A DNA stretch of 64,000 bases from Cyanobacterium sp. uoEpiScrs1 (GTDB taxonomy: Bacteria > Cyanobacteriota > Cyanobacteriia > Cyanobacteriales > Microcystaceae). The notes under the pieces were generated by a model. It saw only the letters and a list, made by a program, of their open reading frames with translations. It was not told the origin of the DNA and did no database searches. This document shows, piece by piece, positions 1 to 64,000 of the stretch (the stretch's first letter is position 1; each line of letters begins with the position of its first letter). The stretch lies in the NCBI RefSeq assembly GCF_947331815.1, contig NZ_OX373462.1, forward strand, positions 731,376-795,375, written 5' to 3'. A program made the translations under genes and the position numbers.

Positions 1-11
1 AATTGTTAATA

Positions 12-1760
12 ATGATTAAAAAAAAACGATCAAATTGGTGGCAATTAATTCCCTATTTATATCCACAATGGCCATTAATTACTAAAGGATTATTCTGTGT
101 TCTAGGATTTGTCCTCATCACCCTTTTTTTACCTTATCTTGCTGGTAGAGTTGCCCTATTTATTGGTAGAGGAGAAGTAGAAAAAGTTGCTTATTGGTTA
201 GGATTAGGGACCTTGGCATTTTTAATCCGGGGAATCTTTCAATATGGGCAAAATATTTTTATGATCAATGCGGCCCTTATTATGGGTTTAAAATTAAGAA
301 AAGGAGTCTATAGTCATCTCCATCAACTGGGATTAGATTTTTTTGAAACAGCAAAAACTGGAGACTTAACCTATCGTCTAACAGAAGATATTGATCGAGT
401 TGGAGAAATTGTTGATAAATTATCCCATCAATTTATTTCTAATTTTCTCCAATTGATTGTTATCCCTGCTTATATGCTTTATCTAAACTGGCAGTTAACT
501 ATTGCCAGTTTTATTTTAGCTCCCTTAATGGCTATCTTAGTCAGTCGTTTTGGGGAAAAATTATTGCTATTATCCCGTCGTAGTCAAAATCAAATCTCCA
601 ATCTTTCAGCTTTATTAACAGAAGTTTTTAATGGTATTCGAATTGTTAAAGCGTTTGCTGCCCAAGATTACGAAATTAAGCGATTTGCCAGAGAAGCAGA
701 ATGTAACCGCCAGTCTAAATATCATGCAGAACAACTCAAGGCATTTCAATATCCAATTGTAGGTTTTCTCGAAGCAATTAGTATTATGCTGCTTTTTCTG
801 ATTGGAGGTTGGCAAATTTCCCAAGGAAACCTAAGATCTGAGGAATTTGTTAGTTATTTGGCGGCTGTCGCTTTGCTGCTGCATCCCATTGACTTAATGA
901 CCAGTAATTATAATGAATTCAAACAGGCCGAAGCATCAATAGATCGTATCTTCGAATTAGTTGACCATAAACCAACTATCATTGAGAGTCCTAATGGGCT
1001 AATTTTACCTCAGGTAACAGGAAGAGTAGAATATTCCAGGGTCAGTTTTGCCTATCAACCAGGTCAACCCATTTTACAAGAATTATCGTTATTGGCTGAA
1101 CCTGGTCAAATTATTGCCTTAGTCGGGTCTTCTGGGGCAGGCAAGACGACTTTGATAAATTTACTACCCCGTTTTTATGACCCCCAAGAAGGTCAAATTC
1201 TCATCGATGGAGTTGATATTAGGAATGTCACTTTAACTAGTCTTCGTCGTCAAATTGGTATTGTTCCTCAAGAAAATACTTTATTTTCAGGAACAATTGC
1301 CCAAAACATCGCCTATGGACAAGAAAAATTATATCAACAGACCATCGAAGAAGCTGCTAAAATCGCCAATGCTCACTCATTTATTAGCAAACTCTCTCAA
1401 GGCTATCAAACTTGGGTGGGGGAACGAGGAGTTAACCTGTCCGGAGGACAACGGCAACGAATTGCAATCGCTCGTGCTGTTTTGCTCAATCCCCGTATCA
1501 TGATACTAGACGAGGCCACCTCTGCCTTAGATTCTGAGTCGGAAGCGTTGGTACAAGAAGCCTTGGAACGAGTAATGGAAAACCGTACCGTTTTTGTGAT
1601 TGCCCATCGTTTAAGTACTATCCGCCGTGCTAATTGTATTTTAGTTTTAGAAAAAGGACAAGTCATTGAGTGTGGAACCCATAGTGACTTATTAGTAAAA
1701 GGAGGCCGCTACGCTAAATTTTATAATAAACAATATAAAAAAGGAAATAAGGATTTTTAG
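12..1760 (+). CDS. ABC transporter, fused permease and ATPase (exporter type)
   Basis: A half-transporter of the exporter class (MsbA/HetA-like), which would move a lipid, polysaccharide or peptide across the inner membrane as a homodimer. The N-terminal part, about residues 20-310, has several hydrophobic segments typical of the six-helix transmembrane domain. The C-terminal ATPase has Walker A GSSGAGKTT at 372-380 (K378), signature LSGGQ at 476-480, Walker B ending in D500-E501, and an H-loop His at 532. The length of 582 residues is normal for the family. I chose the ATG at 12; a TTG at 3 is in frame, and because the window begins there a longer upstream start cannot be excluded. Cyanobacterial relatives include HetA/HepA-type exporters of envelope glycolipid or polysaccharide, but the substrate cannot be read from the sequence. 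Confidence 0.9.
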   Translation: MIKKKRSNWWQLIPYLYPQWPLITKGLFCVLGFVLITLFLPYLAGRVALFIGRGEVEKVAYWLGLGTLAFLIRGIFQYGQNIFMINAALIMGLKLRKGVYSHLHQLGLDFFETAKTGDLTYRLTEDIDRVGEIVDKLSHQFISNFLQLIVIPAYMLYLNWQLTIASFILAPLMAILVSRFGEKLLLLSRRSQNQISNLSALLTEVFNGIRIVKAFAAQDYEIKRFAREAECNRQSKYHAEQLKAFQYPIVGFLEAISIMLLFLIGGWQISQGNLRSEEFVSYLAAVALLLHPIDLMTSNYNEFKQAEASIDRIFELVDHKPTIIESPNGLILPQVTGRVEYSRVSFAYQPGQPILQELSLLAEPGQIIALVGSSGAGKTTLINLLPRFYDPQEGQILIDGVDIRNVTLTSLRRQIGIVPQENTLFSGTIAQNIAYGQEKLYQQTIEEAAKIANAHSFISKLSQGYQTWVGERGVNLSGGQRQRIAIARAVLLNPRIMILDEATSALDSESEALVQEALERVMENRTVFVIAHRLSTIRRANCILVLEKGQVIECGTHSDLLVKGGRYAKFYNKQYKKGNKDF

Positions 1761-2003
1761 TTTATTTGAGTAGAATGACAAATACTATATAGTTGGATGG
1801 GTTTTGACAAAAAATATCTATGTTACTGGTTTCAGGATTACTGATACTAATTTTTAAAAAAATAGTAACATGTTCTCTCCATAGGTACTAATCTTTGTTA
1901 AGTTTATGTTTGTAATTGGATTTAATAAAAACACTCATTATATGAGCATAATTGTATTAAAAAAGTAAAACTTCATATAATAGTAGTTACAATCTTATAG
2001 ATT

Positions 2004-2047
2004 AAAAATTAAATATATTCTCTATATAGAGAATATATTTAATTTTT
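2004..2047. repeat. Perfect 44-bp palindrome
   Basis: Positions 2004-2025 are the exact reverse complement of 2026-2047. The outer part is A-run then T-run, with a T tract to 2049, so transcripts from either strand would form a long hairpin ending in U residues. It could be a bidirectional intrinsic terminator for the convergent genes, although it lies 244 bp after the stop of the transporter. Confidence 0.7.
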
Positions 2048-2249
2048 TTCGAGCATGATTAACTAATTAATTTTATATAAAATATTATGTATAACTATTA
2101 ATTTCAATATCTTATATTTTAAATTATTTAATTTTCTAAAAATGTTAATTACTAAAAAATTATTTATCCTCACAATTATTGACAAATTTAATAATATTAA
2201 AATTTGATATATTCCTTAAATTTAAGTTTAGTAGAGTCATTTTATTAAG

Positions 2250-2290
2250 TAACAATTTTATATTTTGTATAAAAAAATATAAAATTGTTA
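2250..2290. repeat. 17-bp perfect inverted repeat
   Basis: Arms 2250-2266 and 2274-2290 are perfect reverse complements around a 7-nt loop. The stem is almost entirely A and T. The sequence is unrelated to the palindrome at 2004. Function unknown; a terminator or a by-product of the AT-rich composition are both possible. Confidence 0.55.
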
Positions 2291-3371
2291 TACTTCTTTA
2301 CTCTTAAGTCCAAAATCTATTAGGAGATTATTTCAAGTAAAACACAATTAAAAGAAATATATCCTAGACTTTATTAAGTTGCTATTAAATATATATCTAA
2401 ACTGTACGACCTTTTGAAAGACACTCATGTTTTTCTATAACAATTATGTTAGATAGTAATTCAGTTACTACCCGAATAGTAACGAACTGATATTCTTATA
2501 TGTATAAGGTCTCTATTGATTTTATTTTCTACTGATCATTCTTTTTTTTTAAGTTTTGGTTAATAATTTAATTAACTGTTGTTAATAGCGCTTAAATGGT
2601 AAACGAGAAATTATAGAAGTTATGTATTGAAAAACTAATTTATATATAATAATAGTTCAGATGAGGACGTAAAGTTATTGTCAAAAATAAAAAGCAAAGA
2701 TGGGATTAAAGAATCGATATGTTTTTATTGTCTTTAAGTATTCAATAGTTTTCAAATACTTTATTTAAGTTATTATGAATTTATATTTATTAAAGATTCG
2801 TCTTTGGAGATAAAAATATATTAAGAGTTTTCTAAAATAGAATATTATATATTTCAATAAAAATTTGTTGCTTATTCTTAATTAAGATAATAGACTGCTG
2901 TTAGGTATTCTTAATTAAATAAAAGTCAACAAGAGGCTAAAGTATATATACTTTTTTGTCTTAAAACTTATAATTTACTTTTTATTATTAAGAGTGTTTT
3001 TCTTTTGCTAAAACTTTAGTTCTTCAACTTTCATACAGTCTAAACTAGCAACTTAGATCACAGATACCTCAGGTGTAATTAAATAAGAATATAATATTTA
3101 TATGAGTAAGAATAAACTGTGTTTATTAAGTAAATGACTAAAAAATATATCCAAATTAATTATGAGTATAAAAGTAGAATACTAAAAATCAATTTTTTCT
3201 TACAATAAATAAAAATATTAAAACATAAACTGAAATACATAATTTTAGAAATATTATCAGAAACGCTCTAGAGAGACATTTTATTTACTATTTTAAAGTC
3301 TGGACAAGTTAAGATTGGTATTGCTAGTAAATTATTAACTTAATCTCTCTTTATATTTCACAATCAACTAT

Positions 3372-4505
3372 TTAAGTAGTTAAACATTCTTTTAAAGCAT
3401 AATAAACTTGCTGTTGTTCCTTAAAAGAAATGTCAGGAAACATCGGCAAGGATAACACTTCATAAATAGCATTTTCTGTTACTGGAAATGCACCTACTTT
3501 ATACCCTAAGCTCTGATAAACATTTTGTAAATGCAAAGGAATTGGATAATAGATCATAGAAATAACTCCCTGTTTTTGTAATTCCTTCTGAAGATAATTA
3601 CGGAAATTTTCGGTCTTTTCTTTTTTCTTTTTAACTAAAATAGTGTATTGATTCCAAACATGATATCCTCCAGACAACTCTTGAGGAAGTTGAATCTCTA
3701 AAATAGATTTTAGCAACTTATGATATCGTTGTGCCGCTATTCGTCGTTGTTGGTTCCAAAGATCTAAATAACGCAATTTGACTTGTAAAATTGCTGCTTG
3801 AATGGTATCAAGACGACTATTTATTCCGACTAAATCATGATAGTAACGTTGACGGCTACCATGTTCTTTTATGGTGCGAATGGTGTCGGCAAGTGCAGGA
3901 TCATTTGTTGTGACAGCTCCCCCATCTCCACAAGCCCCTAAATTTTTCGTTGGAAAGAAACTAAAACAACCAATATGGCCAATACTCCCCACTTTTTTTT
4001 TCTCCCATTTAGCTCCTGTTGCTTGGGCGCAGTCTTCAATCACGTAAAGGTTGTGACGTTGAGCAATATCCATAAGTTGAGTCATATTAACCGGTTGTCC
4101 GAAAAGATGAACTGGAATAATAGCTTTTGTTCTAGGAGTAATTGCTTTTTCTAAGAGATCTATATTTAGATTAAAAGTCGTACGATCAATATCTACAAAG
4201 ACTGGAGTAGCACCAGTCATAGAGATGCTTTCTGCTGTAGCAATAAAAGTAAACGGAGAAGTGACAACTTCATCCCCCAACCCAATATTGAAAGCGCGTA
4301 AGGCTAAATAAAGAGCATCACTTCCTGAATTACAACTTACACAGTAAGGAACCCCCACATATTGGCTAAATTGTTGTTCAAAATCACTAACAGTATCACC
4401 ACCAATATAACGACCTGAGCGAACCGCATTGAGGATAGCCAGGTCTACTTCTTCACTAATTAGTTTGTATTGACGGACTAAATCGACTGGCGGAATTGTA
4501 TTCAC
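3372..4505 (-). CDS. DegT/DnrJ/EryC1/StrS-family PLP aminotransferase
   Basis: A sugar-nucleotide aminotransferase of the DegT/DnrJ/EryC1/StrS family. These enzymes use PLP to convert keto sugars to amino sugars for polysaccharide, LPS or secondary-metabolite synthesis. The 377-residue protein has the family N-terminus ([10 protein letters not shown]), the [10 protein letters not shown] cofactor-phosphate region near residue 60, the EDCAQATGA segment near residue 160, and the PLP lysine in [14 protein letters not shown] near residue 186. The start is GTG (complement of 4503-4505). It stands alone with large gaps on both sides, so no neighbouring sugar pathway indicates the substrate. In a reduced endosymbiont it probably serves residual envelope polysaccharide synthesis, which is inference. 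Confidence 0.9.
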
Positions 4506-4990
4506 TCGTAACCTACCCGAAATTTATATCTTATGAAAACAAATTTTTTACTTAAAAGCAATCAGTCTCATCCATTTTGAAGCTTGATTTAACTGCCATC
4601 ATAACTCTCGGAGGGCTATCTCAAAGCGTAGAGCGACTATATCCCTAAGGTTAATGTCTGGTAAATATTAATCTTTAGATTGAGAGTAGTATTTTATTGA
4701 CTATCGTTAATCCCTCAATAGCGTTAAATTGAAAAGCGGTACTAAAAGCTGGGCATTCTCTAGCACATACAGCGTACTAACTTTTGATGTAAAAAAAAAT
4801 AATGATCAGATTCGACTCATTTCTTTCTGATAATTCCATGTCCACTAAAGCAAAAATCTCATACTGTTGCTCAACATAGCTGAGAAGCATAGCAATAATG
4901 TTAAATATTAGCAAGATAACAGACGCTTCCTCTACGTTTAAGACATAAAAGACATTAAATTATAAAAAAAAGCAAATATTGGCTAATCAA
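4506..4990. other. 485-bp spacer upstream of the aminotransferase
   Basis: This gap lies 3' of purK and 5' of the DegT-family gene, both on the minus strand. Parts, for example around 4590-4660, are less AT-rich than most spacers and may be eroded coding sequence. I see no intact frame, tRNA or clear promoter. Confidence 0.4.
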
Positions 4991-6142
4991 TTACTGACTA
5001 TACCAAATTGACTCTACTTTTTGTGCAATTTCTAATAAATGTTGCCGTCGAATTTTTGAACTTGAAGTTATTTCATTTTTTTCCAGTAATACCGTCACAT
5101 GACCAATTTTTCTTCCCGGGCGAATATTAGTTTTCCCATACCAATGAACGTGAGAACAGGAAATTTCTGAGAGTTTCTGCCGTTTTTCTAAATAATTTTG
5201 TCTTGAATGTTCATAACCTAACAAATTGATCATCACAGCTCCTAAACAATTTAACTCGGTTGAATCCAATGGTAGTCCTGACAAGGCCCGCAACTGCATT
5301 TCAAATTGAGATATTTTGCAAGCATCGAGGGTATAGTGTCCTGAATTGTGGGTACGAGGGGCAATTTCATTAACTAAAACCTGATTTTGAGGAGTTAAAA
5401 ATAGTTCAATTCCTAAAATTCCTACCACTTCTAATCGAGTCAATAAATTAATGGCTATCTGTTTTACTTCTTTTTGAACTTCTGTTGAAATATCTCCAGA
5501 CACGAGTACCCATCTACATACTTGGTTAGACTGGTAAGTCTCCACCAAAGGATAAACCGCTATCTCTCCAGTAACGCTACGAGCAGCCATGACAGCTAAT
5601 TCGCGTTCAAAAGGAACAAACTCTTCCACCATAACTTCTTTTCCTTCCAAGTTTTTGGCAGTAATTTCCAGCTCTTCTGGAGTTTTGATAATAAAAGTAC
5701 CTTGGCCATCGTAACCGTGACGACGAACTTTCAGCACAATTGGAAAAGAAAAGTTGAAAGAGGATAGATTCTCTAAAGTGGTAAATTTAGGGACGGGTAA
5801 ACCAATGTGCTGTAAGTAAGATCTTTGCCTGTATTTATCCACTAACAAAGTCATAACCTTTAAACTAGGACAAAAGCGGACCCCTCTTTTTTCTAAAGGT
5901 TTCAGTCCCTCGAGATCAATAAACTCATTTTCGAATGTAATTACATCACAATGATCAGCCAGTTCAATAGTAGCTGCTTTATCATCAATAGGGGCAAAAA
6001 TAACCTCTGTTGCAATAGACACGGCAGGATCGTTTTTCTGTGGCGTTTGAATTATCAAATCAAAACCCAACCGTTGAGCAGCTTTTGCCATCATCCAGGC
6101 TAACTGACCTCCTCCAATAACACCAATACGCTTTACTGTCAT
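4991..6142 (-). CDS. purK: 5-(carboxyamino)imidazole ribonucleotide synthase
   Basis: PurK joins bicarbonate to aminoimidazole ribonucleotide using ATP, giving N5-CAIR in de novo purine synthesis; PurE then rearranges the product. The 383-residue protein starts with the family signature IGVIGGGQLAWMM, has the ATP-grasp core with VLKVRRHGYDGQGT near residue 140, and ends the catalytic domain with NEIAPRTHNSGHYT near residue 260. The length is normal. The ATG start is followed directly by the nucleotide-binding fold. purE is not in the window. In some cyanobacteria the 6S RNA gene neighbours purK; I could not identify it here. Confidence 0.95.
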   Translation of the reverse strand: MTVKRIGVIGGGQLAWMMAKAAQRLGFDLIIQTPQKNDPAVSIATEVIFAPIDDKAATIELADHCDVITFENEFIDLEGLKPLEKRGVRFCPSLKVMTLLVDKYRQRSYLQHIGLPVPKFTTLENLSSFNFSFPIVLKVRRHGYDGQGTFIIKTPEELEITAKNLEGKEVMVEEFVPFERELAVMAARSVTGEIAVYPLVETYQSNQVCRWVLVSGDISTEVQKEVKQIAINLLTRLEVVGILGIELFLTPQNQVLVNEIAPRTHNSGHYTLDACKISQFEMQLRALSGLPLDSTELNCLGAVMINLLGYEHSRQNYLEKRQKLSEISCSHVHWYGKTNIRPGRKIGHVTVLLEKNEITSSSKIRRQHLLEIAQKVESIWYSQ

Positions 6143-6546
6143 TTGAGTTATAAACTAATTATCGACAACCTAGAAATTCACAGGTACTTAGTTCCCATTT
6201 TAGAGTTAACTACGTTAGCTTAGTAAGTTGTTTTGTCTTTGAATACTATCCTGAAAAATTTTTGCTAATCAACTGTACTTCTTTAAAACTAACTACCGCG
6301 CCAGTCATTGTCACTGAAAAACTGACTACCAGAACGGAAAGGAGACTCAAGAAAAATATAAATTAAGAGAGAAAATAGCGCTGACTGCAGTAAATATTTC
6401 ATCAACTCAATCGCTAATAACCTACTAAGATCATCTGATTCTAAAGGAAAATTGGATATCCATACTTTTGAAATTGATAGAAATCAACGGCTTGTTGATC
6501 TTTAAACCTAATAGAAACTCCACCCATTTTCTTTAATGTAATGTCT
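6143..6546. other. 404-bp spacer upstream of purK
   Basis: This gap holds a weak terminator-like hairpin for the DUF3370 gene (6484-6500) and presumably the purK promoter. The stretch around 6290-6350 is less AT-rich than other spacers. It could hold a small RNA, since 6S RNA lies beside purK in some cyanobacteria, but I cannot see the diagnostic closing stem and bubble, so I do not call one. Confidence 0.35.
6484..6500 (-). terminator. Possible terminator after the DUF3370 gene
   Basis: On the minus strand a 6-bp stem (ATCAAC/GTTGAT) around a 5-nt loop follows the stop of the DUF3370 gene by about 50 bp and is followed by TTCT. The U tract is weak, so the call is tentative. Confidence 0.4.
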
Positions 6547-7932
6547 CTAACGAATTGTGCCATAGAATAAATTGAGAGTTCTAACCGTCAATACTTGAGG
6601 AGGAGTGGCGTCGGGAGGATAGAGAAAGTCAACTTCAACTTCTCGTCTTTCTCCTGGTTCGAGATTAATTCTGACTAAAGCATCTCCCTGTTGTCCTCGT
6701 CGTTGAACTAAATGAAAGTAACGTTCTTGGAGTTGACCATTTCGGGTCGCATAAGCAACCTTGACAGTACCTCGGAAAAATACTTGACCTTGAGGACGGT
6801 AGGCAAATACTAAGTGATCAGCATGTTCATTTTGTTTAAAAGGAGTTTGAAGGGAAATTTCAACGGTTTGTCTCTCAGAACTCTTATTAGTTACTGGGAG
6901 AATCAAATTGTAATGTACCCCATAATTCCCATGAGCGCGGTAAGCGGTGTCAGGATATCGGACTACCATTGGCGCACTTTGAATCTGCTTGGTGCCATGA
7001 GTTCCCGTGGTTACTGTACTCAAAGGATAAGAAAAAGCCTTTCCTCTCGCAGGAATACTCAAATGAATTTTATTTGGCTGATCGGTAAGTCGTGCTACCC
7101 ATTCAGACCCGACAGAGATACCAGCTACCCGCCCGTAAATTGTGTCTTCTCCTAAATCCTGATCCATTGGTGTCGGGGGAAGATCTCTGGGAGTGACTAA
7201 TTGTCCAGTAGTAACTAAATATCTCCATTCGTTTAGGGTGGGTTTTCTGTAGATTATTTTCCTTGATTTATTTTTATTCTCATGAGGAACTTCGTATAAA
7301 GCCAAATTAGCCATATAAACGGATCCATTGCTATAGAGACGCATGAAAGTTGAACGACCATTGCTTGGACTAATGGGCAATGTGAATAACATTCGACTTT
7401 CACTTGGTCTCAGTGTTATACGGGTAGGAAATTTATTATGATTGACTCCTCGTAAAATATCGCTCATTAATCGGGAACCTGGACCTGAAAAAACCTGTCC
7501 AGATGGATCTTCAACCAAAGAAGGTAGATTAATAAATGGGGCATCAGGAGAAGTACGATAACTGGCCCCCTGTAAGACCTTAATGATAATTGTTTGGGAG
7601 GTAGGGTTATGAACCAGCAATCCCTGATAAAGAGTTCTTTGTACGTAAGCCGGCCGAGAAATATGGTGGGTAAAAACGTCAAAACGTCCTTTTAACGGTT
7701 TATTTAAGTGGGCATTGGGAAATTTTTTTCCACCAAATGGGAACGTTGATAATAGAATGCCTTCTGTTTCGATTACTTCAGGACTGTTGCTATTGAAAAC
7801 TAACACATCATTAAGTTTTCCTGGAAGAGTCCGAACTTCCTGAGGTTGAGCAATGAAATCTTGGCTAGCCTCCCGAAATGTCAACGGGTAAATAGTTTGA
7901 GCCACTATGAATGATGATAGAAAGGACAGCAT
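6547..7932 (-). CDS. DUF3370 family protein, probably exported
   Basis: A 461-residue protein that I match to the cyanobacterial DUF3370 family by its conserved opening: a PQEVRTLPGKL segment near residue 30, then VFNSNSPEVIETEGILLSTFP and a GRFDVFTHHISR segment. The first dozen residues (MLSFLSSFIVAQT) are hydrophobic and resemble a short signal peptide, which suggests export to the periplasm or outer envelope. No catalytic motif is visible and the family function is unknown. It is intact and full length although surrounding spacers are eroded, which suggests selection still maintains it. It is transcribed toward purK. Confidence 0.8.
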   Translation of the reverse strand: MLSFLSSFIVAQTIYPLTFREASQDFIAQPQEVRTLPGKLNDVLVFNSNSPEVIETEGILLSTFPFGGKKFPNAHLNKPLKGRFDVFTHHISRPAYVQRTLYQGLLVHNPTSQTIIIKVLQGASYRTSPDAPFINLPSLVEDPSGQVFSGPGSRLMSDILRGVNHNKFPTRITLRPSESRMLFTLPISPSNGRSTFMRLYSNGSVYMANLALYEVPHENKNKSRKIIYRKPTLNEWRYLVTTGQLVTPRDLPPTPMDQDLGEDTIYGRVAGISVGSEWVARLTDQPNKIHLSIPARGKAFSYPLSTVTTGTHGTKQIQSAPMVVRYPDTAYRAHGNYGVHYNLILPVTNKSSERQTVEISLQTPFKQNEHADHLVFAYRPQGQVFFRGTVKVAYATRNGQLQERYFHLVQRRGQQGDALVRINLEPGERREVEVDFLYPPDATPPQVLTVRTLNLFYGTIR

Positions 7933-8787
7933 AGGCTGAGAACAGCAGGTCTAAATTTGATTCTAGCTTTCCTTAAGATTGCCGTCTTTAACTCAAGATT
8001 GTCAATCCCTGGTCGAAGTTATAGTTATCTATAAATCTTAACCCATCACATTTATCCTTTATTATCTTTATATCGGCACTCAGAAATAATAATAAAAATT
8101 AATTAGGATATTGTCTTAAAAGTAAGTAAGCGTTTAAGCAATTACTAAATACTATTTTAAATAATGTTTTAGACTCTTCCATTCTTCTTTTTAGCTAAGA
8201 ATAAGCCAAATTTATCATCTTTCAATAGATGGTTCAAATAAATCTATATCTAACCTTCTATCTTTATATGAATAAATAAATCAAATTTAAACCCATATTT
8301 TAACTAAGTAGTAACTCTCATAGAAAATGACCAAAAATACTTTATGGATAAATAACTATTGCCACTTAAGAGTAGACTTGATTCACTAAAAAATTATATG
8401 TCAAGTTTAATTAAGAGCAACTTTTAAAACTATTATTATGAATATTTTTTATGATTCTAAAAATCTACCTTTTATAAATATCAAAAATTTTATAAAAAGC
8501 AGAGAAGAAAATACTTCTAGCTTCTGTCAATAGTTAAGCTAGAAGTATTTTCTTCTATAAAAGTTATTTATTAATAACTGTTGTCTATTGCCATCTTAAT
8601 GTAAATATAATACATGATATTCTTCAGAATTAACTCTCACCCTCTTTTAATAACCTATACAACTCTACTATTTTTAACCGGTATAATCTTGATCAAAAGT
8701 TTATAAAACTATTAAACAATGAAAACTAGTTTTAACCACCATTAGATGTTATGGTGTGAGTTAATTAAAATTCCAAACAAATAGCCT
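7933..8787. other. 855-bp spacer between divergent genes
   Basis: This region lies between the starts of the DUF3370 gene (minus) and ftsW (plus), so both promoters should be here. It is far longer than two promoters need and very AT-rich. It contains a strong 21-bp inverted repeat at 8503-8556, listed separately. No reading frame is convincing. Confidence 0.5.
8503..8556. repeat. 21-bp perfect inverted repeat in a divergent spacer
   Basis: Arms 8503-8523 and 8536-8556 are exact reverse complements around a 12-nt loop. It lies between two genes transcribed away from each other, so it cannot be the terminator of either. It may be the terminator of a lost gene, a small RNA, or a protein-binding site. 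Confidence 0.75.
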
Positions 8788-9954
8788 GTGTTACGTTATA
8801 TCATTCCTATTTTAGATCCGAGTGTACGACATTGGTCAGGAGAAGCCCGCTTTTTGCGCTGGCTAACCTTCTTGTGGATATCTCTCGGCCTAATCATTAT
8901 GTTTTCAGCTTCCTATGCTGTTGCTGAAGCCGAAACAGGAAATGGATGGTACTATATGACCCGTCAATTAATCTGGACTTGGGTCGGATTGCAATTATTC
9001 AACATAATTGTACGATCACCTCTACGATATTTGTTTAGGCTGGCCCCTTGGTGTCTATTTATAATATTAGGATTGATTCTATCAACTCATGTTCCTGGTT
9101 TGGGAGAAAATATTAACGGTGCCACTCGTTGGATAAAATTTGGTACAGTTTTAATTCAACCATCAGAATTAATGAAACCCTTTTTAGTATTACAAAGTTC
9201 CCTGATTTTTGGGCAATGGGAACAGTTGTCCTGGCGAATTCGTTGGCAATGGTTGATAATCTTTGCAGTTATTTTAGCTTCAATTTTATTACAACCTAAT
9301 TTGAGTACTACTGCTTTGTGTGGTATGAGCCTTTGGCTAATTGCTGTCGCATCAGGAATTCCAGCAATTTACTTAACTTCGACTGCTTTAGGGGGAGCTT
9401 TAACTGCCTTTATGAGTATTAGTTTGCGAGAATATCAACGGGAACGGGTAACAGCATTTCTCAATCCTTGGGAAGATCCTATGGGAAATGGTTATCAATT
9501 AGTACAAAGTTTGATGGCAGTCGGTTCAGGAGGAACATTTGGTACAGGATATGGAATGTCTCAACAAAAACTTTTTTATTTACCTATCCAATATACCGAT
9601 TTTATTTTTTCAGTCTTTGCTGAAGAATTTGGCTTTGTGGGAGGAATGGTTCTACTACTATTCCTATTTATTTATGCAACTTTTGCCCTAAGAATTGCTA
9701 TGAAGTGCCGCCATAGAGTCAAACGACTAGTTGCTATTGGAGTCATGGTCATAATGGTTGGACAAGCTCTACTTAATATTGGTGTAGCAACAGGTGCTTT
9801 ACCCACAACCGGTTTACCTTTTCCTTTATTTAGCTATGGAGGCAGTTCGAGTTTAGCTAGTTTAACCTTAGCAGCTTTACTAATTAGGGTAGCTCGGGAA
9901 AATAATGAAGCTACCGTTGTCCCTTTATCTATTTCTAGCAAATTTACTGTGTAA
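8788..9954 (+). CDS. ftsW: FtsW/RodA/SpoVE-family septal glycosyltransferase (FtsW)
   Basis: FtsW is a SEDS-family peptidoglycan glycosyltransferase that works with a class B penicillin-binding protein at the division septum. The 388-residue membrane protein has about ten hydrophobic segments, the NGATRWIKFG segment followed by QPSELMKP near residues 110-130, and the C-terminal family motif GLPFPLFSYGGSSSL near residue 345. All are hallmarks of SEDS proteins. The start is GTG at 8788, after which the frame reads LRYIIPI. It is monocistronic with large flanking spacers. Its retention indicates that the symbiont still divides with a peptidoglycan septum. Confidence 0.93.
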   Translation: MLRYIIPILDPSVRHWSGEARFLRWLTFLWISLGLIIMFSASYAVAEAETGNGWYYMTRQLIWTWVGLQLFNIIVRSPLRYLFRLAPWCLFIILGLILSTHVPGLGENINGATRWIKFGTVLIQPSELMKPFLVLQSSLIFGQWEQLSWRIRWQWLIIFAVILASILLQPNLSTTALCGMSLWLIAVASGIPAIYLTSTALGGALTAFMSISLREYQRERVTAFLNPWEDPMGNGYQLVQSLMAVGSGGTFGTGYGMSQQKLFYLPIQYTDFIFSVFAEEFGFVGGMVLLLFLFIYATFALRIAMKCRHRVKRLVAIGVMVIMVGQALLNIGVATGALPTTGLPFPLFSYGGSSSLASLTLAALLIRVARENNEATVVPLSISSKFTV

Positions 9955-11177
9955 ACATCTAAAACATAAACATAAAATTTTTTGTCAAAAATAAACCATA
10001 AAAACTATAATTATTAGATATAATATATCCTAAAAATTTTTGTTTTTAAGTTAAATCATCACAAATTAAATATCCTTAATTAATTTACAATCAAGACATT
10101 AGATTGTTAACTCACCTTAATAAATAAAATCTCAAATTTAGTAGTACTTACTATTTTCTATAATCATATTTTACACATTTTGACTTAAATTATAGTACTC
10201 TAATCTTGGGGGCAGCTAGTATGACTATAACTTTTATTTATAAAAAGAAAAAATTGTCTGTATTTACATTTATAATCTTGAATTATATTTGATTAATCCA
10301 AAAAATATTATACAAATTTTTAAGGCAAAAATAATCTGATAAGTTTTAGATACTGATATATAACTTAAATAAGTTAGCAAAAAATAAAAGTAATAATTAA
10401 AAACCAAAATAAAGAATTACAAAACAATAGATTTCAAAATAATTAACTTTTAATAAAAATACTACAAGTTAAGATGGTTGCTGATGTATTTTATAAGTTG
10501 CGACAATTTAATATTCATGACTTTTTCTAATAAACAAATCTAAATCACAATCTAAATATTAACAATATTTAGATTGTATAAAAATATATTCTTGGCTTAG
10601 ATTAAAATAGAAAAATTTAGCAAACAACAGTTTATAAGATACATTAATAAATGGTATATATTCTTTGTTTATTTGTGAACAAACACACTAGCGAATTACT
10701 ATAAATTATATAGAATCCAGAAAACTAATGACATCACTGAAATAAAGTATCAAACCAAAAGTATTGTCTACGTATATTTAAAAAAAATACAAATATTACA
10801 GCAAGAATTAGCAGTAAATATTATAAAATCTAGTAGATATTTTATAATATTTTATTTTGTCCTTTGTGTCTATTTTATAAGGATATATCTGTAGTAAACA
10901 TTCAAGTTCATACAATTCAATAACTTTTGAAAACCCTCTATAATCAAAAATTTTTTTATAATCTCTTAGGTATTGAAAAAAATATTCTTATATAGGATGA
11001 TAGAACTAAATAACCTAAATAATTTATTGTAGAATTTGACTAAGTAAACACCAAACTTTACAACTGTTCCCTCCTAGTCACCTTCTCTGGTTAATTTTTA
11101 AAGAAGTACAGGATTTTAGTTAAACGGAAAAGATTAAAATAGATAAACAGTCCTAAAGCAAGCAGAGTTAAGTTATT
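9955..11177. other. 1.2 kb AT-rich spacer
   Basis: Between ftsW and rnz, both on the plus strand. The sequence is nearly all A and T with long homopolymer runs, and apart from a 14-bp hairpin at 10547-10577 I see nothing in it. The rnz promoter should lie in the last 150 bp. Confidence 0.55.
10547..10577. repeat. 14-bp perfect inverted repeat
   Basis: Arms 10547-10560 and 10564-10577 are exact reverse complements with a 3-nt loop. It lies about 590 bp after ftsW, too far to be its terminator with any confidence. Role unknown. Confidence 0.55.
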
Positions 11178-12140
11178 GTGGAGATCACCTTTTTAGGAAC
11201 AAGTTCTGGTGTACCAACGCGATCAAGGAATGTATCAAGTGTTGCTCTACGTCTGCCCCAAAGGGCAGAAGTCTGGTTATTTGATTGTGGGGAAGGAACC
11301 CAACATCAACTTTTGCGGAGTGATATTAAAATTTCTCAGATTACCCGAATTTTCGTTACCCATATGCACGGTGATCACATCTACGGGTTAATGGGACTCT
11401 TAGCTAGTTGTGGTTTAGCAGGAAATGCCCAGAATATCGACATTTATGGAACACCAGATTTAGTAGACTATTTAAAAGCTTGTGCTAAGTATTCTCAGAT
11501 AAAACTTTCTCATCGAGTACGGGTTTATAAAGTTCACCCTGGTATCCTCTATGAGGATGATCAATTTATCGTTCGTTGTGGGTTGCTCAAACACCGTATT
11601 CCTGCTTACGGTTATCGTATTGAAGAAAAAGATCGTCCCGGTCGCTTTGATATAGAAAGAGCAACTGTTTTAGGAATTCCTCCAGGACCCATCTACGGAC
11701 AACTCAAACGAGGTGAAGTCGTAACTCTACCCGATGGTCGCCGTATTCGAGGGCAAGATCTATGTGGAGATAAAGAAACCGGACGTAAGGTTATTTATTG
11801 CACTGACACAGTTTTTTGTGATGAAGCTATAGCCTTAGCACAAGGGGGAGATGTATTAATCCATGAAGCAACATTTGCCCATCAAGATGCTCAACTAGCC
11901 TTTGACCGTCTTCACTCTACCTCAACCATGGCAGCACAAGTAGCTTTAATGGCCGGAGTTAAACAGTTAATTATGACCCATTTTAGCCCCCGTTATGCCC
12001 CTGGAAATGTTCTACAATTAGTCAACTTATTAACAGAAGCTAAGGCTATTTTTCCCAATACACTTCTTGCTCGTGATTTTATGACCTATGAGGTCCCCAG
12101 ACGGAAGTTATCTCAAGAAAGCTTGAAAAATACTCAGTAG
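11178..12140 (+). CDS. rnz: Ribonuclease Z
   Basis: A tRNA 3' endonuclease of the metallo-beta-lactamase fold that cuts precursor tRNAs just after the discriminator base. The N-terminus MEITFLGTSSGVPT is the standard RNase Z opening. The zinc site THMHGDH gives H62, H64, D66 and H67, and further ligands occur in YCTDT near residue 210 and in MTHFSPRY near residue 275. The 320-residue length is that of the bacterial short form. The start is GTG at 11178. Cyanobacterial tRNA genes often lack an encoded CCA end, as the tRNA-Met in this window does, which makes this enzyme essential. Confidence 0.95.
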   Translation: MEITFLGTSSGVPTRSRNVSSVALRLPQRAEVWLFDCGEGTQHQLLRSDIKISQITRIFVTHMHGDHIYGLMGLLASCGLAGNAQNIDIYGTPDLVDYLKACAKYSQIKLSHRVRVYKVHPGILYEDDQFIVRCGLLKHRIPAYGYRIEEKDRPGRFDIERATVLGIPPGPIYGQLKRGEVVTLPDGRRIRGQDLCGDKETGRKVIYCTDTVFCDEAIALAQGGDVLIHEATFAHQDAQLAFDRLHSTSTMAAQVALMAGVKQLIMTHFSPRYAPGNVLQLVNLLTEAKAIFPNTLLARDFMTYEVPRRKLSQESLKNTQ

Positions 12141-12203
12141 TTAACAATGGTGAATAAAACAATTTAATAATTACCATAACAGCAATATTGGCTATTTACA
12201 GAT

Positions 12204-12231
12204 AAAAACGAGTCCCTTGACGATGAAGGGA
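12204..12231 (-). terminator. Terminator-like hairpin after the toxin gene
   Basis: On the minus strand a 6-bp stem (TCCCTT/AAGGGA, 12213-12231) is followed within a few bases by a run of five T residues. It lies just past the stop of the toxin gene at 12267 and could also slow plus-strand transcription leaving rnz. Confidence 0.5.
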
Positions 12232-12266
12232 ACATTGATCTTTAATCTTATCTTAAGAATATTTCC

Positions 12267-12563
12267 TTAAGAATTAGCAAACACTAATAAACGCTTCGTA
12301 TGGACAATTACCGCAACTGTTACGGTCTCGTCCCGAACTCGATATATTACGCGGTAAGTATAAGCTAACTTATCACGAATCGTTGAATTATCGCCTTCGG
12401 AAATAATTGTTCCAGCTAGAGGAGATTCCTGAAGATAGTGAGTAATGTCTAAGATTTTACGAACGACAGATGCCGCATAAGAAGGCGAGTCGCGGGCTAT
12501 ATAGGTGGCAATTGCCTCGACATCCTCAATTGCTTTAGCAGACCAAATTACTCGATAAGCCAT
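12267..12563 (-). CDS. RelE/ParE superfamily toxin
   Basis: A 98-residue protein of the RelE/ParE fold. It shows the typical opening YRVIWSAKAIEDVEAIATYI, an alpha-helical middle, and a beta-rich end with YRVIYRVRDETVTVAVIVHTKR. The central arginine and the RVIYRV strand match ParE-like toxins, which either inhibit gyrase (ParE) or cut mRNA on the ribosome (RelE); I cannot tell which. Its start overlaps the end of the upstream antitoxin gene by 16 bp, the usual two-gene toxin-antitoxin arrangement with the antitoxin first. Both frames look intact, which is notable in a shrinking genome. Confidence 0.8.
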   Translation of the reverse strand: MAYRVIWSAKAIEDVEAIATYIARDSPSYAASVVRKILDITHYLQESPLAGTIISEGDNSTIRDKLAYTYRVIYRVRDETVTVAVIVHTKRLLVFANS

Positions 12564-12736
12564 TTGTTTAGAAGCCCTTCAACTTCCTCTTGTTGTAAGG
12601 TGGATCCCTGATCGGCAACGTATAATCCTTGACGTACTTTTTCAAGCACGTATAAATGATACTGGATATCTTCAATTGAACAATTATCTGGTAATTGATT
12701 CAAGATCGATTGTATTCTCTCTTTAACAGTATTCAT
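12548..12736 (-). CDS. Probable antitoxin of the RelE/ParE-like pair
   Basis: A 62-residue acidic, mostly helical protein that ends inside the toxin gene. Its sequence (KERIQSILNQLPDNCSIEDIQYHLYVLEKV) resembles small antitoxins paired with ParE toxins in cyanobacteria. No DNA-binding domain is obvious. In such pairs the antitoxin binds the toxin and often represses the shared promoter, which would lie between 12737 and about 12850. The identification depends mostly on the overlap with the toxin. Confidence 0.7.
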   Translation of the reverse strand: MNTVKERIQSILNQLPDNCSIEDIQYHLYVLEKVRQGLYVADQGSTLQQEEVEGLLNKWLIE

Positions 12737-12961
12737 AATCGAAGATAACTAAAATTGAGAAGATTAAGGAATTATAGAAAATCTATATATGCTTTCTATT
12801 CTAGCTATAGACGGATAATTTACAGTATTGTGATTCAAACAATAGAAGTACACAAAGTAAAATAAGAACATGTCATTTTAGTTATAGCGACAAATAGTTG
12901 TGATAGGATTGCAGAGCTAAGATTTTGCTTAGTCTAATTCGTATTCTTGTTGCTAACTCCC

Positions 12962-13843
12962 ATGCAAATCCGAAGACGTTCCCCTAATCCTGCCATAGAT
13001 GTTGATATTCTCCGTTATCAAGTTCGTGTTCCTGATGAGCATCCGCGACATATTCTTGAAAAAATTGTTTGGCATAAAGAAAAAGAAGTTGATCGTCTAA
13101 GACAACGTCTGCCCTTATTAGAGTTACGCAAACGAGTGAAAGAAATACCACCTCCTAAAGATTTTTTAGCCTCCATCACATTGGGCAAAACTAGACCAGC
13201 TTTAATTGCAGAACTCAAAAAAGCTTCCCCTAGTAAAGGAGTTATTCGTGAGGATTTTGACCCGGCGACAATTGCTCGATCTTATGCTAAGGGAGGAGCA
13301 AGTTGTTTATCAGTACTAACTGATACTAAATTTTTTCAAGGAAACTTTGATAACCTCACTATAGTTCGTCAGACAGTCAATTTGCCCATAATGTGTAAGG
13401 AATTTATCCTTTATCCGTATCAAATTTACCTAGCTCGTAGTAAGGGGGCTGATGGCGTGTTATTGATCGCTGCTATTTTAAATGATTGTGATCTTACCTA
13501 CTTTGTAAAAATTATCCGCTCTTTAGGAATGACCTCCCTAATTGAAGTTCACTCCCTAGAGGAATTAGATCGAGTACTTGGCATTGAAGGCGTATCCTTA
13601 ATTGGAATTAACAATCGTAACTTAGAAACTTTTGAGGTAGACCTCAACACTACTAGGAAATTATTGGCTGCTCGACGGGATGAAATTAAAAAGCAAGGAA
13701 TCAAAATTATTAGCGAGTCAGGATTATATACTCGTGATGATATACAATTTGTTCAGCAAGCAGGGGCTGACGGAGTATTAATCGGAGAATCTTTAGTAAA
13801 ACAACCCGATCCTACAGAAGCGATCACTAGGTTATTCTTTTAA
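12962..13843 (+). CDS. trpC: Indole-3-glycerol phosphate synthase
   Basis: TrpC closes the ring of CdRP to form indole-3-glycerol phosphate, the step before tryptophan synthase. The protein is a TIM barrel with [10 protein letters not shown] near residue 45, [16 protein letters not shown] near residue 88, and the phosphate-binding ends [14 protein letters not shown] and [11 protein letters not shown] near residues 220 and 270. I chose ATG 12962 because cyanobacterial homologues begin MQIRRR with an N-terminal extension of this kind; TTG at 12947 is in frame and would add five residues. The gene is alone; trpB lies 12 kb away and the other trp genes are outside the window. Confidence 0.94.
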
Positions 13844-14331
13844 AAGAGGTGATATATACGATCAGTTATAATAACAAATCCGGAATAATTCCTAGAGATT
13901 GACCGTCAATTTTGCAAGACTCATATTGTATCAATTGCCAAACAAAATTTTACAAAAGTATGTCTTTCGTCTAAACCACAATCATCGATGATAATTAATA
14001 GTTAATAAATGATAACTACAAACGAAGTCTCTTTCTCTTCATTCTATTGTCTATAAACAGCTCACCTTACAAAATCATGTTCAACCACTCATTTTGACTT
14101 CATATAAAATCTGCATACAAGAAAAACAACTCAAAACTATCTGTTATCAAGTTCGTATCTTTTTTTAACCTTATTAGTCCTTTATCAGTATTGGTCCTTT
14201 ATCAGTAAAAAACAAACCTGAATTAAACCTTAAAAATTACTAAAGTCATTAATTTAACTTTTTAGGGTAAATAAGAATGGAGTAGACTGACTATTTGGAA
14301 GAGTTTCAACCCAAAACAGGAGCCGGAATTC
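13844..14331. other. 488-bp spacer upstream of the class V aminotransferase
   Basis: It contains an imperfect tandem repeat: the 14-bp unit GTCCTTTATCAGTA occurs at 14177-14190 and 14194-14207, a 17-bp period. It lies about 125 bp before the downstream start codon and might be a paired operator. A clear ribosome binding site (AGGAG) precedes the ATG at 14332. No gene is seen. Confidence 0.5.
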
Positions 14332-15483
14332 ATGGAAGATAAGCACATGTTAATGATCCCAGGGCCAACCCCTGTCCCCGAAAAGGTTTTGTTGGCTATG
14401 TCCAAACATCCTATAGGTCATCGCAGCAGCGATTTTAGCGAAATTATTGCAGAAATTACTGAAAATCTCAAATGGCTACATCAGACCCAGAATGATGTTT
14501 TGATGTTAACTGCTAGCGGAACTGGGGCAATGGAAGCAGGGATTATTAATTTTTTGAGTCCTGGTGAAAGTGTATTAGTAGGTAATAACGGAAAGTTTGG
14601 TGAACGTTGGGGGAAAATTTGTCGGGCATTTGGGTTGAAAGTAGAAGAAATTACTGCTGAATGGGGAAAACCCCTAGATTCTGAATTGTTCCGTAAAAAA
14701 TTGGAAGCTGACAGTCAAAAGAAAATTAAAGCAGTTATTATCACTCATTCGGAAACTTCTACGGGGGTGATTAATCCGTTGGAAACTATTAACAAATATG
14801 TTAAAGATCACGAAAAAGCTTTAATCATCGTCGATGCTGTCACCAGTTTAGGAGCTATCAACGTTCCTATTGACGACTGGGGATTGGATGTAGTTGGTTC
14901 TGGTTCTCAAAAAGGTTATATGATACCTCCTGGGTTGGGCTTTGTGTGTGTTAGTAAAAAGGCCTGGGAAGCTTACGAAACTGCAACTCTTCCTAGGTTT
15001 TATTTAGACTTAGGGGCATACAGAAAAGCCACACATAAAAATAGCTCCCCTTTTACTCCTCCGGTGAATTTGATGTATGGGTTACAAGTAGCTTTACAAA
15101 TGATGAAGGCCGAAGGATTAGAAAAAATGTTTATTCGTCATCGTCGTTTAACTGATGCTGCTCGCGCAGGAATTAAGGCTTTAGGGTTGTCTCTATTGGC
15201 CGATGATAAGACTACGAGCACTGCCGTAACAGCTGTTATGTCGACAGGAGTTACAGCTGAGTCCATTAGAGCAACGATGAAAAGACAATTTGATATCGTT
15301 ATAGCTGGAGGACAAGATCACCTCAAAGGTAAAATTTTTCGTATTGGTCACTTAGGTTTTGTTAGTGAGCGAGATATTCTGACGGTGATTGCTGCTTTGG
15401 AATCTACTTTAATTACCCTAGGTGATAAAAGAGTAACTCCAGGAGTAGGAGTTGCTGCTGCTTCTAAGATTTTGGGGGATTAA
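14332..15483 (+). CDS. Class V aminotransferase (serine/alanine-glyoxylate type)
   Basis: A PLP enzyme of the alanine-glyoxylate/serine-glyoxylate aminotransferase family, annotated in cyanobacteria either as such or historically as the soluble hydrogenase small subunit. It would supply glycine from glyoxylate. The 383 residues show MIPGPTPVPEKVL at the N-terminus, HRSSDFSEI near 30, SGTGAMEA near 65, and the PLP lysine in VGSGSQKGYM near residue 195. An AGGAG motif sits about 9 bp before the ATG. A strong hairpin (15500-15525) follows. It is one of the least AT-rich and best preserved genes in the window, which suggests strong expression. Confidence 0.9.
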   Translation: MEDKHMLMIPGPTPVPEKVLLAMSKHPIGHRSSDFSEIIAEITENLKWLHQTQNDVLMLTASGTGAMEAGIINFLSPGESVLVGNNGKFGERWGKICRAFGLKVEEITAEWGKPLDSELFRKKLEADSQKKIKAVIITHSETSTGVINPLETINKYVKDHEKALIIVDAVTSLGAINVPIDDWGLDVVGSGSQKGYMIPPGLGFVCVSKKAWEAYETATLPRFYLDLGAYRKATHKNSSPFTPPVNLMYGLQVALQMMKAEGLEKMFIRHRRLTDAARAGIKALGLSLLADDKTTSTAVTAVMSTGVTAESIRATMKRQFDIVIAGGQDHLKGKIFRIGHLGFVSERDILTVIAALESTLITLGDKRVTPGVGVAAASKILGD

Positions 15484-15499
15484 TTGGTCTCAAAATTTT

Positions 15500-15525
15500 A
15501 GTCCCCCTTTTTTAGGGGGATTTCG
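15500..15525 (+). terminator. Intrinsic terminator of the class V aminotransferase gene
   Basis: A GC stem (TCCCCC at 15502-15507, GGGGGA at 15515-15520) with an AT loop lies 17 bp after the stop codon and is followed by TTTC. It is the clearest classical GC-stem hairpin among the plus-strand genes here. Confidence 0.75.
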
Positions 15526-16066
15526 TATGTAAACTTGTAAATAGAAAAGGCTAATGGCTAGGAAATTTATCAAAACATCAGATTTTTAGGAACTGAGCTG
15601 AGTAAAATATTGTTAAACCCTAAAATACTATTTTTATTACGTTTTTAACATTATAAAAGTGTATGAATAAACCTTCACATAAGGGCTAAGCTAGTTTTCA
15701 TAAGCTTATAAAAATTATCCTAATAATCAATGTCACATTAATCGAGAAGATTACTACATTAGGGGTTATAATTTTTTTTCTTTCTGAAAAATATATAAAT
15801 AGCGTTTCTTCTTTCTATTACAGAAATACCGATGTTCTATAGCTAGGACCTTATATGGTAGTGAATAATTAACCAGTTTATAACAATAATTACTATCATT
15901 TTTAGTTAAAAATAAAAAATATTTGTAAATTTAAAAATTACTAAATTTAAATAAAAAATTTTGAGACACAAATTTTTAGCAAGTTCTCTCTTGATTCATA
16001 AATAATATGACCATCGACTAAAAGCTATTATCGGGTTTCCTAAAATCTTATAGTCTATAACTGTAT
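15526..16066. other. Spacer between convergent genes
   Basis: About 540 bp between the aminotransferase terminator and the 3' end of pyrD. AT-rich, with no supported gene, RNA or repeat. Confidence 0.5.
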
Positions 16067-17215
16067 TTATTTACAGGTCCCTGTATCTACTTTCATACCT
16101 ACTGCTTGAGATATATGTGATAAACCTTCTTGTTCTAATTTATTGCCTAAGCCGGTTAAGATGTGTGGAATAATCCAGGGACCTTGATAAATCCATCCCG
16201 TGTATATTTGTAATAAACTGGCTCCAGCCGTAATTTTATCCCAGGCATCTTCTATTGTAAAAATTCCTCCAACCCCAATGATGGGCAATTTTCCTTGGGT
16301 TTTTTTGTAAATAAAACGGATAATCTCTGTTGATAGATCACGGATAGGAAGTCCACTTATTCCTCCTGCTTCTTCTTTAATTTTATTCCCTGTTTCTGGG
16401 AGAATGTCAGTGGTTAGTCCTTCTCGTTTGGTACTAGTATTCGTCGCGATAATTCCAGCCAATTTATAGGCTTGGACCAATTCAATAATTGTTATAATTG
16501 TTTCCCAATCTAAGTCTGGAGCAATTTTGACAAAAATGGGTTTTTGTAGTTCATTTGCTTGTTGTAACTCCTGCAAAATGAATTCAAGTTGTTCCCTTTC
16601 TTGAAGTGCTCGTAGTCCTGGAGTATTAGGAGAACTTACATTAACTACAAAATAATCAGCCTCATTTTCAAGGTAACGAAAACTTCCTACATAATCCTTA
16701 GCAGCTTTTTCTAGAGGGGTGATTTTAGATTTACATAAATTGATGCCAATGGGAATAGTACGAGATTTACGTTGCCAAATTTCCCCCAAGGTTTGAGCGA
16801 TCTTTTCCGCTCCCCGATTATTCGCTCCCAAGCGATTTAAAACCGCTTTATCAAGCGGTAAACGAAATAAACGAGGGCGTTGGTTTCCTGGTTGAGGATG
16901 GAAAGTAACAGCGCCTAATTCCGCTAATCCAAAGCCTAAATGTCCCCATATCGCCGCGGCTATTCCGTTTTTATCACATCCTGCAGCTAATCCTACGGGG
17001 TTGTCAAAAGTCAATCCCCATAATGTTTGTTTGAGACGATGATCATGGATACAAAAGGACTTATCAAGCTGGGAAATTAACCAACGTCCTCCTACAGTGT
17101 GACGAGTGCGATCAACTATATTTAGTATTTTTAGAAGTTGTGAATGTACGCTCTCCGGGTCATTTTTGACTGCCGTTAATAGAAAAGGATAAAAAGGTTT
17201 AACTAAATTAAACAT
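16067..17215 (-). CDS. pyrD: Dihydroorotate dehydrogenase, quinone-dependent (class 2)
   Basis: PyrD oxidises dihydroorotate to orotate in pyrimidine synthesis and passes electrons to membrane quinones through FMN. The class 2 type is shown by the N-terminal membrane-associated extension followed by [19 protein letters not shown] near residue 70, the catalytic-serine segment [13 protein letters not shown] near 190, KIAPDLD near 230, [10 protein letters not shown] near 255, and [12 protein letters not shown] near 320. I chose ATG 17215 ([11 protein letters not shown], 382 residues) because class 2 enzymes begin about there. The frame stays open to 17299, which would add 28 residues without family similarity. 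Confidence 0.93.
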
Positions 17216-18215
17216 ATGGACAATCAACAGATATAGGTTTAATTGAGTTAAAGTAAACTCAGTACTAGCATAACGTTTTTTTAGGAAAAACCCAGTCAAG
17301 TATCATTAATATTGGTATTTTAATCTAAATAAAAACTTGAATTTTTATTATAGAAATTAAAAAATCAGCATAGATACCTCCTTTAGTTTTTAACTTACAA
17401 GACTTAGATTAACATCAGAATTAATTTAGTATCATTAAAACCTATGTAATAAATAATCAATTAGCTTTATATACTAAGTAATAGTCTATATTATGGTCAT
17501 TAACTATAAACTGTGTCTTTGCAAGAATTACTATTATTAATTAACGTATCTTATCGTAAGATTAACATTACGTCTAGCTGTACTTAAATAAGTGCTATAA
17601 ATAATGTTTTTAATATGTAACTATCCTTATACTTTTTATATTAAATTATTGACAATGTCCAGGGTTTGAGATGCTTTTTGTTAGCTGCTATTTTTATATA
17701 GTTAATATTCACCAAGTTTTCCCAATTAACAAACAAAGTTTTGTTCAGTCAGGTGGGGGTAATTTATTTTTTATGTGTGATTTCTATCTTTACAGATTTT
17801 CGATATATCAAGTTAAAATTAGCCTAGCTAGAGATAACGTTCACTCTAAACTTAGGCTTTATGATTTCAAATTGTTTTGAATATTAAATTTGATTTTTAG
17901 ACTGAATTAGCTCTTTATAAACACTCCATAGAGAAAACTAGTTTCCTCTATGGAGTGTTTATAAGGTTATATTAAGCAAATAGAAAAAAATTTTTGGGGT
18001 AAAACTTTTTCCAAAATTATTTACATTAACTATTTCTAAATTCAGTGGCAAAATTAACGGAAACCCACACCTCAGGGATGTCTTTCACCCGATAGATTAA
18101 TATTCAATTAATATCAGTCTTTCTAACAATGTTAATTACGTTGCTTTCTGAATTCTGATCATGACGGGTTAGGTATTTGAATAGAATTCCCAACCCATAC
18201 TCTTGTTACTAGACA
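17216..18215. other. 1.0 kb spacer between pyrD and rplI
   Basis: Both flanking genes are on the minus strand, so the region holds the pyrD promoter and the 3' region of rplI. It is AT-rich. A nearly perfect 48-bp inverted repeat (17916-17963) is listed separately. A 69-codon open frame at 17671-17880 has low-complexity composition and I do not accept it as a gene. Confidence 0.5.
17916..17963. repeat. Near-perfect 48-bp inverted repeat
   Basis: Arms 17916-17933 and 17946-17963 are exact reverse complements. The 12 bases between them contain the palindrome AAACTAGTTT, so the whole element folds into a 23-pair stem with one A-C mismatch. It lies 250 bp past the stop of rplI and 700 bp upstream of pyrD. 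A distal rplI terminator is possible. Confidence 0.7.
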
Positions 18216-18674
18216 CTACAGTGGGGCTACCTGAATCTCAACTTCTGCGGTAACTTCGGGGTGTAGTTTAACTGTTGCCTTATAAAATCCAGTCTGGCTA
18301 ATTTCAGGTAAAGTAATTCCACGACGATCTACTTCTTGATTTGTGGCTATTTGAATTGCCTCAGCCACTTCTTGAGTGGTAACAGTACCGAAAATAGCTT
18401 CTCCTTCCCCAACTTGTTTACGGATGGTAAAACGTCCAATAGTTGCCAGGGCTGTTTTACGTGCTTCGGCTGTTTGTTTTTCAGCTAGCAGACGTTGTCT
18501 TTCTTTTTCTTTGCGTTGTTCTACCTGTCTGAGAATACCTGATGTTGCTCTAATTCCCAGTCCCTTGGGAATTAGATAATTGCGAGCATATCCTGGGGCA
18601 ACTTCTACGAGATCACCCGTATTTCCCAATTTATTGATGGATTGATTCAATACAATTTGAATGCGTTTGGCCAT
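18216..18674 (-). CDS. rplI: 50S ribosomal protein L9
   Basis: L9 binds 23S rRNA in domain V near the L1 stalk. The 152-residue protein has the conserved N-domain ([21 protein letters not shown] then [19 protein letters not shown]), the long exposed connecting helix rich in K, E and R (about residues 45-75), and the C-domain. The length is normal and the start ATG is unambiguous. It stands alone, without the rpsF, rpsR, ssb or dnaB neighbours common in other bacteria. Confidence 0.97.
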
Positions 18675-18876
18675 GGTTCCCTCTATGTCTTGAGCAAAAT
18701 TTATTTAGTAACCATAACCCATCATTATACAACTAATTGGTTACTAATTACAAGTTAGATACTAGTCTCCAAGACAAATTTGCCCTAATCTCTCACGAAC
18801 TTTGATTTTCTCTTTGTATTACTAAATAATTGTATACTTTAAAAAGGTTTTGACAATCTAACCCCCTTAACAAGTT

Positions 18877-19566
18877 ATGCTATTTCGTCAACTCTTTGAT
18901 GGGGAGTCCTCGACTTATACTTACCTCATTGCTGATCACACTACAAAAGAAGCGTTGCTGGTTGATCCAGTATTAGAACAAATTGAACGCGATCATCAAC
19001 TTTTAGAAGAACTAGGATTAACCCTCAAATACTGTTTAGAGACCCATATTCATGCAGATCACATCACAGGAACGGGAAAACTAAAAGAAATAACAGGGTG
19101 TTTGGGGATTGCTCCAGATAACTCTCGAGTTGTGTGTGCTGATCGCTTTTTAAAAGACCAAGAGACATTACAAGTTGGCGATATTATCCTAGAGGCAATC
19201 GCCACTCCTGGACACACAGATAGTCATTTAGCACATCTAGTCAATAAAACTCACTTATTGACAGGAGATTCTTTATTCATTAGGGGATGCGGACGCACTG
19301 ACTTTCAAAGTGGAGATGCCGCAACTCTTTATGACTCAGTAACTCAGCGACTCTTTACTTTATCTGATGACACATTAGTCTATCCTGGTCACGACTATCG
19401 GGGTCATACCGTTTCTACTATTGGAGAGGAAAAAAAATGGAACTCTCGTTTTGTAGGACGGGATAAAACCAACTTTATTGCCTTTATGAATAATCTTAAT
19501 TTACCCAATCCTAAAAAGATAATGGAAGCTATTCCTGCCAATAAAAATTGTGGAAAAATTCCATAA
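18877..19566 (+). CDS. ETHE1-like metallo-beta-lactamase-fold hydrolase (persulfide dioxygenase family)
   Basis: A 229-residue metallo-hydrolase closest in motifs to ETHE1-type persulfide dioxygenases and single-domain glyoxalase II-like proteins. The metal site ETHIHADHITG gives H57, H59, D61 and H62; further ligands occur in ATPGHTDSH near 110, the aspartate of LTGDSLFIRGCGRTDFQ near 130, and YPGHDY near 170. The GCGRTDFQ segment is characteristic of the ETHE1 group. It would oxidise glutathione persulfide to sulfite using an iron centre, linking to glutathione made by gshA in this window. The substrate assignment is by family only. Confidence 0.85.
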   Translation: MLFRQLFDGESSTYTYLIADHTTKEALLVDPVLEQIERDHQLLEELGLTLKYCLETHIHADHITGTGKLKEITGCLGIAPDNSRVVCADRFLKDQETLQVGDIILEAIATPGHTDSHLAHLVNKTHLLTGDSLFIRGCGRTDFQSGDAATLYDSVTQRLFTLSDDTLVYPGHDYRGHTVSTIGEEKKWNSRFVGRDKTNFIAFMNNLNLPNPKKIMEAIPANKNCGKIP

Positions 19567-20066
19567 AAAAACTAGTTTTCTAGATTTCTCTAAAAAATAA
19601 AGTTTATCCTCAAAATTATAGAAGCAGATTTACATATAAAACATTCTACTACTTTATGTTTTTTTGTTTGGTTTAAGAATTGTTTTGTAATTAAATATTA
19701 TTCTGCTAACCAATACAACAAGTTTACGCAACTATCTTTATATCATAAAGTCTGTGTTTTTGAGTTGTAGTACTTATATAAATTACAATATTTTTATAGC
19801 AGCTAATTGTTTAGTTAATAAAAAATTTTTAGAAAGAATTATCAAATAATCATAAAATCAGAAAAATGAATCACATTATTATTACTAAATAATATTTTGT
19901 AAAAAAACAAAAATTCAGAAGATAATAAACACAAAATCAATTGCTTATAATCTCAATTATTACACTCCTAATATTTTAATGAATGATATTTAACCCTTTT
20001 TTTATTTAATACAATGTAACTGTAGTTTAAGTTTATTGCCTAATAAGTTAAAATCTATTAGCCTGT

Positions 20067-20096
20067 ATTCTATTAGTAAATAAATACTAATAGAAT
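20067..20096. repeat. 12-bp perfect inverted repeat
   Basis: Arms 20067-20078 and 20085-20096 are exact reverse complements with a 6-nt loop, about 500 bp after the ETHE1-like gene. Role unknown. Confidence 0.5.
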
Positions 20097-20455
20097 GTAT
20101 ACTGATTATCTTAATAAATTTCTTGTAAAAATTACAATATTTTTTGTTAACACTAAATAAATTTATTTTCTAAAATTGTGTTTATTGATAAAGAAATAAA
20201 ACCAGCAAACTAAAATAACTGATTATAACAACTATATAAGATACTTAAAGGTTTAACTTATTATTATAATTTTTCTACAAAGCTACCTATATTACAAATA
20301 TCATACGATTAAATCTTAGCTTTTTTGCTAAACATAAACAGGTAATTTTCATAAAATAAACAATAGTTATTTTGATAAAAACTACTTGTATTTGATAAGG
20401 GTTTATATTTAAAAACCAACTTAAAATATACACTATACAAGAATATAAAAAGCAT

Positions 20456-20488
20456 ATAAAGTACTACAAAGACAATTTTGCAGTACTT
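20456..20488. repeat. Imperfect inverted repeat
   Basis: TAAAGTACT near 20458 pairs with AGTACTTTA near 20480, and the stem continues inward past one A-C mismatch with CAAA/TTTG. Role unknown; a remnant terminator is possible. Confidence 0.4.
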
Positions 20489-20784
20489 TATTAGTGACTA
20501 ACTATTTATATGCATTTATTCAACAAATAATCTTTCAACATAGATATAAAAAGTATACTATTCTCGTATTTTACTGTATCTAATATATTTATTGAGGTCT
20601 TGATTATTAGTAGTTATTAGGTCAGGTAATTACTTACCTATTATCTTTTAAATCAGAGATTGAATATAACGATCATATTTTTATATATTGTCAAAATTAT
20701 GTTAGTTAATATCGAACGAAGTTAAGATTAAAATCAAGAAGAGAACTCTAATTATTACTTTATACTTTTTGCTTTCTAAGAGTT

Positions 20785-21620
20785 AAATATATGAGAAAAT
20801 AACTATCTATGTATCGATACAAATCGTTGAATATCTGTTAGCTAGTTTAATTGCAATTAGGTTAAGAATATTAGGAGGAGGTTCAATTATTACTCTATCC
20901 ATTTTAATTTACATTATGGTGATTACTCCCAAAAATTCTATTGCTATGATCATAGTTATTGTGGGAAATATTAGCGTAATTGGTAAAATTAATCACTAGT
21001 ATTAAGCTAGTTTTAATCTGGAAAAACTGTTGATTGGGAGAATGTACCATGCTGGAAATTTTTTAGAAATTTAACTTAGCTAATATTCCCACTATTACAG
21101 AAAAAACTAAACTGCTACTATTTGAAGTAATGATGATCTTAACAGCTATTTTAATAATTCGGAAAAACTTCTTATCCTCTTCATCTCTTTTCAAGAAAGA
21201 CATTGAATCTAATTTAAAGGTTTAATCTGCCTATCGAGACTCTGATTTAACTTATGGGAGTTAGCGGAGAAGAGTCCATTGTTCCAGCTTTAAAATACCC
21301 CAGTGAAAGAGGCTATTAGAAGCTCTTTTATAATTATTTCCTTAAAAGCTATATTTTTAGAACATATAAGTATAGTGCCTCTTGACTGAAGTTTAATAGA
21401 CTCATCTATTCTACCTAAGTAACAAGTTTTGAAACCTTTTCAGGAGCTGATTTATTCCGATACGTCCAAGCCAGATAACTAGAAAAAGAATTCGATTATT
21501 TTTAAATTATCGTAGCAGTCTTTATTTTTATTCAACAATGGAGTATTTTGCTCTGTCGATTGGCTTCAAGTGAAATCCCAACTCGGATTATGATATAAGT
21601 AGCGAACTCTAATATTTGGG
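20785..21620 (+). pseudogene. Probable decayed membrane-protein gene
   Basis: This stretch is less AT-rich than the spacer before it, and its plus-strand frames give protein-like but broken segments. One frame, open from about 20787 to 21000, reads VEYLLASLIAIRLRIL followed by GGGSIITLSILIYIMVI, which looks like transmembrane helices. A second, from 21048, reads NIPTITEKTKLLLFEVMMI and then ILIIRKNFL, but has stops after six codons and again near 21222. A third near 21460 gives LFRYVQAR followed by a stop. Several stops and frame changes over about 800 bp indicate a pseudogene of a membrane protein. I do not recognise the family. The intact DUF3318 gene follows. Confidence 0.4.
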
Positions 21621-21680
21621 ACCGCTACAATCAAAGATAACACCCTTGCAATAGTATAGTTAATTAACATAAATAATCCT

Positions 21681-22331
21681 ATGACATCCTACGTAGCTTC
21701 ATCTGCCAGGGCAGAAATGAGTGAACTTCGACGGCTTAAGACCTTATTACCACCGGAATTACAAAGTTGGGTCATGGTTGAAGGTAGCACCGAAGTTAAT
21801 CCTTCTCTGCTTCGCTGCGAAGAACTTGGAAAAGACGAAGTTGAGATACAAGTTGATCTAACTCAATGGGAAAACTTTTCTATTGACCAGCGTAATCTGC
21901 TTTTTTGGCATGAAGTTGCCCACATTCAAAATGACACAATTCCTAGAGAAGGGTGGGAAATGGCTGCCCTGGCTATTGGTCTAGGAGGAGCAGTTGGAGA
22001 ACTCTGGGTACAAGATGGTTTATTACTTTTGTTAGCTCTTGCTTTATGTGGAATTTCCGGCTATCGACTCTGGCACAAAAATAACGGTGAACGAAAACTC
22101 CGAGAATCTCTTAATGCAGACGAAAAAGCTATTACCCTAGCCACCCGTTTCGGGTATTCTCTCCCTAATGCCTATAAAAGTCTTGGTAGTGCTTTTAAAA
22201 CTTTAATTGAACAGACCCCAAATCGTCGCCAACGCAAACGGTATGAAACTCGTCTCCAAGCTCTCAGAAAAAGTGCAGCCAAAGCTAAAGCCAAAATGCA
22301 GAAAGAGCCAGTTCAACGTCCTCGTCTTTAG
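21681..22331 (+). CDS. DUF3318 family membrane protein with an HExxH-like site
   Basis: A 216-residue protein matching the cyanobacterial DUF3318 family. The N-terminal half is soluble (residues 1-90) and contains FWHEVAHIQND at about 75-85, resembling the HExxH zinc-peptidase motif. Two hydrophobic segments follow (about 93-105 and 112-128), and the C-terminus is strongly basic (RRQRKRYETR, AAKAKAKM). Family function is unknown. The H-E-x-x-H spacing (H77, E78, H81) could be a metallopeptidase site or coincidence; no downstream third ligand is obvious. It stands alone after a probable pseudogene. Confidence 0.75.
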   Translation: MTSYVASSARAEMSELRRLKTLLPPELQSWVMVEGSTEVNPSLLRCEELGKDEVEIQVDLTQWENFSIDQRNLLFWHEVAHIQNDTIPREGWEMAALAIGLGGAVGELWVQDGLLLLLALALCGISGYRLWHKNNGERKLRESLNADEKAITLATRFGYSLPNAYKSLGSAFKTLIEQTPNRRQRKRYETRLQALRKSAAKAKAKMQKEPVQRPRL

Positions 22332-22998
22332 TAAAAGATTGTTAATAAATAATATAGAGATTTTTATCTTGATAGCTTGACAATAAAGACAAAAATTGAG
22401 CTAATTCTTACTTTCATAGCTTTATAAAGGCGTAAAATAATGTAATTAAACTAAAGCCACTAACACGATTGCAAATTCATTTTCAGAAAAATTTTAATTG
22501 TGTTCTCTGAAAATAGAGCTAGCTCTTAAATTATCTAGCAAATAAAAATTACTATGAAAGAATAATTGAGTATCATTTTTTAAAAAATCTTAAATAAAGA
22601 TAATGCAAACTATCTTTAATAAGACAATCAACTGATAACTTACAATATTTTTCATATAGTTTATTAGTGAAACTTCTTCGTGATTTAACTATAGACAATA
22701 TTCTAGTTTCTTTTACACAAGAAACACCAAACAATAAACTCATAACTGCTAAAACTCTTATTGTTGCTATATTCTAGAACTATGAAAACTAATGCAAAGT
22801 TTTCATAGTTCTAGAAGCCTTATAAAAAAGTGTTTTAAACTCTTCTCTTTGTTGTTAAGCACAGTATTCATCAAAAATATATTAATCTTGAATAGAGTTA
22901 GGATAAAAAATGAATTAATTTCAAAATATATTATACATTGACAATAAAAAGCTAAACTTTAATGTCATTTCCTATCCCAATTTATGGAAAGAAAAATC
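22332..22998. other. 667-bp spacer between convergent genes
   Basis: AT-rich gap between the DUF3318 gene and proS. It contains a perfect 19-bp inverted repeat at 22772-22816, placed where a terminator for proS (stop at 22999, minus strand) or for the DUF3318 gene would be expected. Nothing else is seen. Confidence 0.55.
22772..22816. repeat. 19-bp perfect inverted repeat, possible bidirectional terminator
   Basis: Arms 22772-22790 and 22798-22816 are exact reverse complements around a 7-nt loop. It lies 183 bp past the proS stop on the minus strand and 440 bp past the DUF3318 stop on the plus strand. No long U tract follows on either strand. Confidence 0.7.
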
Positions 22999-24825
22999 TT
23001 ATTTTGTTCCTTCTTGTAGCTGTACTCCCATTTCAGTAACCCATTGTTTTAAGGTAACTACAATTTTCTCAATAGGTATCTCTTGAGAGTGTTTACTTCC
23101 CCTTTCTACTACTTCTACCTTATCTGATTTAAGTGATCGCCCTGTCACAACACGATAGGGAATACCAATTAAATCTGCATCCTTAAATTTGACTCCGGCT
23201 CTTTCATCTCTATCATCTAAGAGTGTTTCTACCCCGGACTGGTTCAACTTATTATAAAGTTTCTCAGCTGCTTCCACTTGTTTTAAATCATTAATATTGG
23301 GGATAATTATGATCACATGGTAGGGAGCGATTGTTACCGGCCAGACAATTCCGTTCTTATCATAAGACTGTTCTACAGCAGCTTGAGCTAAACGTGATAC
23401 TCCTAATCCGTAACATCCCATAACTAAGGGCTGTTCTTCTCCTATTTCGTTAGTAAAAGTTGCTCCCATTGCTTGAGAATATTTCGTTCCTAATTGAAAA
23501 ATATGTCCAACTTCGATTCCTTTAGCGGTCTCTAAAGTTTGTTTCGGGTCATGAACTGCACGATCACCTATCATAACTGTCTTCACATCCACTACTAATT
23601 TCGGTAACTGAAAGTCTTGATTCCAATTAGCTCCTGTTGTGTGATATCCATCTTCATTCGCCCCTGTTATAAAGTTTTTTAGCTCTACAACAGTTTTGTC
23701 AACTATTCTCAGAAATTTGGGGGCGTAATCTTTATCATGCCTAATATAATCATCCTCTATGTCAGGGCCAATATATCCTAACGGTAAGGGTTTTATCGCC
23801 CATTTTTGTTGTGATATTTTATTGGAAGTTTTTACATCTAAAACTTTACTTCCTTGATACTGAGGGGAAAATATTGCTAACTCATTTTTTAATTTTACTT
23901 CGTTGACATCATGATCTCCACGGATTGAAATCAATACCATGACAGTCTTTCCACTATCATACAAAATTTCATAGAGAACATTTTTGACAACCACTGTAGG
24001 TGAACATTTCAAGAATTTACAGAGCTTCTCTATAGTATCAGTTGCTGGTGTTTCCAATTTCTCCAACTTTGTAAAAGGAGATTGATCTGGATCACAAGGC
24101 AAAGATACCGCTTTTTCCGCATTAGCTGCATATTTTCCATCCTTAGTATAGAAGATTTGATCTTCTCCCGATTCGGCAAGGATCATGAACTCCTGAGATG
24201 CTGATCCACCAATCGCGCCTGAATCTGCTTGTACAGCTCTAAATGCCAACCCACAGCGACAGATTATGTTTCGATAAGCTTGCTCCATAGCTTCGTAGGT
24301 TTTCTGAAGATTTTCAGAGGAAGTATGGAAGGAATATGCGTCCTTCATAATAAATTCTCGCCCCCGCATCAACCCAAAACGGGGACGAATTTCGTCACGG
24401 AACTTGGTTTGAATTTGGTATAAATTGACAGGTAATTGACGATAAGAGTATATCATGTCCTTAGCAAGAGCAGTAATAACCTCTTCATGGGTAGGTCCCA
24501 ATCCTAACTGTGTTTGTCGTCTATCATTCAAAGAAAACATAATTCCTTCTACTTTAGTGTAGGCTTCCCATCGACCTGACTCTCTCCATAGATCTGCCGG
24601 TTGTAGTTGAGGCAGTAAACATTCCTGAGCCTTGACAACATCCATTTCTTCACGGACAATTTGGGATACCTTTTGTAAAACTCGCCACATTAATGGCAAA
24701 TAAATATAAATTCCACTACCAATACGACGAATGTACCCCGCTCTTAATAATAGTTTATGACTAGGAATCTCTGCCTCAGCAGGATCTTCCCTTAGGGTGA
24801 CAAAAAGCATTTGAGACAGTCGCAT
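22999..24825 (-). CDS. proS: Prolyl-tRNA synthetase
   Basis: Class II synthetase that charges tRNA-Pro. The 608 residues match the bacterial long form with an editing domain inserted between motifs 2 and 3. Visible landmarks are [20 protein letters not shown] at the start, [19 protein letters not shown] near residue 27 (motif 1), GPTHEEVIT near 110, [26 protein letters not shown] near 145 (motif 2), the editing insertion with the [12 protein letters not shown] segment near 300, and [10 protein letters not shown] near 445 (motif 3). Both the ATG start and the length fit the family. Confidence 0.97.
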
Positions 24826-26239
24826 AGCTAGTTTCCTCTTAATTTACCCAGGGTCCATTATGGCATTTTTTTGTAATCTTCAAATCTTACAAGAGGACTG
24901 CTATTAAGCATACCCAGGTTGTATCTGTTTATAGCATGCTTTTCATATTTGCTAATTTATAAAAAAAGAACAAGTATTCCCCCAAGTTAATATAAACTTA
25001 TATACGTTTAGCAAGCTGCTATTACATTGTATTAAACAGAATTAAATATTAAAATAATTCTACTAATTTTAGAAATCAAATAATAGGCATATTCTTCAAT
25101 TGTGTTAACAATTTTCTTAAATATTTTAACTATTTATTAAATTTGCTTACTCCTGTATGCTTCTGATATTATACCAATTTTATAAAAGACTTTAATTTAT
25201 AGTAAAAGACTATTAAATGCATTGAATATGTCAACATTAATTCTGTCTGATAATCTTTTAATTATTGTTTAGTGAATAAGACAATAGGACAGCAAAAGTA
25301 TACAGTACTTGTACGTCAATAACTTATATTTATATAATTTTAGTTAATTGGTTCATTTCAAAAATAAATGGAAACAAAGAATATTAAATTACTTTATATA
25401 AATAAATGTAACAAAAGTTAAATAGCCTCATCTTTTATTGGTGCTAATAAAAGATGAGGTCGGAGTTTATTCAACGCTTATAAAACTATAAGCATTAAAT
25501 TAATAAGAATGAAAGTTGTAACTAAAAAATCATAAAACTAGAAAAATACCAATAAATAACACAGTTTATCGAAAATCAAATCAATATATAACCAAGAACT
25601 AACAGTTGGATTAAAAAGAATAAATTTTACTCAAGTAAAAGGAAGAATATTCGGCGTATATAATATACTCTAAGGAGTACTATAAAATATAGATTGTTCT
25701 TATACTTTTTAAAAATTGATACTTATACAAAGCCGATCAAATAACAGAGTTATAAAATAATAAGATTATTAAACTATGTCTGTTAAACAGAAGTAATATC
25801 TTACTTTTATAGAGTACATTTTTGTAGTATAAAATAGTTTAGAAGTAAAGACATTTGTTATTAATAATAATAAAGTCAAGAAAGTTGATGAATTAAAGAA
25901 TAAATAGAAAATTCTGACTTTTATTTAAAAAGGCTAAAAATTAGTAAAAGAGTTATAGTAACTAATACATCTATTAGTTTCAAAGCTTTATTTTAACTTA
26001 TTAGGCTAGAGGACTTTATATTTGTTGGTATGAGTTAACAGTTCGTCTATTCCTTGATAATTATTACTTTAACATTGTGTTGTCTATTAATCTCTCGATT
26101 TCTTAGCAAATAATAACCAACATAGAAAATTATTTTAGTGGGTTATAAAAGAAAAACGGAGAAACACTACAAAAATTTTACTTTAGGAACAATATCCAAG
26201 TCTAGTTTTTGTAGCTATGGATCTCCTTCTAAACTTCAA
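24826..26239. other. 1.4 kb AT-rich spacer
   Basis: Between the start of proS and the end of trpB, both on the minus strand. Apart from a 14-bp hairpin at 25426-25459 I see nothing but AT-rich sequence. An open frame at 26138-26329 overlaps the end of trpB in antisense and is not a gene. Confidence 0.5.
25426..25459. repeat. 14-bp perfect inverted repeat
   Basis: Arms 25426-25439 and 25446-25459 are exact reverse complements with a 6-nt loop. It is 780 bp past trpB and 600 bp upstream of proS, so it is unlikely to terminate either. Role unknown. Confidence 0.55.
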
Positions 26240-27481
26240 TTACTTATTACTCAAATATTCAGCTACCGTCTGTACATCTTTATCCCCTCTTCCCGAACAG
26301 TTAATAACAATACGAGGACTACCTTCTAATTGAAGACAAAGGGTTTCCAAATAGGCGATCGCATGAGAAGTTTCCAGAGCGGGGATAATACCTTCTAATT
26401 GAGACAACTGTTGAAAAGATGCTACCGCTTCCGTATCAGTAACACTATAATACTCTGCGCGATGGCTATCTTTAAGATAACTATGTTCTGGTCCGACACC
26501 AGGGTAATCTAATCCTGCGCTAATAGAGTGGGCTTCAATCACTTGGCCATCTTCATCTTGTAAAAGATAACTCATTGCTCCATGTAAGACTCCTGGACTA
26601 CCTTTTGTTAAAGTTGCAGCATGTTTTCCTGATACAATGCTTTCCCCTGCGGCTTCGATTCCAATTAACCGAACGGAGGGGTCATCTACAAATTCATAAA
26701 ACAGTCCTATAGCATTAGATCCCCCTCCCACACAAGCTAAAAGAATATCGGGTAAACCGCCCCATTTTTCTAAACTTTGACGACGGGTTTCTTCTCCAAT
26801 AATTTTATGAAAATCACGTACCATCATAGGATAGGGATGGGGTCCAGCTACTGAACCAAGAATATAATGGGTTGTCTCCACATTTGTTACCCAATCCTTA
26901 ATAGCTTGTGAGGTAGCATCCTTAAGGGTTCCTGTTCCCACTTCGACAGGTTTTACGGTAGCTCCCAATAATTTCATGCGGAAAACATTCAATTTTTGAC
27001 GTTCCATGTCGCGAATACCCATGTAAATCACGCATTCTAAACCAAAACGGGCGCAAACAGTTGCGGTTGCCACTCCGTGCTGACCTGCCCCTGTTTCAGC
27101 AATAATACGCCTTTTATTCATTTGTTTAGCTAATAGTACTTGTCCCAAAGCATTATTAATTTTGTGCGCCCCAGTATGATTTAAGTCCTCTCTTTTAAGA
27201 TAGATTTGAGGTCCATTCCCACTAGAATCGCTATAATGAGCGGTTAGACGTTCAGCAAAGTAGAGGGGACTAGGTCTTCCTACATAGTCTCGTAATAATT
27301 GATTTAACTCTTCTTGAAAGTCGTGATCGTCTTTGTATTGATTATACGCAGTTTCTAGTTCGCTTAAGGCTGGCATTAAAGTTTCGGGAACATACTTTCC
27401 GCCATAACGGCCAAAACGTCCTAAAGTATCAGGAAATCGGCGTTGTGTGGCTGAAGTGGAAGAAATAGGGATTATGGTCAT
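26240..27481 (-). CDS. trpB: Tryptophan synthase beta chain
   Basis: TrpB condenses indole with serine using PLP, in complex with TrpA. The protein has [19 protein letters not shown] near the start, the PLP lysine in [15 protein letters not shown] near residue 100, [13 protein letters not shown] near 125, the glycine-rich phosphate loop [10 protein letters not shown] near 245, and [12 protein letters not shown] at the C-terminus. I chose ATG 27481 (413 residues) because homologues begin MT with a short leader; the frame is open to 27511, adding ten residues. A HIP1 octamer lies inside the gene at 26355-26362. trpA is not adjacent. Confidence 0.96.
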
Positions 27482-27770
27482 TACAGTTTCGTGATCTATG
27501 GATCCATTCAAGATGGTGACACTCTCGGTGTTAATTCTATCGAATTTGATGGGAAATTCTTTTTTTCATTCTTACCAATCTGGTTAAATGTTGAATTTAT
27601 TTGAGAAATTTCTCAGAAAATGCCATAAATCAAACTATAATCCCCTTACTCTATTACAAGACACCCAGGTGAAAAATACTGATTTAAAAGGACAGGAATT
27701 GAGTTACAACACAGCAAACCTATCCCAAAAGTCCCCCTTTTGGGTTAACCATTAACTTCAGCTTTAAACT

Positions 27771-28619
27771 TTATAGGATTCTCATGCTTAAATCTAACCA
27801 GGGTGATCGCGTAATAAGCGCACTACTTGAAATATAATCAACTCCTGTTTCTGCTACGGCTCGAATGGTTGTTAAGGTTACATTACCCGATGCTTCAATT
27901 TTTACCTTAACGTTATGATTGCGGATAAGTTGCACTGCCTGTTTCATTAAGGCTAACTCCATGTTATCCAACATAATAATATCAGCAGAACTTTTCAGTG
28001 CTTGGTTTACTTCTTGCAGAGTGGTGGTTTCTACTTCTATCGTGAGAGGATAGGGTATAGTCTGACGGATCCTCTTAATAGCTGGCTGAATACCTCCTGC
28101 TGCTTTGATATGATTATCTTTTATCATCACTGCATCATCTAACCCCATACGATGATTAATTGCTCCTCCAACCTGGGTGGCATACTTTTCTAAAACTCTT
28201 AAGCCAGGGGTTGTTTTACGAGTATCTACTAATTGGGTGGGAAGGTCTGCGATAACCTCTGTGTATTTTTTTGTGGCTGTGGCAATTCCACTCAGGCGCA
28301 TTGCTAAATTTAAGGCTACTCTTTCCCCCATCAACAATACATCCAACGGACCATTAAACGTGGCAATTATTTGTGACGGTTGTACCTGCTTCCCCTCAGC
28401 GATCTCATAGTTAACTTGTACTTGGTCGCTCAATAATTCAAATACCCTAGCAGCTATGGGTATCCCTGCAATAACCCCTGTTTCTTTGGCTAACCATTGA
28501 GCTTGTCCCCATTCTTGTAAAGATAAACCTTGAGTGGTACGGTCACCTCGCCCCACGTCTTCTCGCAACCATGTATTAAGTAATGGATCTAAAATTAGCC
28601 GATGGGGTAAAATGTTCAT
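27771..28619 (-). CDS. nadC: Quinolinate phosphoribosyltransferase (nicotinate-nucleotide pyrophosphorylase)
   Basis: NadC converts quinolinate and PRPP to nicotinate mononucleotide in de novo NAD synthesis. The 282-residue protein has LREDVGRGDRTT near residue 18, ERVALNLAMRLSGIAT near 120, VDTRKTTPGLRVLEKYA near 150, GGAINHRMGLDDAVMIKDNH near 170, and the C-terminal IEASGNVTLTTIRA then GVDYISSSALI. All expected catalytic regions (R, K, H, K) are present and the length is standard. It lies 289 bp downstream of the trpB start codon on the same strand; cotranscription is unlikely given the order and gap. Confidence 0.96.
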   Translation of the reverse strand: MNILPHRLILDPLLNTWLREDVGRGDRTTQGLSLQEWGQAQWLAKETGVIAGIPIAARVFELLSDQVQVNYEIAEGKQVQPSQIIATFNGPLDVLLMGERVALNLAMRLSGIATATKKYTEVIADLPTQLVDTRKTTPGLRVLEKYATQVGGAINHRMGLDDAVMIKDNHIKAAGGIQPAIKRIRQTIPYPLTIEVETTTLQEVNQALKSSADIIMLDNMELALMKQAVQLIRNHNVKVKIEASGNVTLTTIRAVAETGVDYISSSALITRSPWLDLSMRIL

Positions 28620-29487
28620 AATCTAAATTAGTAATTGAAACTAAAAAAATAGGGGTGATAGATACGAGGAGCTGACAGTTTTTATAGATTTAGACTATTT
28701 TTTAGTTTAAATACAAAATGGCTCGGTATGGTAGCACCACTAATAAGTTAATTTTTTGCTTAATTGTTGAAAATTAATTTTTTATAATAAATTTTCTTAA
28801 ATTTACTTTACAATCAACTCGGAGTAATTGGCAAGAGTATTTATCCAATCTATCATTGAATCTTACGTAAATAGGTTAGGCACTAAAAAAGGAAGGGTCG
28901 CTCTATAATCTTAGATTGAGTTAAAAATTCAAACCCAACATATTGTAATTCAAATACAATACCTTCTATTAAATTATTCATAGTAATGATGATGAATTTT
29001 AATATACTTTTCTTCTTAAATAAATTTGATTTTTATAATTTTATTCCTTATATATTTCTCTTAAGAAGAAACGATTTTTTTCTATTTTATATCTAGCAAT
29101 CACTATATTTTAACTAAATTTCTATGTCTTGCCTATTCAAATTAACTTATTTAGCATATATGTTTGCGTATCTCTTCTAGACTAACTTATTAAAAATAAT
29201 ATAGACTCTCTTTTATTAAAATAACTTAAATTGTAGAATACATTCAGGAAAATATTCTGAAAACTAGTTAATTATTAATCTAAGTATATCTAGTGTATAA
29301 CAGCCGTTACTGATGATTTTATATACAACACAAAATAATTGCATATTTAGAACAGAATTAGATAATAGATGATATACTTCAATAGATTTAGAGCATACAT
29401 AATTTATAAAAAAGCATATATGATCCATAAATAGGGAATTATCATACAATGTTCATTATAAACAGAATGTGGCTCATCTTATAAATA
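28620..29487. other. AT-rich spacer upstream of cnfR
   Basis: The first 870 bp of a 1.2 kb gap between nadC and the divergent cnfR. It should contain the nadC promoter. An open frame at 29264-29449 on the minus strand has AT-driven composition and is not supported. No RNA gene seen. Confidence 0.45.
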
Positions 29488-29760
29488 ACATTGGGAACAG
29501 GAGTAGTTTCACTGTACGGTATGAATGGGGAATAAAGTGAACTTTTAGGATTGCATATGTCTTTGGTTAAATGGATTGTTATGCTCCTTGATGTTGTTCA
29601 CTAATTACCTAAAATGACTGTACTCAGCGATTGTGGTGGTCGCTTTATAGTTTTTTTGATTGTAATAGATTGGCTCATCGGTTTCTGGTTATTAGAATCA
29701 GGGGATAATCTCCTAAGTATAGAATTATAGGGTGATTTTCTGGTTGGTATATGAGTATAT
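29488..29760 (+). pseudogene. Probable remnant of a small membrane-protein gene
   Basis: A single plus-strand frame reads protein-like sequence for about 90 codons, interrupted by four stop codons. Segments are LGTGVVSLYGMNGE, ELLGLHMSLVKWIVMLLDVV, then KMTVLSDCGGRF and IVFLIVIDWLIGFWLLESG, which look like membrane helices. Base composition here is clearly less AT-rich than the flanking spacer. This fits a recently inactivated membrane-protein gene. I do not recognise the family. It ends about 100 bp upstream of cnfR. Confidence 0.45.
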
Positions 29761-29861
29761 TATGTCAACCAAACTAGATAAGCAAAATTGATGTTATGTC
29801 ACATTCATCTTAGATTTAAGATGCTAATTTTTTTACAAATTACAATTCTGCAGAAAGTACT

Positions 29862-31463
29862 ATGTCCTATACAATTGCTAACAGTTGTCCAAGCTGTACT
29901 CCTTGTCAAATTAAATGTCCTACTGGGGCAATCCAAATCAAGAATGGAGAGTATCTAATTGATCAAGGACTATGTAACAATTGTGAAGGCTACTTCTCGG
30001 AACCTCAATGTATTGTTCAATGTCCTATCAGTAGTCCTCTTCCTGTTCAAGCAAAAAAAGGTAGATATAAAAGTGTTTCAAGAATAGAAACTTCTGATGA
30101 GCTTTTTGTCAATGGAAATAATACCCCGTTTGCATCATCAATGGTTATTTGGGAGGGATGTAATGTATTAACTAGTGCAGCGGTTTTACCTTGGGAAAAA
30201 GACAATGATGGGGCATTATTTTATCAGCGAGAGGTTAAACAAGGCCGTGGGACAATGATCTTCCGATTAAATGACAGTTTAGAATCGGCTTCCCCTGAAG
30301 AGTGTAACTATGCATCCAATATCTCTGACTTAAAAACAATTGATATTCGTTCTGCAAGTTTACACCTTATTTTTGCGGCTTATGCAACTACATTAGATAA
30401 ACCTTGGGAGCAAAAGTTTATTATTAGTGACCAACAAATTGAAGATTATTTAGGTTTAGATAAGCGAAAAGATCTTAGTAAAGCGACAAAACTATCGTTA
30501 ATCAAAACATTAGTACAACAGCCAAGTCAACTTAGAGTCGCAGTTAATTGGCCAAAACAGGGAAAAGTTGAGGGATTTACGGTTTCTGAAAGTCCCCTAT
30601 GGCATATTTTAGATATTCAACACCATTTCCAGCAAGACGATTTAGGATGTCAACATTTAATTGGACTAACCTTTACTATAAAACCGGGACTATGGGCAAA
30701 ATATTTTTTAAATAAACAAGGTTACAAACGGCGAATTGCTTTTTATCAATATGGGTCTTTACCTAAGTTTCTTTTAACAACAGTAATGAGTATTTGGCAG
30801 CAACATCAAGGAGCAGTTCGGATCATGTTGTGGTTGCTATTTAAAAGCAAAATGGGTAGAAAACAATGTTTAACAGTCTCTACCTTAATGCGAGTAGCTT
30901 ATGGCCAAGGAAAAATCAATCAGTCAAACTTACAACGGGAACACAGAAAGCGACTTATCCGTTCTTTCGAAAGTGACCTCGAAGTGCTAAACCATTATGG
31001 TATTAAAGCCGTTTTCGATCCTGTTTCGTATCCTGAAACTATTCGGCCTATGTGGGTTAAATTGGCGGACTTACCCGATGATGCTGATGAGGCCTTAGAC
31101 TTTTGGATTAATGACGGTTCCCAAGAAAATCGTGTTACTGATGCTGGTCGTCGTGGTAAATGGAATCAGTTAATGAAAGCGCGCATTCGTAATTTTGAAT
31201 TACCTTTGGAATGGGAAGAGCAACTAGCTAAATTTGAACGCAAAAAACAACAACTTACCAATCGGAAAAGCCGTTCTAAAAAATTATCCGATCTTACAGC
31301 TGAACAAATTCTGGCTGCCAGACAGCGTCAGGGAATGAGTCAAAGGGCTTTAGCGGAGAAATTGGGCAAAAGTCAAAGTTGGATTCGAGATTTAGAAAGA
31401 GGACGTTTTTCTGCAAAACCTGATGATAGAGCTATCTTACAGAATGTGTTGGGATTAAGGTAA
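29862..31463 (+). CDS. cnfR: CnfR/PatB-type transcriptional activator of nif genes
   Basis: A 533-residue regulator with an N-terminal ferredoxin-like domain and a C-terminal helix-turn-helix, the architecture of cyanobacterial CnfR and Anabaena PatB. Cysteines C9, C12, C15, C19 and C38, C41, C50, C54 form two [4Fe-4S] motifs, probably oxygen sensing. The C-terminus, about residues 477-533, reads as a Cro/C1-type domain (ARQRQGMSQRALAEKLGKSQ, then WIRDLERGRF). In Leptolyngbya boryana CnfR activates nitrogenase genes under low oxygen and nitrogen depletion. No nif gene is in the window, so it acts at a distance. The frame and both cofactor motifs are intact, strongly suggesting an active nitrogen-fixing organism. 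The ATG is preceded by only a weak ribosome binding site. Confidence 0.92.
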   Translation: MSYTIANSCPSCTPCQIKCPTGAIQIKNGEYLIDQGLCNNCEGYFSEPQCIVQCPISSPLPVQAKKGRYKSVSRIETSDELFVNGNNTPFASSMVIWEGCNVLTSAAVLPWEKDNDGALFYQREVKQGRGTMIFRLNDSLESASPEECNYASNISDLKTIDIRSASLHLIFAAYATTLDKPWEQKFIISDQQIEDYLGLDKRKDLSKATKLSLIKTLVQQPSQLRVAVNWPKQGKVEGFTVSESPLWHILDIQHHFQQDDLGCQHLIGLTFTIKPGLWAKYFLNKQGYKRRIAFYQYGSLPKFLLTTVMSIWQQHQGAVRIMLWLLFKSKMGRKQCLTVSTLMRVAYGQGKINQSNLQREHRKRLIRSFESDLEVLNHYGIKAVFDPVSYPETIRPMWVKLADLPDDADEALDFWINDGSQENRVTDAGRRGKWNQLMKARIRNFELPLEWEEQLAKFERKKQQLTNRKSRSKKLSDLTAEQILAARQRQGMSQRALAEKLGKSQSWIRDLERGRFSAKPDDRAILQNVLGLR

Positions 31464-32362
31464 AAATTAAAATAATGGGCATATTTATGCGACAGTTTCT
31501 ATCAAGAAATGTCAGTGTTATTTAATACTTTGTTATTCAACAATAATATCGCCAGCGATTATCGTTCGTAAGTTAAAGTTATTTCAGTGGTATTTTATAT
31601 AATTACAAATCAATAGCTCAAAAACAATCAATGAAAAATCCCACTAGTTTACACGGAAGGATTACTTGAGAATATTGCTTGTCTATAATTTTTATGAAGC
31701 CATCACCCGTGGTGGTTTAGTAAAAATAATTCATCTAGCAGAGATTTGTCATGCCCAAGTCACAACCAATCGTATTTTATCCCTCAGATATATACTCTTT
31801 TTCCTGTCTGAGTATTTTAAGTTTGGCGGATATTTAAAGCAATATCATTAGCATTGATAATAATCACTTTTTGTAAATTAGCGACTTTACTTAGTAATTA
31901 ATAAACTAATTATTAGCCTCATAGCCAGTGTCAAAATGATTTCAATGGAGGTGCTACTAATTCTATGTTCTAAACGACAATAAGTAATTTAAGTGGCTAA
32001 GTCAGAGGCTGGTTCAATAATTAAGGCAAAACCTATCTATTAACTAGCTTAAATTTTCTAAATTATAGACTTGATTTTAAACAACCTATGGTAGCGACGC
32101 AATATTATCAAAACTAATTTTTGCGGTTATCAGGATAAATATAAAGACAATAATGGTATCAAGTATAATCATTATCTTACAGTCATTAATATATTAGCAG
32201 TTTAAGTAATAAAGTAAAAATATTTTTCTAAAAGTATATAAAAATAAATTAATTAACCTATAATATTATATTATCTTCAGGTTTAATAAAATTTTAAAAA
32301 TAGCTAACCTATCAAAGATTTTTATCAATATTTGTATTTTAGTATTTAAATTAGTTAGACAA
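31464..32362. other. Eroded 900-bp spacer after cnfR
   Basis: Some stretches, especially 31640-32110, are less AT-rich than typical spacers and give short protein-like pieces in alternating frames, including a 61-codon open frame at 31666-31851 (RILLVYNFYEAITRGG...). I could not join these into one recognisable protein. The region is probably a degraded gene rather than regulatory DNA. The hemW promoter should lie near its end. Confidence 0.4.
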
Positions 32363-33607
32363 ATGAAACTAATTAATCTTCCAAAGTCTGCTTATATCCA
32401 TATTCCTTTTTGTCGTCGCCGTTGCTATTATTGTGACTTTCCAATATCGGTATTGGGAAACAAAACCGATATTTATCAATCTTCTTCTATTGTTGAATAC
32501 GTGGAAGTATTATGTAAAGAAATTGCAGTTACCCCCTATCAAAATAGTCCTCTAGAAACTGTTTTTTTTGGAGGAGGAACTCCATCTTTATTGCCTCCAT
32601 TTTGTTTGGAAAAAATTTTAACTATTTTGGATAAATATTTAGGGATTATTCCTGACGCAGAAATTTCTTTAGAGATAGATCCTGGAACTTTTAGTCTTAA
32701 ACAATTACAAAATTATCAAAGTGCGGGAGTTAATAGAGTCAGTTTAGGTTGTCAATCTTTTCAAGATAAATTTTTAGAAAATTGTGGAAGAATTCATCGA
32801 GTTGATGATATTTACAGAGCTGTAGATTGGATAAATCAAGTTAATTTTAAGAATTTTAATCTTGACCTGATATCAGGGTTACCTTATCAGACTTTAGAAG
32901 ATTGGCAACTTTCTTTAGAAACTGCGATAAGAATTAAACCATCCCATTTATCTTGTTATGATTTGGTTCTTGAACCAGTTACTGTGTTTGGGAAACGATA
33001 TCAAGCTGGAAAATATCCATTGCCTGCTGATGAAACAACTGCAGCAATGTATCGTCTTGGTCAACAATTATTAACTGAAGCAGGATATCAACATTATGAA
33101 ATTTCTAATTATGCTAAGCCAGGGTATCAGTGTCGTCATAACTGTGTTTATTGGAAAAACATGTCTTATTATGGCTTTGGAATGGGGGCAGCAAGTTATA
33201 TAAATAGACAACGCTTTACTCGCCCTCATACCCGAAAAAATTATTATTCATGGGTAAATCAGCTGTCACAATCAGATGGTTTTATTGATTGTCCTCAATT
33301 ATCTAAAATAGACATCTTGCTAGAAAGTTTAATGCTAAGATTGAGGTTGTCTGAGGGAATAAATTTATCTTTAATAAGAGTAAATTTTGGAGAAGAGATA
33401 ACTGCTAAGATAGTATCTTGTCTATTTACTTATTATCAAGATAACTTAATTAGTTTTACTGACGAGCAAAAAAATAAGATAGTTTTAAAGGATTTTAATA
33501 CAATACCAGAGAATACTAATTTAAAATTAAATGATCCTGAAGGCTTTTTATTTTCTAATACTATTCTAGCAACTTTATTCTATCAACTAAAAAGTAATCT
33601 TGACTAG
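32363..33607 (+). CDS. hemW: HemW/HemN-like radical SAM protein
   Basis: Radical SAM protein of the coproporphyrinogen III oxidase-like family, most likely HemW, the heme-binding chaperone. The protein opens with AYIHIPFCRRRCYYCDF; C17, C21 and C24 form the CxxxCxxC cluster motif. FFGGGTPSLLP follows near residue 72, then LEIDPGTF, GVNRVSLGCQSFQD near 125, and DLISGLPYQTLEDW near 170. The CxxxCxxC spacing without a fourth cysteine fits HemW rather than true HemN. Length 414 residues is normal. It stands alone. Confidence 0.88.
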   Translation: MKLINLPKSAYIHIPFCRRRCYYCDFPISVLGNKTDIYQSSSIVEYVEVLCKEIAVTPYQNSPLETVFFGGGTPSLLPPFCLEKILTILDKYLGIIPDAEISLEIDPGTFSLKQLQNYQSAGVNRVSLGCQSFQDKFLENCGRIHRVDDIYRAVDWINQVNFKNFNLDLISGLPYQTLEDWQLSLETAIRIKPSHLSCYDLVLEPVTVFGKRYQAGKYPLPADETTAAMYRLGQQLLTEAGYQHYEISNYAKPGYQCRHNCVYWKNMSYYGFGMGAASYINRQRFTRPHTRKNYYSWVNQLSQSDGFIDCPQLSKIDILLESLMLRLRLSEGINLSLIRVNFGEEITAKIVSCLFTYYQDNLISFTDEQKNKIVLKDFNTIPENTNLKLNDPEGFLFSNTILATLFYQLKSNLD

Positions 33608-33783
33608 TAAGTTTTTATTTTCATAACTTAAATGTCTTACTATCGATAAACTGGAAGGTTCTGTTGTTATTTGTTCTTAAACTACTGGACATATAATTGC
33701 TTAACTATGATGTTAATCATAACTAAACCACAATTTTTGATATCATATAAACAGAGATGTACAAGTTATGGAGATAAGGATCC

Positions 33784-34266
33784 TTGTTAGACAAACAAGC
33801 TAAAAAAACTATGTTACGCAAAATACCCCACGGACTTTATGTCTGTGGGGTTAAGGATGGAGAAGAATTGAATGGATTTACTGCAAGTTGGGTAATGCAA
33901 AGTTCATTTGAGCCTCCTTTAGTAATTAACTGCGTCAACAATAATTCTGGATCTCATGAAATACTGCAAAAAAGTGGGGTTTTTGCCCTAAGTTTTCTTG
34001 AAGATGGACAGAAAGAATTAGCTGCTAAATTTTTTAAACCTAAACGTCGTGTTGGCAATAAACTCGAAGACGTAGAATTCATTGAGGGACCTCAAACTGG
34101 ATGTCCTATTATTAAAGACTCTCTTGGATATCTAGAATGTAAAGTGGTTGGTTGTGTAGAAAAAGGAGATCATACTATCTTTGTTGGGGAAGTTATTAGT
34201 GCAGGGATTTATCGTGAAGGAAAACCATTATTATTAGAAAGTACTGGTTGGCAATACGGCGGTTAA
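33784..34266 (+). CDS. Flavin-reductase-like FMN-binding domain protein
   Basis: A 160-residue protein of the flavin reductase-like domain superfamily (split barrel, FMN binding). The sequence reads KIPHGLYVCGVKDGEELNGF, then TASWVMQSSFEPPLVINCV, the typical region that holds FMN, and later CKVVGCVEKGDHTIFVGEV. Related domains form the C-terminal module of cyanobacterial flavodiiron proteins and are also found alone. I favour the TTG at 33784 because GGAG about 12 bp upstream is suitably placed; the ATG at 33811 would remove nine residues. The physiological partner is unknown. Confidence 0.82.
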   Translation: MLDKQAKKTMLRKIPHGLYVCGVKDGEELNGFTASWVMQSSFEPPLVINCVNNNSGSHEILQKSGVFALSFLEDGQKELAAKFFKPKRRVGNKLEDVEFIEGPQTGCPIIKDSLGYLECKVVGCVEKGDHTIFVGEVISAGIYREGKPLLLESTGWQYGG

Positions 34267-35028
34267 ATTGATTAATAATCAATACTAATTAGTAAACAAT
34301 TAATTAATATGTTTATTTTTAATCAGGTTAATTCATATTGTTTTATTACTTTTCTTTAACGAAAGATAAAAATTACAAACTTACATAAAGTATTCTTAAT
34401 AGTTTTTTAATTTATTTAGATATAAGTAGATACAACAGTATAGCTCTATCTTACAATTTTAATTGTAAGATAGAGCTATACTGTTGTTAAAATAACTATT
34501 AACTATTTATAGTAGTAACTCAAAGCGACTATAAAAAGCTATGGGTTAACCTAACCTTACTTTTTTGTAAAATTATTAGTAATTTACTTATAGGAGATAT
34601 TTACAAATAAATTCACCATTCTTATTTATCAATTAGTGAAAGAATATAAGCTTTTTCATAAAAAATTAAGATTGATTTATTAAAAGATTATTCTTTTGAG
34701 AAAAAATTGTAATAATAGTTGACTTACTGTCACAAATGTATTGTCTATCATTACGGCTGCTTAACAAGCGTATTATAATTCAGTTTTTTCTACAGACAAC
34801 ATAGGCAGTAGCTATGATTTAAAATTACTTCAACAAGATTGAAAAATATGATTTTTATTCTCAATAAAATGATTTATATTAAAATGCAATAGCGGATAAA
34901 AAAACTGTCTTTGGACCCTAACCCAAGAAAAAATTTTTTAGGTGAAGAAGGATAAGCTATTAGTCTAGTACAAAAGTTAACAAAATAAAACTATTGATAG
35001 AATACAGTAAAAGAGTAAAAATTTAACT
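34267..35028. other. 762-bp spacer with a very long hairpin
   Basis: Between the flavin-reductase-like gene and the flavoprotein gene, both on the plus strand. It contains the longest perfect inverted repeat in the window (34432-34487). The remainder is AT-rich with no supported gene. Confidence 0.55.
34432..34487. repeat. 27-bp perfect inverted repeat
   Basis: Arms 34432-34458 and 34461-34487 are exact reverse complements separated by only TT. It lies 166 bp after the stop of the flavin-reductase-like gene. It is longer than a typical intrinsic terminator and lacks a following T run, so it could be a terminator or an RNA processing or stabilising hairpin. Confidence 0.8.
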
Positions 35029-36273
35029 TTGAGTAATTCACCAAAAATTATCATCATTGGAGGGGGAGCAGCTGGATTTTTTGCTGCTATCACTTGCGCG
35101 AGGACTCATCTCCATAGTCAAGTAACTTTACTAGAATCAACTGCCATAGTATTAGCAAAAGTTCGTATTTCTGGGGGAGGACGTTGCAATGTTACTCACC
35201 ATTGTTTTGAGCCTGCACAATTAGTCACTAATTATCCCAGAGGAGGGAGGGAATTACGAGGAGCATTTGCCCGCTTTCAACCTAAAGATCTAATTGAGTG
35301 GTTTGAATCTCAAGGAGTGGCTTTAAAAAAAGAAACTGATGGTCGTGTTTTTCCCATGACTGATACTTCGGAAACTATTATTACTAGTTTACTTAAAACA
35401 GCAAAAAAAGCAAATATTAATATTAATATCCATTCAGAAGTTATTAATATAATTAAAAAAGAGAATCTCTTTAGAGTAAAGCTAAAAACAGGAAAAATTC
35501 TAGAAGCTAATCGTATTTTAATTGCAACAGGAAGTAATACGACTGGCTATCAATTAGCAAAATCTTTAGGACATAAAATTACTCCGCTTATTCCATCTTT
35601 ATTTACCTTTAAAATTAAAGATTCTCGCCTTCAAGGATTAGAAGGAATTAGTGTAGCTAAAGTAGGGTTAAGATTAGTAGGAGTGGACAAAAAGCAACAA
35701 TATCAACAATCAGGATCTCTTCTGATTACCCATTGGGGAATTAGTGGATTTGGCGTTCTTAAATTATCTGCTTTTGGAGCAAAAATATTACACAAAAAAG
35801 AATATAATATGTCTTTAGTAATTAATTTTTTGTTTCCAGATAACCTTGAAGAAGTTAAACAAAAATTATTGAATTTTAAAGCACAAAACTTGAAATTAAA
35901 TAAGTTGATTTCAAGTTTTTCTCCTTTTAATTTACCCAGAAGACTATGGCAAAAACTGCTGGCTCATGTTAATGTAGAACAAAAAAAAACCTGGAAAGAA
36001 CTATCTCAAAAAGAAATAATTAAGTTAGCACAAGAACTTGTTCAAGGACAATATAAAATTTCCGGAAGAGGAGTTTTCAAAGAAGAATTTGTTACTTGTG
36101 GGGGTGTTAATTTAAAAGAAATTAATTTTAAAACGATGGAAAGTAAGATTTGCCCTGATTTATACTTTGCTGGAGAGGTTTTAGATGTTGACGGGGTAAC
36201 AGGCGGATTCAATCTACAAAGTGCTTGGACTACAGGATGGTTAGCAGGAAGAGCAATGGGAAACAAACAATAA
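35029..36273 (+). CDS. HI0933-like FAD/NAD(P)-dependent oxidoreductase
   Basis: A 414-residue flavoprotein of the HI0933/YhiN family. The Rossmann FAD motif IIIGGGAAGFFAAI is at residues 7-20, VRISGGGRCNVTHH near 46 binds the cofactor, the second family motif ILIATGSNTTG lies near 162, and the C-terminal FAGEVLDVDGVTGGFNLQSA is diagnostic for the family. Function is not settled; some relatives reduce steroid or conjugated double bonds and others are linked to rRNA biology. The start is TTG (35029), after which the frame reads SNSPKIIIIGG. Long internal A runs reflect the AT bias. Confidence 0.86.
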   Translation: MSNSPKIIIIGGGAAGFFAAITCARTHLHSQVTLLESTAIVLAKVRISGGGRCNVTHHCFEPAQLVTNYPRGGRELRGAFARFQPKDLIEWFESQGVALKKETDGRVFPMTDTSETIITSLLKTAKKANININIHSEVINIIKKENLFRVKLKTGKILEANRILIATGSNTTGYQLAKSLGHKITPLIPSLFTFKIKDSRLQGLEGISVAKVGLRLVGVDKKQQYQQSGSLLITHWGISGFGVLKLSAFGAKILHKKEYNMSLVINFLFPDNLEEVKQKLLNFKAQNLKLNKLISSFSPFNLPRRLWQKLLAHVNVEQKKTWKELSQKEIIKLAQELVQGQYKISGRGVFKEEFVTCGGVNLKEINFKTMESKICPDLYFAGEVLDVDGVTGGFNLQSAWTTGWLAGRAMGNKQ

Positions 36274-36848
36274 TCTAAAATATACTTTCCCATCAACTAT
36301 TAAAGGAAATTCTGCAAAAGTAAACAAAAGATCTTGTCTGTGTACTCTATGTTAAACTTTCCATCTTGTAATAAATAGTAGAGCAGACATACACCATATC
36401 ATCAGTAATATAAGATTGTCTAAAGATACCATTTTACTTTTAGAGTGACTGTTAAGTATCTGGCTATTATGTGTTTTGTGTCGACTATAAATTAAAAAAT
36501 ATAAAACATAATGTTATTAACGTATAGAATAAATATCATCATAATTAACGGCATGAAATTTTCTACTAAAGCATAAGTGATTGCTATAACAGACCATTAA
36601 TGGTCATTATCATGATTTGAAGTAAGAGAATTTGTCATATCAATATGACATTAATGAAGGATGAACAACACGATAATTAGAACGGCAATTGAACAATCAC
36701 ATAAAAACAGTCTTATGTATAGTTTGTAGAAACTATACATAAGACTGTTTTTATTAACCTCAAAAATTAATTCAATAGATATTTAATTCATTGGATTTAG
36801 CATAAAAGAACTTTTAGGATAAAGTGCGGTAAGTTTTATTATGTTGTG
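36274..36848. other. 575-bp spacer between convergent genes
   Basis: Between the flavoprotein gene and alr. It contains a perfect 25-bp inverted repeat at 36701-36754, about 95 bp past the alr stop. No gene seen. Confidence 0.55.
36701..36754. terminator. 25-bp perfect hairpin, probable alr terminator
   Basis: Arms 36701-36725 and 36730-36754 are exact reverse complements with a 4-nt loop. The outer stem carries A and T runs (ATAAAAACAG and CTGTTTTTAT), so RNA from either strand ends in U residues. Its place between convergent genes, 95 bp after alr, suits a bidirectional intrinsic terminator. Confidence 0.65.
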
Positions 36849-38069
36849 CTAATGAGCCAACACTTGAGAACAGTTGACTTCTGAATCTATCAAAATTCGT
36901 GGAAGTCGATATTTAAAACCACAAATAATTTCCCAGGAAATAGTCCCTAAAGAGTGTGCCCAATCATCTGCTGTAATTTCTTCTGTTTTATCTTTGCCAA
37001 TTAAAGTAACTACTTCTCCAACTCTAATATCTGTGATAGAACTAACATCCAACATTAACTGATCCATAGTAATTGCTCCAATTTGACGTACCCGTTGACC
37101 TCGGATTAAAACTTCTAATTTATTGGAAAGATTACGGGGAACCCCGTCCGCATAGCCAATACCTACAACGGCAATATTCATTGGGCGACTGCTGACAAAT
37201 TGATATCCATAACTAACCCCTGTCCCTGAGGGAATCATTTTGACCTGAGTTATTTTGGCTTTAACTTGTAATACAGGTTTTAAGGTAGTGATCCAACGCA
37301 GATGAGGGGCAGGATATAATCCATATAAGGCTAGTCCAACTCTAACTAAATCGTAGTGTAAATTTGGGTGAATCAAAGTTGCTGCCGAATTTGCTAAGTG
37401 TAGAGGCGGTAATTTAAATAAATAAGTTTTTAATTGAGCGATTATCTGCTCAAACCGTTGGTGTTGTTCGTGCATTACTGTGGTGTCAGGGTTATCTGCC
37501 GTAGCAAGATGAGAATATAAACTAGCGACTTTGAGATAAGGCAACCGACTCACTAACCGCACGAACTCTTTAGCTTGATGCCAAGGTGTCCCTAGACGGG
37601 ACATTCCCGTATCAAGTTTAAGATGAACAGGTAACGACTCTCCCAGGCGACTAAGAGTATCAGAAAAAATTAAAGCTTGCTGAGGGTTACAAAGGGTCGG
37701 TTGTAAGTGCCAGTGAGTTACCGCAGTGACTTCTTTAGGGGTATTAATTGCTCCTAGAATCAGGATTGGGGCTGTAATTCCTGCTTCTCGAAGTTCAATT
37801 CCTTCTGTCAAGGTAGCTGTTGCTAAACTATTAGCCCCTGCTTGTAAAGCTATCTTGGCAACTTTAATAGCACCGTGCCCATAAGCATCAGCCTTAACTA
37901 CAGCCATTAATGATGTTTTTGGTGATAATAATCCTTTTATTTTCTTAACATTATGAATTAAGGCTTCTGTATTAATTTCTACCCAAGCCCGTTGACGGAT
38001 AATATCTGATGGATGGTAATCGTAGAGACTTCTTTTAGTAATCTTACATGTTGACTTTTGTCTTAACAT
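36849..38069 (-). CDS. alr: Alanine racemase
   Basis: Makes D-alanine for peptidoglycan using PLP. The PLP lysine is in MAVVKADAYGHG at about residue 59, the C-terminal catalytic tyrosine region is GTGVSYGYQF near 265, and family segments HLKLDTGMSRLG near 155 and VGIGYADGVPR near 285 are present. I chose the ATG at 38069; a GTG immediately before it (38072) is in frame. About 27 residues precede the core RAWVEINTEALIHN, as in other cyanobacterial enzymes. With ftsW it indicates that peptidoglycan synthesis is retained. Confidence 0.95.
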   Translation of the reverse strand: MLRQKSTCKITKRSLYDYHPSDIIRQRAWVEINTEALIHNVKKIKGLLSPKTSLMAVVKADAYGHGAIKVAKIALQAGANSLATATLTEGIELREAGITAPILILGAINTPKEVTAVTHWHLQPTLCNPQQALIFSDTLSRLGESLPVHLKLDTGMSRLGTPWHQAKEFVRLVSRLPYLKVASLYSHLATADNPDTTVMHEQHQRFEQIIAQLKTYLFKLPPLHLANSAATLIHPNLHYDLVRVGLALYGLYPAPHLRWITTLKPVLQVKAKITQVKMIPSGTGVSYGYQFVSSRPMNIAVVGIGYADGVPRNLSNKLEVLIRGQRVRQIGAITMDQLMLDVSSITDIRVGEVVTLIGKDKTEEITADDWAHSLGTISWEIICGFKYRLPRILIDSEVNCSQVLAH

Positions 38070-38072
38070 CAC

Positions 38073-38791
38073 CCCTCACTTCACTCTTGAATCCATTAAG
38101 TCTTTCCTCGAAGCTCTTGATAGACTTAGAGATATGCTCAATCTAACAAAAGTTTCTGAAAAGTCAAGGTATCTATCTCAAAATGTAAAAATATATGGGG
38201 GTAGATTAATCTACCCTCATATAGGCATTAGTAAAGACTGGATAAATGTTTGCGATAACATATTGGGTGCAACCTGGTACTAGACAGACAGCAAATTAAA
38301 GTAATTGACTATACACTAAGTATTTGCCATTCATTCTGAATATATATTTTGAAAAAAAGTAAAGATTTATTAATCTCTAATGAATTGCTTTTTGATGTTT
38401 ATTATTCCAAATGAGAGTATATAAGTTCATCTTGTTGCTTGAACATTATCTATACTAAATTAGAGTATACAATTTAAAAAGCTAATAAAAATTTAAAATC
38501 TTAATAAGATCCCCAATATAAATATTGCTCGAGTTCTAAAATAAATTTTGATAGTTTCAGTCCAAGTCTTTGTCGATCTACAGTCCAAAAAATTATATTT
38601 TCCTTATTCCAAAAATAAACATAGTATGCGTTCCCATAAAAATACTCAGATACTCGAAAATCGTTTTGAGGTTAATCAGATAAAATTACTCAAATCAGAG
38701 AAAATCAAGATCAGGAAGTCTGAAAACATAGCATAGCTTGACAGTGAGAAGATATCAAAGGCCGAATTAACTTTCAACCATGTATTAATCA
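38073..38791. other. 719-bp spacer between divergent alr and proB
   Basis: Should contain promoters for both genes. A 15-bp inverted repeat lies at 38193-38222. A 62-codon open frame at 38548-38736 is lysine-rich, has no homology I recognise and fits chance in AT-rich DNA. Confidence 0.5.
38193..38222. repeat. 15-bp inverted repeat upstream of alr
   Basis: Arms 38193-38207 and 38208-38222 are reverse complements with one G-T pair and no spacer, including a GGGGGTAGATT/AATCTACCC core. It lies 120 bp upstream of alr and 570 bp upstream of proB, between divergent genes. This could be an operator or the terminator of a lost gene. Confidence 0.6.
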
Positions 38792-39937
38792 ATGAAACAA
38801 ACTCTTGTTGTTAAAGTTGGAACATCGAGTTTAACTCAATCCTCAAGTGGACAATTGGCTTTGTCAACCATTGCTACTTTAGTAGAAACCTTAACTCAGT
38901 TACAACAATTAGGCTATCGGGTAGTGTTAGTTTCTTCTGGGGCTGTAGGAGTAGGATGCGTCCGTCTGAATTTGAAAGAACGCCCGAAAAAAATAGCTTT
39001 TAAACAGGCGATCGCTGCTGTTGGTCAAGGTCGTCTAATACGCATCTATGATGATCTATTTACCACTATTGGGCAGCCTATTGCTCAAGTTTTGCTGACA
39101 CGACGAGAACTAATCGAACGTAGCTGTTATGTTAATGCCCATAACACTTTCCGATCACTATTCGAGTTAGGGGTTATTCCTATTGTTAACGAGAACGACA
39201 CAGTAGCTACCGAAGAGTTAAAATTTGGCGATAATGACACCCTATCAGCCCTTTTAGCTAGTGTTATCCGTGCCGATTGGTTATTCTTACTAACAGATGT
39301 TGATCAACTTTATTCAGCCGATCCTCGATTAGTTCAGGATGCTCAACCCATTACTCTTGTCAATGCTAAAGAAATTGATCTACTAAAAGTCAATGCAGGG
39401 AATAAGGGTTCTCAATGGGGAACAGGAGGCATGGCAACAAAACTAATGGCTGCACGACTAGCCACTAGTGCAGGGGTGAGAACGGTAATTACCCATGGTA
39501 AAAACCCAGGTAACTTGCTCAAAATTTTGGAAGGGAAGGCGATTGGAACTCAATTTGAACCCCAACTGCGTAATGAGAACGCCCGTAAACGCTGGATTGC
39601 TTATGGTTTGGTTCCTAGTGGCCAACTTTATCTCGATCAAGGAGCAGTTCAAGCTATTTGTCACCAAGGAAAGTCTTTATTGGCAGTGGGAATTATCAAA
39701 GTTAAGGGACACTTTGAAGCATCTGATGCAATTCAATTGTATGATGAACAAGGACAAGAACTAGCTAGGGGAATTGTAAATTATAGCAGTTTAGAAATCA
39801 AAAAGATTAAAGGACATCATTCTGACAAATTTGCTGACATTTTAGGTTATGAAGGTCCATCAACCATGATACATCGAGATAATTTAGTTATCCAAGATAG
39901 TCGTAAATTAAATAAATTTGATATAAACTCTCAATAA
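38792..39937 (+). CDS. proB: Glutamate 5-kinase
   Basis: First enzyme of proline synthesis, phosphorylating glutamate. The 381 residues comprise an amino-acid kinase domain (KVGTSSLTQ at 7-15, [11 protein letters not shown] near 50, [23 protein letters not shown] near 132, the [15 protein letters not shown] substrate loop near 210) and a C-terminal PUA domain from about residue 275. ProB with a PUA domain is the common bacterial form and is feedback inhibited by proline. A HIP1 octamer lies at 39008-39015. proA and proC are not in the window. Confidence 0.96.
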
Positions 39938-40642
39938 GGTTAGAGAAACTAGAGACCATCAATCTCATCTTAGTATTTAGTTTCAATTGTCAGATTAAAA
40001 TGCGGGTAAGAAATACCTAAAAAGCGGGTCTTTTTCTTTGAAGTTCGGAAGATCCCCCCTTATTTTGTCCTGCCGTTTCTTCTAGAGACCATGTAGCTCA
40101 GGTAGTCAAAACTCCTACACCACAAGATGTGAGTCAATCCAGTCTTGTCTCTTCTTGATCTACATCGATAAAATTCTCCGATCTTTAGCAAATTCAACGA
40201 ATAATAAAATTATAAGTTATCATCTACTCTAAACTCCATCATTAGGAAAGTAGTCTTTCATCAAACGTCACATTCTCCCTGTCAAGAATTATCTTTAAAG
40301 GTTTCTTTTCAAAGCAAAGAGCAACGGTTAACTAAAAAATTAAAGTACAGAGCTGCTTCGCGCAACTGGGAGGGTATTTAATATAGGATTGAACTCCTAT
40401 ACTAATGGTACTAAGATTTCTTCAAAACTTATAGAATTGATTAATCTTTTATAAGGAATGAAAGTACTTCAAGCAATTCATAAAAGAAAACAGAGTGTTA
40501 AAAAAAGATGGTAGGTGTTCGTTGTTAATCACAACGAGATTTCAAAAATATTTTTTTTGAGTAAATTATCCTTCTCCACTGATAATAAGGTATGAGCGAC
40601 AAATAACCGGAAAAATTGGTCAGCTAACGCAGAGGAATCATC
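39938..40642. other. 705-bp spacer with tRNA-like remnant
   Basis: The gap before gshA. It contains the tRNA-like sequence at 40085-40151, described separately, and a small hairpin (CGTTGT/ACAACG, 40520-40536). The stretch around 40350-40380 is less AT-rich and may be further eroded gene sequence. The gshA ribosome binding site (AGAGGA) is at 40631-40636. Confidence 0.45.
40085..40151 (+). pseudogene. Possible decayed tRNA gene
   Basis: The sequence begins GAGACCATGTAGCTCAGGTA and ends about 60 bases later in TTGTCTC, which pairs with GAGACCA apart from one mismatch. TAGCTCAGG matches a tRNA D arm, and GAGTCAATCC resembles a T arm. The centre (TACACCACAAGATGTGAG) is reminiscent of an anticodon region, but no proper five-pair anticodon stem forms and the total of 67 nt is short. 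This looks like an inactivated tRNA; the identity cannot be assigned with confidence. Confidence 0.3.
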
Positions 40643-41785
40643 GTGCGATTATCCAAAGGACTCGAAATTGAAATATACACAGGGACATCCGATGGGCAAA
40701 TTGTAGGATTGTCTGAGCGTATTATTAAAGACTTACAAGGGTTTGTCCGGGAACCTGATTCGCGGAATATAGAATATACCACAGCCCCTTTGTCTTACTA
40801 TGACCGATTATTGTGTTCTATAATCCGCCCCCGACACAACTTAAGAAAATATCTACAACGCATTGGCAATTTTACCTTAATTCCGGGCAGTACCCTTTCA
40901 CTGGGAGGTAGCAATCAGTTCTATCGGTCCGATCTTAATAATCCCTACCATAATTATATTGAGAAAACTTATGGAACGAGAGTTGTGACTGCTAGTGTTC
41001 ATATTAATATTGGAATCAATGACCCGGATACTTTAATACGAGCTTGTCGTCTTGCTCGTCTAGAGGCCCCTCTTTATTTGGCATTAAGTGCATCTTCTCC
41101 TTTTCTTGATGGGCAACTTACAGGCTATCATTCTACCCGTTGGCATTTATTTCCCTACACTCCTGACCATGTTCCTCTGTTTATAAACCATAGTCACTTC
41201 ATTCATTGGACCGAAGAACAGTTAGCCCACCAAACTATGCAAAACGTTCGTCATCTCTGGACATCAGTACGTCCTAATGGAGATAATCGTCCCTATAGTC
41301 TTAATCGTTTAGAATTAAGAATTTGTGATTTAATAATTGAGCCGATCACTTTATTGTCAGTCGTGGCACTGTTAGAAGCTCGTTTAATTCAAGTCATTAA
41401 TGATACCAGTCTTGATCCTCTACTTTATAGTCAATTTTCCCCAGATGAATTATTGACTATTACTGCCCATAACGAAAAAGCTGTTGCGAAACACAGCTTA
41501 ACTGCTAAGTTGACCCACTGGCAAGATGGCCGTAAGATAGATGCACAAAGTTGGATTCAAGAATTATATCAAGAAACATTGCCAATAGCTAAACAGAGAG
41601 GCTTCAGTTGTTTTCTCAATCCCATAAAAAGAATTTTACAAGATGGCAACTTAGCACAACAATGGCTCAGAAAATACCAATCAGGCTGTTCCATTACCTC
41701 AATCTTGACTCAAGAGATCGAAGCTGTTGCCCAACTTGAAAGAGAATTAGAAAACAAATTATGTCGGTCCTGGCTAGTTGCCTAA
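40643..41785 (+). CDS. gshA: Glutamate-cysteine ligase, cyanobacterial type
   Basis: Makes gamma-glutamylcysteine, the first step of glutathione synthesis. The 380-residue protein matches the distinct cyanobacterial family: LSKGLEIEIYTGTSDGQIVG at the start, VREPDSRNIEYTTAPLSYYD near residue 36, LIPGSTLSLGGSNQFYRSD near 78, then NNPYHNYIEKTYG and ASVHINIGIND near 115. Start is GTG at 40643 with AGAGGA 7 bp upstream. The glutathione product would supply the ETHE1-like hydrolase at 18877. No gshB in the window. Confidence 0.92.
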   Translation: MRLSKGLEIEIYTGTSDGQIVGLSERIIKDLQGFVREPDSRNIEYTTAPLSYYDRLLCSIIRPRHNLRKYLQRIGNFTLIPGSTLSLGGSNQFYRSDLNNPYHNYIEKTYGTRVVTASVHINIGINDPDTLIRACRLARLEAPLYLALSASSPFLDGQLTGYHSTRWHLFPYTPDHVPLFINHSHFIHWTEEQLAHQTMQNVRHLWTSVRPNGDNRPYSLNRLELRICDLIIEPITLLSVVALLEARLIQVINDTSLDPLLYSQFSPDELLTITAHNEKAVAKHSLTAKLTHWQDGRKIDAQSWIQELYQETLPIAKQRGFSCFLNPIKRILQDGNLAQQWLRKYQSGCSITSILTQEIEAVAQLERELENKLCRSWLVA

Positions 41786-41891
41786 AAGTGAATGTTAGCT
41801 GTAAAAATATATTTTTAGTTTATTAAAACTGATGGTTTTGTAAATTTTAAATTAAAAATCAATTTAAATTAAACAAGAACTATAAATTTAT

Positions 41892-42350
41892 ATGCCCAGT
41901 ATTATTTTAGTTAACCCGCAAATTCCACCAAATACTGGCAACATTGCTAGAACTTGTGCAGCTACAAATACAGAATTACATCTGGTCGGTCCATTAGGAT
42001 TTGAGTTAAGTAATCGTTATTTAAAACGTGCTGGTTTAGATTACTGGCCATATGTTGATCTCAACTACCATAATAGTTTAGAAGATTTTTTAGTCTGGCA
42101 TAAGCAACAAGGAGGGCGTTTACTTGGCTTTAGTACTCGGGGTCGTCGTTCTTATCTTGAATGGACATTTCAGGATAGTGATTGGTTATTATTTGGGAGT
42201 GAAACCGAAGGACTACCCCAGTCTATTTTAGCCAGTTGTCAGGAAACCTTATATATTCCGATGAATAACCCTCAAGTGCGTAGTTTAAACTTATCGGTGA
42301 GCGTTACAGTAGGTTTATTTGAAGCACAACGACAATTGAAGATGATCTGA
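41892..42350 (+). CDS. trmL: tRNA (cytidine(34)-2'-O)-methyltransferase
   Basis: SPOUT-class methyltransferase that modifies the wobble ribose of tRNA-Leu. The 152 residues carry the TrmL pattern: ILVNPQIPPNTGNIARTCAA at residues 5-24, LHLVGPLGF near 30, WLLFGSETEGLPQSIL near 98, and IPMNNPQVRSLNLSVSVTV near 118, which builds the knotted SAM site. Length is typical of the single-domain enzyme. It follows gshA by 106 bp on the same strand, so cotranscription is possible. Confidence 0.94.
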   Translation: MPSIILVNPQIPPNTGNIARTCAATNTELHLVGPLGFELSNRYLKRAGLDYWPYVDLNYHNSLEDFLVWHKQQGGRLLGFSTRGRRSYLEWTFQDSDWLLFGSETEGLPQSILASCQETLYIPMNNPQVRSLNLSVSVTVGLFEAQRQLKMI

Positions 42351-42789
42351 GTGTGTTAATAAATAGTTTATATTTATGCTCCAAGAATACCTGAGAAATC
42401 CATCTTATAGAGTTAAGAAATTGACTATGTCAGATTCACACACTCAAAATATCCCAAATTAGAGCTCTTGAACGTCAGGCACTATTTTATCGAGAAACCT
42501 TCAATCAACTTCTATCGTCTAAAAACTTGACATCATACAAAAAAAGATTAAATGTAATGGTCCCTCATTGAAATTCGAATCGGACTATACTTGTCTAAAA
42601 TAAATCAGCAAAGAAAATAAGTTGAATTTAATGCTTAATCAATCAAATGATATTTGAGTATATTGACTTATTAATATATCTCTATTAAGATATTCCCCTG
42701 TAAAATCAGGTATCTATTACATTTCGATAAATCAACGGAATCCATAGATTTTTAACAATATCTCATTCATAATATTTTAGGAGGTTTTT
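42351..42789. other. 439-bp spacer upstream of the LysM/M23 gene
   Basis: No gene or RNA recognised. A strong Shine-Dalgarno sequence (AGGAGG at 42779-42784) sits at its end and fixes the TTG start at 42790. Confidence 0.5.
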
Positions 42790-44988
42790 TTGAAAAATAT
42801 ATTTATGCGCAAAGTGACGCTTATATCTTCTTGCCTAGCTGATTATCCTGACACATCAGTTATTCCTTCAGCTGATTTTCCTTTAAGGAATTCGACTCCT
42901 AATAACAATCATAGTCAAGTAGGTCGCTCTACGGCCATGATTGGCTTAGCCATTTCTATGGGGGCTACAGGATTGTTGCTGACTCAAAATAAAGTAGCAG
43001 TGGCAGCCAACTCGCGAACTGTTACTACAGTTACAAATTTTACCAATTTTTCAACCTCGTTTGGCTCAACTGACACTACCAGCTCAACTAAAAGTAAATT
43101 AGCTCCCCTGACCCTTAAGCGTAAAATTAGGCATGGAGAATCTATCACACAACTAGCCCAAGAGTATCAAGTGGAAGCAGCTGAGATCGCTACACTCAAT
43201 AAACTTCCTATTGAAGCCGACTTAGTTTCCGGACAAATTTTAAAAATTCCTTCTCTAGAAAAATCTAAGCTTCAGACTTCACCACGCAAACTTAGAACAG
43301 TAACCTCCGAATACCAAGAATTATCCTCTAAATCTGTTAATACTTCTCTCGATCACCTTAGAGAGACACGTAAACGTTTACAAGATAGTTTGGCTGAATT
43401 AAAAGCAGAAAAGTCTAATCTAAAGCCTGATATTAGTTCCTTACTAGCGGATGTCTCTGATGTTAGCCAACCTTTAAGACCTATTAGCAGTAGGTTTCAA
43501 GATAATGAATCTGCAAGAGAAACAGCCACTCAAGTGATTACATCACAAAAGACTGAGTTAGTTTCAACTTCAAGTTTAACCACGCTTGTAGAGACCGCCG
43601 GATCTTTGTCCTCTGGTTTGTCGAATAACCATGTTTCTCCTACCTCTACGTTAAAAAAAACTGATAAAAATCGCCTCTCAGCTTTAGCAAAACTCTCTTC
43701 AGTTCCTTTGGCAAAGATAGAATACGAAGAAATTCCTCAATTTAATGAGCCTATTCCTATTCCAGTTTCTACACGAGAAAACAATTTAGCCTCAACCGCA
43801 GTTCTTTCTTCCTACTCTTCAACCCTTAGCAAATCAACTTTTGAGCCATCTAAAATTGGACTCTCTATAGGATCCACTTCAACTGATCAGATTGTGCCTA
43901 AACCAGAAGCAAAATTAGTGAACACTAAGAAATCCTATCGTGTTCAGCCGGGGGATACCCTTAATAGTATTGCTCGTAATCATGGCTTAACCCTTTCAGA
44001 TTTAATTAGAGCTAATGGTATTACCAATCCAAATTTAATTAAAGTTCATCAAAGTTTAGTTCTTCCTGAATATGCAACAAAGGCACAATACAAAAATCGA
44101 CATCAAGGTTTAGTAGCTTCATCTCCCAATCAATTTTTCGATTCTCCTCTTCCAGTTTATGATAGTGGATTGTCCTCGGCTTTTCCTGCTAATGTAAATC
44201 GACGAGAGAAACAGCTATCTAGGAATAAAAATCTAAAGCATTTCGAGACTTATATTAAAAATAGTCAAGATTTCCATACAGAACAACTCAAAACAGATAT
44301 TGCTAACCTTGAACAGGAATATACAGTTGAGGCTGAACCTGATACTCCAAGGAAATCTGAAACTCCTATACTAGGACAAATTCTAAATCCTGAGTGGGCC
44401 AGCAATCACCGTAGTTCCCCTTCTTCTCGACAACAAGTTGCCCAACAGCAATCTAAATTCCGTTCTAGATTAATGGGAGTGGCTCCTAACGATGCAGAAC
44501 AGTATAATGACGCTTTCCGTATCCCTGTGGGGACAAATGTAGGACCTGAGTTACCACCCTTATCTGTTCCCGATAATTACCTTCCTAATGCTCCTATGCA
44601 GTTTACTGGTTATATTTGGCCAAGTAAAGGGGTATTAACTTCTGGCTATGGACAACGCTGGGGTAGAATGCATAGGGGAATTGATATTGCCGCTCCCATT
44701 GGAACTCCTATTATTGCTGCAGCCCCTGGCGAAGTGATTACAGCAGGATGGAATTCGGGAGGCTACGGAAAACTAGTTAAAGTTCGTCACCCTGATGGCA
44801 GTATTACTCTCTATGCCCATAATAACCGTCTGCTGGTCCGTCGTGGACAAAAAGTCGAGCAGGGGCAACAAATTGCTGAAATGGGAAGTACTGGATACAG
44901 TACTGGACCTCATCTTCACTTTGAGGTTCATCCAAGTGGCACGGGTGCAGTTAATCCTGTGGCCTTATTACCCAAGAAAAGGAAATAA
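42790..44988 (+). CDS. LysM-repeat M23 metallopeptidase (NlpD/EnvC-like)
   Basis: A 732-residue envelope protein likely to cleave peptidoglycan cross-links, or to activate an amidase during cell division. A hydrophobic segment at about 46-72 (AMIGLAISMGATGLLL) probably anchors or exports it. LysM domains are at about 112-154 (IRHGESITQLAQEY) and 383-426 (YRVQPGDTLNSIARNHG), separated by a Ser/Thr-rich linker. The M23 domain at about 620-725 has HRGIDIAAP, YAHNNRL and HLHFEVHP, containing the zinc ligands and catalytic His. TTG at 42790 is preferred because AGGAGG is 6 bp upstream, although ATG 42805 is possible. It ends in a strong terminator and fits with ftsW and alr as wall machinery. Confidence 0.9.
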   Translation: MKNIFMRKVTLISSCLADYPDTSVIPSADFPLRNSTPNNNHSQVGRSTAMIGLAISMGATGLLLTQNKVAVAANSRTVTTVTNFTNFSTSFGSTDTTSSTKSKLAPLTLKRKIRHGESITQLAQEYQVEAAEIATLNKLPIEADLVSGQILKIPSLEKSKLQTSPRKLRTVTSEYQELSSKSVNTSLDHLRETRKRLQDSLAELKAEKSNLKPDISSLLADVSDVSQPLRPISSRFQDNESARETATQVITSQKTELVSTSSLTTLVETAGSLSSGLSNNHVSPTSTLKKTDKNRLSALAKLSSVPLAKIEYEEIPQFNEPIPIPVSTRENNLASTAVLSSYSSTLSKSTFEPSKIGLSIGSTSTDQIVPKPEAKLVNTKKSYRVQPGDTLNSIARNHGLTLSDLIRANGITNPNLIKVHQSLVLPEYATKAQYKNRHQGLVASSPNQFFDSPLPVYDSGLSSAFPANVNRREKQLSRNKNLKHFETYIKNSQDFHTEQLKTDIANLEQEYTVEAEPDTPRKSETPILGQILNPEWASNHRSSPSSRQQVAQQQSKFRSRLMGVAPNDAEQYNDAFRIPVGTNVGPELPPLSVPDNYLPNAPMQFTGYIWPSKGVLTSGYGQRWGRMHRGIDIAAPIGTPIIAAAPGEVITAGWNSGGYGKLVKVRHPDGSITLYAHNNRLLVRRGQKVEQGQQIAEMGSTGYSTGPHLHFEVHPSGTGAVNPVALLPKKRK

Positions 44989-45018
44989 TTGATAAATTTT
45001 TTAGTTTAGTTCTTTTTC

Positions 45019-45049
45019 AGGGGAAGGTCGGACTTCCTCTGACTTTTTT
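45019..45049 (+). terminator. Intrinsic terminator after the M23 peptidase gene
   Basis: An 8-bp stem (AGGGGAAG at 45019-45026, CTTCCTCT at 45033-45040, one G-T pair) is followed by GAC and six T residues. It starts 31 bp after the stop codon and has the form of a standard Rho-independent terminator. Confidence 0.8.
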
Positions 45050-45105
45050 GTCCACTTGGGTTAATATCTCTGTTTTGTGCTATGCTATTCATGATGGAAA
45101 AATAT

Positions 45106-45179
45106 GGCTCAGTAGCTCAGTAGGTTAGAGCAGGGGACTCATAAGCCCAAGGTCGGCAGTTCAAATCTGCCTTGAGCCA
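45106..45179 (+). tRNA. tRNA-Met (CAT anticodon)
   Basis: A cloverleaf folds from GGCTCAG (acceptor, 45106-45112) pairing with TTGAGCC (45172-45178). The D arm is TAGCTCAGTAGGTTAGAGC, the anticodon loop CTCATAA has CAT at 45140-45142, and the T arm contains GGCAGTTCAAATCTGCC. The CCA end is not encoded. The anticodon stem as I pair it (45133-45137 with 45145-45149) has mismatches at 27-43 (G-A) and 31-39 (A-G). The D-arm form is that of an elongator tRNA, not the initiator; a CAT-anticodon tRNA-Ile2 with lysidine is a less likely alternative. Confidence 0.9.
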
Positions 45180-45639
45180 TCTAATATGAGTTATTTACTC
45201 ATAGTCATAAAGTCTATTTAGGTTGCTTGTTCTAGAGTTATTTAGTTTTTATCATAAAACGAGATGAATAGCACACTCGTAAGTATGAATGGGAGATATT
45301 TTCTATTTTTAGCTAAAGACTATCTTGTGTCCGTATATGACCTGGACTTTTGTATTAACACCTTTGGTGTGATTAAGAATACAGGCTCAATTCAGACAAA
45401 TAAACGGTTGTTATAACAATAATTCAGACAAATAGAATACCTTTTAGGGCATATTGAGTTTTGCTATTAACGTGATACTAAATTTTGGTATCTAAGAAGA
45501 TAAAATAGCTATATAGACTGCTCCAACACTATTGGAATAAAAATCCCTGCATTGTTGTAACTATAAAAAATTGAGTATTCTTCCTAAAAGTAAAAAATTA
45601 GTCTAAGCTAAACTGGTAATAAATTTACAATCAATTAAA
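45180..45639. other. 460-bp spacer upstream of the Fur-family gene
   Basis: It contains two copies of AATTCAGACAAATA, at 45389-45402 and 45421-45434 (32-bp period), and a small palindrome ACACCTTTGGTGT at 45359-45371. These could be operators of the downstream regulator, which is unproven. No other gene is seen. Confidence 0.45.
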
Positions 45640-45663
45640 TTGTCAAGAGTAATCAGCACAGTT

Positions 45664-46119
45664 ATGAGCAAACAAGGAGGACAAACCCAACCAATACGGT
45701 CACTAGAAGATGCCCTGAACCTTTGTCAGGCATTGGGAATGCGGGTTAGTCGTCAACGTCGCTTCATCTTAGAATTACTTTGGAAAGCTAAGGGACATTT
45801 ATCTGCTAGGGAAATTTATAAGTATCTCTCTCAAGAGGGCAAAGAGATCGGCCACACCTCGGTGTATCAAAATCTAGATGCTCTTTCAAGCCAAGGAATC
45901 ATTGAATGTATTGAACGATCTGATGGTAGGCTATATGGTCATATTAGTGACTCTCACAGTCATGTTAACTGCCTAGATACACGACAAATCATGGATATTC
46001 ACCTGGAATTACCCCCAGAATTACTTGAACAAGTGGAACAGCAAACAGGGGTAAAGATAACCGACTATCGAATCGATTTTTTTGGTTATAAGCAATCAGA
46101 CAAACCTGAACTAAACTAA
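45664..46119 (+). CDS. Fur-family transcriptional regulator
   Basis: A metal-dependent repressor of the Fur/Zur/PerR family. The winged helix occupies about residues 20-90 (MRVSRQRRFILELLWKAKGH, then HTSVYQNLDALSSQGII). The C-terminal dimer domain has HISDSHSHVNCLDTRQIMDI, where most Fur proteins have two Cys pairs; only one cysteine is present, so the structural zinc site seems missing. The metal sensed cannot be stated; a peroxide-responsive (PerR-like) or diverged cyanobacterial Fur is possible. I chose ATG 45664; a TTG at 45640 is in frame. A receiver/DUF3685 gene begins 30 bp downstream, likely in the same transcript. Confidence 0.85.
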   Translation: MSKQGGQTQPIRSLEDALNLCQALGMRVSRQRRFILELLWKAKGHLSAREIYKYLSQEGKEIGHTSVYQNLDALSSQGIIECIERSDGRLYGHISDSHSHVNCLDTRQIMDIHLELPPELLEQVEQQTGVKITDYRIDFFGYKQSDKPELN

Positions 46120-46149
46120 AGATAGTGTTATCATTTTTTCCTAAGCATC

Positions 46150-47865
46150 GTGAGCGATCGCCCGATTAATCTACTGCTAATTGATAATGATGCTATTTTT
46201 CGCTTAGGACTGTCTAATGTCTTAAGCAACTATTCGAATTTTTGTGTTGTCGTTCAAACAGACTTTTCCCAGCCCGTCCAAGAAACTTTAGTTGGACAGT
46301 CAATAGATTTAATTATTTTAGATCCAGATACTCCAAATAATGTCTCAGAGGGGTGGAGATTTCTTAAAGAAATTAGACAAACCTACCGCAACTTTAAAAT
46401 ATGCTTGTTAAGTCGTTTGACTGACCCTTTATTACTACAAACTGCTAAACAAGCTGGTGTTGAAGGTTACTGTCTAAAGGGAATAACAATAGAATGTTTA
46501 GTCGAACAACTACAGAAAATAGCTCAGGGTCAGACGGTTTGGCCAACGTTAGCCCTCCCTTCGTCTGATGTCATCTTAGAACAACCTAAATCTCCTCAGG
46601 CATGGCTTTTACAGGGTAAACAATTAGGCTTAGAACAAATTAATAAAACCGTTGCCAAAATTAATCTACGGCTCAACCAAAACCAATTATCGTGGATTAA
46701 CAAAGAATTTTTAAAAGTGAGAAAACGAGAGTTATTAGCTGCAAAATGGTTAGTTAATAAATTAATCCCCATTAGTATTACTATGGCTAACCAGATTTCA
46801 CAATCAAAGTTTTCCTCAATAGGCTCTAAAGATGATAACTATTCTTCTGAATTCCTATCTGAGTCTTCAACAAATATTCTAGGATTAAAGTCAATAAATA
46901 GTTTAGTCATCATTAAAAATACACTTAAAAAAATAGCGATCAATTCTAATAATTTAACATCAACTCCTTTCGAAATAGATATTCTCAAAGATGATAAAAA
47001 AGAAGAGTTAATGACTATTGTTATTCATCAGCTTGGGAGAGTATTAGAAGACTTAGATTTTATCAAAACAGATACTTCAAAATTACCAAAAGATACTGTT
47101 ATGATTACCCAGAAAATTTGGAAAGAATCAGCAGTTAGCTTTTTATGTAAGTATTGTATTTTAGAACCAACAATAACTTTAAACTATGTTGAGAATATTA
47201 TTGATGATAATGTCAGCTTAGTCAAGGAAGAACTTATAAAAAAGACACCTTTTTTTGATGAGTTATTAAAATACTTGCTTTTTGATCAAGGACTAAAAAT
47301 TAAGGGTACTTTGTACTGTGCTAAAACCCCTGAAGCTTATCATCAAGCTGAGATTCTTTTCGAAAACTTTATTATTCATATAGCTAATGGAATCACCTTT
47401 TTAATTTTAAATAATTTTTCAGACACCGAAGTAATTAGTCGGAAATTATTTTTAGATAAAATGGGTTGCTATAGAGAAATTACTAAATTTCGTAACAACC
47501 TATCCTGGGTTTATCGTCAAGAAAAATTTTGGGAAGAACCAAGTAATATTTTTGAAAGTAAATACAGACTATTATTTTGGGGTAAAAAAGGAATTGAAAC
47601 CACTTATATCTATGCCTCACGACAACATGAACTTAGACAGCTTAAAGGGGTTCGTTGGGTAGTTACCATGATGTTAGAATCTCGTGATGCTTTTGCCCCT
47701 ATATTGCGTTCTATAGTTAGATTGATTGGAAACAGTTTAGTTTATCTACTAACTCAGCTTATTGGTAGAGGATTAGGACTAATTGTCCGTGGAATCATTC
47801 AAGGAATTGGCAATGGTCTACAGGAAACTCGCTATAGAAAAAGTAGAGAACGACGAGATTCCTAG
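46150..47865 (+). CDS. Receiver-domain / DUF3685 protein
   Basis: A 571-residue protein with a response-regulator receiver-like N-terminus (about residues 5-130: LLLIDNDAIFRLGL with acidic residues, DLIILDPDTPN with the phospho-acceptor Asp, and a Lys in GYCLKGI). The long remainder matches what I recall of the cyanobacterial DUF3685 family, rich in isoleucine and lysine. The end has a hydrophobic stretch (about 515-560, LLTQLIGRGLGLIVRGII) that may associate with membrane. No DNA-binding output domain is visible. The GTG start at 46150 sits within 30 bp of the Fur-family stop. A HIP1 octamer overlaps codons 2-4. Function unknown. Confidence 0.75.
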   Translation: MSDRPINLLLIDNDAIFRLGLSNVLSNYSNFCVVVQTDFSQPVQETLVGQSIDLIILDPDTPNNVSEGWRFLKEIRQTYRNFKICLLSRLTDPLLLQTAKQAGVEGYCLKGITIECLVEQLQKIAQGQTVWPTLALPSSDVILEQPKSPQAWLLQGKQLGLEQINKTVAKINLRLNQNQLSWINKEFLKVRKRELLAAKWLVNKLIPISITMANQISQSKFSSIGSKDDNYSSEFLSESSTNILGLKSINSLVIIKNTLKKIAINSNNLTSTPFEIDILKDDKKEELMTIVIHQLGRVLEDLDFIKTDTSKLPKDTVMITQKIWKESAVSFLCKYCILEPTITLNYVENIIDDNVSLVKEELIKKTPFFDELLKYLLFDQGLKIKGTLYCAKTPEAYHQAEILFENFIIHIANGITFLILNNFSDTEVISRKLFLDKMGCYREITKFRNNLSWVYRQEKFWEEPSNIFESKYRLLFWGKKGIETTYIYASRQHELRQLKGVRWVVTMMLESRDAFAPILRSIVRLIGNSLVYLLTQLIGRGLGLIVRGIIQGIGNGLQETRYRKSRERRDS

Positions 47866-48001
47866 CCTTATGGGATGAGAGGGGGAGAGTTAAGGAGAAC
47901 AACAGCTAGTACTTAACTGTCAACAAACATGCTACCTTGACGATTGTCTCTCATCAATTCTTTGACATCATCGTTCATAATAAAAATAAAACAACTTCTT
48001 T

Positions 48002-49948
48002 ATGGACAACTATCTTAAGTTGGCCTCAGGGCAAAATCAAACTCAACAAGCTATGATAAAACAGAGTACAGCAATCCCCAAGGTTCAGCAACAAAAGAAA
48101 CAGAAAATCTTTTCAAAAAAATGGGATTGGTTTATTACTGGTTTGATGCTCATTCAATCATTACTAATTGCCACACCCAGTTTGGGACAAACGAAAACAG
48201 ACACCAAAATTGAGCAAGGTAGTTACACCCAACTAATTGAGAACGTTAAATCGAATCAAGTAGTAAACGTAGAAATTGATCCCAAACGACAAAAAGCCAA
48301 AGTCACCTTAAAGGACCAAGATAGAAAAGAACGATACCAAGAAATTTCAATATTTAAAAATCATTTTAATACTGAATTGATCACTAAACTTCGAGATCAC
48401 GAAGTACCATTTACAATTCGTCCCTCTACTGATAATTCAGCTACAATTGGGCTAGTCACCAATTTAATTGTTCTTTTTTTGTTATTTGCAATTTTTCTGG
48501 TAATCCTACGACGTTCGGCCAATGTGTCTGGTCAAGCTATGAATTTTGGGAAATCTCGCGCCCGCTTTCAGATGGAAGCCAAAACAGGAATTACCTTTGA
48601 TATAGTGGCTGGTATTGACGAAGCTAAAGATGAATTGCAAGAAGTAGTAACTTTCCTCAAACAACCTGAAAAATTTACTGCAATTGGTGCAAAAATCCCC
48701 AAAGGCGTATTATTAGTTGGACCTCCAGGAACGGGTAAAACCTTACTCGCTAAAGCCATTGCGGGAGAAGCGGCTGTCCCCTTCTTTAGTATGTCAGGCT
48801 CAGAATTTGTGGAGATGTTTGTTGGTGTCGGTGCTTCACGAGTACGAGATTTATTCAGGAAAGCTAAAGAAAACGCTCCCTGTCTAATCTTTATTGACGA
48901 AATTGATGCAGTAGGTCGGCAACGAGGAGTAGGTTATGGGGGAGGAAATGATGAACGAGAACAAACTCTTAACCAATTGTTAACCGAAATGGATGGCTTT
49001 GAGGGTAATCAGGGAATTATTGTGATTGCAGCAACCAACCGTTCTCATGTTCTCGATAAAGCATTGTTACGCCCTGGACGTTTTGACCGACAGTTAATGG
49101 TAGATTATCCTGATTTAAAGGGTCGTCAAAGCATTTTGGAAGTTCACGCCAGGGATAAAAAAGTTGACAAAAAAGTGTCCTTGGAGGCGATTGCTCGACG
49201 GACTCCAGGATTCACAGGGGCAGATTTAGCCAATGTTCTCAACGAAGCAGCAATTTTCACTGCACGGCGACGAAAAGAAGCAATTACCATGACAGAAGTT
49301 AACGACGCTATTGATCGGGTTGTAGCTGGGATGGAAGGAACTCCTTTGGTCGACAATAAGAGTAAACGGTTAATTGCCTATCATGAAGTGGGTCATGCAA
49401 TTGTAGGAACTTTATGTAGTGGGCATGATCTAGTGGAAAAAGTTACTTTAATTCCCAGAGGACAAGTTAAAGGTTTAACTTGGTTCACCCCAGATGAAGA
49501 ATATAAACTAACAACCAGAAATCAATTGTTGGCTAGAATTGCTGGTTTATTAGGAGGTAGAGCTGCCGAAGAAGAAATTTTTGGCGAGGATGAGGTCACA
49601 ACTGGAGCTGGGAACGATATTGAAAAGGTAACTCACCTAGCTCGACAAATGGTAACTCGCTTCGGAATGTCTGAGTTAGGATTAGTTGCCTTAGAAAATG
49701 ATGATCACAATGATTCTGATTATTCTCAAGAGATTGCCGGCAAAATTGACCATCAAGTGCGACATATTATAAATTATTGCCATAATAAAGCTCGGAATAT
49801 AATTCAAGATAATCGTAATGCCATTGATTACTTAGTAGATGTTCTTATTGACCAAGAGACCATTGAAGGAGAACAATTCCGCCAATTGTTAGAAAGATTC
49901 GAGGTTTCTTTTCAGCAGTCATTAGAATATTCAATTAAATTATTGTAA
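48002..49948 (+). CDS. ftsH: ATP-dependent zinc metalloprotease FtsH
   Basis: Membrane-bound AAA+ protease that degrades damaged membrane proteins as a hexamer. The 648 residues include two N-terminal membrane segments (about 45-63 and 150-170) enclosing a lumenal or periplasmic domain. The AAA domain has Walker A GPPGTGKT at 240-247, Walker [12 protein letters not shown] near 297, and the second region of homology [20 protein letters not shown] near 345. The peptidase motif HEVGH is at 461-465, with the third zinc ligand in [10 protein letters not shown] near 535. The N-terminus is longer than in most FtsH paralogues and has a leader of about 40 residues. Which cyanobacterial paralogue (FtsH1-4) it is remains unclear. 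Confidence 0.95.
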
Positions 49949-51833
49949 GTTCGTATAATTACAGAGTTAACTATATATCTTGTTATTTTCGTCTTTAAGC
50001 TACTGAAGCATTATTTCAATCACTTTTACTTACTAATAAGTAAATAGCTTAATTATGACTTATATATCGAAAGTCAAAGAACTTTCTTGTATTTTATATG
50101 GCATCCAAATTTATATTCTTGACGGAGCAATTATTTTTAATTTTAAATTATTACTTTTGTCAAAAGTATAAGTTTGGGAGTATTAGTAATGTCGTTAAAG
50201 AGAGCAAAACTATCATAAACCAAGTTATTTATCTGTTTGATAAATGGATGAATTTGAATTAACTTTTAAACTAATTTAAGTAAAATTAACTGTAGGTAAG
50301 TGTTGTATGCACATTGTAAAAATTTATCAAAAGTTTCATCACTTACTATTTAAGTTTTAACAATATTTTCTAATTTATGATTTTCTACTTTATTTAATAC
50401 ATTTTTCTAAGACTGATAATATTTTTGATTCTCTTTATCCTAGTCTTTTCTTTTTTTGTTACTTAAGTTCTCTTTGCTCTCGAGTAATAGATATTTACTA
50501 TAGATTATACTGGCCAGTTTTTATATATTTTTATCTTTAAGTTTTTTTGTTACGATTTTTTAGCATACTACTATTATTCTGGCATTAGAAAATATTTTTT
50601 GATAACTATATCTAGATAGTCTTATTAGACTTTTATTTGAATAAAAAATGATAAATTTTAATAAAAAAGTATATTATTTACAAAATATAGAAACATTTTT
50701 TGTTTATACATAAAACCTAAATTAAAATAGAATATACTCTGGTAATCTTAGCAGATTTATTTAGGATAATTATTTTTGTTAAATCTCATCATTATAATAG
50801 ATTTTTATCAATAGTTCTTAAAAAATATTATTATTATATTTACTAGATTATAATACTTGATTATTTTAAATAATTAATATTGATATTATACTTTGTATAA
50901 AGTAACAATTTAGTTTCTATTTAGTTTCTATTTATTATTATTTTGCCTTAAATAAGCTCTAACAGTAGAAAGATATCATACTTTTTATATTTTGTTGTAA
51001 TCAATAATAGATATTGCTTTATTAAGAATCAAATTTTAATAATTAATATTTATTTATATTTCACTTCAAAATATAAATCCTTATACTCCTTTTAAGAGTT
51101 TATTATCTTAATATAAACTAAATTTATCGTAAACTATCATTACTTACATAAAATATTTGTTTTTTAGATTTATCTAAAAAAGTAGTGTAAATTAGCTATT
51201 TATTCAATACATAATAGTGTTTTTAGTACATATATATTTTTACGATACTATACTATTGTAGTTTAGTTGTTGCTCTTGAATAGTCTAAAATCTATTTTTT
51301 ATGATTATTATCATTAATAGTATTGCTATTGAGGGTAAATGAGCTAATTAATTATTTCACTAGCAATATCGAAGTATAATTAGTTAACTGTAAAAGTGAA
51401 TTACCGACAATTATAGTTATTGATTATATTTAATTATTAAATAAACTCTCCTGTAGGATTATCAAAAGATATAAAAAATTACCATTTGTTTCAGTTTGAT
51501 ATTAATTTTTTATGTTAATTTATTCTCTTTAAAATTAAATCCAGTATAGTAAAACAATTTAGGTTCTTTTTCAGTGGTTTAAGAAAAGTCTTAGATAGTT
51601 ATATCCTTAGTATTCTATCAATGGTTAAAGATTTTTACTTAAATAAAAATATTTATTTGGAAGTATTTTTATCATCTACTTCTACATCAAAGACTTATAC
51701 TTTCTATTTAAGTTCTCTATTATAACAAAGGGGAAACTTTTAAGGTAAGATTTTAATTAAGTAAGATTGCTTAACTAGACTATTAAGCTAAAAGATTAAA
51801 TTTTATTTCTAAATTATCTTAGGTTTTAATTTC
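49949..51833. other. 1.9 kb AT-rich spacer
   Basis: Between ftsH and the NYN-domain gene. Composition is extremely AT-rich with frequent runs. I found no supported gene, tRNA or strong inverted repeat. It is one of the largest empty stretches here and may be the scar of deleted genes. Confidence 0.55.
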
Positions 51834-52376
51834 ATGGATGTTGCAAATATTTGTATTCTTCAGAAAGAACGCGTTTCTATATTTGTCGATGGTAATAATA
51901 TGTTTTATGCACAACAAAAAAACAGCTGGTTTTTTGACCCTAGAAGAGTTCTAGAACATTTTACTAAAGATCCTATAGTTAGTTTGGTGAATGCTTTTTG
52001 GTACACTGGACTGAAAGATTCTCAAGATCAAAGAGGATTTCGAGACGCTTTAATAAGTTTAGGATATACAGTAAGAACTAAAATTCTTAAAGAATATTAT
52101 GATGATACATCAGGTCGTTATTCACAAAAAGCTAATCTTGATATTGAAATTGTAGTTGATATGTTTAATACAGTAGATCAATACGATAGAGTAATACTTT
52201 TTAGTGGTGATGGAGATTTTGAAAGAGCGATTGAACTATTACGTTCTAAGAATACCCATATTACAGTTGTCTCTACAGAGGGGATGATTGCTAGGGAATT
52301 AAGAAATGCTACTGATCGCTATATTGATCTTAATGATATTCGCCAAGATATTGAAAAACTTGATTGTCAAAGTTAA
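51834..52376 (+). CDS. NYN-domain protein, LabA/DUF88-like
   Basis: A 180-residue protein of the NYN (PIN-like) domain family related to LabA, a Synechococcus elongatus protein in circadian output control. Motifs are SIFVDGNNMFYA (D19, N22), KANLDIEIVVDMF near 102, LFSGDGDFERAIELLRSKN near 122, and RELRNATDRYIDLNDI near 150. The three acidic positions expected for metal-dependent nuclease activity are present, so it might act on RNA; activity in the family is not well defined. Whether this copy is a clock component or a separate LabA paralogue cannot be settled here. A terminator separates it from convergent glnB. Confidence 0.85.
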   Translation: MDVANICILQKERVSIFVDGNNMFYAQQKNSWFFDPRRVLEHFTKDPIVSLVNAFWYTGLKDSQDQRGFRDALISLGYTVRTKILKEYYDDTSGRYSQKANLDIEIVVDMFNTVDQYDRVILFSGDGDFERAIELLRSKNTHITVVSTEGMIARELRNATDRYIDLNDIRQDIEKLDCQS

Positions 52377-52402
52377 GCAACATTAAAACTGTATTATATA
52401 AT

Positions 52403-52430
52403 GGGGAAGGACTAATGGTCCGTAATCCCC
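52403..52430. terminator. Terminator-like hairpin between convergent genes
   Basis: GGGG (52403-52406) pairs with CCCC (52427-52430), and inside it GGAC (52409-52412) pairs with GTCC (52418-52421). It lies 27 bp past the NYN stop and just beyond the glnB stop on the other strand, so it could serve both genes. Confidence 0.6.
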
Positions 52431-52438
52431 TATCTTAG

Positions 52439-52801
<363 letters not shown>

Positions 52802-52971
52802 TTAGCTTTTAGTTATAATGCCAGTTCCTAAGCTTATGTTATCTAGAATCCAAAAATTTTTCTAAGAGCCACTGTCCCTAAAGCAATGGAGTGTATTTTT
52901 TTTAATGCAAGTTTAGATAACACATATTTTACTTAAATTTGCAGTATTTTATAGATATGTGTTAATAAACA

Positions 52972-54150
52972 TTAAATAGTTTTTTCTAAAAACCCAGCAA
53001 TTCTCTCAACTGCTACTTCTAACACATCAGAGTTATGAACTAAAGCAAATCTAACATAACCCTCTCCCTGTTTTCCAAAACCTGCTCCAGGAGAAACTGC
53101 AACTCCTGTTTTTAATACTAATTGTTGACAAAAATCAATTGATTTATTTTGCCATGATCGTGGCAATTTTGCCCAAACATACATAGTTGATTTAGGAGAT
53201 TCAACTAACCAATTAATATTATTTAATGCTTCGATAAAAGCATCCCTGCGTTTTTGTAATTCAGCAACAGTTTGTTTAACAGTTTCTTGAGAGCTCTCCA
53301 GAACAGCAATTGCTCCCTTTAAAATTCCTCTATATTGATTAAAATCAACAATTGTTTTAATTTTTTTTAATGCCGTAACGAGTTCAGCATTTCCAATAGC
53401 AAATCCGATTCTAAATCCACCCATGTTATAGGACTTAGAAAACGTAAAAAACTCGATTGAACTAGATTTATTTGGATCTGCTTGTAAAATAGATGGCGGT
53501 ATTTCTATACCATCAAAAACAATGTCAGCGTAAGGAAAATCATGAACTAAAACTAAACTATTTTTTTGACAAAATTTGACTGTTTCCTCAAAAAAAGACA
53601 AGGAAGCCATGGCCGTCGTAGGATTATGAGGATAGTTCAATACCATTAAACGAGCCTTAGCCAGAACAGAAGTGGGAATATCTGCTAGGATGGGTAAAAA
53701 TTTATTTTCTGCTAACAAGGGCATTGTATAAATCTGTCCCCCTGCCAAGTAGACGCCACCTGCATGAGAAGGATAACCAGGATCACATAATAAAGCTATT
53801 TCCCCAGGATTGAGAATTGCTAATGGAAAATGACCTGTTCCTTCTTGAGAGCCAATCAAGGGTAATACTTCTGTCTGAGGATCAATCTCAACATTGAAAC
53901 GCTTAGTATACCATCTGGCCACAGCTTCCCGAAAAGGGAGTGTTCCATGATGCAACAGATAACCATGGGTGATGGGATCGTGCAAAGAGTTTTCAATAGT
54001 AGCAATCGCTACATTTGGGGCCGACAAGTCAGACGATCCCAATGATAAGTCTATGATAGTTTTCCCTGCTGATATAGCCTCAGCTTTTGATTTATCCATA
54101 TCGGCGAAGACATTGCTTGACAGATAATTGAGACGGTTAGCAAAGCGCAT
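52972..54150 (-). CDS. Class I/II aminotransferase (LL-diaminopimelate aminotransferase-like)
   Basis: A fold-type I PLP aminotransferase of 392 residues. Motifs are DLSLGSSDLSAPNVAIATI near 35, LPLIGSQEGTGHFPLAI near 97 (cofactor phosphate region), VLNYPHNPTTAMASLSF near 170, VLVHDFPYADIVFDG near 203, and the PLP lysine in FFTFSKSYNMGGFRIGFAIG near 233. The sequence resembles cyanobacterial LL-diaminopimelate aminotransferase-like or aspartate-like enzymes. The substrate cannot be fixed from sequence: DAP for lysine and peptidoglycan, or another amino acid. Thioredoxin lies upstream on the same strand with an 80-bp gap. Confidence 0.85.
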   Translation of the reverse strand: MRFANRLNYLSSNVFADMDKSKAEAISAGKTIIDLSLGSSDLSAPNVAIATIENSLHDPITHGYLLHHGTLPFREAVARWYTKRFNVEIDPQTEVLPLIGSQEGTGHFPLAILNPGEIALLCDPGYPSHAGGVYLAGGQIYTMPLLAENKFLPILADIPTSVLAKARLMVLNYPHNPTTAMASLSFFEETVKFCQKNSLVLVHDFPYADIVFDGIEIPPSILQADPNKSSSIEFFTFSKSYNMGGFRIGFAIGNAELVTALKKIKTIVDFNQYRGILKGAIAVLESSQETVKQTVAELQKRRDAFIEALNNINWLVESPKSTMYVWAKLPRSWQNKSIDFCQQLVLKTGVAVSPGAGFGKQGEGYVRFALVHNSDVLEVAVERIAGFLEKTI

Positions 54151-54230
54151 AGTCTTTACAAGAGGGGTATCAATGACTTATTTGAACAATTTTACAAACA
54201 GTCATTAACGAATAGTTAATGACTTACTAT

Positions 54231-54560
54231 CTAACTTAAATGAGGATCTAGAATGTCCCCAATAAGTTTTTGTTTTGTGATGGCCCCTTCATGGGAAGCT
54301 AAAAGTTTTTTGTCTTTATAGAGTCTCAAAGCTGGAACTCCTTTTACTTGACACTCAGCAGTTGCCTTAGGATTAGGATCAACTTCTAATTTAACAACTT
54401 TAAGGCGATCACTATAAGTTTGGGCTATCGCATTGATGGAAGGAGAAACTAATTGGCATGGACCGCACCAAGAAGCCCAAAAGTAAACTAGAACCGGTTG
54501 CTTCGTGTGAAAAATTTCTTCCTCAAAGTTGGGATCAGTAATTTCTAGAACACTACTCAT
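54231..54560 (-). CDS. Thioredoxin
   Basis: A 109-residue thioredoxin with the redox site WCGPC (C32, C35) in VLVYFWASWCGPCQLVSPSI, the conserved aspartate region EVDPNPKATAECQVKGVPAL with cis-proline, and a normal C-terminal helix. The extra central cysteine in the AECQVKG segment and the VLEITDPNFEEEI start fit a thioredoxin-like subclass seen in cyanobacteria rather than the classical m-type. It would reduce enzyme disulfides. The 80-bp gap to the downstream aminotransferase allows cotranscription. Confidence 0.92.
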   Translation of the reverse strand: MSSVLEITDPNFEEEIFHTKQPVLVYFWASWCGPCQLVSPSINAIAQTYSDRLKVVKLEVDPNPKATAECQVKGVPALRLYKDKKLLASHEGAITKQKLIGDILDPHLS

Positions 54561-54757
54561 AATTGCTTTTTAATTGGTTGTTTAATAATTGAGTTGTCGA
54601 TTATCTAGGTTACAGGGTTGTCAGTTATTTTGCTTATCTTTTATTCATATCAATCCTGGAGTAAAGCGAGCTGAATTTGGCTAGCTGAGGAGATGCAGCA
54701 AAATACGCCCCTAAAAAGTAAAAGGTGATTTTCGGTAACGTATTTTAGTCCACTTCT

Positions 54758-55525
54758 TTAGAGATTGTCCAATTGTTTACGTAAGTCTTCTAGTTCCGTA
54801 TCCACTGCTGAATCTTTTCGAGATAATTGGGGATCAGAGGCTTCAGGTAATTTCTTTGGTTCGGGAATTCCACTGATTTGTGCTTTGAGCATAGCTAATT
54901 CGTCATCTACACCACTTGCAGACTCTAATTTAGCAAATTGTTCTTCAATACCAGTATCGCTTAACTCTCCAAAGGCTTGGGAACGGGCTTCCATATCCAA
55001 TACTTTGGATTCCATACGCTCAAAGGCTGCCATTGAGCCACTAGTATCAACACCACTTAAAGTTTGCTGAATTTCTGCGTTAGCCTTAGCTGCTTTAGAC
55101 CGAGCGATAAGCATATTTTTCTTAGTTTTAGCTTCGGAAATTTTACTTTCTAAAGCTATTAGATTACGCTTGAGGGTATTGACTTGGCTATTTTGTTGTT
55201 CCAGCTGTTGTTTAAGAGTTACAGAAGTATCAGTATGAGTTTTTTTACGGACTAAGGCTTCTCTAGCTAGACTTTCATCTCCTTGAGAGAGGGCAAGTTT
55301 AGCCCGTTGCTCCCATTTATTAGCTTCTGATAGATCCTGATTGTACCGTTGCTCAGTACGCTTTTGTTCGGCAATAGCACGGGCGACTGCTTGACGTACT
55401 TGTATTAAGTCTTCTCCCATATCATTGAGGGTTTGTTCTAATACTTTTTCGGGGTCTTCTGCTTTGCTGACGAGATCGTTTAAGTTAGCTCGGACAACTC
55501 GGCTTAGGCGATCAAATAATCCCAT
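54758..55525 (-). CDS. vipp1: Vipp1/IM30, thylakoid membrane maintenance protein
   Basis: A PspA/ESCRT-III superfamily protein of 255 residues. It begins with the amphipathic helix MGLFDRLSRVVRANLNDLVS, continues as a long coiled coil (about 25-190), and carries a C-terminal extension ending DTELEDLRKQLDNL that distinguishes Vipp1 from PspA. Vipp1 forms rings and rods that repair and shape thylakoid membranes. A strong upstream GGAGG-like ribosome binding site is seen. A second, shorter-tailed PspA paralogue lies 211 bp upstream on the same strand. Retention suggests thylakoids remain. Confidence 0.92.
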   Translation of the reverse strand: MGLFDRLSRVVRANLNDLVSKAEDPEKVLEQTLNDMGEDLIQVRQAVARAIAEQKRTEQRYNQDLSEANKWEQRAKLALSQGDESLAREALVRKKTHTDTSVTLKQQLEQQNSQVNTLKRNLIALESKISEAKTKKNMLIARSKAAKANAEIQQTLSGVDTSGSMAAFERMESKVLDMEARSQAFGELSDTGIEEQFAKLESASGVDDELAMLKAQISGIPEPKKLPEASDPQLSRKDSAVDTELEDLRKQLDNL

Positions 55526-55736
55526 GATGCTGTTTATCCTCCGGTGTGTATACTGGGGTAAGTAAAATTTTAAAGTTAAAATTAATTTTTTTATGCCACT
55601 GAGTATGGCTTGCCCATTTCTAGTTTGGCATATGAAAGGTCATGGAGGGAAAGTAAGGAAACCAGAGATAGAAAACAATTTTGGAATACTCCTGAATAAA
55701 ATTACCCTTTTTTTCTCAATAATTATGTTTTAAAAA

Positions 55737-56462
55737 TTAATCGGGCTTAGCCTTAATTGTATCTATTTTCGAAGAAGAGTCTGATGATTGATTAGACTGG
55801 CGTGAGGTCATTTTTTTTCCTTTGAGGTTAACAATTTCTGTATCGATGATTTTATCCATTTCTAAGTCTATGAATTGCTGTTCTAAGGAATCAGCACTCA
55901 AACTTTGGGTTATTTCTGATTCAACTTCTAGTTTCAAAATTTTCGATTCTATCTGCTCCAAAATGCTGTTAGAATCACCCGAATTTAGATTTCCAACAAT
56001 TTCCTGTAGTCTTTGGGAAGCTATAGCTGATCGTAGTCTAGCTAGGTTAAGGTTTTTCTTTGCTTTAGCTTCAACGTACTTTTGTTCTAGAGTTCTTAAA
56101 TTTTGCTTAACCTTCCCAATTACTTGATTTTGTTGTTTTAGTTGATTTTCTATTTCTTGAGACTGTATTTGATAAGATTGACGGTTAATAAGGGACTCCC
56201 TAGCTAGCGGTTCATTCCCTTTATCAATAGCCATGACTGCTTGTTTGTACCATTTTTCTGCCGCTTTTTGGTGGTGAACTAACTGCCGTTGTGCGTTTTT
56301 GTTAGTAGCGATTGCTTCTGCTAACGCTCGTCGCATGGTAATCAATTCCTGTTCTATTTTTATGATCGCCGTTTCTAAGATTTTTTCGGGATCCTCTTCT
56401 TCTTTGATTAAGCCATTAATATGTGATCGAACAACTCGATGAATTCTTTCTAACCATTCCAT
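55737..56462 (-). CDS. PspA/IM30 family paralogue
   Basis: A 241-residue relative of Vipp1 in tandem with it. It has the N-terminal helix MEWLERIHRVVRSHINGLIK, EEDPEKILETAIIKIEQELI near 23, and the coiled-coil core. Its C-terminus lacks the Vipp1 tail and ends in a lysine- and serine-rich stretch, so it looks more like PspA or a diverged copy. I chose ATG 56462, which gives the conserved start; the frame is open to 56492. In other cyanobacteria PspA answers membrane stress while Vipp1 serves thylakoids; whether this copy does so is unknown. Confidence 0.85.
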   Translation of the reverse strand: MEWLERIHRVVRSHINGLIKEEEDPEKILETAIIKIEQELITMRRALAEAIATNKNAQRQLVHHQKAAEKWYKQAVMAIDKGNEPLARESLINRQSYQIQSQEIENQLKQQNQVIGKVKQNLRTLEQKYVEAKAKKNLNLARLRSAIASQRLQEIVGNLNSGDSNSILEQIESKILKLEVESEITQSLSADSLEQQFIDLEMDKIIDTEIVNLKGKKMTSRQSNQSSDSSSKIDTIKAKPD

Positions 56463-57954
56463 AACCATCTTCAATTTTTTCAGTCCACTCATCCATGTTA
56501 ACTTGAGTTTGAGTTTAGGAGGGAGACATAGTCATTGGATGTAAGTGGAACATTCTTGTACTTCTTGATTTATATAAAAACAAGCTAGCGTAGCCCATTC
56601 TAATCTACTTTCATCTTTGTTCATAAATTTTCTATTATTAGATCAAAAATTGTGTTGGACACGATTAATATTGGTTAGAATTATTGATTTAATTTAGTTT
56701 AGTTTGTTGCTTATTTATATTAATACTTTGTTGCTATTTACATAAATTAAAATCATAATCATGATACCATATATATGGTAAATTTTTAACAAACAAATAA
56801 GCAGCATTTTTAAGTATTCAGCTACTTATTTATTATACCGATGTAAATGAAATAAAGGCAATTAAAAATTAAACTAACAAATTGTATAATTTATTGACTT
56901 GTTTTTAAAGAAAAATACGATTAAGTTATATCCGATAGCATTAAGACTAATAAACAAATACAAAAAACAACGCTATTTTATATATGCTAATTTAAATTAC
57001 TGTTAAATATAAACGATTCAAGCAAATTAAAACACTAAAAATATGTCATATTAGTTTACTATATAATATGCTTATTTTTTTGAAGGCTTAATGACATATT
57101 TTAAATTAATTAAAAGATATAAAGTTAAAGTATTTAAGCTCAATAACTAGGTATTTCCTAAAATACAGAAAAAACTGTAAACTGATATCTATTGAGTTGA
57201 GTTATTTACTGACTCAATTAAATAAAACTGCCAATTATAAAAATATATTTACGAAATACAATTGAATATATTGTTATTGTAAATATATTTCAACTCCTTT
57301 AACTTAGCCATCACATAAAAAATAATCATTTTATATACTAAAAGCGTTTATATTTTTTGTCTTTACTCTTTTTTCATAAGTTTTCACACAAAAATTATAA
57401 TTTATTACTTTTTAGTTGAAATAATTTTTTCATACATTAAACAATATTTAATCAGTTTAATGCTATTTATCCCTAGTATTTATTATTAATCAAATTATTT
57501 TATATAAAGATATAATATCATACTTTTAATCAATGTATAACAGCTTAACTGCTAGAATTACTATTTTATATTAGATAACTAAATTAACTATCCTAGCAAT
57601 ATAATAACAATTTTTTTGCACTATAAACTATGTCTTATATGATTTATAGCTTTAATATAAACTTACTATAACTTTACATTATATGCTTATATAAATTAAG
57701 TAGCAATAAGCTATAAATATGATAATAATTTTTTTGCAGATGATTATACTATCGTCATATTCTAATAAGTAAATTGATTTTGTATATAGTATGCTACATT
57801 AAAAAATGAAGCTATATCAGTTTCTTACTAAAGAATAATCCCTAATTCTTATTCATTAATCTCAAAAAAACTTTTTTTATGTTTTTTATAAAGAATTTTA
57901 CTGGAGCTAAATAAAATTTAATTATTTATTTAAATTAATTGTCCCTAAAATTTT
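56463..57954. other. 1.5 kb AT-rich spacer
   Basis: Between divergent genes (PspA paralogue, minus; pabAB, plus), so both promoters must lie here. Very AT-rich with no supported gene, tRNA or long inverted repeat. Confidence 0.55.
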
Positions 57955-57969
57955 GTGATAGTAATAACT

Positions 57970-60111
57970 ATGAAAACTATATTAATTGATAATTACGATT
58001 CCTATACTTTCAATCTTTATCAAATGATTGCACAGGTAAATGGAGAACCTCCAATTGTTATACACAATGACCAATTTACTTATTCTGAACTACAGGCTTT
58101 ATCATTTGACAATATAGTCATCTCTCCTGGACCAGGTCGTCCAGAAAATCAGAAAGATTTTGGAATTTGTCAACAAGTAATTAAAAAAATAGGGGTTCCC
58201 TTACTAGGCATTTGTTTAGGTCATCAGGGTATTGGTTATGTTTTTGGAGGCCAAGTTATCTATGCTCCTGAAGCAATGCATGGACGATTGAGTCGTGTCT
58301 ATCATGACAACTCTGAAATATTTGCTGATATTCCTCAAAACTTCTGTGTTGTTCGCTATCATTCTTTAATTGTTGCCCCAATATTACCTGAGAGTCTAAA
58401 AATAACTGCTTGGACAGCAGATGGAATTATCATGGGGTTACGCCACCAATCAAGACCAATTTGGGGGGTACAGTTTCACCCTGAGTCTATCAGTACTGAG
58501 TATGGATATACCTTATTAGAAAATTTTAGAAATATTACTAAGCAATATTTTACCGAGAAAGACAGAAGACAAAGTGTGATGGATCAAGAGTTTTCTATTG
58601 TTCCAACCGGTTATTTTCACCAATTCCATAATCTTGATTACCAAGTTTATAGTCGTCAACTTAATATTGATCGAGATCCAGAACAAGTTTTTGTTCATCT
58701 ATTTGGAGACAAAACCCCTGCTTTTTGGCTTGACAGCAGTCTAGCCGATTCAAATCTTTCGCGTTTCTCTTTTATGGGAGACGGTTGTGGTCCCAACAGT
58801 AGATTGATTCAATATAATGTTCAGACTAGAGAAGTATCTGTCACTCAAGGAAACGAATTGAATGTGTATAAAGAGAGTATATTGGACTATCTCAAGCGAG
58901 AACTTGAATTGCTTAACTGCTACTGTGATAGTTTACCTTTTGACTTTAATTGTGGTTTTGCTGGTTATTTTGGTTATGAAATTAAGGCCGAATGCGGCAG
59001 CACATTAGAAAATCCTTCATCATTGCCTGACTCTAGCTTTATCTTAGCTGATCGATTAATTGTCTTTGATCATCAAGAACTAACAACCTACGTATTGTGT
59101 CTAATGAAAAAGGAGCAAGAAAGTGAAGCTGAGGCTTGGTTTGACACCATAGAGCAAAAACTATCGACGTTACCATTATTAGAACCACCTACTCCCAAAA
59201 ATAGTAACAAACCAGTCACTTTTCGCTTTAGCCGCTCTTACCAAACTTACTTAGATAATATCCAACATTGTCTCTATGAAATTTCTGAAGGAGAAAGCTA
59301 TGAAGTCTGTTTAACTAATAAGATTTCTACTGATAGTAAACCTGATCCTCTAACACTTTATCGAATATTAAGGAAAACTAATCCAGCACCCTACTCAGCA
59401 TTTTTTCGATTTGAAGATCTCGTCGTTCTTAGTTCTTCCCCAGAGCGTTTTCTAAAAATTGATCGTAATAATAAAGTCGAATCCAAGCCGATTAAAGGAA
59501 CCAAAGCAAGAGGGATTAATATTCAAGAAGACCAGGAAATACAAAAAAGTTTAAAAAATGGGGAGAAAGATCGTGCTGAAAACTTAATGATTGTGGACTT
59601 GCTACGAAATGATCTAGGACATGTATGCGAAATAGGCAGTGTTCATGTTCCTAAATTAATGGATATCGAAACTTATGCTACTGTGCATCAATTAGTCAGT
59701 ACTATTTGCGGACACCTTCGTAAAGATCTCAGAGCCACCGATTGTATCCGCGTAGCTTTTCCTGGTGGATCAATGACTGGTGCTCCTAAATTGAGAACCA
59801 TGGAAATTATTGACAGGCTTGAAGGAGAAGCACGGGGTATTTACTCAGGGGCAATTGGTTTTCTAGGACTCAATGGTACAGCTGATTTGAACATTGTCAT
59901 ACGTACAATTGTAATGACCCCAACTGAAACGACTATTGGTGTAGGAGGAGCAATTGTTGCTCTATCAGATCCCCAGATAGAATTTGATGAAATACTTCTC
60001 AAGGCACAAGCTTTAATTAGAGCTATTCTACTCACCGTTCATGGGGAAATTAATCCTAACTTGTACCATATTATGGATATTCCATTAGTCAAACAAACCG
60101 TTAAAATTTAA
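57970..60111 (+). CDS. pabAB: Aminodeoxychorismate synthase, fused PabA-PabB
   Basis: A bifunctional 713-residue enzyme. An N-terminal class I glutamine amidotransferase (residues about 1-195: ILIDNYDSYTFNLYQM, GICLGHQGIG with catalytic C82, then GVQFHPESISTEYG) is followed by a chorismate-binding domain. PIKGTKARG at 507-515 carries the lysine (K509) typical of aminodeoxychorismate synthase; anthranilate synthase has PIAGT. Further motifs are ENLMIVDLLRNDLG near 540 and FPGGSMTGAPKLR near 600. It makes 4-amino-4-deoxychorismate for p-aminobenzoate and folate. Fused enzymes in this order are also found in plants and some bacteria. I chose ATG 57970; a GTG at 57955 adds five residues. It could be mislabelled trpGE. 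Confidence 0.9.
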   Translation: MKTILIDNYDSYTFNLYQMIAQVNGEPPIVIHNDQFTYSELQALSFDNIVISPGPGRPENQKDFGICQQVIKKIGVPLLGICLGHQGIGYVFGGQVIYAPEAMHGRLSRVYHDNSEIFADIPQNFCVVRYHSLIVAPILPESLKITAWTADGIIMGLRHQSRPIWGVQFHPESISTEYGYTLLENFRNITKQYFTEKDRRQSVMDQEFSIVPTGYFHQFHNLDYQVYSRQLNIDRDPEQVFVHLFGDKTPAFWLDSSLADSNLSRFSFMGDGCGPNSRLIQYNVQTREVSVTQGNELNVYKESILDYLKRELELLNCYCDSLPFDFNCGFAGYFGYEIKAECGSTLENPSSLPDSSFILADRLIVFDHQELTTYVLCLMKKEQESEAEAWFDTIEQKLSTLPLLEPPTPKNSNKPVTFRFSRSYQTYLDNIQHCLYEISEGESYEVCLTNKISTDSKPDPLTLYRILRKTNPAPYSAFFRFEDLVVLSSSPERFLKIDRNNKVESKPIKGTKARGINIQEDQEIQKSLKNGEKDRAENLMIVDLLRNDLGHVCEIGSVHVPKLMDIETYATVHQLVSTICGHLRKDLRATDCIRVAFPGGSMTGAPKLRTMEIIDRLEGEARGIYSGAIGFLGLNGTADLNIVIRTIVMTPTETTIGVGGAIVALSDPQIEFDEILLKAQALIRAILLTVHGEINPNLYHIMDIPLVKQTVKI

Positions 60112-61129
60112 GAGTAGATTCAATATGTTGTTAACAATAAATTTTCACAGATATCTTTTCTGATAATTTTTTTCATTACATGGATGTAGTTAATATAAAG
60201 AGCATTCAAAAGATCATAAAGAATTATCTTGATATTTTAATATTAAGTAATTAATTCATAGAATGGATAATAACAGACTAAGTTATTTGTCAGTTGCATA
60301 TATATTTTCTATTAAAATAGAAGTTTATTTGTTTGAATTGTCATTATTTTATCTCGCTGCTACTTCGATATAATCTGTTTATTTGCTTAATTTATCCTAT
60401 CTTGCCCTTGATAGAATTCTGTATTCAATGAACATAATTCTGCTATTTAACTACATTTTTAAAATATTATTATCCTTCAAAAATTATATATAAAAAGAAA
60501 TATAAGCCATGAAAATATTTTTTAATTTTTTATAAAAAATAGCAAAATAAAACTTCAAGTTAAAAAATAAATTAATTCGATCAAGGAACAAAAATAAAAA
60601 ATGATATAGTAATTATTATCGATAGGAACTTAGTATAGGTAAGTAACTTAATTAAAATAAAACCAAAAAACAAAAAAAAGAGTATTTATATTTATTCCTA
60701 AATACTTAGTGTCTTTAATATCTAATTAAGGTTGAATATTTCACTTTAGCTAATATTGTTTATTAGAGATTTATAGTACCATCAACAAATTAAGTACAAC
60801 AAGCTAATAAGTACTGTTACACTGTTACGAAGATAAAATGTAGATACTAAAGATGATATTTGCATAAATTTAAAAAGGGTAACTTTACTTAAGCTTAATT
60901 TATATACCAACAGTTCATATATTTAAAATTATGAACTTAGCTTCTTATTTTTAAGATATCTTGAGTAGGTTGATTGATAAAAATTATCAAGTTCTTCGAA
61001 TGGCAATATTGCGGTATGTTTAGAAGTATGTAAAATTTGTTATTATCTATCGCGGGACACATAATAACGTGATAGTTTCGTAGAACGGTCAATCAACCAA
61101 ATCATATAGCTCAATTTTAGGAAGGTATC
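60112..61129. other. 1.0 kb AT-rich spacer
   Basis: The gap before the 66-residue gene. A short hairpin CTATCGCG/CGTGATAG (61047-61075, one mismatch) lies about 55 bp upstream of that gene and might be regulatory. Otherwise I see nothing. Confidence 0.5.
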
Positions 61130-61330
61130 TTGAAAGTGGAAACGACTTCAATCAATACAGAGTCCATGCAGGAAAACATACAGGATTACGTGGCTCAACT
61201 GCAACTCTACATGGCATTACATGCTCGTAATCTTGTTCCCTCTTTAACCCAAGTTAAAGATCCTCGCCACCAACTATTCCAAGAAACCCAGGCAACTATT
61301 GAAAAGTTAGCATCTCGTCAAACTCGTTAA
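61130..61330 (+). CDS. Small conserved-looking protein of unknown function
   Basis: A 66-residue protein, MKVETTSINTESMQENIQDY then VAQLQLYMALHARNLVPSLT, with a QVKDPRHQLF segment near residue 41. It looks helical with no membrane segment or cysteine. The TTG start has an AGGAAGG ribosome binding site 6 bp upstream, which supports expression. It has normal codon use and lies 100 bp ahead of a TrmJ-like methyltransferase on the same strand. I do not recognise the family; it may be a cyanobacterial conserved hypothetical. Confidence 0.65.
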   Translation: MKVETTSINTESMQENIQDYVAQLQLYMALHARNLVPSLTQVKDPRHQLFQETQATIEKLASRQTR

Positions 61331-61363
61331 TATCTTACTCTTTTATTTATTAAAAAAGACCTT

Positions 61364-61394
61364 CACTGTCATCTAATTTACATGGATGATAGTG
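61364..61394 (+). terminator. Hairpin between the 66-residue gene and the methyltransferase
   Basis: CACTGTCATC (61364-61373) pairs with GATGATAGTG (61385-61394) with one G-T pair, 33 bp past the small gene's stop. It is followed by GGGG and not by T residues, so it might pause or attenuate transcription, or terminate weakly. Confidence 0.45.
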
Positions 61395-61429
61395 GGGGTG
61401 TCATGTGAGTTAAAAAATAACTTTAAACC

Positions 61430-62176
61430 ATGTCCTTAGCCCAAATAAAAATTGTTTTAGTTGAACCTGCTGGACCGTTGAATGTGGGATCAGTAGCGCG
61501 AGTTATGAAAAACATGGGATTACAACAGCTTATTTTAGTTCGTCCGAACTGTGATCCTTTGGGTCCGGAGGCACGATTGATGGCTGTTCATGGACTGGAC
61601 ATTTTAAGAAAAGTTCAGAAAGTAGGCAGTTTATCTGAAGCATTGCAAGGATGTCAGGAAATAATAGCTACAACAGCCCGCCCTCGTAGCCTTCTGACTC
61701 CCTTAGAAACTCCCCATCAAGCTCTCCCTGGGCTATTAGCCTCTAACTTCCCCAGTGCCTTAATTTTTGGACCAGAAGATCGAGGATTAAGTAATGAGGA
61801 ACTTAATTATGCCCAACGTTTTATCTGTATTCCGACTAACCAAGCTTATCCATCTTTAAATCTTGCCCAATCCGTTACTATCTGCGCCTATGAACTCTAC
61901 CAAGCTGCTCAAATTCCGAGAGAATTACCTTCAACTTCGCCTAAAAAACTAGCATCTTTTGATATAGTTGAAGGTTATTATCAACACCTCGAAACAGTTT
62001 TGTTAAAGATTGGTTATCTTTTTCCCCATACGGCTAAGGCTAAAATGAAAAAACTCCGCCGCCTTTATAACCGCTCAAAGTTAAGTGCCGAGGAAGTAGC
62101 TTTACTGCGAGGAGTTCTTGGACATATCAATTCTATATGGCAACATTTACACGACAATTACAGTCACAAAAATTAA
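61430..62176 (+). CDS. RNA 2'-O-methyltransferase of the TrmJ/TrmH (SPOUT) family
   Basis: A 248-residue SPOUT methyltransferase closest to TrmJ, which methylates position 32 of several tRNAs. Motifs are IKIVLVEPAGPLNVGSVARV at 6-25, MKNMGLQQLILVRPNCDPLG next, the SAM-binding knot LIFGPEDRGLSNEEL near 108, and IPTNQAYPSLNLAQSVTICAYELYQ near 132. The C-terminal 85 residues (about 165-248) form the helical extension typical of TrmJ. The length agrees with the E. coli enzyme. It is one of two SPOUT methyltransferases here, with trmL. Confidence 0.88.
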   Translation: MSLAQIKIVLVEPAGPLNVGSVARVMKNMGLQQLILVRPNCDPLGPEARLMAVHGLDILRKVQKVGSLSEALQGCQEIIATTARPRSLLTPLETPHQALPGLLASNFPSALIFGPEDRGLSNEELNYAQRFICIPTNQAYPSLNLAQSVTICAYELYQAAQIPRELPSTSPKKLASFDIVEGYYQHLETVLLKIGYLFPHTAKAKMKKLRRLYNRSKLSAEEVALLRGVLGHINSIWQHLHDNYSHKN

Positions 62177-62269
62177 TCATCATGATTCATGATTAAAATT
62201 AATTGGCGTCGCAAGCGTTATTTTAACTTATTCCTTTTAACGGATATATATTGCAAGGATTCCTAAACT

Positions 62270-63577
62270 ATGTCCCGTCGAATGATTAATTCTTCCTATA
62301 ATCCTCAAAATAGTGTAAATAACAATAACTATTCAGGTCATTCGACTGATGGCAAGAGTACTTCTCGTCGTCAACATATAAATAGTATTTCCAGGATGGG
62401 ACGTCCAACTAAACAACTTTCTCGCCAAAGTCAAAGGAAATCAACTCCAATAGTTTCTACTAGACTTCCTGATCGACGCAGGAAAAAGTCTTCTCCCAAT
62501 TTGATGAACGTCGTATTTCTCTATATTCTGCGTTTAGGTATTATGGGAGTGGGAGTAAGTGCAATTGTTGGAACGATTTTAACTGTATTCGACCCCACTG
62601 GTTTGTTCGCTGCCTACTTTAATTCTTCCAAATCTACTACTTCTGAACAATCTGTGCAGTCTGAAAAAAAAATCCCTACAAAGACTGTTAATAATACAAC
62701 AACTATTCCTCTAGGAAAAGAATTAATTAATCTCAAAACTAAGTTAGAAAAAATAGCCAGCCAAGAGAAATACATTAAAGTCAGTCCTCGGGGTTGGTTT
62801 ATTGATTTGGATAACGGGAATTATGTAAATTTAAATGGAGAGAATTACCTTTCTGCTGCTAGTACAATTAAAATTCCTGTCCTTGTTGCTTTTTTTGAAG
62901 AAGTAGATGCTGGAAGAATCTATCTAGACGAAATGTTAACCATGGACAAGGAAATTATCACTGGAGGATCAGGAAGTATGCAATATCAGAAACCTGGAAC
63001 TAAGTTCAGTGCGTTAGAAACTGCAACTAAAATGATTGTTATCAGTGATAATACAGCCACGGATATGTTAATCCGTCGTCTGGGAGGCAAAGAAATTCTT
63101 AATAAACGTTTTAAAGAATGGGGGTTAACCAAGACGGAAATTAATAATCGTTTGCCGGATTTAGAAGGGACCAATATCACTAGTCCTAAAGATCTAGTCA
63201 AATTATTGGTTCGCGTTGAACGTGGAGATCTATTGACAGTACGATCACGTGATCGCATGTTAGGAATTATGAAAAAAACACGCACTAAAACCTTATTACC
63301 CCAAGGATTAGAACGGGACGCGATTATTTCTCATAAAACAGGGGACATTGGTACAATTTTGGGGGATGCTGGTATCATTGATATTCCTACAGGTAAGCGT
63401 TATATTGGAGCTGTCTTTGCGGAACGTTCCTATAATGATGTCATGGGGAGAATGATTATTCAAGATTTCTCTCACACAGTTTATCAACATTTTAAATGGT
63501 ATAAACCTAATCAAAGTATTAAGCATGAAAAACCGGTTCAATCGGTTCAAGAGGCTACTGTCGAGACCGAACACTGA
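62270..63577 (+). CDS. Membrane-anchored class A beta-lactamase-like serine hydrolase
   Basis: A 435-residue protein with a basic, Ser/Asn-rich N-terminus, one transmembrane segment at about 83-105 (VVFLYILRLGIMGVGVSAIV) and an outer serine-hydrolase domain from about 150. The three active motifs of class A beta-lactamase/penicillin-recognising enzymes are present: SxxK (S198-T-I-K201), SDN (259-261) and KTG (356-358). The glutamate of the omega loop seems to be absent (segment NRLPDLEGTN), so it may be a peptidase or remnant activity rather than an antibiotic hydrolase. It is encoded 93 bp after the methyltransferase. It likely acts in the periplasm on peptidoglycan. Confidence 0.82.
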   Translation: MSRRMINSSYNPQNSVNNNNYSGHSTDGKSTSRRQHINSISRMGRPTKQLSRQSQRKSTPIVSTRLPDRRRKKSSPNLMNVVFLYILRLGIMGVGVSAIVGTILTVFDPTGLFAAYFNSSKSTTSEQSVQSEKKIPTKTVNNTTTIPLGKELINLKTKLEKIASQEKYIKVSPRGWFIDLDNGNYVNLNGENYLSAASTIKIPVLVAFFEEVDAGRIYLDEMLTMDKEIITGGSGSMQYQKPGTKFSALETATKMIVISDNTATDMLIRRLGGKEILNKRFKEWGLTKTEINNRLPDLEGTNITSPKDLVKLLVRVERGDLLTVRSRDRMLGIMKKTRTKTLLPQGLERDAIISHKTGDIGTILGDAGIIDIPTGKRYIGAVFAERSYNDVMGRMIIQDFSHTVYQHFKWYKPNQSIKHEKPVQSVQEATVETEH

Positions 63578-63741
63578 CGAAATTGATAATATGTGCAAAA
63601 TCTGCTACGAGTTTGTTTCAGTATAAGTCTAAAAATTGCTATTATCTAACTCGAAGATCTCTCAATTCTTATAAAGAAGTAATTTTCATCGCCTAGGAAG
63701 AAGCTGAGCTAATCAGTCTAATTTGCTTTGCTCATCCGCAT

Positions 63742-64000
63742 CTATTCCTTATTCTCTTGATGATCAATAATTTTATCTTCAATAATTCCGGCACTTGACT
63801 CTTCCAGGCGATGGAGACGAATTTGCAATAAGCGAGGTGGTTCAACCATGATCACTGTAAATTCCAAATTGCCATAGAATAAAGTTTCCCCTACAGAAGG
63901 AATTTTTTGCCATTGATAGAGTAAGAATCCTCCCAAAGTTTGATATTCATCTGTTAGCGGTAAGTCTAGGTCTAAAACTTTATTAAGTTCTTCAAGATTG
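63742..64000 (-). CDS. CorC/HlyC-type protein, 3' end only (partial)
   Basis: The last 85 codons of a minus-strand gene that continues beyond the end of the window. The frame is open through 64000, reading NLEELNKVLDLDLPLTDEYQ then TLGGFLLYQWQKIPSVGETL. This is the C-terminal CorC_HlyC (transporter-associated) domain of the hemolysin/CNNM family, which has DUF21 and CBS domains upstream. Such proteins are thought to bind nucleotide and handle magnesium or cobalt. The internal TTG near 63936 is not the start. The stop is TAA at 63742. Confidence 0.85.
   Translation of the reverse strand, partial: NLEELNKVLDLDLPLTDEYQTLGGFLLYQWQKIPSVGETLFYGNLEFTVIMVEPPRLLQIRLHRLEESSAGIIEDKIIDHQENKE

Follow-up and report, generated by a model that had tools for sequence, protein, structure and literature searches.

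The CnfR/PatB architecture, a two-cluster ferredoxin joined to an XRE-type helix-turn-helix, has been reported in Anabaena and Leptolyngbya, and so have CnfR cis elements upstream of nifB (PMC8510180). A TGAGTATA motif together with an extended -10 had earlier been noted upstream of nifB in Anabaena (PMC4284476). For the diazoplasts of diatoms, PMC11070190 reports that CnfR, NtcA and PII are kept in all genomes sequenced by then, and the same source describes nitrogen fixation shown experimentally for a related diazoplast. The presence of CnfR in diazoplasts is already published, and the present finding mostly confirms it. What is added beyond this published retention is a set of selection tests, which address possible relaxation of cnfR as raised with the original prediction, and a map of promoter and putative operators.

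The window analysed is a stretch of 64,000 nucleotides (G000:C1:731376-795375) from a single-contig genome, G000, of 2,483,960 bases (2.48 Mb). In a phylogenetic tree G000 forms the sister branch to the diazoplasts G001, G003 and G005, and its genome is smaller than theirs. By this placement the source genome is very likely that of a Rhopalodiacean diatom diazoplast, a nitrogen-fixing endosymbiont with a shrinking genome, and the word symbiont in the original prediction was well founded.

The cnfR (patB-type) coding sequence lies at 29862..31463 on the plus strand and encodes an intact protein of 533 aa, running from ATG to TAA with no internal stop. Its N-terminal ferredoxin-like part (aa 1-61; 29862..30044, plus strand) holds eight cysteines at residues 9, 12, 15, 19, 38, 41, 50 and 54, arranged as CxxCxxCxxxCP and CxxC(8)CxxxCP, that is as two 4Fe-4S motifs. 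The C-terminus (aa 484-531; 31311..31454, plus strand) carries a conserved XRE-type helix-turn-helix motif, matched in Pfam by HTH_3 (residues 484-521, score 4.1e-8) and HTH_31. All eight cluster cysteines were invariant in an alignment of 17 orthologues, as was a ninth (C100); in the same alignment 166 of the 533 columns were invariant, and the recognition region SQRxLAxxxGKSQSWxRDxExGR was mostly so. NCBIfam also returned ferredoxin and helix-turn-helix matches, all of them sub-threshold. The protein is 94-95% identical to those of G001, G003 and G005, where the neighbouring genes are also the same. Domain architecture, invariant cysteines and co-occurrence with nif support its assignment as a CnfR-type protein, as had been proposed from the preserved cluster cysteines and helix-turn-helix.

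A full-length CnfR match, far beyond chance, was identified in 19 of 39 genomes searched, its own included. Full-length cnfR was present in 18 of the 19 genomes with a near full-length nifB, the exception being G004, an 87%-complete draft, and in none of the 18 genomes without nifB. In two intermediate genomes, G028 and G031, the NifB matches are only partial, at 47% identity, and the cnfR matches are full-length at 48% and partial at 42% identity, respectively. In the UCYN-A-like genomes G013 and G021 (1.4-1.5 Mb), cnfR is kept and no match to trpB or nadC was found.

The nif cluster of G000 occupies about G000:C1:284174-309897, which rules out an absence of nif genes from the genome. Matches above curated cut-offs were obtained for nifT, nifV, a cysE-type nifP, nifB, nifS, nifU, nifH, nifD, nifK, nifN, nifX and nifW, and also for ferredoxin III, a 2Fe-2S ferredoxin, a NifX-associated protein and proteins of the Asr1405 and HesB/IscA types. 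Two others, hesA-like and fdxN-like (the latter a ferredoxin), fell below cut-off, nifE was placed by gene order and open frame only, and a candidate for nifZ gave no match at E<=1e-10. Both ntcA and glnB are present in the genome, the latter, encoding P-II, a regulator upstream of NtcA/CnfR, lying in the same window at 52439..52777 on the minus strand, 21 kb from cnfR, with a listed frame that starts at TTG. A genome search for the cluster had been suggested as a check on the claim that the symbiont still fixes nitrogen; the cluster is there, and fixation in this symbiont follows from the sequence only indirectly.

The spacer between nifP and nifB, of ~1.1 kb, is conserved in blocks in 10 of 12 genomes aligned and much less so in two that are UCYN-A-like, and by our reading of the alignment its conserved elements are arranged as mirror images. 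The 13-mer TGAGTNCATAAAT occurs exactly twice in the 2.48 Mb, at 287422 on the minus strand facing nifP and at 288048 on the plus strand facing nifB, against one genomic match for the same sequence written backwards, and in five relatives 9 of its 13 matches fall within this spacer. A conserved extended -10 (TGnTATAA) stands 168 nt before the nifB ATG. As candidate CnfR operators, the two copies of TGAGTNCATAAAT, a motif derived in this analysis, come first, and in this sense putative CnfR sites are present near nifB. That CnfR is instead retained for another target, for example a redox regulon, with nif control secondary, would fit the position of cnfR beside nadC/hemW in these genomes rather than beside nif, but given the almost perfect co-occurrence of cnfR with nifB and the confinement of the exact 13-mer to the nif spacer in G000, we hold it to be very improbable.

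The original prediction had observed that no nif genes adjoin cnfR, and indeed nifB lies 473 kb away. The old divergent neighbour of cnfR is nadC (27771..28619, minus strand). Since cnfR also stands beside nadC in G002 and G014, and is separated from nifB by 456 kb in G006, the distance between cnfR and nif is ancestral rather than a scar of decay. It had also been stated that the neighbouring spacers look like dead genes, and this is true of some of them in part. GC content is low in the six spacers measured (22-34%, against 33.6% for the window), identity to the other three diazoplasts is as low as 43-61% at 28901-29400, and a small relic region lies between cnfR and hemW (31826..32036, no strand assigned) as four pieces of 23-48 aa in common with sister-genome ORFs, the longer sister ORF having no Pfam match. 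For a 61-aa ORF of the window (31666-31851), matching DNA (44-57%) is also present in two sister genomes. The search with relatives' ORFs gave two further matches, which extend the neighbouring proS and trpB at their N-termini, and its reversed control gave 0 matches. A recognisable dead gene in the nadC-cnfR spacer was rejected, as tblastn with the ORFs of five relative loci revealed no gene relic there. The ~460 bp directly upstream of cnfR (29401-29861) are 75-89% identical to those of the other diazoplasts, and with conservation of this block the immediate flanks have decayed only in part.

This upstream block (29437..29861, plus strand), which aligns to G001, G003, G005 and the larger-genome G002, comprises the promoter and a predicted leader of ~360 nt. 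At 29450..29464 (plus strand) it contains an NtcA-like box, TGTTCATTATAAACA, of the form TGT-N9-ACA and not the canonical GTA-N8-TAC. The core of the box, GTTCATTRTAAAC, is present in 8 of 17 cnfR upstream regions, including that of G006 with its different neighbours, and is missing from the other 9. All six same-genus genomes searched (G004 left out) contain a longer 18-mer exactly once, always upstream of cnfR; its matches elsewhere with 2 mismatches are not far above control level. A predicted -10 box, TAACAT (TAN3T; 29486..29491, plus strand), lies 22 nt after the box core, and this spacing is 22-23 nt in all eight genomes having the core among the 17 examined. The box is neither of the canonical NtcA sites, GTA-N8-TAC and GTN10AC. 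It reads GT-N9-AC, and because it is one base short of GTN10AC, control of cnfR by NtcA is only suggested: the layout is that of an NtcA-activated promoter with a non-canonical site. In the predicted leader (29498-29861), a core GATTGTGGTGGTCG is conserved in the four diazoplasts and G002. The only Rfam RNA found in the window was one tRNA.

Selection on cnfR was assessed in two ways. Pairwise dN/dS among the four diazoplasts (six pairs) ranged from 0.037 to 0.064. A two-ratio codon model with nine taxa and the diazoplast clade as foreground was then fitted for only four genes (cnfR, nifB, trpB and hemW; nadC was left out). For cnfR, omega was 0.047 in the foreground and 0.069 in the background (p=0.026, a modest value), and thus lower, and relaxed selection on cnfR was rejected. 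Values for nifB were 0.049 and 0.060 (p=0.19). Two genes proved to be relaxed in the diazoplasts, namely trpB (0.079/0.049, p=0.008) and hemW, the HemW-type radical SAM gene that follows cnfR at 32363-33607 (0.134/0.087, p=0.004). These results support purifying selection on nitrogenase regulation through cnfR, and the comparison of dN/dS with relatives that had been proposed as a check bears out the earlier statement that this regulation is under selection.

They also bear on the idea that cnfR is a frozen remnant, left by chance or by the youth of the symbiosis, with nif expression in diazoplasts being constitutive without CnfR. Expression of nifK is described as constitutive over the day in the E. 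clementina diazoplast (PMC11070190), and genome reduction in spheroid bodies is said to be still in progress (PMC11131595), both of which would agree with such a remnant. With a dN/dS of 0.037-0.064 and an omega below that of the other relatives, in contrast to the relaxed trpB and hemW, with cnfR kept by four diazoplasts and both UCYN-A-like genomes, and with its promoter block and the spacer motifs conserved, we consider a remnant highly implausible. The preferred reading, to which we give a probability of about 0.88, is that the locus encodes a functional CnfR orthologue in a Rhopalodiacean diazoplast that would switch the nif operons, with a candidate small RNA layered on this control.

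The candidate small RNA comes from an sRNA-like element in the nifP-nifB spacer, between the two putative operators (G000:C1:287744-287820; L190:1501-1577). In it a promoter-like block precedes an arm (GAATTGAATTCCGTGACAG), which is followed by a hairpin and then a T-run. The predicted RNA (287764-287819) would be 56 nt long, its start being a guess based on where conservation lies. Over 13 nt the arm is the complement of CACGGAATTCAAT(G) at the start of nifB, and the nifP start in G000 bears the same motif. When 85 ORFs of at least 100 aa from the nif region and the window were ranked by duplex energy, the starts of nifP and nifB came first and second. Against nifP, the best target in G000, the most extreme of 1000 shuffled arms reached -21.1 kcal/mol (median -9.1), compared with -21.8 kcal/mol for the real arm. 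RNAalifold preferred a 5' structure that included the promoter, and a hairpin-only model was used instead. In the hairpin alignment 89% of cells were paired and no pair had changed on both sides; the claim of covariation made here accordingly concerns the arm and its target and not the hairpin. Assignment to an Rfam family was rejected, as the spacer gave one sub-threshold chance match and none at gathering score, and no plasmid homologues of the element were found. On this evidence the spacer element is a candidate small RNA acting on nifB translation.

Using a covariance model, the element was identified in 51 of 388 genomes of the class, including unicellular ones (56 matches, with the stricter filters that apply at that size). 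At 26 of 30 of the loci examined it was located just upstream of nifB, the other four being in G012, G020, G367 and G165. Within the 39-genome set it was found in 14 of the 19 genomes with near full-length nifB, the five without it being G013, G018, G021, G027 and G034, and in four (G007, G012, G017 and G020) of 17 nifB-less relatives searched, the 18th, G032, having been left out. In G015 and G022 the element detected is ~3 kb away on the upstream side of nifB, and closer to the gene there is no more than a partial look-alike. At the UCYN-A-like loci L014, L015, L053 and L054 the nifB start motif CACGGAATTAAATG is kept and the spacer element is absent.

A pattern scan of named genomes yielded 104 stretches, of which 80 were examined. 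At 62 of these nifB follows 459-928 nt downstream, in Crocosphaera, Cyanothece, Nostoc, Fischerella, Chlorogloeopsis, Lyngbya and others. The remaining 18 have no visible nifB downstream: seven lie too close to the locus edge for a nifB to show, two are non-cyanobacterial chance matches and nine, one of which has only ~0.9 kb left, have none. Two Microcystis are among the seven edge loci and four among the nine. The Microcystis copies (L276, L283, L298, L309, L312 and L313) keep the element with a CCGT-type arm. This genus is not known to have nif, and the element would therefore need another target there. G000 holds a second copy at G000:C1:162428-162500 (L236), also present in G001, G002, G003, G005, G008 and G014. 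In G000, G001, G002, G003, G005 and G014 the arm and terminator of this copy are unchanged and its promoter is another one. In G000, G003 and G005 it is flanked by a 582-aa ORF and by a gene that, by eye, we take to be peroxiredoxin-like, with a presumably Fur-like gene one further. As there are copies without nifB as well as nifB genomes without the element, such an RNA must have other targets or predate its nif role. An alternative is that the spacer RNA is an iron-sparing, IsaR1-like RNA acting on an Fe-S protein; since copies exist without nif neighbours, in Microcystis among others, nifB cannot be the element's sole reason.

Arm and target vary together. With an arm of ..TTCCGT, ..TTTCGC or ..TTTCGG, the nifB start mostly has ACGGAA.., GCGAAA.. 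or CCGAAA.., respectively. The two variable arm-target pairs are each Watson-Crick in 60 of 62 loci. When arms were swapped among loci, 0 of 2000 swaps reached the real pairing total, although the gain was small (12.66 matches of 15, compared with 12.03), most of the arm being fixed by the scan pattern; the start chosen for each locus was moreover the in-frame ATG best fitting its own arm, which favours own pairing. The 62 loci are related, so double-change events were counted instead, and at least four arm-target double changes could be read by hand. For the first pair, one deep branch alters both sides, and for the second, three pair types need at least two double changes, one of them on that deep branch. 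In the diazoplast G003, arm and target have changed together at a third position. Twelve of the 62 named loci, of the Nostoc type, have a C in mid-target that the arm does not follow. Among 48 loci examined, nifP bears the target in 19 of the 22 CCGT-arm loci with nifP upstream and in G333, and, G333 apart, no nifP target was found with other arm types. The nifB target motif of G333 is 15 nt upstream of the present ATG.

The same pattern could arise without any RNA, if the arm and the nifB start were two inverted sites of one DNA-binding protein whose specificity had drifted by lineage, since both sites, as duplex DNA within a single spacer, could co-vary by way of a protein; the start motif CACGGAATTAAATG in UCYN-A-like genomes that lack the element would also be compatible with this. 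A hairpin and T-run directly after the arm, a complementarity that overlaps the start codon, and the retention of arm and terminator under another promoter in the second genomic copy are not what such sites would lead one to expect, and at G108, L263 and L273, by our own reading, the target is displaced by 4 nt and is still largely complementary. We therefore judge a protein-site origin unlikely. It is more probable than not, in our estimate, that an undescribed small RNA of ~50-60 nt is encoded upstream of nifB beside the CnfR operators, with a 5' arm that would pair with the nifB start, and with that of nifP too in the diazoplast/Rippkaea/Crocosphaera lineage, and that has co-evolved with it. 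Nitrogenase assembly may thus have a second lock, a post-transcriptional one, which NtcA would probably open when nitrogen is exhausted and which is kept in diazoplasts, with compensatory change in one of them.

Taken together, these elements could be assembled into the following scheme. The two ferredoxin-type 4Fe-4S clusters of CnfR would sense low oxygen or redox state, and its XRE domain would bind the operators in the divergent nifP-nifB spacer and so turn on the nif operons in both directions. Expression of cnfR itself would be driven by the conserved promoter, with its NtcA-like box 22-23 nt before the -10 box. Under nitrogen sufficiency the small RNA would cover the start region and start codon of nifB and act as a brake on translation of nifB, and of nifP. 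Under nitrogen need NtcA would bind over the small RNA promoter, so that synthesis stops, and would also activate cnfR; once oxygen is low, CnfR may then switch on nifB and nifP. Judged by eye, the small RNA promoters of the CCGT-arm group contain a match to GTN10AC and those of the Nostoc type do not.

The spacer-element candidate matters more than the confirmation of cnfR. If true, conserved braking of nifB by an RNA would alter the picture of cyanobacterial nif expression, and the element would be a part that engineers of nif clusters may have unknowingly transferred or cut off. No mention of a small RNA on cyanobacterial nifB was found in PMC7007895, PMC3141674, PMC7281752, PMC4734099, PMC6166021, PMC3610870, PMC6202907 or PMC12090762, subscription papers and supplements apart. 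The nearest described RNA is NsrR1, the nitrogen-stress-repressed sRNA of Nostoc, which according to PMC6166021 has an NtcA-type motif over its promoter, an intrinsic terminator and pairing near the starts of nitrogen genes, features in which the element is alike. As described there, however, NsrR1 is ~112 nt long and occurs in heterocystous strains and close relatives only, whereas the element is ~56 nt, lies before nifB and reaches unicellular lineages. Identity with NsrR1 was rejected on the length and range given in that description, and the string nif occurs 0 times in the main text of the NsrR1 paper.

With regard to the protein, the locus resembles the CnfR/PatB systems known from Leptolyngbya boryana (CnfR), Anabaena variabilis (CnfR1 and CnfR2) and Nostoc (PatB) in its domains, in its co-occurrence with nif, and in a nifB/nifP spacer with conserved upstream elements and an extended -10. 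It differs in position, as cnfR of L. boryana is within a 50-kb nif cluster (PMC5943405) while that of the window adjoins nadC/hemW at 473 kb from nif. Compared with CnfR of other Epithemia/Rhopalodia diazoplasts, it is the same type of protein with the same neighbours, to which evidence from dN/dS, promoter and operators has here been added.
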